Of a DNA stretch of 33,328 nucleotides, positions 1-33,328 are shown piece by piece. Both the position numbers and the translations under genes were made by a program. Numbering within the stretch: the stretch's first letter is position 1; the number at the start of each line of letters is the position of its first letter. This stretch comes from a virus. Location: IMG/VR virus record IMGVR_UViG_3300028571_000005, positions 1 through 33,328 of that record; one strand, 5' to 3'. The notes under the pieces were generated by a model, which saw only the letters and a list, made by a program, of their open reading frames with translations, searched no databases and was not told the origin of the DNA.

Positions 1-71
1 CACCATCACCGGTGACGCCCTGGATGCGTTGTGGGTCGTCGACTCCGCTCTGGGGTACCGACGAGAGAAAG
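1..71. repeat. Direct terminal overlap, left copy (identical to 33258-33328)
   Basis: The first 71 bases are identical to the last 71. The reading frame of the tail chaperone T domain runs through the right copy and continues past the left copy to its stop at 119-121, so joining the ends restores a gene. This is what an assembler leaves on a circular or circularly permuted genome. A genuine 71-bp physical terminal repeat placed inside a gene is less likely. Unique length is about 33,257 bp. Confidence 0.95.
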
Positions 72-121
72 AGCAAGAGGCGGCCGCAGCTGAAGCGGCC
101 GCGAGAGCGAGGGCCTCGTGA
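1..121 (+). CDS. Tail assembly chaperone T domain, C-terminal end (gene cut by the window)
   Basis: Reading in the frame of codon 2-4, this stretch encodes the last 39 residues of the frameshifted chaperone product, ending in an Ala/Arg/Glu-rich helix (…EKEQEAAAAEAAARARAS) and TGA at 119-121. It has no start of its own here. After joining the contig ends it continues 33016-33328. Its stop overlaps the GTG start of the tape measure gene (GTGA), the expected neighbour of a gpT-like domain. Confidence 0.85.
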   Translation, partial: TITGDALDALWVVDSALGYRREKEQEAAAAEAAARARAS

Positions 122-1650
122 GCATCGACATGCGCTACTCCATCGCCGTCGACGCCCAGCAGGCCGACGCCGAGCTGGCCCGCCTGCACAAGTCGGCGAC
201 CACGCTGGCCGGGTCAGAGGACCGGCTGGCTGCGTCGACGACGGCAGCAACGGCGGCTGTCGTCAAACAGGGCGACGCGGCCGCAGCGACGGCTGTCAAA
301 ACCGAGACCCTGCGCCAGCGTATCGGGAAAATGCCAGACGTTCTCGGCAAACAGGCCGCCGCCATCTCGCTGGTGTCGTCGTCGATGGAGGGGCAGAACG
401 GCCAAATCGGCAAGCTTGTCGCCGGGGCTGGCCAGATGGCGGCCGCTTACGGGGCTGGTGGTCCATACGCCCTCGCCCTGGTCGGCGGGATGGCTCTCGT
501 CGGACAGCTCACCGCCCACTGGAAGGCGCTGAACGACGAGGAGGAGCGGGCTCAGCGGCTGCAATACGCCGGGGTCGACGCCGCCACCACCGAGCGCGAC
601 CGGCTGCAGAAGCGATTGGTGGACCTGCGGCGGGAGGCTGACCCTGTCGCCGCCGCCAAGGCCGACCGCGACGCCGCCGTCGCCGCCATCCAGAAGCTCG
701 AGGCCCAGACCAGGGGCCTCGAGGTCGCTGCGATGCAGTACGGGGTGAGCGTCGACGACTCGCGCGAGATGAGGGCACGGGCCGGCATCCAGCGGGGCCA
801 ACTCGCCCTGATGCGCGAGGAGCTGGACCTGCGCGACCGCATCGCCGCCAAAGGCAAAGCCATCACGGCCGTCGAGAAGCCCAAGGTAACGGGCCGCGGG
901 CTAGCGACGGCAGCCAAGGCTGACACCACAGTCTCCGACGAGGCGGCCGCGCGCCTCGCCGAGAACGCCGAGGTGGCCCAGCAGGAAATCGACGAACGCC
1001 GCCGCGCACAGGATGCCATCGACGCCATCGACGAGGAGGCGCTGGAGCGTCGCCTGGACCGCGAGCAGCGAATCGCCGACAACGAGGAGCGATTCCGCAA
1101 CCAGAACTATGAGCAGGCCAAGCAGGCCGCCGCCGACCAGGTTGCCATTCAGCAGGGGTACGCGAACGCCGCCATCGGCATCTTCGCGTCGTCGTCGCAG
1201 CAGCTCATCGCCGACCTCATCGGGGGGCAGGAGCAGGCGCTGGAGAAAATGGGCGCGAACATCCTCTCCCAGGCCGGGACCTTTGTCGTCGGCGAGGGAG
1301 TCAAGGCCGCATCGGCTGGTGCTGCACGGCTGCTGATGGGCGACCCGACCGGCGCCGCCACCCTGGCCGGCGGGCTGGGCATCGTCGGACTCGGGGCCAG
1401 CATGGGCGGGCTCGGGGCCTGGTGGGCCGGGATGCTCGGGGGCGCCGGCAGTGGGTCCCAGCGTGGACCGAGCGACCGTGGGGTCCCGTCCGGGTTCTCG
1501 GGCGGTGGCGGTGGCGGGAGCGGTGGGACGAACATCACCGTCGTGTATGCTGGCGCCAGTGGGCCGACCGCTGACCACGGGGCCCGAGCGGTCACCGATG
1601 CCAACGAGCGAGCCCGTGACCGGCAACTGCGACGCCCCGAGGTCCGATGA
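118..1650 (+). CDS. Tail tape measure protein
   Basis: A 510-residue protein expected to set tail length and to occupy the lumen of the tail tube. The N-terminus (about residues 1-25) resembles the self-pairing start of many tape measures (…VDAQQADAELARL). Residues ~150-345 are charged, heptad-like and rich in Ala/Glu/Arg/Gln, as in a long coiled coil. Residues ~350-445 are hydrophobic and Gly/Ala-rich, a typical membrane-active tape-measure segment, and ~447-470 is a Gly/Ser linker. It starts at GTG 118 overlapping the chaperone stop; an ATG at 130 is the alternative. It lies between the frameshifted chaperone and tip genes, the canonical position. It is short for the family; at about 0.15 nm per residue it would suit a tail near 75 nm (inference). 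Confidence 0.88.
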   Translation: MSIDMRYSIAVDAQQADAELARLHKSATTLAGSEDRLAASTTAATAAVVKQGDAAAATAVKTETLRQRIGKMPDVLGKQAAAISLVSSSMEGQNGQIGKLVAGAGQMAAAYGAGGPYALALVGGMALVGQLTAHWKALNDEEERAQRLQYAGVDAATTERDRLQKRLVDLRREADPVAAAKADRDAAVAAIQKLEAQTRGLEVAAMQYGVSVDDSREMRARAGIQRGQLALMREELDLRDRIAAKGKAITAVEKPKVTGRGLATAAKADTTVSDEAAARLAENAEVAQQEIDERRRAQDAIDAIDEEALERRLDREQRIADNEERFRNQNYEQAKQAAADQVAIQQGYANAAIGIFASSSQQLIADLIGGQEQALEKMGANILSQAGTFVVGEGVKAASAGAARLLMGDPTGAATLAGGLGIVGLGASMGGLGAWWAGMLGGAGSGSQRGPSDRGVPSGFSGGGGGGSGGTNITVVYAGASGPTADHGARAVTDANERARDRQLRRPEVR

Positions 1651-2435
1651 GCTACCCGCTGATTCGACGCGCCGTCACCATCACGACGGCAAACCAAAAC
1701 ATCCGCCTCAACGAGGGTGGGGTACTCTACACAGCCCTCGTCACCCCCGGGGTGTATTGGGTTCGCGACTCTGGCGCCGACTCGCTCAACCTCGCCGTCA
1801 AGGCTGCCATCGAGGCCGTCACCCCGACGAACACCTACGCCATCACCACCGTCGCCAGCATCGACCCGACGCTCCCGAATGCCACCACCACCATCACCCA
1901 GACGGGTGGCGCGACGTTCTCCATCGCGGCCGCGTCGGTGCTGACCACGTTCCCGATGCACGCCCTCGGGTTCGCCGTCAACACCGCCCTCGACACGTCG
2001 CCCAAGGTGTCCACGAAGTCGGCGTCGGGGCTGTGGGTGAGCAACGACATGCTCACCATCGACGAGCCCGACGAGACCGGCGAGGTATTCGGCGACCTCC
2101 CGTCGCGCGGCGGGGTGGTATTCGCTGGCTCGCAGTCCGAGGAGTGGGAGATGTACCGGTGGGCCGTCGCCTACGTCGCCCGGGCGCGCACTTGGCTGGA
2201 AGGCAACACCAGCGACCCGAACGCCACCTGGCAGGCGTTCTGGCGGTACCTGCGCACCGGGGCAGTCCTCGAGCTCGCCCGCCTCGACGCGGTCACACGG
2301 GCCGAGACGGCGATGTCGGGGCAGTGGGTGGCCGACAAGGCGACCAGGGCGAACGTCGGGCCCGTGCGCCGCGCCGCCGGGTCGCCCATCTACTCGTGGC
2401 CGATGGTGTTCCAGAAATGGATTGAGCCGACGTGA
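1647..2435 (+). CDS. Minor tail protein, distal-tail position
   Basis: A 262-residue protein whose ATG overlaps the tape measure stop (ATGA). I recognise no catalytic motif. The first half is rich in Thr, Val and Ala with alternating hydrophobic residues, suggesting beta-strands; the second half is more helical and contains an acidic segment (DEPDETGEVFGDL, about residues 138-150). The gene directly after the tape measure in siphoviruses usually encodes the distal tail protein linking tube and baseplate hub. I propose that role from position only; a tail-tip enzyme or another minor tail protein is possible. Confidence 0.55.
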   Translation: MSYPLIRRAVTITTANQNIRLNEGGVLYTALVTPGVYWVRDSGADSLNLAVKAAIEAVTPTNTYAITTVASIDPTLPNATTTITQTGGATFSIAAASVLTTFPMHALGFAVNTALDTSPKVSTKSASGLWVSNDMLTIDEPDETGEVFGDLPSRGGVVFAGSQSEEWEMYRWAVAYVARARTWLEGNTSDPNATWQAFWRYLRTGAVLELARLDAVTRAETAMSGQWVADKATRANVGPVRRAAGSPIYSWPMVFQKWIEPT

Positions 2436-4702
2436 CGTTTTCCACCCACCTCCTCTCAGCCTCAGGCAAGTCGCTCCGATTGACGGTCTCCGTCGACGGG
2501 GTCCCTCTCGATTTCACCGCGTCGATGGCATTGGCTGCCCCTGCATCGCCTGCCATCGACGGTCGCGGGATGCTCGTCAGCGTCGACGAGAGCACCACCA
2601 CCCTCGACCGGCAGAAACGAATCCAGGTTGGTGGCGGGTTCGTCGCCGTCGTCCAAGACCGCGACAACATCCTCCGCAACCTGTTCGCGACCCGCTCATT
2701 CCGCACGACGTGGGTGACCGCCAACGCATCGCGCACGGCCACCACCATCATCGTCTACGACACCGCTGCGTTCCCCGCCGCTGGCGTCGTCTACATCGCT
2801 GGCGAGACCATCGAATACACCGGAAAAACATCTGGGCCTGACACGCTCACCGGCTGCACCAGGGGCGCCTACGGGTCGCCTGCCCAGGCGCACCGAGGCG
2901 GGACCGAGCAGGGCGCGTCGGTGTTTCTCGTCCCTCCCTCGTGGCTGGGTCGACGGGTGCGCCTCGTCGGTACGTTCGACGACGACAACGGGGTCCCAGA
3001 CACATCGACCGCCGAGACGATCGGGACATTCCGCATGGAGCGTGCTCCCGTCGAGGATGGGCAGGGGCGCTGGGAGCTGCGCTGCTCGCACCTCTCCGAC
3101 GAGTTTGGCCGTCGCAAGGTCGGGAGCGGGCTCAAGGAAATCAAGACCCCAGGGACGCGCGCCGTCTACAGCGTCGACGGCAGCGGGGTCAAAATCATCA
3201 CCCTCGTCACCCTCGATGGTGTCGCCGCACTGCTCACCCAGGGGACCTATCCCACCCACCTGATAGTTCAGTCGGCAGGTCGAGGGCGGACCATTTTCCC
3301 TATCAAATCCGTGACCAATGGAGCGACGGGCGACATCATCGAGTTGTACGCCCAGCACCTCACTGAGCAGGGGCGCTTGCTCGTGTCGGATGCGTGGTGG
3401 GTGTTCGAGACTGGCGGGACAGCATCGGCGCTGGAGCGGCTTGAAATCGAATGGGTCAAACACGTCTGCCTGCTGGAGGGCGGGACCCCGGCGAACCTCC
3501 TGACGTACGCGCTTGCCAGCATCGTCGGCGACGGGACGAATGGGGCCAATGACGTCCTGGGTGGCGTGGAGCCGACCGTTCTTGGCGGGCCCGGGTTCCG
3601 CTTCGGGGCTGGGATGCCCGGCGCTGAGATTGACACTGCATCCCTCACGACATCATCCATCCCCGTCGGGTGGACGTGGGTTATCGACGAGGAGCTATCC
3701 GTTGCCGAAATCGTTCGCGATTACTGCCGCGACAGCAACACCGCCGCTGTGTTCACCGCTGCCGGGCTGCTCTCGTTCAAGCCGCTGACTAAGCAGCGCT
3801 CAACTGCGGTGGCGACCATCAACGAGAACGACGTCATGGGCGCTATCAAAGCGTTCATCGCCGAGGAAGCGATTTTCGGGCGGGCTCGATTGGAGTGTGG
3901 GTATGACCCGATTGACGCTGAGTTTGAGGCCACAATCGACGTCATCGACGAGGAAATCTCGGCCACCTATGCCCCCGCCGAGGGCTCGCTGGTGCTCCAG
4001 TCGCGTTCCATCATGGTGGACCCGATTGCGACGGGCGGGGAAGGCACGCTACTGCGGCCCACGACGTCGGTAGACGAGATTCTTCCTGACCTCCGTCGCT
4101 CCATGCTGGATAACCGAGGTGGGTCTCTCTACCTGCGTTTCCGCACCGATGCGCGCCATGTCCTGCGCGGCCTTGGTGACCTCGTCGCCATTGTATTCCC
4201 GTCGGTCAGCGATTTCCGTGGCGGTGATTGCACGAGCGTTCTCGGGCGCATCATGGAGCGGACACCAAACTGGCAGGACCTCACGGTTGAACTCGTCGTT
4301 ATCGTCGAGGAAGCTCTCTTCCATTTTGCCCCGTTCGGTGTCGCCACCACCGTCGATGCTCCCGCTGCCGGTGTGCAGGTCTGCCATCTCTCGACGACGG
4401 ACTTTGGCGGGAGCACGACACCCGCCGCATCGTTCCGTGTCGGGGATGCTCTCGTCGTCTATGATCCTGCTGCCAACACCATGCGGGCGAACACGGTGCT
4501 GGTAACGGCGACGAATAACGTCGGGAACCTCACGGTGCAGGACCTCTCTGGCGCCGTCCTCCCCATCGTTGCCGGCGAGGTGCTGATGTATGCCTACGCC
4601 GTCACCGACGCCAACGTCTCGTTTGACGGTTTCGCCGTCAGTGAATACGTCGGGCTCGACGGCATCAATAGTTTCGTCGATGGCCTGACGAGGTGGCGCT
4701 GA
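2432..4702 (+). CDS. Tail tip / baseplate hub-like protein
   Basis: A 756-residue protein starting at GTG 2432, overlapping the previous stop. Its size and position, second after the tape measure, match the central tip (hub) protein that caps the tube and carries fibres. Residues ~110-154 hold a small module with the pattern GVVYIAGETIEYTG … LTGCTRGAYGS, which I know from many phage structural proteins as a short repeated beta module. Residues ~660-735 look like a second beta-rich module (FRVGDALVVYDP … VAGEVLMYAY). The middle is mixed alpha/beta and has no peptidoglycan-hydrolase signature I can recognise. Role is inferred from context. Confidence 0.65.
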   Translation: MTFSTHLLSASGKSLRLTVSVDGVPLDFTASMALAAPASPAIDGRGMLVSVDESTTTLDRQKRIQVGGGFVAVVQDRDNILRNLFATRSFRTTWVTANASRTATTIIVYDTAAFPAAGVVYIAGETIEYTGKTSGPDTLTGCTRGAYGSPAQAHRGGTEQGASVFLVPPSWLGRRVRLVGTFDDDNGVPDTSTAETIGTFRMERAPVEDGQGRWELRCSHLSDEFGRRKVGSGLKEIKTPGTRAVYSVDGSGVKIITLVTLDGVAALLTQGTYPTHLIVQSAGRGRTIFPIKSVTNGATGDIIELYAQHLTEQGRLLVSDAWWVFETGGTASALERLEIEWVKHVCLLEGGTPANLLTYALASIVGDGTNGANDVLGGVEPTVLGGPGFRFGAGMPGAEIDTASLTTSSIPVGWTWVIDEELSVAEIVRDYCRDSNTAAVFTAAGLLSFKPLTKQRSTAVATINENDVMGAIKAFIAEEAIFGRARLECGYDPIDAEFEATIDVIDEEISATYAPAEGSLVLQSRSIMVDPIATGGEGTLLRPTTSVDEILPDLRRSMLDNRGGSLYLRFRTDARHVLRGLGDLVAIVFPSVSDFRGGDCTSVLGRIMERTPNWQDLTVELVVIVEEALFHFAPFGVATTVDAPAAGVQVCHLSTTDFGGSTTPAASFRVGDALVVYDPAANTMRANTVLVTATNNVGNLTVQDLSGAVLPIVAGEVLMYAYAVTDANVSFDGFAVSEYVGLDGINSFVDGLTRWR

Positions 4703-6075
4703 TGGCTATCCTGAAAAACACCGTGTTCGTTGGCTCGCCCATCTACGACGTCGACCCCGGCGCCGAAACGTGGGCCCGCACCCTCAGCAACGCCCAAGGA
4801 GACATTGCCGGGGCACTCGCGCTGCTCACCGACAACACGGAGGGCGACCACATCAACCACAGTGGGGGCATCCAGGGCGCGCTGCTGGGTATCCCCTGGG
4901 TCAACCAGGCCATGGGCGTCGGGCTGGGGCTCGATAGTGGGGGCGGGAAAAACGGCGGGGTGGTGTCCGGCGACATCTACAACTTTTTTCACATCGTCGT
5001 CATCGAACCCGGTGAGACTGAGGTGCGCGTCGAGATGACGCTGGCCAACCTCATCGACGGGTTCAATCCGCGCGGCCGCCTCTCGCTCGCCACCGACATC
5101 ACCACCGCCGTCGGGGACGACCTCGAACTGGCGATGCTCGACGGGGCTGGGGCCGGGCAGCGGACGTTCTCGTGCCTATTCACTGGGTGCGCCGCTGGTG
5201 TCGCGCTGTTCACGTTCTCGCTCGATTGCGAGCGCGAATCCGACAGCACCGTCCTCACCGACTCGACGGAAATCATCGACGTCATCATTCGCAAAAACCG
5301 TGAGGGTGTCGCCAAGCTGCAGGCCGCCCGCGACACCTCGGACCCGGTGCCTGTTGAGGCGCCAGCGTCGACGGAGGCGCTGTTTTTCCAGCAGATGGAT
5401 TCGGCGGTGTTCGCCCTCACCTTTGGCGAGCAGGCTCTCACCGGGTGGGCGACGTCGCGCCTCGACCGCAGCATCAACGGGGTCCTCGAGAACCTCACCG
5501 CCGCCCCCGCCGGCACCAATGCCGGGTACACCCACACCGAGAGCGCCCTCGTCGGCCCGACGCGCGACCGGTTCCGCGCCTTCACGCGCAAGACGTTCCC
5601 GAACGAGCCCATCCCCGTCATTCCCGTGATGTCGTTGTGCTTCGGTGGCATCAAGGACGACGGGGGATACCTCGTCAACCCGTCGTCGGGTGCGTCCGTT
5701 GCCGCCCGTCGAGCGTTCGCACCGTTCGCGGCGTCGGCTGCGTCGACGCAATTGGGAACCGCACGGTGCCGCATGCCCGACGTCCCTGATGGGGCGTCGT
5801 CGGTGCTGCGGTTCGCCATCCTCGCCGGCCAGTCGTCTGGTGTGGGGTGGACCAACATCCGCGCCCAGATGCAGATGGGCAGTGAGACCATCTCTGCCGC
5901 CACAGCCCTCACCCCGCTGACCGGTGCGTCCCACCTGGCGCTCCTCACTGGCACGGCCCTCGACATGAGGCGGGACCAGCGCGACAAATTGCAGGTGTTC
6001 CTGTCTCAGGTCGCCGGGGCGTGGAACGACACAAACTACTGTCTGCTGGCCGCCGCCGTCTGGATTCAGGAATGA
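4702..6075 (+). CDS. Putative minor tail / tip protein, unknown family
   Basis: A 457-residue protein. I chose ATG 4702, which shares a base with the upstream TGA (TGATG), over an in-frame GTG at 4693. It is rich in Ala, Gly, Thr and Asp with no transmembrane segment. A glycine-rich loop (GLGLDSGGGKNGG) lies near residue 75 and the last 60 residues look beta-rich. It is coupled to the hub gene and to the following gene, so it is probably part of the tail tip or a receptor-contacting structure. No family is recognised. Confidence 0.6.
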   Translation: MAILKNTVFVGSPIYDVDPGAETWARTLSNAQGDIAGALALLTDNTEGDHINHSGGIQGALLGIPWVNQAMGVGLGLDSGGGKNGGVVSGDIYNFFHIVVIEPGETEVRVEMTLANLIDGFNPRGRLSLATDITTAVGDDLELAMLDGAGAGQRTFSCLFTGCAAGVALFTFSLDCERESDSTVLTDSTEIIDVIIRKNREGVAKLQAARDTSDPVPVEAPASTEALFFQQMDSAVFALTFGEQALTGWATSRLDRSINGVLENLTAAPAGTNAGYTHTESALVGPTRDRFRAFTRKTFPNEPIPVIPVMSLCFGGIKDDGGYLVNPSSGASVAARRAFAPFAASAASTQLGTARCRMPDVPDGASSVLRFAILAGQSSGVGWTNIRAQMQMGSETISAATALTPLTGASHLALLTGTALDMRRDQRDKLQVFLSQVAGAWNDTNYCLLAAAVWIQE

Positions 6076-6737
6076 CCTCGCGACTCTTCTCCCGTCGATT
6101 CCTGCCCGCTGAGGCCGTCGTCGTGCACGCTGCCGCGACATCGGAGACCGCCCAGTCTCTCGTCGGGCGCCCACGGTTCGCGTTCGAGATGGCCACGGGC
6201 GCGTCAGCGGTGGCCGGCGAGCTCCCGATGGTCGAGAGCAACCCACAGGGGGGCACCGGGGTCGACATGAGCGGCCCACCATTCGGCCCTGCCCTGCTGC
6301 TGCCAGTCTGGGAGTGGGTCGGGAAACCAGACGGCGGGACGTCGCCAGCGAACTACCTCTCGGCCATCGGGTCGACGACGGCGACACTCCCACGGTTTCG
6401 CCTCTGGAACCGTCCCCACGCCGTCCGCTCCGACGGCAACGCCCCGCTTCAGCAGATGGTGTTTGCCCACCGCACGACGGCCAGTGCGGGCACGTCGACG
6501 GTGCTGCAAATCGTCATCCGCAACATCAACACCGGCATCGAAACGGTATTCACGAAAAACATCAACGCGACCGGGACCAGCGACTACACCGAGACCACCC
6601 TCGTCCCCACCGCGCCAGGCCAGAACGTGTTCGAGATTCGCGCGCGCACCACCTCGGGGACGCGCACCATCAACATCCGCTCCATGCTCCTCGCCGTCGG
6701 GGCCAAGCGCCGCCACGGCCTCACATTCCCCGGGTGA
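6072..6737 (+). CDS. Putative virion protein, beta-sandwich-like C-terminus
   Basis: A 221-residue protein starting at ATG 6072, overlapping the previous stop (ATGA); a longer in-frame start at 6021 would run deep into the upstream gene and is unlikely. Residues ~125-220 alternate hydrophobic and Thr/Ser residues (TSTVLQIVIRNINTG, FEIRARTTSGTRTINIRS), as in a carbohydrate-binding or Ig-like beta sandwich. It closes the tail-tip cluster before the lysis genes. An adhesin or accessory tip protein is plausible but not shown. Confidence 0.55.
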   Translation: MTSRLFSRRFLPAEAVVVHAAATSETAQSLVGRPRFAFEMATGASAVAGELPMVESNPQGGTGVDMSGPPFGPALLLPVWEWVGKPDGGTSPANYLSAIGSTTATLPRFRLWNRPHAVRSDGNAPLQQMVFAHRTTASAGTSTVLQIVIRNINTGIETVFTKNINATGTSDYTETTLVPTAPGQNVFEIRARTTSGTRTINIRSMLLAVGAKRRHGLTFPG

Positions 6738-6741
6738 CCTC

Positions 6742-7566
6742 ATGCTCACGACCGCGCGCCCCGACGTCTCCATCGCCGTCACTGGTGGAGGGACCAACGT
6801 CATCCCCCTCGCTGCTGCTCTGTTCGCCATCATCCGCCGCCTCGTCAGCGAGGGGCGCCACCCCCGGGCCCTGGTGGGCAGCAGCGCTGGCGGGCTGTCG
6901 GTGCTGGGCGCCGCCATGGGCATCGATGAGGAGCGACTGCAGGCCCAGCTGGAGGGCGCATGCAGCCGGGGCCGCCTCATCGATGGCGGGGCCCACAACC
7001 TGCTGACCATCGGGGCCTGGGCGTCCATGCGCGAATTCCGACGCAACGCCGAACTGGTCATCGGGCCCGACACCCGCCTGGGGTCTGCCCGCATCCCCGT
7101 CGCCTGCGTGGTCAGCGACCAGTGGACTGGGCGCCCGCGGCTGATTTCCTCGTGGGAGCACCCGAACGTCCTCGCCGTCGACCTCGCCTGCGCCACCGCC
7201 GCCATCCCCTATGTGTTCGAGCGCCAGAAAATCCGAGGCCTCGACGACCACCACTACGTCGACGGAGGCCTGGCCAAGAATCTCGCGAGTGACGAACTCG
7301 ACCGGTTCGGGTGCCCCGTCGTCTCGCTCCGGTTGCTCGAGCAACCCAGGGTGCCAGCCGAGCCCAATGGACCACTGGGTCGGCTGCTGGCGAACGCTGA
7401 GCTGCTGATGCACGCCAGCAACCACGCATGGGAGAGCGCTCACCCCGGCAGCATCGTCGTCGACGTCCCCGGGGAGAACGGGTTTGACTTCGACCTCTCG
7501 CGCGCCGACTCCGTCCGACGTCGCAAGGCCGGGCAGCTGGCTGGCGAGACCTGCCGCCTGCCCTGA
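6742..7566 (+). CDS. Patatin-like phospholipase
   Basis: A 274-residue protein with the full patatin signature: an oxyanion-hole glycine run TGGGTN (Gly15-17), the nucleophile elbow G-S-S-A-G with Ser48, the conserved ATAAIPYVFE segment (~151-160), and the second half of the catalytic dyad in YVDGG (Asp174). Patatins use a Ser-Asp dyad to cleave acyl chains from phospholipids. It has no signal peptide or membrane segment. It starts 4 nt after the previous stop and lies between the tail-tip genes and a holin-like gene, so it may degrade host membrane lipid at lysis, or it may be a virion enzyme acting at entry. The catalytic assignment is strong; the biological role is inference. Confidence 0.88.
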   Translation: MLTTARPDVSIAVTGGGTNVIPLAAALFAIIRRLVSEGRHPRALVGSSAGGLSVLGAAMGIDEERLQAQLEGACSRGRLIDGGAHNLLTIGAWASMREFRRNAELVIGPDTRLGSARIPVACVVSDQWTGRPRLISSWEHPNVLAVDLACATAAIPYVFERQKIRGLDDHHYVDGGLAKNLASDELDRFGCPVVSLRLLEQPRVPAEPNGPLGRLLANAELLMHASNHAWESAHPGSIVVDVPGENGFDFDLSRADSVRRRKAGQLAGETCRLP

Positions 7567-7599
7567 TGGTCTGGCCAACCTGCGAGGCAGCGGGATAGG

Positions 7600-7630
7600 C
7601 TGGGGGATGCGCGCCACAACACATCCCCAG
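7600..7630 (+). promoter_or_regulatory. Hairpin in the leader of the holin-like gene
   Basis: An imperfect inverted repeat, CTGGGGGATG at 7600-7609 and CATCCCCAG at 7622-7630, can form nine pairs with one bulged G and a 12-nt loop. It ends inside the AGGA that would serve as the ribosome binding site of the gene starting at 7639. Folding would partly hide that site, a plausible way to delay holin synthesis. The effect is inferred; the complementarity is visible. Confidence 0.5.
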
Positions 7631-7638
7631 GACGAAAC

Positions 7639-8028
7639 ATGACCCAAGGCATCGTCAGCACGATCGCCGACAACACCGGGGCCGTCGTCGCCGGCGGGGC
7701 CAGCTCTCTCGGGGCCCTCGCCTTCGCCGCCGGGCAAATCCCAATCCCTGCCGGCCTCCCGTCCGAGCTCGTCTGGGCCGCTGTCACGTTCGGGCCCCCG
7801 TTGGCCTATTTCGGCATCGCCATCCTCAAGGCGACCGCGAGCTACCACGTCACCCGTCGGCTCCGCGCCCAGGAGCGGGCCAACAAACTTCTCGAGGCCG
7901 GCCACGCCGTCGACGATGACGACGTCGAGCGCCACCTCGACGCCGCCGACCACCACGCCAGCTGGGCCAGCGCCCTCGGGCACGCCACCAGCGAGGTCGA
8001 CAGCGCCCGGAAGCGCAAGGCCTCGTGA
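7639..8028 (+). CDS. Holin-like small membrane protein
   Basis: A 129-residue protein with two hydrophobic segments suited to membrane spanning: about residues 13-35 (Gly/Ala-rich, uncharged) and 43-66 (ELVWAAVTFGPPLAYFGIAIL). A long charged C-terminal tail contains an acidic patch VDDDDVE and ends in KRKAS. Two helices plus a hydrophilic tail, directly before a gene for a candidate wall-degrading peptidase and after a phospholipase, is the layout of a phage holin. It is preceded by 72 non-coding bases with a hairpin overlapping its ribosome binding site, and its stop overlaps the next start (GTGA). Sequence identity alone would not prove a holin. Confidence 0.68.
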   Translation: MTQGIVSTIADNTGAVVAGGASSLGALAFAAGQIPIPAGLPSELVWAAVTFGPPLAYFGIAILKATASYHVTRRLRAQERANKLLEAGHAVDDDDVERHLDAADHHASWASALGHATSEVDSARKRKAS

Positions 8029-8663
8029 GCGCGCTCACCCGCCTCGGGTACGCCGACCCTCCCCGGGTACTGCACCAGGGGGCCAGCCAGTGGAGAGACC
8101 GCCTCGTCGGGCTCTCCGCCGACAAAAAACGCCACACCATGGGCAAGGTCGGGTGCGCCATCACCGACGTCGCCCAGGCCGTCCTCATCGTGCGCCAGGA
8201 GCACGCCACGCCCATCACCGTCCAGGCCAGAGGTCTCAATGCATCACCCCCGGTGTGGACGCCGGACCGGCCCGCGTCCGCCCGCATTGGGCGGCTGGTG
8301 CGCGCACAGGGCCTGCGGTGCGACGACCTCCCCATCGGCGATGACGGGGACGACATCTACACCGACCTCGACACCGCCGCCCACCGTGAGGCCATCATCA
8401 CCACCCTCAAGGCGCGCGGGGTGTGCATGCTGTGGGTCGACACCGACTCCTCCGACCTCGACACCGGCGGGAAACACTGGGTGCTCGCCCATGCCGCCCT
8501 CCTCGACGAGAGGGCCAAGGGCATCGTCGGGGTCGTCCACGTCTGCGACCCGGCCACGGCCCGTGTTGAGGGGCTGGACCTGCGGACGCTGAGCGGGTGC
8601 GTGATGTGGGGCAGCCGCCCTCGTCCCTACGCCGTCCGAGCTGTCCGCCCGATTCTGCGTTGA
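8025..8663 (+). CDS. C39/papain-like cysteine peptidase, candidate endolysin
   Basis: A 212-residue protein with the arrangement of a papain-fold peptidase of the C39-like type: the nucleophile in TMGKVGCAITDVA (Cys44 at the start of a helix), the catalytic His in GGKHWVLAHAA (His151), and a following acidic residue in VCDPA (Asp175). Such single-domain proteins beginning a helix with GC-x-x-T-D are frequent in phages. It has no signal peptide and overlaps the holin-like gene by GTGA, so export through holin lesions is expected. Cleavage of a peptidoglycan peptide bridge is the likely activity, making it an endolysin without an amidase or muramidase domain. The substrate is inferred from context. 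A promoter sits over its stop codon. Confidence 0.72.
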   Translation: MSALTRLGYADPPRVLHQGASQWRDRLVGLSADKKRHTMGKVGCAITDVAQAVLIVRQEHATPITVQARGLNASPPVWTPDRPASARIGRLVRAQGLRCDDLPIGDDGDDIYTDLDTAAHREAIITTLKARGVCMLWVDTDSSDLDTGGKHWVLAHAALLDERAKGIVGVVHVCDPATARVEGLDLRTLSGCVMWGSRPRPYAVRAVRPILR

Positions 8664-8688
8664 CTACGACGACGACAGTGCCTAGATT
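8660..8688 (+). promoter_or_regulatory. Candidate promoter P1 (TTGACT-17-TAGATT)
   Basis: The -35 TTGACT (8660-8665) overlaps the TGA stop of the peptidase gene. A 17-nt spacer leads to TAGATT (8683-8688), a TAnnnT -10 element. Five of six bases match the -35 consensus at ideal spacing. Transcription would begin near 8695 and meet a strong terminator at 8740-8769. Confidence 0.6.
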
Positions 8689-8694
8689 CGGCTG

Positions 8695-8769
8695 ATGGGC
8701 CGTCGTGGGCCTCGGGTCATCTGGTCATGGTTCGGCAGGCGCCATCCTTCGGGGTGGCGTTTGTTTTTG
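8695..8769 (+). ncRNA. Candidate short phage RNA between P1 and terminator
   Basis: Promoter P1 would start a transcript near 8695 that ends at the UUCG hairpin terminator, giving an RNA of about 75 nt. The region also holds an in-frame ATG (8695) opening a 43-codon frame, but that frame runs through the terminator stem and has no ribosome site, so an untranslated RNA is more likely. It could instead be a decoy or an antitermination target. Family unknown; existence is inferred from the signals. Confidence 0.4.
8740..8769 (+). terminator. Rho-independent terminator with UUCG tetraloop
   Basis: CGCCATCC (8740-8747) pairs with GGGTGGCG (8752-8759) around a TTCG loop (eight pairs, one G·T), followed at once by TTTGTTTTT. 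It closes the tail and lysis transcription unit. Confidence 0.9.
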
Positions 8770-8872
8770 TGCGCGCGGTCACAGTTTCCGGTTTTGGGCT
8801 GTCGGTTGTGTCGCACCCAGTGGCCCTGATTTGGCCTTGCAGCGCCACGGAAAACAAAATGCACACCATCGC

Positions 8873-8901
8873 TTGACAGCATGAGCGATAGCGCGCATAG
8901 T
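8873..8901 (+). promoter_or_regulatory. Candidate early promoter P2 (TTGACA-17-CATAGT)
   Basis: A perfect -35 TTGACA (8873-8878), a 17-nt spacer and CATAGT (8896-8901). The predicted start near 8909 gives a ~32-nt leader with GGAGA before ATG 8941. It is the first promoter after the lysis terminator and leads into the replication/recombination genes. The bases between the terminator and this promoter (8770-8872) show no gene. Confidence 0.7.
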
Positions 8902-8940
8902 GGGCTCACGGCACACGACGCCGCCGACGGAGACCCCACC

Positions 8941-9141
8941 ATGGACCTGCCCGATTTTGACCGCCTCCTGCCTGACCCTGCCGCTGCCTCTCGCCCCGAC
9001 CCTGACGGCGCCCTCGACGCCGTCCTCGACGGGATGAGCTACGCCGACCTGCTCGCCTGGGTGCGCGGCTGCCCCGCCGTTCTCGACGCCTTCGCCGAGG
9101 ACCACGCCGACGAAATCGCCGACTACCTGGCGGACGCATGA
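8941..9141 (+). CDS. Small acidic protein, first early gene
   Basis: A 66-residue acidic protein with many Asp, Ala and Leu residues and a C-terminal pattern DAFAEDHADEIADYLADA that suggests amphipathic helices. I chose ATG 8941, preceded by GGAGA, because the longer start at 8881 lies inside promoter P2. First genes after a phage early promoter are often host-takeover or anti-defence proteins, and small acidic ones are sometimes DNA mimics, but nothing here proves that. Overlaps the next gene by ATGA. Confidence 0.6.
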   Translation: MDLPDFDRLLPDPAAASRPDPDGALDAVLDGMSYADLLAWVRGCPAVLDAFAEDHADEIADYLADA

Positions 9142-9338
9142 CCACCCTCGCCCGCCACGGGCGCAAGGGCTGGGTGCTCGTCGTCGGTGACGTGGTCCAC
9201 GAAGTACCGACGTCCGCCGAGGGCCTCGAACGGTGGGCAGAGGCAATCGCCACTGCCGTCATCGTCGGCGACGTCGCCCGCATCACCTGCCCACGCCGGG
9301 AGCCCACCATCACCACCGACACCGAGGAATCCCAATGA
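9138..9338 (+). CDS. Small hypothetical protein
   Basis: A 66-residue protein starting with ATGA overlap. It has a short beta-like core (GWVLVVGDVVHEVP) followed by a helix (AEGLERWAEAIATAVIVGD) and an acidic Thr-rich tail. No family recognised. Tight coupling on both sides supports it as a real gene. Confidence 0.55.
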   Translation: MTTLARHGRKGWVLVVGDVVHEVPTSAEGLERWAEAIATAVIVGDVARITCPRREPTITTDTEESQ

Positions 9339-9562
9339 CCGTCAACGTCCCAATCGTCCCCTACCCCGTCGACCCCGCCGCCATGGTCGAGGCTGGCCGC
9401 GTCGTCGAGGGGCTGCGCGTCGCGCTCAATCGCACCGACGGCACCCTCACCGAGCTGGTGACGCAACTCCTCGAGGAGCGCGCCGAACTCCTGCTCACCC
9501 TCCACGACCGCCCCGATGTCGTGGCCGGCGCCCTCGACGCCATCAACCGGGCTGGTGGGTGA
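9335..9562 (+). CDS. Small hypothetical protein, helical
   Basis: A 75-residue protein, ATG overlapping the previous stop. Residues ~17-70 are rich in Leu, Glu, Arg and Ala (LTELVTQLLEERAELLLTL) and probably form two helices that could pack into a hairpin or dimer. No family recognised. Part of the early operon. Confidence 0.55.
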   Translation: MTVNVPIVPYPVDPAAMVEAGRVVEGLRVALNRTDGTLTELVTQLLEERAELLLTLHDRPDVVAGALDAINRAGG

Positions 9563-9563
9563 C

Positions 9564-10133
9564 ATGACCAACAACCACAACCACGCCCGCGCCAACGGTG
9601 ACGCGCCCCCGCCAGGGTTCTCCATCCGCTCGCCCAGGGGCCTGCTCCGCGTCGACCGCTCGTTTCCCTCCGTCGCCGGGGCAGGTTTCGCCGCGACGAC
9701 GTGGGCCACGTCGGCCGGCGCCATCCGCACAATCGACCGCTGCCGCCTCTACCTGCAGGGCCCGCCTGTCGGGGCCGCTGCTGCCGGCGCCCTGGCGCTG
9801 CTCGACGGGTGCCTCGTCCTCCCGCACGACCTCGCCGCTGAAATCTGGCACGACGGGCTCAAGGCCTCCCGGCACCGGGTGGACCTGCGGCGCCGGGACC
9901 TGCTCGCCGGGCTGGGCGCCCTTGTCGACGCGGCCCTGTTCATCGGTGCTGGCGCCGTCGTCGACGGGGCGCTGGTGACGCCCGAGATGGGAGCCGCCCG
10001 CATCGAGCGCGAGATTCTCCGCATCCTCGCCGACGGGGAGGCTGACCCCGAGCTCGCCAGCGGGTGGCTGTCGGAGGCCGGCCTGCGCACCTGGGTGAGC
10101 AACCGGCAGGCCGGGGCCAAGGGGCGCCGCTAG
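9564..10133 (+). CDS. Hypothetical early protein
   Basis: A 189-residue protein; I chose ATG 9564, one base after the previous stop, over an upstream in-frame start inside that gene. It contains two Ala/Leu/Gly-rich helical stretches (~residues 75-95 and ~118-140; LLAGLGALVDAALFIGAGAVVDGALV), hydrophobic enough to be a buried core but interrupted by Asp residues. The C-terminus is basic (RQAGAKGRR). No catalytic motif recognised. It is the last gene before a structured intergenic region, so it may end the first early unit. Confidence 0.5.
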   Translation: MTNNHNHARANGDAPPPGFSIRSPRGLLRVDRSFPSVAGAGFAATTWATSAGAIRTIDRCRLYLQGPPVGAAAAGALALLDGCLVLPHDLAAEIWHDGLKASRHRVDLRRRDLLAGLGALVDAALFIGAGAVVDGALVTPEMGAARIEREILRILADGEADPELASGWLSEAGLRTWVSNRQAGAKGRR

Positions 10134-10146
10134 AGTTCCACGATTT

Positions 10147-10245
10147 CCCCGTCGACTTCGACGCGACGGGGGGAGCGGTTGCCCGGCGGCAATTCTGCCG
10201 ACGGGGCACCAACCGAAACGGGGGCGTCTTGGCGCGCGCCCCGTC
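10147..10245 (+). other. Structured intergenic region with three inverted repeats
   Basis: Within the 173-bp gap 10134-10306, CCCCGTCG (10147-10154) can pair with CGACGGGG (10164-10171), CGGCA (10187-10191) with TGCCG (10196-10200), and GACGGGGC (10200-10207) with GCCCCGTC (10238-10245). None is followed by a T-run, so they do not look like ordinary terminators. A regulatory RNA leader, a processing site or a protein-binding region is possible. Confidence 0.45.
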
Positions 10246-10274
10246 GACGAGCACGGCGCACCGATACGGTGGCT

Positions 10275-10290
10275 CGTCCTGATGAGGACG
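10275..10290 (+). promoter_or_regulatory. Palindrome before the HTH gene, possible operator
   Basis: CGTCCT-GATG-AGGACG is a perfect 6-bp inverted repeat ending 16 bases before the start codon at 10307. A weak -10-like TACGGT lies at 10265-10270. It could be an operator for one of the two HTH proteins encoded just downstream, or a small RNA hairpin. Evidence is only the symmetry and position. Confidence 0.35.
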
Positions 10291-10306
10291 CCGACAGGAG
10301 AACCAG

Positions 10307-10540
10307 ATGTCACCCCGCAAACCGAAACCGCCCAACCGAACGCAGACGACGTCGATGATTGCCGAAATCGTCGGGGTGTCCGCCGCCACCATCCGCCGCT
10401 GGTGCAGCCTTGGGGCACCGCATGACCGCATCAGCCAGCGCGTGATGCTCCTCGACGCCGCCGAGCTGCGCGCGTGGCGTGCGACGACGCCCCACGTCAA
10501 CAACGGCAACCGCCACGCGGCGAAGGGTGGTGAATCGTGA
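10307..10540 (+). CDS. Small helix-turn-helix DNA-binding protein
   Basis: A 77-residue protein with a good ribosome site (AGGAGA). Residues ~17-35 (MIAEIVGVSAATIRRWCSLGA) form a helix-turn-helix of the MerR/excisionase type, followed by a wing-like DRISQRVMLLDAAELRAWR. Such proteins act as excisionases, small terminase-like DNA binders or operon regulators. With no integrase in the genome, regulation of the early operon is more likely than excision. It overlaps the next gene by GTGA. Confidence 0.65.
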   Translation: MSPRKPKPPNRTQTTSMIAEIVGVSAATIRRWCSLGAPHDRISQRVMLLDAAELRAWRATTPHVNNGNRHAAKGGES

Positions 10541-11265
10541 GCATCGACCGCAACAACGCCCACAAGCTGATTGACGGCGGGGGCGCCGCCCGGGCTCACG
10601 ACGTCGTCGACAACCTCTGCGACGTCATCGACGCCATCGCCAAGCAGGTCGCAGCACAGTCCGCACAACATGAACTGCAACTGAAGCGGCTGCGTCGTCA
10701 AATCGGCGGCGCAGAAAGAAGCCCCATGTCACAGGAACGTTTTGGCCTTCGCATTCGTGAAGCCGCAGAAGCCCTCGGGCTCGGGATGACCAACACCCGC
10801 AAGTTGGTGGCGTCGGGCGCCCTCCCCTCCGTCCGCATCGGCAAACGAATCATCATCACGCCCGAAAGCATCCGCGCGTTCCTCGCAAAGGCGAAGGCCA
10901 AGCCACTGGCCCGTGTGCTGTTTGACGACGTCATGGGCGGCGACACCGTCGCACGGTGCGAGGCGTGCGGGCGGTACTTCGTCGCCCCCCGTAAGACGTC
11001 CCGCGGGTGTTCGGACCGATGCACCGGCACTCTGCGGCAACGGCAACGCCGGTCGGGTGGCGACGTCAAGGTCATCCTCGACGCGTGGAAAGCAAACAAG
11101 CACATCAGCGACCGTCCAAAGCGAATTGCAGCGACGGCCCGAGATGCTGGCTTTGGGGCGAACACTGAACGGGTAAAGACGGTGCTCAAACAGAACGGCT
11201 ACAGCCAGACCGCCTCGAAGGCCAACTACGCCATCACCAACATCAGCACGCAGGGAATCCCATGA
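10537..11265 (+). CDS. DNA-binding protein with HTH and zinc-finger
   Basis: A 242-residue protein. Residues ~1-60 are charged and helical. Residues ~66-112 are an excisionase-like helix-turn-helix with wing (IREAAEALGLGMTNTRKLV … SVRIGKRIIITPESIRAFL). Residues ~137-160 hold a zinc-finger-like set C-x2-C … C-x3-C (CEACGRYF … CSDRC), resembling the CGNR type, followed by a basic segment RQRQRRS. It is probably a sequence-specific regulator or replication-associated binder. An internal in-frame ATG at 10726 just before the HTH could give a shorter product. It overlaps the exonuclease gene by ATGA, so it may belong to the recombination unit. Confidence 0.68.
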   Translation: MSIDRNNAHKLIDGGGAARAHDVVDNLCDVIDAIAKQVAAQSAQHELQLKRLRRQIGGAERSPMSQERFGLRIREAAEALGLGMTNTRKLVASGALPSVRIGKRIIITPESIRAFLAKAKAKPLARVLFDDVMGGDTVARCEACGRYFVAPRKTSRGCSDRCTGTLRQRQRRSGGDVKVILDAWKANKHISDRPKRIAATARDAGFGANTERVKTVLKQNGYSQTASKANYAITNISTQGIP

Positions 11266-11945
11266 CCGTCACCATCTACAAAGACCTCGTCCAGGGCTCG
11301 CCAGAATGGCTGCAAGCTCGCTGCGGGCTGCTCACCGCCAGCGAGATGAATCGCATCGTCACCCCGGCAAAACTCAAAGCCGCGAACAACGACAAGTCGC
11401 GCGCCCACCTCTACGAACTGCTGGCCCAGCGCGTGACCCAGTATGTCGAGCCAACCTACATCGGGGAACACATGTTGCGCGGGGAGGCCGACGAGGGAGA
11501 GGCGCTCAACATCTACGAGGACGCCTATGAACAGGGGGAGCGCGTCGGGTTCATCACGAACGACCGCTGGGGTTTCACACTCGGATTTTCGCCTGACCTT
11601 CTCGTCGGGGAAACGGGGTTCGTCGAGGTGAAGTCTCGGATTCAGCGGTTGCAAGTGCAAACGATTCTGGAAGCGGAAATGCCCGAGGATTTCTTTCTCC
11701 AGGTGCAAACCGGGTTGCTCGTTTCTGAGCGGCATTGGTGCGACTTCGTGTCGTTCTCCGCTGGTCTCCCGATGTTCACCAAACGCGTCTTCCCAGACGA
11801 GGAAGTGCAGGCCGCCATCATCGAAGCCGCGACGAAATTCCACGCGCGTCTCGACGAGGAATACGATAAAATCGTCGAGCGGATGGGCAACCCCGATTTC
11901 CGTCTCATCCCCACCGAACGCCGCGACGACACCATTCTCGTCTGA
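11262..11945 (+). CDS. YqaJ/lambda-exonuclease-type recombination nuclease
   Basis: A 227-residue protein of the PD-(D/E)xK family that degrades one strand of duplex ends for single-strand annealing. Seen are the family entry motif QGSPEWLQARCGLLTASEMNR (~11-31, given here only as a position range for the remainder), the acidic helix residue GEADEGE (~74-80), the catalytic core PD-LL … EVK with Asp112, Glu122 and Lys124, and the QVQTGLLV motif (~147-154). All key residues are present and the length is typical. It is followed by a probable ssDNA-binding partner. No annealing protein of the Bet/RecT type is recognisable nearby. Confidence 0.88.
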   Translation: MTVTIYKDLVQGSPEWLQARCGLLTASEMNRIVTPAKLKAANNDKSRAHLYELLAQRVTQYVEPTYIGEHMLRGEADEGEALNIYEDAYEQGERVGFITNDRWGFTLGFSPDLLVGETGFVEVKSRIQRLQVQTILEAEMPEDFFLQVQTGLLVSERHWCDFVSFSAGLPMFTKRVFPDEEVQAAIIEAATKFHARLDEEYDKIVERMGNPDFRLIPTERRDDTILV

Positions 11946-11980
11946 CCCACGAACCGAACCACACGACCACCAGGAGCACC

Positions 11981-12610
11981 ATGACCAGCGTTGACCTCGG
12001 GGCAACCATCGCCCCCAAATCGGACCAACTGAACGCCGATGACCTCATCGTCGGCCCCCGCACCATCGTCGTCACCAGCGTGAAAGCGCGCGCGTCGACC
12101 GGGCAGGGTGACCAGCCAATCGCCGTGCATTTCGACGGCGACGGCGGGAAGCCCTACCTGCCGTGCAAGAGCATGCGCCGTGTCCTCGTCCACTGCTGGG
12201 GACGCGACGGTGCTGCCTACGTCGGTCGCTCGCTGACGCTGTTCCGCGACGAAACCGTGGTGTTTGGTGGGGCCGCTGTCGGCGGGATTCGCATCAGCCA
12301 CATGAGCGACTTGCCCCGCGCGGTGACGATGTCGCTGACGGCATCGAAGCAATCCCGCAAGCCCTACGTCGTCCAACCGCTGACGACGACGGCGGTAGCC
12401 CCGGCCAAGGCAAAGGCCGGGAAGACGGTCGAGGAGCGCACGGCTGCCGCGCGGACGGCGCTCGGCACCATCCTGCTCGACATCGCTGGCGCCGAAGACG
12501 TCGACGCCTGCGTGGCCAAGCACGCCGACACCATCGCGCGAATCGTCGCCCTCATCCCCGACGCTGCCGACCAGGTCGAGACGGCGGCGAACGACGCCAA
12601 GAAAGACTGA
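11981..12610 (+). CDS. Probable ssDNA-binding / recombination accessory protein
   Basis: A 209-residue protein of a family common in phages beside YqaJ-type exonucleases. The conserved core is visible at ~51-115: KPYLPCKSMRRVL, YVGRSLTLFRD, VFGGAAVGGIRISHMS. The core looks like a small beta-barrel, and an OB-fold ssDNA-binding function is my reading, not a proven one. The C-terminal third is Ala/Asp-rich and probably helical. It has a ribosome site (AGGAG) and starts 35 bases after the exonuclease. It may fill the role of an annealing or single-strand-binding partner. Confidence 0.6.
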   Translation: MTSVDLGATIAPKSDQLNADDLIVGPRTIVVTSVKARASTGQGDQPIAVHFDGDGGKPYLPCKSMRRVLVHCWGRDGAAYVGRSLTLFRDETVVFGGAAVGGIRISHMSDLPRAVTMSLTASKQSRKPYVVQPLTTTAVAPAKAKAGKTVEERTAAARTALGTILLDIAGAEDVDACVAKHADTIARIVALIPDAADQVETAANDAKKD

Positions 12611-12669
12611 CCCTCTCGCGTGGCCCCGGCGAAACAGGGCGCCCCCATCCACGACCATCAGGAGACCTC

Positions 12670-13116
12670 ATGACCACCAAGAACGACAACGGGGCCGCGA
12701 CGGCCAGCGGCTACTTCGGGGCCGCGACGGCCAGCGGCTACAGCGGGGCCGCGACGGCCAGCGGCTACTGCGGGGCCGCGACGGCCAGCGGCGACAACGG
12801 GGCCGCGACGACCAGCGGCTACAGAGGGGCCGCGACGGCCAGCGGCGACAACGGGGCCGCGACGGCCAGCGGCTACTGCGGGGCCGCGACGGCCAGCGGC
12901 GACAACGGGGCCGCGACGGCCAGCGGCTACAGAGGGGCCGCGACGGCCAGCGGCTGGAATGGTCGGGTGCGCGGTGCCATCGGGTGCGCCCTGCTCCTCG
13001 TCGAGCGCGCCGACGACATGGTCATTCTCGCCGCCATCGGCGTCGTCGTCGACGGCGTCGTCGTCAAGGCCGACACCTGGTATTCGCTGAAAGGCGGGAA
13101 GCTCATCGAGGTCTGA
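12670..13116 (+). CDS. GAATASG-repeat protein (DUF7666-like C-terminus)
   Basis: A 148-residue protein. After seven residues come ten perfect-length 9-residue repeats, GAATASG followed by Y, D or W and one variable residue (residues 8-97). The remaining ~50 residues (RGAIGCALLLVERADD … VKADTWYSLKGGKLIEV) match my memory of the DUF7666 domain, which in other phages and prophages is also preceded by STAATSGY-type repeats. The repeats probably stack as a beta solenoid. Function is unknown in the family. It has its own ribosome site (GGAGA) and sits downstream of the recombination pair. Confidence 0.75.
   Translation: MTTKNDNGAATASGYFGAATASGYSGAATASGYCGAATASGDNGAATTSGYRGAATASGDNGAATASGYCGAATASGDNGAATASGYRGAATASGWNGRVRGAIGCALLLVERADDMVILAAIGVVVDGVVVKADTWYSLKGGKLIEV
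12691..12960 (+). repeat. Ten tandem 27-bp repeats inside the GAATASG gene
   Basis: Each 27-bp unit begins GGGGCCGCGACG and encodes GAATASGxx. Units are nearly identical at the DNA level; differences are concentrated in the last two codons (Tyr/Asp/Trp then Phe, Ser, Cys, Asn or Arg), with one Ala to Thr change in unit five. High nucleotide identity suggests recent expansion by slippage or unequal exchange, so copy number is likely to vary among relatives. Confidence 0.95.
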
Positions 13117-13123
13117 AGGCGAA

Positions 13124-13139
13124 ACGGGGACAGCCCCGT
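13124..13139 (+). other. Short hairpin after the repeat gene
   Basis: ACGGGG-ACAG-CCCCGT is a perfect 6-bp stem with a 4-nt loop, 7 bases after the stop of the repeat gene. There is no T-run after it, so it is not a standard terminator. It may stabilise the upstream mRNA end or be incidental. Confidence 0.35.
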
Positions 13140-13189
13140 CTGCAGGTCGCACCATGCACTGATGAGCCAGCGAACACCACGAGGACACC

Positions 13190-13765
13190 ATGACCCACGA
13201 CATCGACCGAAAGCGCATCGAGGACACCGGCGAACGAGCACGCCGCGTCATCGCCGACCTCGAATACCTCGCCGTTGCAGGCACCACCCAGCACGAGAAG
13301 CAGGTGGACCTGTTGAAGGCCGAGCTTGAGCAGATGAGCACTCGCCTCGCCACTCGGGCTGATGCCGACCGCATCGAGGACGAAATCCACGCCATCGAGA
13401 CCGCCTGCGAAGCCGCTGGCATGGCCGCCACCGTCGAGCGCCGCGACATCCCCGCGTGGCTGGCGGCGAACCTGAAGCCCCGGGTGAAGACGAAGAAGCC
13501 GCCTGCCGAGGACGAGCCCGTCGACGACGGCACCGGCTGGGTCGTGATGCGCAACGACGCCAATGGCCGGCGCTTCTACAACGCCCCGGTGTGGGGCACG
13601 TTGGACGCCGCCGCGAAGCACATCACCTACGTCGCCGCCTACGACGCCAAGCCGCGCGGGGCCAAGGTCGTCGGCATCGTCGAGGCCATGCGCCTCATCG
13701 AGAACGACGCCCGCGTCCTCGCCTCTGCCGAGCTGCCGATGGCCAGCGTCGGCGGTGAGTCATGA
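13190..13765 (+). CDS. Hypothetical protein with N-terminal coiled coil
   Basis: A 191-residue protein. Residues ~5-80 are highly charged and heptad-like (RRVIADLEYL … QVDLLKAELEQMSTRLATRADADRIEDEI), suggesting a coiled coil. A basic Pro/Lys linker follows (~100-108), then a compact C-terminal domain with GTGWVVMRNDANGRRFYN. No family recognised. It is in the early operon, with ATGA overlap to the next gene. Confidence 0.55.
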   Translation: MTHDIDRKRIEDTGERARRVIADLEYLAVAGTTQHEKQVDLLKAELEQMSTRLATRADADRIEDEIHAIETACEAAGMAATVERRDIPAWLAANLKPRVKTKKPPAEDEPVDDGTGWVVMRNDANGRRFYNAPVWGTLDAAAKHITYVAAYDAKPRGAKVVGIVEAMRLIENDARVLASAELPMASVGGES

Positions 13766-14022
13766 CCGCCACCACCATCGCGGGCTGGGTCACCACCTGG
13801 GACAGCGAGGCCCCACGCGCCCATCTCCCCGTCCGCTGCCTCGACGACGAGCTTGCCCCGTGCAGCATCAACGCTGCCCACCTCGCCGCCGTCGAGGTCG
13901 CCCGCGCTACGCAGAAGGGCCGCACCGACGCCGCGCGGGCTCGCAACATGCGGCGACAAGACGCTGCCGAGCAGAAGCGCCGGTCTCGTCAGGGTGTCAC
14001 CCACGGCGGGACCAATGAGTGA
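13762..14022 (+). CDS. Small basic hypothetical protein
   Basis: An 86-residue protein with a short Cys-containing N-terminal part (WDSEAPRAHLPVRCLDDELAPC) and a strongly basic helical C-terminus (ARARNMRRQDAAEQKRRSRQG), which could contact nucleic acid. No family recognised. Overlaps both neighbours. Confidence 0.5.
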   Translation: MTATTIAGWVTTWDSEAPRAHLPVRCLDDELAPCSINAAHLAAVEVARATQKGRTDAARARNMRRQDAAEQKRRSRQGVTHGGTNE

Positions 14023-14284
14023 GCAACTCACCCTTGGCGGGGGTGTCCTCCCCGATGCCCTGGTCGTCGCCTTCGCCGCGCACGAGGTGCGGGCCAAGCG
14101 CCGGCCATCCATCCTCACCGCCCGAAACGTTCTGCTCGTGAAAGGGCGATGGTGGATTGACCTCATCGTCGATGGGCGAGCACACTACGCCCTCATGAAC
14201 AGGCCAGACCTTGAGGTGGCTGCGGCTGACCTCTATCACCAGGTGCACGGGGAAGCCCCACGCACCGAACCAGGAGAACCATGA
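14015..14284 (+). CDS. Small hypothetical protein
   Basis: An 89-residue protein starting at ATG 14015, inside the end of the upstream gene. A beta-like centre (RNVLLVKGRWWIDLIVDGRAHYAL, residues ~29-52 in part) precedes a helix. No known motif. The longer in-frame start at 13853 would lie mostly inside the upstream gene and is rejected. Confidence 0.5.
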   Translation: MSEQLTLGGGVLPDALVVAFAAHEVRAKRRPSILTARNVLLVKGRWWIDLIVDGRAHYALMNRPDLEVAAADLYHQVHGEAPRTEPGEP

Positions 14285-14409
14285 AAGAGCCCGAAGTCAC
14301 CAACAGTCCCGAGCGCGCATCCATCGTCAACCTGCTCTCCGGCGGAAACTGGCGCACCAAGAACGGCGAGTCCGACGAAATCAAGGTCCCGTTCAGCGTG
14401 CTGGCGTAG
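14281..14409 (+). CDS. Very small hypothetical protein
   Basis: A 42-residue frame opened by ATG overlapping the previous stop (ATGA) and preceded by AGGAG in the upstream gene's last codons. It ends at TAG 14407-14409, 34 bases before a strong terminator. The layout supports translation as the last gene of this operon. The peptide is polar and charged with no recognised family. Confidence 0.5.
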   Translation: MKEPEVTNSPERASIVNLLSGGNWRTKNGESDEIKVPFSVLA

Positions 14410-14443
14410 CGCTTCGCAGCACGAAGCCACGAGAACACAACAC

Positions 14444-14473
14444 GGGGCGGCAGCATTGCCGCCCCCTTTCTTC
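14444..14473 (+). terminator. Rho-independent terminator
   Basis: GGGGCGGCA (14444-14452) and TGCCGCCCC (14457-14465) form nine perfect pairs around a GCAT loop, followed by CTTTCTTC. It closes the early small-gene and recombination operon. The bases from here to 14558 show no gene and no convincing promoter, so the primase may depend on read-through or an unrecognised signal. Confidence 0.88.
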
Positions 14474-14558
14474 TCGGGCACAACAGACCCCCACGAACCA
14501 AACGACCAGAGCGCTGCGACCCACGACCTCACAGCGCCACACGACCAGAGGCTGACCA

Positions 14559-16865
14559 GTGAAGTACACCCAGCAGAGCATCGACGACGTCAAAAGAGCG
14601 TCGTCGATGTCGAACGTTGCGCGAGTGTTTTGCTCCAAGGTGAAGCACGAGACCGGCCCCCACTATTCGGCCGTCTGCTGCTTCCACAAGGACACCCACC
14701 CATCCCTCGACATCGACGACGACAAAGGCGTGTTCCTTTGTCGCGCGTGCGGGGTCGGCGGGGACGCGCTGACGATGATTGAACGCCAGCGAGGTTTCAC
14801 CTTCACCGAGGCCATCCAGGAGCTCTCAACCATCACCGGCGTCCCTCTCGTCGAGGCCGCCCTTGAGACCCCTCGTGTCGTCGCCGAGTGGCACTACCTC
14901 GACGACACCGGCGCACGCGCCTACACCATCCAGCGGTGGGAGCCTGGACGGGGCCGCGATGGCAAGCCGAACGGCAAACGCAAGAGCTACAGTCAGCGCC
15001 TCGCTGACGGTGGGCCGGGCAAGAGCCAGGCGCAGATTCCCTACCGCCTCCCCCAACTCATCGACGCCCGGGGCAGCGGAGCCTTCATCGTCCTCACCGA
15101 GGGCGAGAAAGCCGCCGACGCCGTCGTCGCCCTGGGCATCGTCGCCACCACCTGGGCAGGCGGGACCGGCGCCGTCGGGAATGAGGAGCGGACGACGTGG
15201 ACGCCCGCGTTCGCCGAGCACTTCCGGGGTGCCCATGTTGCGCTCTGGCCCGACAACGACGAGGTTGGCAGGGCTGCGATGACCAAGATTGCCGGCGTCC
15301 TGCACGGGGTCGCTGCCGAGGTCGTGACCATCGCACCCCCGACGCCGGGCAAGGGCGACGACGCCGACGACTGGGTCACCGCCGGCGGGACACGTGAGGG
15401 GCTGCAGGTCCTCATCCTCGAGGCCTGCAAGGCCGCCATGGGGATGGCGGTGACCCCGGCGCCACCGCCCGGCAAGGGGCACGCCGACTACCTCACTGAC
15501 TCGGGCAACGCCGAGCGCTGGGTGAGGATGCACGGGCAGGATTTCCGCTGGCTCGTTGACGAGGGGTGCTGGCTCCACTGGACCGGGGCCTACTGGGAGA
15601 AGGGCGCCGACGCCGCCGCCCTGCACAGCACCAAGGACGTGGCCCGATCGTGGCGCGTCGACATGGCTGCCGAGGCCGACGCCGCGCTGAGGGTCAATAT
15701 CCGCCGGCACGCCGAGAAGTCCGAGGGGCTCGCCCGGCGCTCGGCTATGCTCGCCCTCGCCGCCGCCGAGCCAGGCATCGCCATTCACGCGAGCGAACTC
15801 GACCTTGACGTGTGGTCACTGAACTACCTGAACGGGACGCTCAACCAGCGCACCGGCATCCTCCGCGCCCACGACCGGGCCGACCTCTGCACCCGCATCA
15901 TCCCCATCGCGTTCGACACGACGGCGCTCTGCCCGACGTGGGACGCGTTCCTCGCCCAGGTGATGCCCGACGAACACACCCGCGACTACCTCGGGAAGGT
16001 GCTGGGGTACGCGAGCTGCGGCGCCGTCGTCGAGCACATTTTTCCGGTGTTGTGGGGGCAGACCGGCCGCAACGGGAAGGGCACGCTCATCGAGCTCGTC
16101 TTCGCGGCCCTCGGGCCCTACGCCACCGCGCTCCCGAACGAGGTCATAATCGAGTCACGCCAGGACCCGCACCCCAACATGTTCGCGCAGCTCCTCGGGG
16201 TGAGGTTCGGTGTGGCTGCCGAGCTCCGACCCAGCGACCGCCTCAACGAGGGCATGCTCAAAAAACTAAGCGGCGGGGACACCATCCGCGCGCGGTTCAT
16301 GGGTCGGGAGTTTTTCAGCTTCGCGCCGACACAAAAGCTGTTTTTGCAAACGAACTACAAGCCGCGGGTGAGAGGCGGGGACCCAGCACTGTGGGCCCGC
16401 ATGCGCGTCATTCCATTCGGCGTCTCGTTCGCCGGCCGTGAGGACCTGACGCTCAAGGCCCGCCTGCTCCTCGAGCTGCCCGGCATCTGCGCCTGGCTCG
16501 CTCGCTACTGCCTCGCCTGGCAGCGCGAGGGCCTCACCCCGCCGCAAGAGGTCGTCGAGGCCACCGCCGACTACCGTGAGGAGAGCGACAGGGTGGGCCA
16601 GTTCCTCGCCGAACGCACGACCCCGGCGCCCATGGCCCGCATCCCTGCGGCCGCCCTGTGGAAGGCATTCCGCTCGTGGTGCGAGGATAGGGGCGAGGGC
16701 GCCGGCGCGCAGAACACGTTCGGCGCTGAGGTGCGAGCCAAAGGCGTCGGGACCATGCGCGTAGGTGGCGGGCGCAGGTACGCAGGGATCCTGTTGAGCA
16801 CAGGGACCGCTCCCACCGCTGCCGACGGAGATGACGACGACCAGCCGGACCACTGGAACAGCTGA
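14559..16865 (+). CDS. Primase-helicase (CHC2-Toprim plus P4/D5 SF3 helicase)
   Basis: A 768-residue replication protein joining primer synthesis and DNA unwinding. Seen in order: a CHC2-type zinc site (Cys40, His43, Cys61, Cys64; VCCFH … FLCRACGVGGDAL); a Toprim core with the acidic FIVLTEGEKAADA (Glu181) and WPDNDEVGR (Asp232, Asp234); a D5-N-like middle; and an SF3/P4-family helicase with Walker A GQTGRNGKGT (~500-509, Lys507), the VAAELRPSDRLNEGMLKKLSGG-type region (~552-573) and sensor TNYKP (~598-602). GTG 14559 is used, with AGAGG upstream. It is the only recognisable replication enzyme, so the phage must borrow a host polymerase. Confidence 0.92.
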   Translation: MKYTQQSIDDVKRASSMSNVARVFCSKVKHETGPHYSAVCCFHKDTHPSLDIDDDKGVFLCRACGVGGDALTMIERQRGFTFTEAIQELSTITGVPLVEAALETPRVVAEWHYLDDTGARAYTIQRWEPGRGRDGKPNGKRKSYSQRLADGGPGKSQAQIPYRLPQLIDARGSGAFIVLTEGEKAADAVVALGIVATTWAGGTGAVGNEERTTWTPAFAEHFRGAHVALWPDNDEVGRAAMTKIAGVLHGVAAEVVTIAPPTPGKGDDADDWVTAGGTREGLQVLILEACKAAMGMAVTPAPPPGKGHADYLTDSGNAERWVRMHGQDFRWLVDEGCWLHWTGAYWEKGADAAALHSTKDVARSWRVDMAAEADAALRVNIRRHAEKSEGLARRSAMLALAAAEPGIAIHASELDLDVWSLNYLNGTLNQRTGILRAHDRADLCTRIIPIAFDTTALCPTWDAFLAQVMPDEHTRDYLGKVLGYASCGAVVEHIFPVLWGQTGRNGKGTLIELVFAALGPYATALPNEVIIESRQDPHPNMFAQLLGVRFGVAAELRPSDRLNEGMLKKLSGGDTIRARFMGREFFSFAPTQKLFLQTNYKPRVRGGDPALWARMRVIPFGVSFAGREDLTLKARLLLELPGICAWLARYCLAWQREGLTPPQEVVEATADYREESDRVGQFLAERTTPAPMARIPAAALWKAFRSWCEDRGEGAGAQNTFGAEVRAKGVGTMRVGGGRRYAGILLSTGTAPTAADGDDDDQPDHWNS

Positions 16866-16945
16866 CGGTGTCGTTCGGGTGGCCATCGATGCCGCCATGG
16901 CAGCTGAGCGTCAAAGGTAGGGAATGGTGCGAGGTGACGCGGTGA

Positions 16946-16977
16946 AACGGGGCCCATTCGGGCCCCGTTGCTGTTTT
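16946..16977 (+). terminator. Rho-independent terminator after the primase-helicase
   Basis: AACGGGGCCC (16946-16955) and GGGCCCCGTT (16960-16969) make ten perfect pairs around an ATTC loop, followed by GCTGTTTT. It separates the replication gene from the gene-free control region. Confidence 0.85.
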
Positions 16978-16980
16978 ATG

Positions 16981-17401
16981 GCGTTGCAAAGCCGCATAAT
17001 GGAACGCGTAGATGGTGTGACGCGCTGTGACGCGCTTGTGCGAGGTATCGCTCCAATTGCGAGGGTCCGCTATTCCCCAGCGGAGGCCTTTTCTCAGACC
17101 TCATTTTGTACCAAAACCCCGACAAGTCCGTCACAAAGAGGAAATAAAGGCATCAGATAGCCATATTTTACAGGTGACGGGCTTTCCAGTCACTACAGCA
17201 CAACGAGTCATAGCGTCACACTTTGTAGTGCATTTTCGCCGCATTGGGAAGCCGTTTACGGTTCTGCCTACAGTGTGTGCAATGTAGGACCCCAAACGGC
17301 AACTATGATAGAGACATCGTTTAGAGGTGATGCGCCGATTCGCTGGCTGTATTTTGACATCTGTGTAGTGATGTTCGTAGGGTGAGTGCAGGAGACCACA
17401 A
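16981..17401 (+). other. Gene-free, AT-richer control region; origin candidate
   Basis: About 420 bases without a credible gene and visibly richer in A/T than the rest. It contains a tandem pair of TGTGACGCGC (17016-17035), an inverted GCGTCACAC (17213-17221), further GTGACG/CGTCAC words near 16934, 17130 and 17174, an inverted pair CACTACA (17191-17197)/TGTAGTG (17224-17230), a third TGTAGTG in promoter P3, a second small hairpin TCCGCT/AGCGGA (17066-17084) before CTTTT, and CCTACA/TGTAGG arms at 17267-17288. Position just after the primase-helicase suits a replication origin with iterons plus operators. The function is inferred. Confidence 0.5.
17354..17383 (+). promoter_or_regulatory. Candidate promoter P3 (TTGACA-18-TAGGGT) with internal TGTAGTG
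   Basis: TTGACA (17354-17359), an 18-nt spacer and TAGGGT (17378-17383). A leader of about 12 nt with CAGGAG leads to ATG 17402. The spacer contains TGTAGTG (17364-17370), the word also found twice upstream, which makes it a candidate operator for the ribbon-helix-helix protein encoded directly downstream. Confidence 0.62.
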
Positions 17402-17575
17402 ATGACGCTGAAACGCACCGGGCTCGCCCCCGCAGGAAAAAACCGCACCACCCGATTCACCCTGGAGCAACTCGCGTGGCTGCAAAAGGAGGCCTACGCC
17501 CGGAGCATCACCACCGCCAGCATGCTCCGCGAGCTGGTGGACGACCGACGCCTGGGCAGGACGGTGGCCCGATGA
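17402..17575 (+). CDS. Ribbon-helix-helix (Arc/CopG-type) regulator candidate
   Basis: A 57-residue basic protein with a good ribosome site (CAGGAG). Residues ~16-50 show the ribbon-helix-helix pattern: a short strand TTRFTL, a helix EQLAWLQKEAYAR, a turn, and a second helix TTASMLRELVDD. Such dimers place the strand in the major groove and usually repress their own promoter. It is the first gene after the control region, and TGTAGTG words lie in and above its promoter, so autoregulation or control of early replication is a testable idea. Overlaps the next gene by ATGA. Confidence 0.65.
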   Translation: MTLKRTGLAPAGKNRTTRFTLEQLAWLQKEAYARSITTASMLRELVDDRRLGRTVAR

Positions 17576-17769
17576 CCACGGACAACGGGCCCAGGTGGGT
17601 CCACGACTGCCAGGCCTGCGGGGTCCGCCTCCAAGAGGGTGAGGTCTGCCCGCTCCACGCCCCGGCGACCATCACCCCCGAGGAGCAGGCCCGCCGCGAC
17701 CGGGTGACCGCGGCCATCACCAAATTCCAGAGCAAGCCCGCACCCCCGCCCCGACGGTGGCGCCGATGA
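17572..17769 (+). CDS. Small zinc-ribbon-like protein
   Basis: A 65-residue protein starting with ATGA overlap. It has Cys/His residues in the order C-x2-C … C-x2-H (CQACG … CPLHA, residues ~13-30), which suggests one zinc ribbon, followed by a charged helix and a basic Pro/Arg tail. Probably nucleic-acid or protein binding; no family recognised. Confidence 0.55.
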   Translation: MTTDNGPRWVHDCQACGVRLQEGEVCPLHAPATITPEEQARRDRVTAAITKFQSKPAPPPRRWRR

Positions 17770-18371
17770 CCACCCTCACCGCCCGCATCGACGTCCGCCT
17801 TGGCAAGGGGCAAAACGAGCGCGAGCACCACCGTGTCCGCGCCAACCGAGTGCAGGCAGAGCGGCAGGCGACCGGCCTGGCGCTGTCGTTCGGGGAGTGG
17901 GAGGGCGCCTGCCAGTCCCTGCGCCGGCCTGAACTCGGGGCCCGCGTCACCCTCTGCCGGCCCTTCGTGGCGGTGTCGCTCGACAGCGACAACCTCAGTG
18001 CCGCGTTCAAGGCGCCCCGTGACGCCATCTCGACGTTCCTCGGCGTCGACGACGGGAGCGACCGGCTGCACTGGGTGTACCGGCAGGAGCGCGCCGTCGT
18101 CGTCGGCAAGTCGCAGAAGCCGGGCAAGTCGCGGCCGTCCCTCGACCACGACACCCGCCCGACGGTGCGCATCGAGGTGCTGCCCGTCGAGGACATCGAC
18201 CCGCAGTGCCGGGCCATCCGCATCCTCCGCGCGTTCGCTGAGCGGATGGCAGAGTATGACTGCGATTACGGCGACGGATGCCCACCATTCAGCGGGACAC
18301 GCCACGGTGACTGCATCGGGTGCCTCGCCGGCAGAGCCCTCGCAGAAACCCACGACCAGGAGCAGCCATGA
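17766..18371 (+). CDS. RusA-like Holliday junction resolvase
   Basis: A 201-residue protein; ATG 17766 overlaps the previous stop. The stretch VAVSLDSDNLSAAFKAPRD (~68-86) followed by FLGVDDGSDRLHW (~91-103) matches the RusA pattern, in which conserved Asp residues (here Asp73/75, Asp86, Asp95/96) bind metal and a Lys (82) aids cleavage of four-way junctions. The protein is longer than RusA itself, with an additional Cys-rich C-terminus (CDYGDGCPPF … CIGCLAG) that may bind zinc. It would resolve branched DNA before packaging. Confidence 0.68.
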   Translation: MTTLTARIDVRLGKGQNEREHHRVRANRVQAERQATGLALSFGEWEGACQSLRRPELGARVTLCRPFVAVSLDSDNLSAAFKAPRDAISTFLGVDDGSDRLHWVYRQERAVVVGKSQKPGKSRPSLDHDTRPTVRIEVLPVEDIDPQCRAIRILRAFAERMAEYDCDYGDGCPPFSGTRHGDCIGCLAGRALAETHDQEQP

Positions 18372-18754
18372 CCGACATCAAATCAACCCTCGACGCCGTC
18401 GGTGGCGCCGCAGACACCCTAGCCCGCAACACCTACTCTCGTGGATTCGCCGACGGATACCGAGAGGCGCAAGAAACCATCGACAATGGGCCAATCCGTG
18501 GAGTCGTCGAGGACATCGCTGACATGGTTGCCGCCAAGAACGCCGCCGAGCGCCGCGAGTCAGAGCTCGGCCTGCAGGTCGTCGCGCAAGCGGCGCGGCT
18601 GAGGCTGGCGGATGGGCTCTACCAGTGCCTGCTCGGGTGCCATCGATGCGGCTGTCAGCACCCCGCCTGCAGCTGGTGTCGTGACGATGGTGACATCCGT
18701 GACGCCCTCGCCGCCTGGGACGCCGTGCCGGGTGACCAAGGGGGTGAGGGATGA
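18368..18754 (+). CDS. Hypothetical Cys-rich protein
   Basis: A 128-residue protein starting at ATG 18368, overlapping the resolvase stop, with AGGAG upstream. A helical N-terminus (~1-85) is followed by a Cys/His cluster CLLGCHRCGCQHPACSWC (~87-104), enough for a zinc site. No family recognised. Confidence 0.52.
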   Translation: MTDIKSTLDAVGGAADTLARNTYSRGFADGYREAQETIDNGPIRGVVEDIADMVAAKNAAERRESELGLQVVAQAARLRLADGLYQCLLGCHRCGCQHPACSWCRDDGDIRDALAAWDAVPGDQGGEG

Positions 18755-19008
18755 GGTCATTCTGTCAAATCCACGTCTCTGAATACGCAGACCCAGAGGC
18801 CAACTGCCGAGAATGCGACGTGCAACGCGAGATGGAGGCCTGCTGGATGCGTGCCGAAGCCGCCGCCACCGCCCGCGCGGAGAAGGCGGAGGGCCACGTC
18901 GGACGCATCATCGACGCAGTCGACTGCCAGATGAAAGCGACCGGTCTGCCACACGACCTCGTGCCCGACATCACCACCGCCATCAACTACGTCGCAGGTG
19001 CCAAATGA
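18751..19008 (+). CDS. Small hypothetical protein with N-terminal Cys/His cluster
   Basis: An 85-residue protein starting with ATGA overlap. Residues 5-23 hold C-x2-H … C-x2-C (CQIH … CREC), a possible zinc ribbon, followed by an Ala/Glu-rich helix and a short C-terminal region. No family recognised. Confidence 0.52.
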   Translation: MRSFCQIHVSEYADPEANCRECDVQREMEACWMRAEAAATARAEKAEGHVGRIIDAVDCQMKATGLPHDLVPDITTAINYVAGAK

Positions 19009-19445
19009 CCGATAAACAGCCATACATCGGTGGCATTCTCCGCTGTGACGTCTGCCAGCACGAGGGCTGCTATGCCGCCCACAAACTCGGGCCAATGTGG
19101 CTTGCCAAGGGAATGCCGTGCGCCCGCTGTGGCCTGCCACAGTGCGTGTGGGACGATGTCCGCCACTTCGCCACCGAAGACGACGCTGTGGCCTACGCAT
19201 CGTCTCTCGACGTCAACGAACCAGAACCACCAAAGGCCATGCACGAGCGCCACGAGGCGGACGCGCTCGCCCTGCGGTCTGCGCTGGCCAGGGTGGTCGA
19301 GGTGGAGGCGCTGGCCCACTGGGCCGCCAAGAGCCATACGGAGATGGCGGAGCTCGCCAAGCGAGACCTCGAGAACATGGCCAAGTTGCGGGCTGAAAAC
19401 GAGCGCCTCACAGCCGAACTCGCGACGGCACGGGGGCAATCATGA
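19005..19445 (+). CDS. Hypothetical protein: zinc-ribbon start, coiled-coil end
   Basis: A 146-residue protein starting at ATG 19005 (ATGA overlap). The first ~50 residues carry C-x2-C … C-x2-C pairs (CDVCQHEGC … CARCGLPQC), resembling a double zinc ribbon. Residues ~80-145 form a long charged helix ending LRAENERLTAELATARGQ, a clear leucine-zipper-like coiled coil that suggests a dimer. The stop codon lies in the loop of a terminator. Probably a DNA- or RNA-binding early protein; family unknown. Confidence 0.55.
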   Translation: MTDKQPYIGGILRCDVCQHEGCYAAHKLGPMWLAKGMPCARCGLPQCVWDDVRHFATEDDAVAYASSLDVNEPEPPKAMHERHEADALALRSALARVVEVEALAHWAAKSHTEMAELAKRDLENMAKLRAENERLTAELATARGQS

Positions 19446-19466
19446 TGGTGCCCCGGGCTTTCTTTT
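19433..19466 (+). terminator. Probable rho-independent terminator
   Basis: GGGGCA (19433-19438) and TGCCCC (19449-19454) form six pairs around a 10-nt loop that includes the upstream stop codon. The T-rich tract TTTCTTTT (19459-19466) follows four bases later. The stem is shorter than in the other terminators. It separates the resolvase operon from packaging. Confidence 0.55.
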
Positions 19467-19473
19467 GGCGCCC

Positions 19474-19502
19474 ACGACAACCACGACCCGATGCGGCATA
19501 GT
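19474..19502 (+). promoter_or_regulatory. Candidate late promoter P4, leaderless type
   Basis: ACGACA (19474-19479, four of six matches), a 17-nt spacer and CATAGT (19497-19502), the same -10 hexamer as P2. Exactly seven bases separate it from ATG 19510, so the mRNA would begin at or beside the start codon. No Shine-Dalgarno sequence precedes the gene. Confidence 0.55.
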
Positions 19503-19509
19503 CGATGCA

Positions 19510-19899
19510 ATGGCTACACGCCGCGACATTTTCGACACGGGCGTCAAACCGCCCAAGCCGTCGACACCCAAACCAACCGCAGACGTCCCCGAGGACGCCT
19601 GGGTTCCTCGTGCACCAGCCGACGGAGATGGCGCCGAGAAAACGTTCGATGAGGCCGCTGACGACATCCAGCGGCTGACATCCGCGAACCGGGCGAACTA
19701 CGTCTACGAGCTGGAGATGCTGGCCACGGCCTGGCGGAAGGACCTGTCGCTGGCCGCCACATCCGCGCGAGCTGTGATGCAACTGATTGCGCTGGCCGGC
19801 GGTGGACCTGAGAAGCGCCCACGTCCGCCGCTCGACCCGGGCGACGGGGCTGACACCGACGTCCCCGAGTGGACCCCGCGAGTCCGCCGTGATGAATGA
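19510..19899 (+). CDS. Probable small terminase subunit
   Basis: A 129-residue protein directly before the large terminase, the usual position of the DNA-recognising packaging subunit. The N-terminal ~45 residues are Pro-, Thr- and Asp-rich and look disordered. Residues ~45-100 are helical (DDIQRLTSANRANYVYELE … TSARAVMQLIALAG) and may form the oligomerising core. No clear helix-turn-helix is visible. It has no ribosome site; ATG follows a -10-like hexamer by 7 nt. Assignment rests on order, size and helical core. Confidence 0.6.
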   Translation: MATRRDIFDTGVKPPKPSTPKPTADVPEDAWVPRAPADGDGAEKTFDEAADDIQRLTSANRANYVYELEMLATAWRKDLSLAATSARAVMQLIALAGGGPEKRPRPPLDPGDGADTDVPEWTPRVRRDE

Positions 19900-21256
19900 G
19901 GTCAAGCGGGCGTCCCTCGAGTTGAACGAGGGGCAGATAGACATCGTCGACGACACCACCTCCCGCATCATCGTTGCCGAGGGTGGGTATCGAGGCGGGA
20001 AAACATTCGGGCTCGCGTGCAAAGCCCTCGACCTCGCGCGCCGCAACAGCAAGCCCGTCGTGTTTGGCGCCCCGACGTGGCCAATGGTCGAGCAGGTGTT
20101 CATCGACACGCTGCGGGACGTGTGCGCGATGATGCGAATCTCATTCACCTGGAATGCCCACCAGAAAACCGCAACTGTCTACCGCCGTCACCCCCGCCGC
20201 ATCATCTGCCGCTCGCTCGACAACCCCCGCAGCGCCGAGGGTTTGACGTCGTCGTCGGCCATCATCGACGAATGGGAGCTGTGTCACCCGCAGGCAATCA
20301 AAACGGTGAACGCTCGAATCACGAGCGGCAACGTCACCCAGCTCGTCCTCGGCGGCACTCCTGAGGGATTCGGCCCGGCCTATGACCTCATCCTGAAAAG
20401 CCCAGCCCCGACGACGACGGTGGTCAAGTTGCCCACCATCGGGAACGCGCACAACCTCCGCGACGACTACCTCGAATCGCAAAGGAGCGTGCTCGATGAG
20501 ACGGAGCAGGCCGAGAAGCTCGACGGGGTGAGGCAGCAGAAAGGTGGGCTCGTTTACCGGCGCCTCGTTCGCTCGACGACGTTTGGCATGCGATGCATCC
20601 ACCCCGACGAAATCGTCGACCTGGAGATGTGGTGCGATTTCAACGTGGGTGCCCAATGCTGGTACCTCGTCGAGGTGCATCGGGCGACCAAGCGATTCCA
20701 CGTTGTGCTGGAAATGGTCGGGTATGACGTCGACACCGACCAGCACGCGGCACGTGTCGCCGGGTACATCGCTGAATACCTCACCCGCCGCAGCAAATCG
20801 AAACGCCGTGTCGACGCCGACGACGTCCGCAGAATGAATCTCCGCGCACCATGCGACGCCAGCGGGCGCAATCGCGGGGCTCTCGGGTCCCACGCCACGG
20901 TGCTGACGGGGCATGGGTTTCGCCCGCTCTATTCGACGAAGGGCAACCCCGACGTCGAGGACCGCGTGCTGTCGGTCAACGTCGCAATGGGCCAGCGGCG
21001 CCTGACCATCGACGAGGCCGCCTGCCCATTTCTCACCCGCGCTCTCACCCAGCAGGGCCGCGACCCATCAGGCGCACCGGCCAAAAACAAAGACCCGCGT
21101 AACGACCTCTCGGGCCCGGTCGACGCCATCGGGTACGGGGTTTTCTGGCACAGCCCGGTGTTCAGGTACCGGGTCAATGCCACCACGGACCCCGCTGAGG
21201 AGTTTGCCCGCGAGGTGCGCGAGCGCGAGGAGCGGTTGTCAGACGTCGTCCGGTGA
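19892..21256 (+). CDS. Large terminase subunit (packaging ATPase-nuclease)
   Basis: A 454-residue motor that cuts concatemers and pumps DNA into proheads. Seen: Walker A GGYRGGKT (31-38, Lys37), Walker B AIIDE (Asp126, Glu127), the coupling motif LGGTPEG (~153-159), and an RNase H-like nuclease with acidic residues at MWCDFN (Asp249), CDASG (Asp322) and GPVDAIGYG (Asp411). ATG 19892 is in frame and overlaps the small subunit by 8 bp; the ATG four bases later is out of frame. Length is typical. Confidence 0.92.
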   Translation: MNEVKRASLELNEGQIDIVDDTTSRIIVAEGGYRGGKTFGLACKALDLARRNSKPVVFGAPTWPMVEQVFIDTLRDVCAMMRISFTWNAHQKTATVYRRHPRRIICRSLDNPRSAEGLTSSSAIIDEWELCHPQAIKTVNARITSGNVTQLVLGGTPEGFGPAYDLILKSPAPTTTVVKLPTIGNAHNLRDDYLESQRSVLDETEQAEKLDGVRQQKGGLVYRRLVRSTTFGMRCIHPDEIVDLEMWCDFNVGAQCWYLVEVHRATKRFHVVLEMVGYDVDTDQHAARVAGYIAEYLTRRSKSKRRVDADDVRRMNLRAPCDASGRNRGALGSHATVLTGHGFRPLYSTKGNPDVEDRVLSVNVAMGQRRLTIDEAACPFLTRALTQQGRDPSGAPAKNKDPRNDLSGPVDAIGYGVFWHSPVFRYRVNATTDPAEEFAREVREREERLSDVVR

Positions 21257-21316
21257 CGGTGTCCACGCCATCGCTCGTCGTCGTGCCGCCGCTGCCTATG
21301 CGCTTGACACCTGACC

Positions 21317-21325
21317 TGCTAGTGT
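21317..21325 (+). promoter_or_regulatory. Candidate late promoter P5, extended -10, leaderless type
   Basis: TGC-TAGTGT is an extended -10 (TGn plus TAnnnT). Seven bases separate TAGTGT (21320-21325) from ATG 21333, the same spacing as P4 and P6, with no Shine-Dalgarno sequence. A TTGACA lies at 21304-21309 but only ten bases upstream, out of register for a -35; it may be an operator or chance. Confidence 0.45.
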
Positions 21326-21332
21326 GCTGCGC

Positions 21333-22874
21333 ATGGACCTCTTCCAGTCGCAGTCGGACTCCCTCGTCGCCGCCATCCGTGCCGCAGCCTCGCAATCCGT
21401 CGAGGCCCAGGCCGCCGACGCGTGGGTGCGCATCCCGCTCAAGGCGGTGCTCAAGGCCGAGCAGGAGCGCCGCCCGCCCGGGCACATGGCCGACTCCCGA
21501 GCGTTCGCCCAGCGGTACCTGGGGAATCAGGGCGACCTCATCCGAGCGGCGTTGGCGTCGCGGTATCCGCTGTCGGCCGCACGAATGCCCATCGCCCCGC
21601 TGCCCTACATCCGGCAGTGGGCCCGCGCCGACTCTGGCTGCTACCAGAACGAGGCCACCCGCTCCCTCGTCGCCAAGTCCACCCGCGACCCGCTCCCGCC
21701 TGCAGACCCGCGAAACCTGATGTTCACCCATGGGCTCGAGGGCGCCCGGGTGTCTGAGGTCTGCCCCGAGTGCGAGCGCCGCGCCCGCAGCGGGGTGAAA
21801 TCGACGGCGACACACACGACGTGGATGCCAGCCATTGGCAACGACGACGGGCGCGCCATCGTCCAGCACTACTGGCCCCATGATGTCCTGGCTCTCTCAC
21901 ACCCCTCGTACCCCACCGAGGAGGAGGCGTTGATTTTCGTCGCCCTCCGCCAGGCCGACGGGGGTTGGCTCGGGTACCGACGGTTGTTCACCGAGGTGGA
22001 TGGGGTCGTTGATACCTGGGGCCCATGGGAGGTCGGGACGTGGGTCGAGGGGCAGGAGGAACGCGCACGGTGGGGTGAGTACGAGGGCAAACTTCTGCCC
22101 GTTGTCATCCTGCGGCTGGAGCCTGGCGACGGGGGTGTGTGGCCCGCGGCTGAGCGGGATAGCTACCTCGTCAGCGACCAGCTCAACACCTCCCGCTCCA
22201 ACATGGAGCACGTCACCGACCTCCAGGGACACAGCAATTTCGTCGTGTCGAGCGACACCGCCGACGAAGATGACCTTGGGGTTGCGCCTGACTCGCTCGT
22301 CAAACTTCGCACCGGGGACTCGGCCAACTGGGCGTCACCCACCCCGGAGCTTGAGCAAATGCGCGAGGGCATCGAGGAGAAGCAGCGCGCGGTCGCCGTC
22401 TCCCGGGGGAACGATGCCGGGGCCTACAGCGCCACCCCGGGGCCAGCCGAGAGCGGAATTGCGCGCGTCGTGGCCAAGTTCCCGCACGAACTCGCCCTCC
22501 GCGAATCCCGCGAGGCCGTGCGCCGGTTCGACGAGCGCCTCTGCCGCGTTGTCGTGGACGTGCTTGACAACTGGGGTGATGGGTCGTTCGGCGTCGACGT
22601 CGTCCCCCGCACCGTCCTCGCCCCGTCGGTGGTGTTCGAGGACCCCACTGCCAAACAGCAGCGGGCGGCTCTCAATCTCGACCTCGGGGCCATCAGTGGC
22701 GCCCAGTACGCCGTGGAGATTGGCCTGTACCCGTCGACGGAGAAGGCGGCTGAAGCGGGCTACCCGGTGCTGGCGGGGATGCAGGCTCCGGCGGCCGTTG
22801 CCACGTCGGTGTCGGCGTCGCTGCCGGCGCCTGTCGACACTGCGCCGGTGGTGACCGATGCCGCAGGGGAGTGA
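21333..22874 (+). CDS. Portal protein
   Basis: A 513-residue protein directly after the large terminase, the normal place and size for the dodecameric portal that forms the DNA entry vertex. The central and C-terminal parts fit the fold expectation: mixed alpha/beta crown and wing, with a helical region around SDQLNTSRSNMEHVTDLQG (~285-303) and EQMREGIEEKQRAVAVSRG, a probable stem and tunnel-loop area. A Cys pair EVCPECERR (~146-154) is an oddity. I chose ATG 21333 over GTG 21324, which overlaps the -10. Identification rests on gene order plus these helices. Confidence 0.82.
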   Translation: MDLFQSQSDSLVAAIRAAASQSVEAQAADAWVRIPLKAVLKAEQERRPPGHMADSRAFAQRYLGNQGDLIRAALASRYPLSAARMPIAPLPYIRQWARADSGCYQNEATRSLVAKSTRDPLPPADPRNLMFTHGLEGARVSEVCPECERRARSGVKSTATHTTWMPAIGNDDGRAIVQHYWPHDVLALSHPSYPTEEEALIFVALRQADGGWLGYRRLFTEVDGVVDTWGPWEVGTWVEGQEERARWGEYEGKLLPVVILRLEPGDGGVWPAAERDSYLVSDQLNTSRSNMEHVTDLQGHSNFVVSSDTADEDDLGVAPDSLVKLRTGDSANWASPTPELEQMREGIEEKQRAVAVSRGNDAGAYSATPGPAESGIARVVAKFPHELALRESREAVRRFDERLCRVVVDVLDNWGDGSFGVDVVPRTVLAPSVVFEDPTAKQQRAALNLDLGAISGAQYAVEIGLYPSTEKAAEAGYPVLAGMQAPAAVATSVSASLPAPVDTAPVVTDAAGE

Positions 22875-23619
22875 GGCCGCTGATGCCGTCGCCAAGCGCC
22901 TGGGTGACATCCTGGGCGCCGCCGAGGCCGAGGTGCGCCGGTTGCTGCTGCGGATGCAGACGGCGCCAGGGGAATCGACCCTGGCGCGCGCACAGAACAA
23001 CCTCATCGTCGCCGGGCAGGTCCGCCGCCGCATCGAGGCCCTGGGCGCCATCGTGATGAACGAGGGGGCGAAGGCGAGCGCGACGGCAGCCCTTGGCGAG
23101 GGGCAGCGCCTGGGTGTCACCCTCGACCCACAGACGGCCCGCCTTCTCGACGCCATCACCGAGGACCGGCTCGCTGAAATCTCCAAGACGTGGGGCCTCG
23201 CCGCCGACGAGGTTGCGCGCGCGGCCCGAGTGGCGACGACGACGGGCGGGGACCTCTCGCGCCTCATCGACGATGTCCAGGCGAAACTGGGTGGGGCCCG
23301 GGCAGCCTCGTTGTCGGCCGTCGACTCCATGACAATGGCAGCCGGGCGTCAAATCACCATCCTCGACGCCGAGGCCAGCGGGGCTGACATCGTCTACGGG
23401 TACGGGGGGCCAGTCGACGCCATCACCCGCCTGTTTTGCCGCGAGCACCATTCCCGCCTGACCTCGCAGGTCTATACCAGGCAAGCGCTCGACCGCCTCA
23501 GCAACCCTGGGCAGCCCACCCCGGTGTCGGTCTACCTGGGCGGGTACAACTGCCGCCACAACCTGCAGCCGATGACGAGGGCGATGGCGAAAGAGAAGGG
23601 GTACCGGGTGGTCGAGTGA
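22858..23619 (+). CDS. MuF-like head morphogenesis protein
   Basis: A 253-residue protein overlapping the portal end by 17 bp. The long N-terminal part is helical. The C-terminal ~65 residues have the MuF/SPP1 gp7-type pattern: AITRLFCREHHSRL (Cys194, His197) … TPVSVYLGGYNCRHNLQPM (Cys232, His234), the Cys/His set typical of this fold. MuF-type proteins are minor head components that sit near the portal and may be ejected with DNA. Position after the portal agrees. Confidence 0.8.
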   Translation: MPQGSEAADAVAKRLGDILGAAEAEVRRLLLRMQTAPGESTLARAQNNLIVAGQVRRRIEALGAIVMNEGAKASATAALGEGQRLGVTLDPQTARLLDAITEDRLAEISKTWGLAADEVARAARVATTTGGDLSRLIDDVQAKLGGARAASLSAVDSMTMAAGRQITILDAEASGADIVYGYGGPVDAITRLFCREHHSRLTSQVYTRQALDRLSNPGQPTPVSVYLGGYNCRHNLQPMTRAMAKEKGYRVVE

Positions 23620-24107
23620 GCATCACGAAATCGCCACCACCACAACCTCCGCGCGTTGACGTCCGCAAGGTCGCCGAACTGGTGGCGTCCCTCGTCATCG
23701 GGCACATCCGCGAGCGCTGCGAACAAGGCCTCGACATCGACGGGAAGGCGTTCCTTGGGTACGACGACGACTACGCCGACACCCGCACCGCCCTGGGCCG
23801 CAACACCCGCCCCGTTGACCTGCTGATGACCGGCGGGCTGATGGGTGCGGTGCAGGTCGTCGAGCGCACCGACGACGTCGTGACCATCGGGATTGGCACC
23901 GGCACATCACCGCAGCGGCGCGCCCCGACGAAAGGTAACCGCCGGAAACGGTCGGGAGAGAAGCGCGGCCCGCCCCACAACCTCCTCGGGAAATGGCATC
24001 AGGATGGCGCCGGAAATAACAAGCGCCGCCGGTGGTTCGGGGTGTCGAAGAAGGGTGACGCCGAAGTCAAGCGAGAGGCGTCACGTCGCAAGCCGCCGCT
24101 TATGTAA
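23616..24107 (+). CDS. Virion morphogenesis-like protein
   Basis: A 163-residue basic protein starting at GTG 23616 (GTGA overlap). The pattern DIDGKAFLGYDDDYA … NTRPVDLLMTGGLMGAVQVV … PPHNLLGKWHQDG … RRWFGVS resembles phage virion morphogenesis/neck proteins in which a short beta core is followed by a basic, partly disordered tail. A head completion or connector role is suggested by position between the MuF-like protein and the scaffold candidate. Family assignment is moderate. Confidence 0.55.
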   Translation: MSITKSPPPQPPRVDVRKVAELVASLVIGHIRERCEQGLDIDGKAFLGYDDDYADTRTALGRNTRPVDLLMTGGLMGAVQVVERTDDVVTIGIGTGTSPQRRAPTKGNRRKRSGEKRGPPHNLLGKWHQDGAGNNKRRRWFGVSKKGDAEVKREASRRKPPLM

Positions 24108-24124
24108 GCGCATCACAGCGCCGT

Positions 24125-24154
24125 TTGACAGTGAGCTATGTAGGTGGTTAACGT
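24125..24154 (+). promoter_or_regulatory. Candidate late promoter P6 (TTGACA-18-TAACGT), leaderless type
   Basis: TTGACA (24125-24130), an 18-nt spacer and TAACGT (24149-24154, TAnnnT), then exactly seven bases to ATG 24162. No Shine-Dalgarno sequence. It would start the scaffold and capsid transcripts. TGTAGGTG in the spacer resembles the TGTAGTG words around P3. Confidence 0.6.
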
Positions 24155-24161
24155 GTTGCAT

Positions 24162-24353
24162 ATGGACGACACCGAAACCTCCCCAGCTGTCACCGCCGTC
24201 ATCGAAGACGCCGCCGCCGTCGTTGCCGCCGTCGCCGAAGTCGACCCCGACCTCGCCGATGCCGTCGCGTCCGTCATCGAGGAGGCGCTGGCCATCGGTG
24301 GCGCGTCGGAGCCTCCCGCTGACCCCGCTGCTGATGCGTCGGTGACAGCGTGA
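24162..24353 (+). CDS. Small acidic protein before the scaffold candidate
   Basis: A 63-residue acidic, Ala/Val-rich protein (DAAAVVAAVAEVDPDLADAV), likely one or two helices. ATG 24162 fits promoter P6; the upstream GTG at 24144 would be inside it. It overlaps the next gene by GTGA. Possibly an assembly factor; no family recognised. Confidence 0.55.
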   Translation: MDDTETSPAVTAVIEDAAAVVAAVAEVDPDLADAVASVIEEALAIGGASEPPADPAADASVTA

Positions 24354-24958
24354 GCGGTGCTGTCCCTGCCATCGTCCCCGCTGCTGATGCGGTTGCTGGT
24401 GCAGCGCCTGCTGGTGCTGCTCCTGTCGTTGCTCCTGCGCCCTCGAAGGCCGCGAGCGCCCTCGCGTCGTTTCGGGCCAAGCGCGCGAGCGTGGCTGCTC
24501 CTGCTCCTGGTGCTCCTGCCCCGGCTGCTGACGGCGCACCCGTCGTCGCCCAGGTTGCGGCGGCACCCACCATCCCCGCCGACGTCGCCGACGGTGCCAA
24601 GCGCTGGGCCGCCCACGTCAAGGCCGAGGCCGCGCGCATCACCGCCGCCGCCGAGGGTCTGAGCGACGAGGACAAAGCCCTGCTCGCTGGCGTCGACGAC
24701 GTCGCGCTGAAGGCTCGCATCCTCGACCGCCTCAAGGCTGGTGCCCCTGCGGTCGCGCCGGCGACGAAGGCCGCGCCTCGTCCTGCCGGCGGCCCTCCCG
24801 CTGCCAGTTCGGTCGACTTCGCGGCGGCCATCAAGGACCCCCGCGCCATGGCTGAGGCCAAAGCGAAGGACCCCAAGGGGTTCGCCGATTTCTTTTCCTC
24901 CGCGCTGAAGAGCGCGGGGCGTAAGTCCACCCTCGACGGCGCTCCCAAGCGCACCTGA
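24350..24958 (+). CDS. Probable capsid scaffold protein
   Basis: A 202-residue protein starting at GTG 24350 and ending 30 bases before the major capsid gene. It is dominated by Ala, Pro, Val, Lys and Asp, with low-complexity N-terminal third (APAGAAPVVAPAPSKAAS), a helical middle (AKRWAAHVKAEAARITAAAEGL, residues ~83-104 in part) and a helical C-terminus DFFSSALKSAG ending in basic residues. These are typical of scaffolds: elongated, helical, with a basic tail that contacts capsid protein. No protease is visible. The function is inferred from composition and position. Confidence 0.65.
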   Translation: MSGAVPAIVPAADAVAGAAPAGAAPVVAPAPSKAASALASFRAKRASVAAPAPGAPAPAADGAPVVAQVAAAPTIPADVADGAKRWAAHVKAEAARITAAAEGLSDEDKALLAGVDDVALKARILDRLKAGAPAVAPATKAAPRPAGGPPAASSVDFAAAIKDPRAMAEAKAKDPKGFADFFSSALKSAGRKSTLDGAPKRT

Positions 24959-24988
24959 CGAGGGCGGCATCCCCACAAGGAGGCCCAC

Positions 24989-26002
24989 ATGGGTACCACG
25001 AACGTCGCTTCGGTCTCGTCCCACATCCTCACCGAGCTCATGGGCAACGCCCTGGCTCCTCTGTTCCGCCGGTATATGGCGCTGCGGCTGCTCAACCGCA
25101 GCAACATCGACGGCGACGGCGGCCTGAAGCGCAAGATTCCGACGCAGGAGGCCATCGCGGCCGCCTACGCCGACGTCGAAGGCGTCGAGCCTGGCACGCC
25201 CGCCGAGCTGACCTACGGGACGGCCATCGAACTCACCCCCTCGGCGATGGTGCAGTTCGTCCGTCTGACCATGAAGGCCATCCGGCGCATCATGCCCGGC
25301 GCGACCCGGGAGAGCGTCATCGCCGCCGTGGCGAGCGGCAACCCCGAGTCCCTGGCCCTCATCGCGCACGCGGTGCAGCTCTCCCTCGACGCGCACTTCC
25401 GCGCGGCCGAGGTTGAAGCGTTGTCAATGGCCAACGACTTCACCCGCACCAGCGGCACGACCAACACCGTGTTGAGCGCGGCCGCGATGCTCGACGCCGT
25501 CACGAAGTACCGCGCGGGCACCGTCACCGCGCTGGCGACGTCTGGCGCCCCCACGAACATGAACAGCGCGTTCGTGCTCGACGACATCGGGGTGGGGCAG
25601 CTCATCAACGTGCTCCAGACCGGCAGTGGCACCGGCCTCGCCGCCCTCTGGTCGAACCCCAGCATCGACGTGAAGCTCGGCGATGCGTCGGTCATCAGCC
25701 AGGAGGACGGGCTGCGCGGCTACTGGATGGGCATCCCCGTCCTCGCCTGCGACAGTGCGCTCCAGGCCCAGGACGCGACCGACCGATTCGGGATGCTCAT
25801 CGGCATCGGGACCAACGAAACCGCCGAGCCCGGCAGCGTGCGTGGCGCCGGCGAGTTCTGCGAGGGACACACGCCCTCGGTCGAGTTCGCTCGCCACATC
25901 GAGAACGACGTCATCAACGTCGTCTCCCGCTGGGAGTGGGCGGTCGCCAAGCACACCGACCTCCACGGGGTCGAGATGCAGTACAAGAAGACCTTGACCT
26001 GA
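24989..26002 (+). CDS. Major capsid protein (HK97-fold expected)
   Basis: A 337-residue protein with the strongest ribosome site in the genome, AAGGAGG, 7 bases before ATG, as expected for the most abundant product. It is soluble, mixed alpha/beta, and has a likely spine-helix segment at ~112-150 (REsvIAAVAS … AHAVQLSLDAHFRAAEVEAL) and a beta-rich C-terminal half with a domain-like loop SALQAQDATDRFGMLIGIGT. It follows the scaffold candidate and is followed at once by a terminator. HK97 fold is expected from order and size, not demonstrated. Confidence 0.82.
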   Translation: MGTTNVASVSSHILTELMGNALAPLFRRYMALRLLNRSNIDGDGGLKRKIPTQEAIAAAYADVEGVEPGTPAELTYGTAIELTPSAMVQFVRLTMKAIRRIMPGATRESVIAAVASGNPESLALIAHAVQLSLDAHFRAAEVEALSMANDFTRTSGTTNTVLSAAAMLDAVTKYRAGTVTALATSGAPTNMNSAFVLDDIGVGQLINVLQTGSGTGLAALWSNPSIDVKLGDASVISQEDGLRGYWMGIPVLACDSALQAQDATDRFGMLIGIGTNETAEPGSVRGAGEFCEGHTPSVEFARHIENDVINVVSRWEWAVAKHTDLHGVEMQYKKTLT

Positions 26003-26013
26003 GGTCACGGTCG

Positions 26014-26047
26014 ACGATGGCGCCAATCACGGCGCCGTCGTTTCTCT
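26014..26047 (+). terminator. Terminator or attenuator after the major capsid gene
   Basis: ACGATGGCGCC (26014-26024) pairs with GGCGCCGTCGT (26031-26041), eleven pairs with one G·T, around a 6-nt loop, followed by TTCTCT. Partial termination here would make capsid mRNA more abundant than the downstream connector and tail mRNA. Confidence 0.78.
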
Positions 26048-26061
26048 GAAGGACGACGACG

Positions 26062-26487
26062 ATGGAACGACCTGGACCCGGTGGCCGACTGCTCAAGATC
26101 ATGTGCGTGACCCGTGACGGGGTGCGTGAAAAGCGCGACCTCGGGTACGACCGCAACGGGGAGAAGACCTCGCAGCGCCAGGCCATCGAGCGACTGATGG
26201 AAGAAGTCGTCTTCATCAACGGGCAGAAAGTCGCCGCGTTCGCCCTCGCCGAGGCCCCCACCAAGGCGTGGCCGAACGACAAATTCGACTCGGGCGTCCT
26301 CTGTGGGCGCACCGGGAAATGGCAGCTCCCGTCAGAGGAGTGGCTGGGCATCCGCGCCAAGCAAATCCTCGCCCGCAACGCCGAGCACGAGGCCCAGGAG
26401 AACAAGGCGCGCTTGCTCGCTTCGCAGAACCTCGCCTCGCAGCTGGAGTCCCTCGCCGCGCGGTCTGGGAAAGCGAGCCGCCAATGA
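26062..26487 (+). CDS. Hypothetical head-region protein
   Basis: A 141-residue protein with a weak ribosome site (AAGGACG). N-terminal ~30 residues are basic; the middle is mixed; residues ~105-140 form a charged helix (ILARNAEHEAQENKARLLASQNLASQLESLAAR) that may be a coiled coil. Downstream of the capsid terminator, so probably a minor head or completion protein. No family recognised. Confidence 0.55.
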   Translation: MERPGPGGRLLKIMCVTRDGVREKRDLGYDRNGEKTSQRQAIERLMEEVVFINGQKVAAFALAEAPTKAWPNDKFDSGVLCGRTGKWQLPSEEWLGIRAKQILARNAEHEAQENKARLLASQNLASQLESLAARSGKASRQ

Positions 26488-26645
26488 GCGACAAGCCGAC
26501 CCCTCCCCCGGTGACCACCAAGGTCGTCGACGTCGTCGCCAGCGACATCAAGAAATCCAACCCTTCCATGTCCTCAGAGCAAGCCCGCTCCATCGCCATC
26601 GAAAGCGCCCGCCGGGTCGACCGGCAACAGCGCGAAAGGAAGTAG
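26484..26645 (+). CDS. Very small helical protein
   Basis: A 53-residue protein starting at ATG 26484 (ATGA overlap). Short Pro-rich start, then a charged amphipathic helix ending in RRVDRQQRERK. No family recognised. Tight overlap with the upstream gene and closeness to the next (4 bases) support it. Confidence 0.5.
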   Translation: MSDKPTPPPVTTKVVDVVASDIKKSNPSMSSEQARSIAIESARRVDRQQRERK

Positions 26646-26648
26646 CCC

Positions 26649-27131
26649 ATGCTGTCCGTTGCCCCCGCCCTTCGATTCGTTGCCGCCATCTCCGACGACA
26701 CCGGTGTTGCCGAGACGGTCACCACCGCCGGCACCCCAAACACTCTCGGGGACGCCCTGTTCCTCGAAATCCAGAACGACCTGGCGAGCGCTGCGGGCAC
26801 CCCCGGGTTCCTGTGGACGCCCGCCGACGGGACGCTCGACATCATTGGGCCGCTGATGGCCGGTCGCTACAAAGCGACCTTCACCCCCGCTCGCACCATC
26901 GGGACGAATGCGGGCGTCAAGATTTTCAAGATTGCCAAGAACAGCGTCGCCGTCGGGTTCCAGTCCCGCGACGTCAGCGCCGCCACCGCCGTCGAGACCT
27001 CGCAGGCCCCGGCCATCGCGTTCTTCAACGTCGTCGCCGGCGACGAAATCAAGGTGCTCGTCGACGTCGGGACCAACGGCCACGCCGTCACGGTTCGCGC
27101 CGGCGTGCTCGAAGTCGAGCGCATCAAATGA
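26649..27131 (+). CDS. Putative capsid decoration protein (jelly-roll-like)
   Basis: A 160-residue beta-rich protein with ribosome site GGAAG. The segments LMAGRYKATFTPARTIGTNA (~74-93) and FFNVVAGDEIKVLVDVGTN … VRAGVLEVERI (~127-159) look like the strands that build a TNF/C1q-type jelly roll, where a “G-Y … F” strand and a final “L … R” strand are conserved. Phages use such trimers as capsid decoration or head fibres. No signal peptide. The role is inferred from fold pattern and from position after the capsid. Confidence 0.5.
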   Translation: MLSVAPALRFVAAISDDTGVAETVTTAGTPNTLGDALFLEIQNDLASAAGTPGFLWTPADGTLDIIGPLMAGRYKATFTPARTIGTNAGVKIFKIAKNSVAVGFQSRDVSAATAVETSQAPAIAFFNVVAGDEIKVLVDVGTNGHAVTVRAGVLEVERIK

Positions 27132-28032
27132 GCGTGATTCTCCGGGGTCAGACGGCGAGCATCGTCAGCTATCCGCGTCTCCAGACGTCGGGGCTGCCGC
27201 TGTCTGCCCCGTCGACCCCGGAGTTTCGCTTCTCGACCGCCGCCACGCCCTGGGTCGACGAATCGTCGGCCTGGGCGACCGGCACAGTGGACACCCTCGC
27301 TGCCGTCGTCGCAGCCGCCGCCGAAGAAGGCGACACCGAAATCGACCTCACCACCACCACCGACGTCGTCGTCGGGAGGCGGTACCTCATCCGAGTCGCT
27401 GACGCTGTCCAGGTTGTCAGCGTCGTCCGCAAGGACACCGAGCGCATCTACCTCGGGGAGCCCCTTCGTCGCGACGTCAGCGACTCGGCCACGCTCACCG
27501 GGTGGGCCATCCTCGCCGCCCTCACCACGGGCAACACGGACATCGTCGGGCCTGCGGTCGTGCAATTCCGCTGCGTCATCGGCGGGGTCACGGTCTCGTG
27601 GACCGAAAGCGTCCGCATTGCCCGCCGGCTGCCGGTGGTGCCGCTCACCCCGGACGAGCTCGTCCGCGTCTACCCCGAAATCAAGTCCCTCCACGCTCGC
27701 CAAGATGAGACCCTTGAGGACCTCATCCTGTCCGCCTGGGACCACGTCGTGCTCCCCCGCGTCATGCGCAAGGGCCACTACCCCGAGGACATCGTCAACG
27801 CCGACGTGTTGCGTCCGCTCCTCGCTCTCGGGTGCCTTCTTCACGTCGTGCGCCAGTCCCGTGCCGTCGCCGCCGACTTCGTGGCCCGCACCGAGACGTC
27901 GTTCGACCGGCTGCTCGACAATACTGTCGCGTCGGTGCTCTGGCACACCGAGCCGCAGGACGTCGCCACCATCCCCCGCGAGCCGTCGACTGAGGCCCGC
28001 AACGCCGCCCGCTACCGCATGCTGAGGCGCTG

Positions 28033-28033
<1 letters not shown>
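27128..28033 (+). CDS. Head-tail connector-like protein with N-terminal beta domain
   Basis: A 301-residue protein starting with ATGA overlap. Residues ~1-165 are beta-rich (VVVGRRYLIRVADAVQVVSVVRK). Residues ~170-300 are helical and open with LTPDELVRVYPEIKSL followed by hydrophobic helices and an ARTETSFDRLL segment, which resembles gp6-type head-tail connector rings. The combination is unusual: a connector-like helical bundle appears joined to an extra beta domain. Position between head and tail genes agrees with a connector. Confidence 0.58.
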
Positions 28034-29639
<1,606 letters not shown>

Positions 29640-29643
<4 letters not shown>

Positions 29644-30212
29644 GCCACGTCGACCTCACCTCTGCAGACCTCGCCGCCGTCGTCGCTCGGGCAGCTCGGG
29701 ACCCTGGCATGTCGCCGGCCCCTGCATTGCTCGTGTCGCCCGAGGTCCTCGCCGTCCTCACGGTGGAGACCGTCGACGGCCACGCCTACCTCGGGGTCTG
29801 GCCTGTCGTGACCGACCTGAAGGCCAACCCGCCACCGCCGCCCCGGGCTGTCGACCAGCAGCCCCTCGCCGACGCCATCGACCAGCGCATCCTGGAGCTG
29901 CAGCAGGTCATCCGCTCCCACGTCGACGAGCACCTGCCGCCGTCGGAGCGGGAGGGCCTCGCTGCCCTGTTGCAGCGCTGCACGCTGATGCGTGGCATGG
30001 GCCTGCCCGTCGACGACGGTGCGCTCCTGGCGCTCCTGGCCTTCCTCGGGTGGGCTGAGAGCGCCCTGATGCTGGGTGCCGACGTCGCCGCCCGATGCCG
30101 CGCCTGCGCCACGCTGGCCGAGCTGCAGGCCGTGGCCGTCGACCTGGGCGTGCTGGGTGATCCCCCGATCGTGAGCGCGGGTGAGATTGCCGTCGCCCTG
30201 CGGGGTCCCTGA
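29640..30212 (+). CDS. Hypothetical protein after the fibre gene, possible assembly factor
   Basis: A 190-residue protein starting with ATGA overlap. N-terminal half mixed, with a Pro run (ANPPPPPRA, ~62-70) leading to a helical C-terminal half (QRILELQQVIRSHVDEHL; LALLAFLGWAESALMLGADVAARCRA). The tight coupling to the fibre gene makes a fibre-assembly chaperone a reasonable but unproven idea. No family recognised. Confidence 0.5.
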
Positions 30213-30424
30213 TGTGGGGCGAGAGCGCATGGGGTGAGGCACCGTGGGGCTCCATCGTCGTCGAGGCCGCGGCGGCTGTCCCGCTCACCGGCCCCATCGT
30301 CGGGCACATGGCCTGCGTCGTCCCCACCCCCGGTGCCCTCTCGTGCTCCGTCCCGGCGACTGCTACGCTCGATTGCGTCGTCGTCGATGCCTGGGCATTC
30401 CCGCCCGTCTGTTTCACGAGGTGA
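30212..30424 (+). CDS. Small Trp-rich-start virion protein candidate
   Basis: A 70-residue protein starting at ATG 30212 (TGATG overlap). It opens with WGESAWGEAPWGS, a repeated W-G-E/S pattern I know from short proteins in phage structural operons, then a hydrophobic stretch. No family name can be given. It is tightly linked to both neighbours. Confidence 0.5.
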   Translation: MWGESAWGEAPWGSIVVEAAAAVPLTGPIVGHMACVVPTPGALSCSVPATATLDCVVVDAWAFPPVCFTR

Positions 30425-30427
30425 CCT

Positions 30428-30748
30428 GTGGCTGACATTCGCCTGAAGCGCGGGCAGACCGGGTCCGCCACCTTCGCCATCCTCGACGCCGATGACCTCG
30501 CGTTCAACCTCACCGGGTTCACGGTGACGCTCTGCATCGCGACCAAGCAGCGGTTTGAACGCGTCGCCACCATCGACATCCCCGCATCGCTGGGCATCGG
30601 GGCGTTCGCCTTCACCACCGCCGACTACGACAAGTTGCGCCCCGGGGAATACACGTTCGAGGTATGGGCCGTCGATGCCGCCGACTCCCTCCCCGTGTTC
30701 TCGGGCACCCTTGAGGTCGTCGACGTGCCTCAGTTGGCGGCCGCATGA
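30428..30748 (+). CDS. Small beta-sandwich protein, baseplate-upper N-domain-like
   Basis: A 106-residue protein from GTG 30428, with GAGGTG upstream. The pattern IRLKRGQTGSATFAILDADD … LTGFTVTLCIATK … FAFTTADYDKLRPGEYTFEVW (~4-80) matches the N-terminal domain of BppU-type baseplate proteins, an Ig-like sandwich (“G-T … F-x-L-x-D … L-T-G … V … L … P-G-x-Y … F-E-V”). As a single domain it probably decorates the virion or attaches another structure. Confidence 0.6.
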   Translation: MADIRLKRGQTGSATFAILDADDLAFNLTGFTVTLCIATKQRFERVATIDIPASLGIGAFAFTTADYDKLRPGEYTFEVWAVDAADSLPVFSGTLEVVDVPQLAAA

Positions 30749-31197
30749 CGCTCTCCACGGTCAAAACCCAGCTCACCCGCATCATCGAGGGCGCCACCCC
30801 GACGACGAAGGCGCGCGGGCTCCCTCCCGAGTTCAAGCGCGTCACCACATCTGCTGACCCGCTCGACGGGCGACGCTTCTTCTTCCGTCTCGACGGGATG
30901 ATAATCGTCGGACCCCACATTGACGTCGATGGTGGGTTCACGCGCGCGGTTGACGCCCTGGTGCTCGTCATCTGCTACCCCGAAGACCTCGGGGGCGACG
31001 AGGTCGACGACCACGTCCACGCCGATTACCTCGTCGTCGTCGCCGCTCTGCTCGACCAGACCGGCTGGCGGCCCGAGAAGAGCGGAATCGTCAACGTCCT
31101 CGCCGAATCAGGCACCCGCCTCGCCGCGTCGACAATCGAGCGTGAGCCGGGCATCATCCGCCTGACGATTCCCCTCACCGTGGAGCACATGACATGA
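30745..31197 (+). CDS. Probable tail terminator protein
   Basis: A 150-residue protein starting with ATGA overlap, directly before the tail tube gene, the usual position for the tail terminator that caps the tube and joins it to the head. N-terminal helix (LSTVKTQLTRIIEGA), then alternating strands and the segment HADYLVVVAALLDQTGW. Size is right. Assignment rests on order and length. Confidence 0.62.
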   Translation: MTLSTVKTQLTRIIEGATPTTKARGLPPEFKRVTTSADPLDGRRFFFRLDGMIIVGPHIDVDGGFTRAVDALVLVICYPEDLGGDEVDDHVHADYLVVVAALLDQTGWRPEKSGIVNVLAESGTRLAASTIEREPGIIRLTIPLTVEHMT

Positions 31198-32423
31198 GCG
31201 CCCTTCTTCGCCAAATCGACGTCCAGATGGGTCTCCACGCTGACGCCAACGATTTCACCGCCGCCCCGTCGACGTTCCGCCGCATCCAGGTCACCGGCGG
31301 GGCTGACTCGCTGATGCCTCGTCGGCTTGCGGAAATCTCCCGCAACGACATCGCATCCCTCGACGGGAGGGGGTTCGTCCACCTCTACGGGCCGCTCGAC
31401 CTCGCCGATTTCGCCCCCGTCACCGAGTTCAAGGGCGTCAACAGCAACACTGGTGCCGCTGTCGCCGCCGCCGACTGGGCCGCGAAAATGGAGCAGGCCG
31501 ACCTGCTCACCTCGCTGTTTGGCTCGCTTCCGGTGGCGACGACGTCTGCCGCGCCAACGGTCAACGCGACCGGCCACAGCACCACCACCCTGACAACGTC
31601 GGGGACGGCCCCGGTCGTCGGCGAGTTCTTCCTGTTTCAGACCTCGGTGGCTCCCGTCGTTCGACAGGTCGCCAGCGTCGTCGGCAACATCGCGACGTTC
31701 GACCGCGCCTACGCCGGCACCCCGACGACGGGGTCGACCATCATCCGCGCGGCCCGCTGGGTGTGGGGCCCGAGCGTGCGCAACCACATCCACATGGGCG
31801 CAAAGGTTGAGGTCGTCGGGTCCATGTTGGCCACGTTCCTCGGGCTCGCCCCGGTCTCGTGTGCCATCGCCGTCCCGACCGGCGGGAAGCTCTCGGCGAC
31901 GTGGGCATTCAGCCCCAGCGACGTCGATGGGTTCGCTGCCGCCGTTGCGCCAACCCCGACGCCACCGACGGCGGGCACCCCCATCGTCGGTCTCAATGCC
32001 GTCGTGATGATTGGCGCCGAGCGGTTCTTCGCCGAGAACCTCGCCATCAGCATCGGGACCGGCAACGAGCCCCGCACCACCCCCGCGTCGGAGAATGGCG
32101 TCGCCGGCGGAATCCAGGCCGAGAAGCGCGGGAAGGGGTTGCAGGTGACGTTCAGCGTCAGGAACGAGACCAACTCCCGCGGGGGCGTCGAGCGCAACAC
32201 CGGCACCGAGACCATCCGCACCCTGTTCGGTGACGCCCTGGGCGCGGGCTCGCTCTCGACGGCCCGGGATGCCCTCGTCGTCATCGGTCGGTCTGCCGGG
32301 GCCGCTCTCGCCTTGCGCATCCCCACCGCCGACCTGCAGGCGTCCATAGCCACCGTCGGAGGGACGCAAGCCGTCGCCGTCACCCTCTCGGCTACCGACA
32401 CCGCCTCTTTCGGGGTGCTCTGA
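31194..32423 (+). CDS. Major tail (tube) protein
   Basis: A 409-residue protein directly before the tail chaperones, the expected site of the tube subunit. The N-terminal part (FRRIQVTGGADSLMPRRL … GPLDLADFAPVTEFKGVNS) is mixed beta/alpha. Residues ~118-185 form an inserted Thr/Val-rich beta module (GTAPVVGEFFLFQTS … FDRAYAGTPTTGSTIIRAARW) that resembles the small module of the tip protein at 2432. The long form suggests extra surface domains on each tube ring. Identified from order and beta-rich composition. Confidence 0.75.
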   Translation: MSALLRQIDVQMGLHADANDFTAAPSTFRRIQVTGGADSLMPRRLAEISRNDIASLDGRGFVHLYGPLDLADFAPVTEFKGVNSNTGAAVAAADWAAKMEQADLLTSLFGSLPVATTSAAPTVNATGHSTTTLTTSGTAPVVGEFFLFQTSVAPVVRQVASVVGNIATFDRAYAGTPTTGSTIIRAARWVWGPSVRNHIHMGAKVEVVGSMLATFLGLAPVSCAIAVPTGGKLSATWAFSPSDVDGFAAAVAPTPTPPTAGTPIVGLNAVVMIGAERFFAENLAISIGTGNEPRTTPASENGVAGGIQAEKRGKGLQVTFSVRNETNSRGGVERNTGTETIRTLFGDALGAGSLSTARDALVVIGRSAGAALALRIPTADLQASIATVGGTQAVAVTLSATDTASFGVL

Positions 32424-33052
32424 TGTCGTTCCTCATCGTCATCCCCGGAACCATCCTTCCATCGCGCCCTCTCCTCGGGGTGCTGCAGGAGGACCACGAG
32501 GGCCGGGCAGCCGATTTCGCCATGCGCTCGAAATGGCGAGAGGAGCAGGGCATCCCCTCGACGCCCGACATCGACTGGGCAGAGCAGCGGCGACGACTCG
32601 TGGCCATGCTTTCCATCGTCGACGGGGCCAACCCAGACGGAGCCATGGTCTCACTCGGACACCAGGCCGGGCTGATGGCGATGGCGCCGGCACCATTGGA
32701 CCCGGGCCCATGGACTCCGCCGGCCGGACTCGAGGGAATCAGCATCAGCCCCGTGGCCCTGTCGGCCGCCAAGCGGAACGAACTCCGGGACGCGTGGCGG
32801 GCTGCTGTCGCTGCCGGCGCCGACTCACGCCCCGCCGCGAACGCCCTCGTCGTCGAGAGCATCGCCGACATCAGCGGCGTCGCTGTCTACCTCGCCAGCG
32901 ACCCCATGCCGATTGACGTGGGCGCTCCCGACGTCATGGATGCGTTCTGGGAATGCGGGCTGGCCCCGTTCCTCCTCTCCGCAGCGCTGCACCTGACGAG
33001 TCTCGACCCAAAAAAAGCACTGCGCTCTGGCGTGCGGCCGCCGCAGACCTGA
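32423..33052 (+). CDS. Tail assembly chaperone G (zero-frame product)
   Basis: A 209-residue protein between the tube and tape measure genes; in siphoviruses this chaperone keeps the tape measure soluble and brings tube subunits to it. Helical C-terminal half (AFWECGLAPFLLSAALHLTSLDPKK). It ends shortly after a slippery site (33007-33016) where a fraction of ribosomes would shift -1 and continue into the T domain. Without shifting the last residues are ALRSGVRPPQT. Start ATG 32423 overlaps the tube stop. Confidence 0.82.
   Translation: MSFLIVIPGTILPSRPLLGVLQEDHEGRAADFAMRSKWREEQGIPSTPDIDWAEQRRRLVAMLSIVDGANPDGAMVSLGHQAGLMAMAPAPLDPGPWTPPAGLEGISISPVALSAAKRNELRDAWRAAVAAGADSRPAANALVVESIADISGVAVYLASDPMPIDVGAPDVMDAFWECGLAPFLLSAALHLTSLDPKKALRSGVRPPQT
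33007..33016 (+). promoter_or_regulatory. Programmed -1 frameshift site (C CCA AAA / A AAA AAA)
   Basis: In the zero frame the codons are CCA AAA AAA GCA, giving two overlapping canonical slippery heptamers: C_CCA_AAA (33007-33013) and A_AAA_AAA (33010-33016). A -1 shift moves the ribosome into an open frame that ends at the tape measure start. This matches the conserved gpG/gpGT frameshift of tailed phages. No obvious strong pseudoknot was identified downstream. Confidence 0.85.
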
Positions 33053-33328
33053 GCGCGTTCGTCTGCGATTCGTGCCCATCTTCTCGACGGGGAATGCTGG
33101 GCTGCCACGGGGGCGGGAGCCTGCACTACGCCGACCGCGCCGAGCAGACGGACACCTGCCCCCGCCGATGGCTGCGCAGATACCCCGACCTTGGGGCCGC
33201 GTTCGACCTGTGGCGCCTGCACGGTGGAATCCCGACGACGGGCATGGGCACGCTCGACACCATCACCGGTGACGCCCTGGATGCGTTGTGGGTCGTCGAC
33301 TCCGCTCTGGGGTACCGACGAGAGAAAG
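33016..33328 (+). CDS. Tail assembly chaperone T domain, frameshift part (continues at 72-121)
   Basis: After the -1 shift the frame reads S-T-A-L-W-R-A-A-A-D-L and continues through the contig end to TGA 119-121, adding 120 residues for a G-T fusion of about 318 residues. It has a Cys/His set C-x2-C … G-C-H … C (CDSC; GCH; TCP) that may bind zinc, then a helical part and a charged Ala-rich tail. The T domain normally binds the tube protein. No independent ribosome site is seen upstream, so it is expected only as a fusion. Confidence 0.82.
33258..33328. repeat. Direct terminal overlap, right copy (identical to 1-71)
   Basis: Right-hand copy of the 71-bp terminal overlap. It lies inside the -1 frame of the tail chaperone T domain, whose last codons are found only after the left copy (72-121). 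Confidence 0.95.

What the first reader, a model, noticed from the sequence alone, without database searches (positions are those of the whole stretch)
6742..8663. Lysis cassette of phospholipase, holin-like protein and cysteine peptidase
Seen: a complete patatin signature (Gly15-17, Ser48 in GSSAG, Asp174), then a two-helix membrane protein, then a C39/papain-like peptidase (Cys44, His151, Asp175), in tandem and closed by a terminator. Phage endolysins are usually amidases, muramidases or endopeptidases with other folds, and a spanin or esterase is the usual third factor. A patatin could attack the inner or outer membrane at lysis, taking the place of a spanin or mycolyl esterase. That it acts in lysis rather than in entry is inference.
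Basis: partly seen in the sequence, partly recalled or inferred. Interest (0 to 1): 0.8.

Follow-up and report, generated by a model that had tools for sequence, protein, structure and literature searches.

The report
Phage lysis genes beside a phospholipase
A complete small phage genome ends its late genes with a patatin-type lipid-cutting enzyme, a two-helix membrane protein and a cysteine-peptidase endolysin, which looks like an ordinary holin-endolysin pair with an unusual phospholipase added, possibly to help break the host membrane.

Summary
6742-7566 is a patatin (Pfam E=4.7e-14). 7639-8028 is a 129-aa protein with two hydrophobic stretches. 8025-8663 is a remote C39-like cysteine peptidase. 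A conserved intrinsic terminator lies at 8740-8768. One relative (IMG/VR 3300036985_004744; 74-80% identity) keeps all three genes, their order, the NTGA overlap of genes 2 and 3, and the terminator, with dN/dS about 0.14-0.32.

The peptidase misses Pfam's C39 models on its own. It matches a profile of nine viral C39-like proteins (30 bits; best of 1,000 shuffles 8). Two of these carry GH25 muramidase domains, so they are endolysins; two others sit beside small membrane proteins. No other peptidoglycan hydrolase or spanin-like lipoprotein was found. Holin plus C39-like endolysin is therefore well supported, and C39 endolysins are already known (560 records of actinobacterial phages).

The patatin's role is not settled. 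It starts 4 nt after a tail gene and 72 nt before the holin-like gene, so entry remains possible. A patatin/holin-like cassette was already proposed for Wolbachia phage WO. The combination here is a new variant of a known kind; use of the patatin in place of a spanin is plausible but untested.

The parts
6742..7566 (+). patatin-like phospholipase, 274 aa; Gly15-17 loop, Ser48 (GSSAG), Asp174 (DGG)
   Evidence: Pfam PF01734 E=4.7e-14; 80% identical in relative; dN/dS about 0.14
7639..8028 (+). holin-like membrane protein, 129 aa, two hydrophobic segments and a charged C-terminal tail
   Evidence: no family match
8025..8663 (+). C39-like cysteine peptidase, 212 aa, probable endolysin; Cys44, His151, Asp175
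   Evidence: profile of viral C39-like proteins: 30.4 bits, hhalign E=3e-6; C-terminal half alone ranks above 2000 shuffles
8025..8028 (+). GTGA overlap of holin-like stop and peptidase start (TTGA in the relative): likely translational coupling
8740..8768 (+). intrinsic terminator closing the late operon
6021..6737 (+). minor tail-like protein gene immediately upstream; 4 nt between its stop codon and the patatin start
   Evidence: weak match phrog_1446 minor tail protein E=0.004; junction

Best explanation
7639-8663 is a holin-endolysin pair: the two-helix protein permeabilises the inner membrane and the C39-like cysteine peptidase then cuts peptide bonds in peptidoglycan. The patatin in front of it is a late-expressed phospholipase, probably made from the same transcript, that most likely hydrolyses membrane phospholipids at the end of infection and so helps disrupt the membrane (inner membrane from the cytoplasm, or outer membrane after holin triggering), in place of or in addition to a spanin. 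Shown: gene identities at family level, synteny, purifying selection, terminator, kinship of the peptidase with endolysin domains. Inferred: holin activity, peptidoglycan as substrate, phospholipase activity, and the timing and place of patatin action. The holin-endolysin half alone would deserve about 0.75.
For: Conserved three-gene order, junctions and terminator in two genomes with terminal repeats of 71 and 127 bp. C39-like relatives fused to GH25 (Pfam 3.6e-21 and 2.3e-13) or lying next to small membrane proteins. No other peptidoglycan hydrolase found by Pfam or PHROGs among the main genes and no lipoprotein-signal ORF fitting a spanin. Patatin match and catalytic residues. Precedent: patatin plus holin-like cassette at the tail module of phage WO (PMC9203015; PMC3173496).
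Against: The patatin is tightly joined to the tail gene (4 nt) and separated from the holin-like gene by 72 nt. No patatin beside the C39 genes of other viral contigs. Hydrophobicity of the holin-like protein is moderate. The peptidase homology is remote, and its profile members were picked with a motif that includes the Cys region, so only the rest is independent evidence (C-terminal half 10.5 bits against a best shuffle of 8.4; the short N-terminal part gives nothing). Both structure predictions failed (pLDDT 33 and 37).
Confidence: 0.5

Rival explanations
1. Holin and endolysin as above, but the patatin is a virion or tail-tip enzyme that attacks membrane lipids during entry.
For: Directly follows the tail genes and starts 4 nt after the last one, a spacing nearly kept (5 nt) in the relative. 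Patatins of phage WO were proposed for entry or exit (PMC3173496).
Against: It also directly precedes the holin-endolysin pair in both phages, before the shared terminator; no tail-attachment domain found; no signal or membrane anchor recognised.
Confidence: 0.25
2. The patatin is a cytoplasmic accessory enzyme (lipid remodelling, fatty-acid supply, superinfection exclusion or a defence-type effector) that happens to lie between tail and lysis genes.
For: Nearest characterised relatives by sequence are CapV-type CBASS phospholipases (NCBIfam E=3e-7, PADLOC E=2e-7, PDB phmmer E=1e-3). Patatins have been called auxiliary genes in viromes (PMC9469726, PMC9723777).
Against: Scores far below the CBASS equivalog cut-off (30 of 200 bits); the neighbours scanned match no defence model; conserved place at the lysis module.
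Confidence: 0.2
3. The 212-aa protein is a head or scaffold maturation protease, not an endolysin.
For: It is a cysteine peptidase by homology only; its substrate is not shown.
Against: Lies after the tail genes, far from the putative portal, scaffold and capsid genes (21324-26002); overlaps the holin-like gene; relatives include GH25-C39 endolysins.
Confidence: 0.05

Closest known systems
Putative patatin lytic cassette of Wolbachia phage WO (PMC9203015)
   Same: Patatin-like phospholipase next to a small holin-like protein at the tail module of a tailed phage, proposed for lysis
   Different: WO has an ankyrin protein as third gene and no endolysin, and infects a host in which peptidoglycan was not detected; here the third gene is a C39-like peptidase
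C39-domain endolysins (LysA N5 domain) of mycobacteriophages and Gordonia phages (PMC3314691)
   Same: C39-like cysteine peptidase used as an endolysin domain
   Different: No detectable profile similarity between that subfamily and this protein; partnered with a LysB esterase in Rockstar and LastHope, not with a patatin
GH25-C39 endolysins and stand-alone C39_2 proteins of environmental viral contigs (L050, L063, L049, L052, L057, L068, L076)
   Same: W...G...T-[IM]-G..GCA-x-T, H-[FW]-V and D-P motifs; some next to small membrane proteins
   Different: This protein has no extra catalytic or binding domain and has DPA in place of DPW; no patatin nearby in the others
CapV-type CBASS patatin phospholipases
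   Same: Closest characterised patatins by sequence
   Different: Far below cut-off, no cyclase gene recognised beside it, phage late-operon context

Membership tests
Patatin-like phospholipases (PF01734) | Score above the curated Pfam cut-off | tested here: met
   53.5 bits against 27.7; relative 54.2
Patatin-like phospholipases (PF01734) | Ser in GxSxG and Asp in DGx catalytic dyad | tested here: met
   Ser48, Asp174 invariant in three sequences
Patatin-like phospholipases (PF01734) | Oxyanion loop GGGx[R/K]G | tested here: inconclusive
   GGG kept, but TNV replaces x[R/K]G in both phages
Patatin-like phospholipases (PF01734) | Phospholipase activity | not testable with these tools
   needs enzyme assay
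Peptidase C39_2 (PF13529) | Score above the curated Pfam cut-off | tested here: not met
   No hit even at E up to 10; so it is called C39-like and is not filed in PF13529
Peptidase C39_2 (PF13529) | Ordered Cys-His-Asp with homology to accepted members | tested here: met
   30.4 bits to a profile of nine proteins, five of the six tested passing PF13529; hhalign E=3e-6; C-terminal half alone above 2000 shuffles
Holin | Small protein with one to four transmembrane segments and charged tail beside the endolysin gene | tested here: met
   129 aa, two hydrophobic segments by Kyte-Doolittle, 4-nt overlap with the peptidase gene
Holin | Timed membrane permeabilisation | not testable with these tools
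   needs expression experiment
Lambda-type holin-endolysin-spanin cassette | Spanin (lipoprotein or fusion) gene near the endolysin | tested here: not met
   No ORF with a lipobox signal in the window by a simple pattern scan
Phage WO patatin cassette | Patatin plus holin-like gene adjacent at the tail module | tested here: met
   against PMC9203015
Phage WO patatin cassette | Ankyrin-repeat third gene, no endolysin | tested here: not met
   third gene is the C39-like peptidase
CBASS CapV phospholipase | Score above NF041079 cut-off and adjacent cyclase | tested here: not met
   30 of 200 bits; the adjacent genes scanned match no defence-system model

The most novel reading that the evidence does not exclude
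The patatin is the third lysis factor of this phage lineage: a phospholipase that removes the outer or inner membrane enzymatically, working with holin and C39-like endolysin in place of a spanin.
Probability: 0.25. Interest if true: 0.7.

Novelty: new variant of a known kind. Interest (0 to 1): 0.45.

Why it matters
Some phages of diderm hosts lack a recognisable spanin, and how they open the outer membrane is an open question. A phospholipase in a conserved late operon with holin and endolysin, outside Wolbachia, gives a simple three-gene construct in which enzymatic membrane removal can be tested in a laboratory strain. It also extends the C39-like endolysin group to a remote, single-domain member.

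Tried and rejected
Direct searches: P0001 and P0003 gave no tblastn match in 50,697 phage records, and only one relative in IMG/VR for each of the three proteins. The genome-contig search gave only a distant Bacteroides patatin, used for catalytic residues. The PDB profile search for the peptidase gave only chance MCR and CcdB matches. AlphaFold with two or three sequences failed for both enzymes, so no fold search was run. Mycobacteriophage N5 and Bacteroidota C39_2 profiles did not recognise P0003 above shuffles. Two queries for the viral C39 group found nothing in the isolate phage collection, nor did a made-up consensus. A hairpin before the holin-like start codon was dropped: z=-1.6 and not conserved. 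CBASS effector reading rejected. No paper names the relative's metagenome. The host could not be identified: terminase is nearest to Gram-negative siphophages at about 31%, primase to Acidithiobacillus phage AcaML1 at about 33%, too weak to decide.

Full report
What is in the sequence. The window is a virus record of 33,328 bases whose first and last 71 bases are identical, so it is probably one complete circular map. They close the late gene block, after tail-like genes, and are followed by a stem-loop with a T-run at 8740-8768 (MFE -22.5 kcal/mol, z=-5.4) and then a promoter-like site at 8873 in front of the early genes.

Conservation. One relative, IMGVR_UViG_3300036985_004744 (34,070 bases, 127-bp terminal repeat), is syntenic over most of the genome. 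It keeps the three genes in the same order at 80%, 78% and 74% identity, the TGACCTC(G)ATG junction between tail gene and patatin, the NTGA overlap between holin-like and peptidase genes, and the terminator. Approximate dN/dS is 0.14, 0.25 and 0.32, in the range of the structural genes. These are real genes under purifying selection.

The patatin. Pfam PF01734 matches at E=4.7e-14. Ser48, Asp174 and the three glycines are invariant in the relative and in a 25%-identical Bacteroides patatin. The loop after the glycines (TNV) lacks the usual basic residue. The closest characterised patatins are CapV-type CBASS effectors, far below their cut-off. Patatins are rare in isolate phage records: nine records matched a generic bacterial query.

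The peptidase. By itself it matches nothing convincing in Pfam, PHROGs, NCBIfam or PDB, and profiles of mycobacteriophage N5 domains or bacterial C39_2 domains do not recognise it. DNA patterns for [T-]I/M-G-x-x-GCA-x-T run over IMG/VR returned nine distinct C39-like proteins. Of six tested, five pass the PF13529 cut-off; two (L050, L063) carry an N-terminal GH25 muramidase, so they are endolysins. A profile of these nine scores the window protein at 30.4 bits (E=1.3e-8 among 1,002 sequences; best shuffle 7.9) and hhalign gives E=3e-6 over 146 columns; Cys44, His151 and Asp175 fall on the invariant Cys, His and Asp. Because the pattern selected for the Cys region, the C-terminal half was tested alone: both phage proteins still outrank all 2,000 shuffles, though narrowly; the short N-terminal part gives no signal. 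Near the stand-alone members, L076 has a two-helix protein overlapping the C39 gene and L049 has a small membrane protein just after it.

The middle gene. It has two hydrophobic segments and a charged tail, and overlaps the peptidase gene by 4 nt. With the peptidase it reads as a holin-endolysin pair. The families scanned show no other peptidoglycan hydrolase in the genome, and a lipobox scan finds no spanin candidate. The absence rests on simple or profile methods and many genes remain unassigned.

Role of the patatin. For lysis: conserved adjacency to the holin-endolysin pair, position before the shared terminator, and a published precedent in phage WO (PMC9203015). For entry: tight coupling to the tail gene and a 72-nt gap before the holin-like gene. 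Against a general partnership: no patatin near the C39 genes of the other viral contigs. The sequence evidence does not decide; lysis is judged somewhat more likely.

Novelty. C39-type endolysins (560 records; PMC3314691) and patatin-holin cassettes (phage WO) are each known. Their combination, a patatin together with a true endolysin, was not found in the papers or phage records searched. It is a new variant of a known kind, and the spanin-replacement idea is a testable hypothesis, not a finding.

Noticed in passing
12686-12955: Ten tandem 27-bp units (89% match) encoding GAATASGYx-type repeats, downstream of the RecE-like exonuclease gene.
   Followed up: no
28378-28599: Perfect 120-bp tandem duplication inside the glycine-rich 536-aa gene 28033-29643, which is poorly conserved in the relative and may be a tail fibre or receptor-binding gene.
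   Followed up: no
8873-8901: Sigma-70-like promoter (10 of 12, spacer 17) just after the late terminator, pointing into the early genes.
   Followed up: partly
22858-23619: Protein with a MuF-like C-terminal pattern by eye, next to the putative portal gene; no meaningful Pfam or PHROG match.
   Followed up: no
6721-7983 (- strand): 420-aa open frame antisense to the patatin, probably a high-GC shadow ORF; partly open in the relative too.
   Followed up: partly
L050 and L063: Viral contig endolysins joining a GH25 muramidase (with SH3 in L050) to a C39-like peptidase domain.
   Followed up: partly
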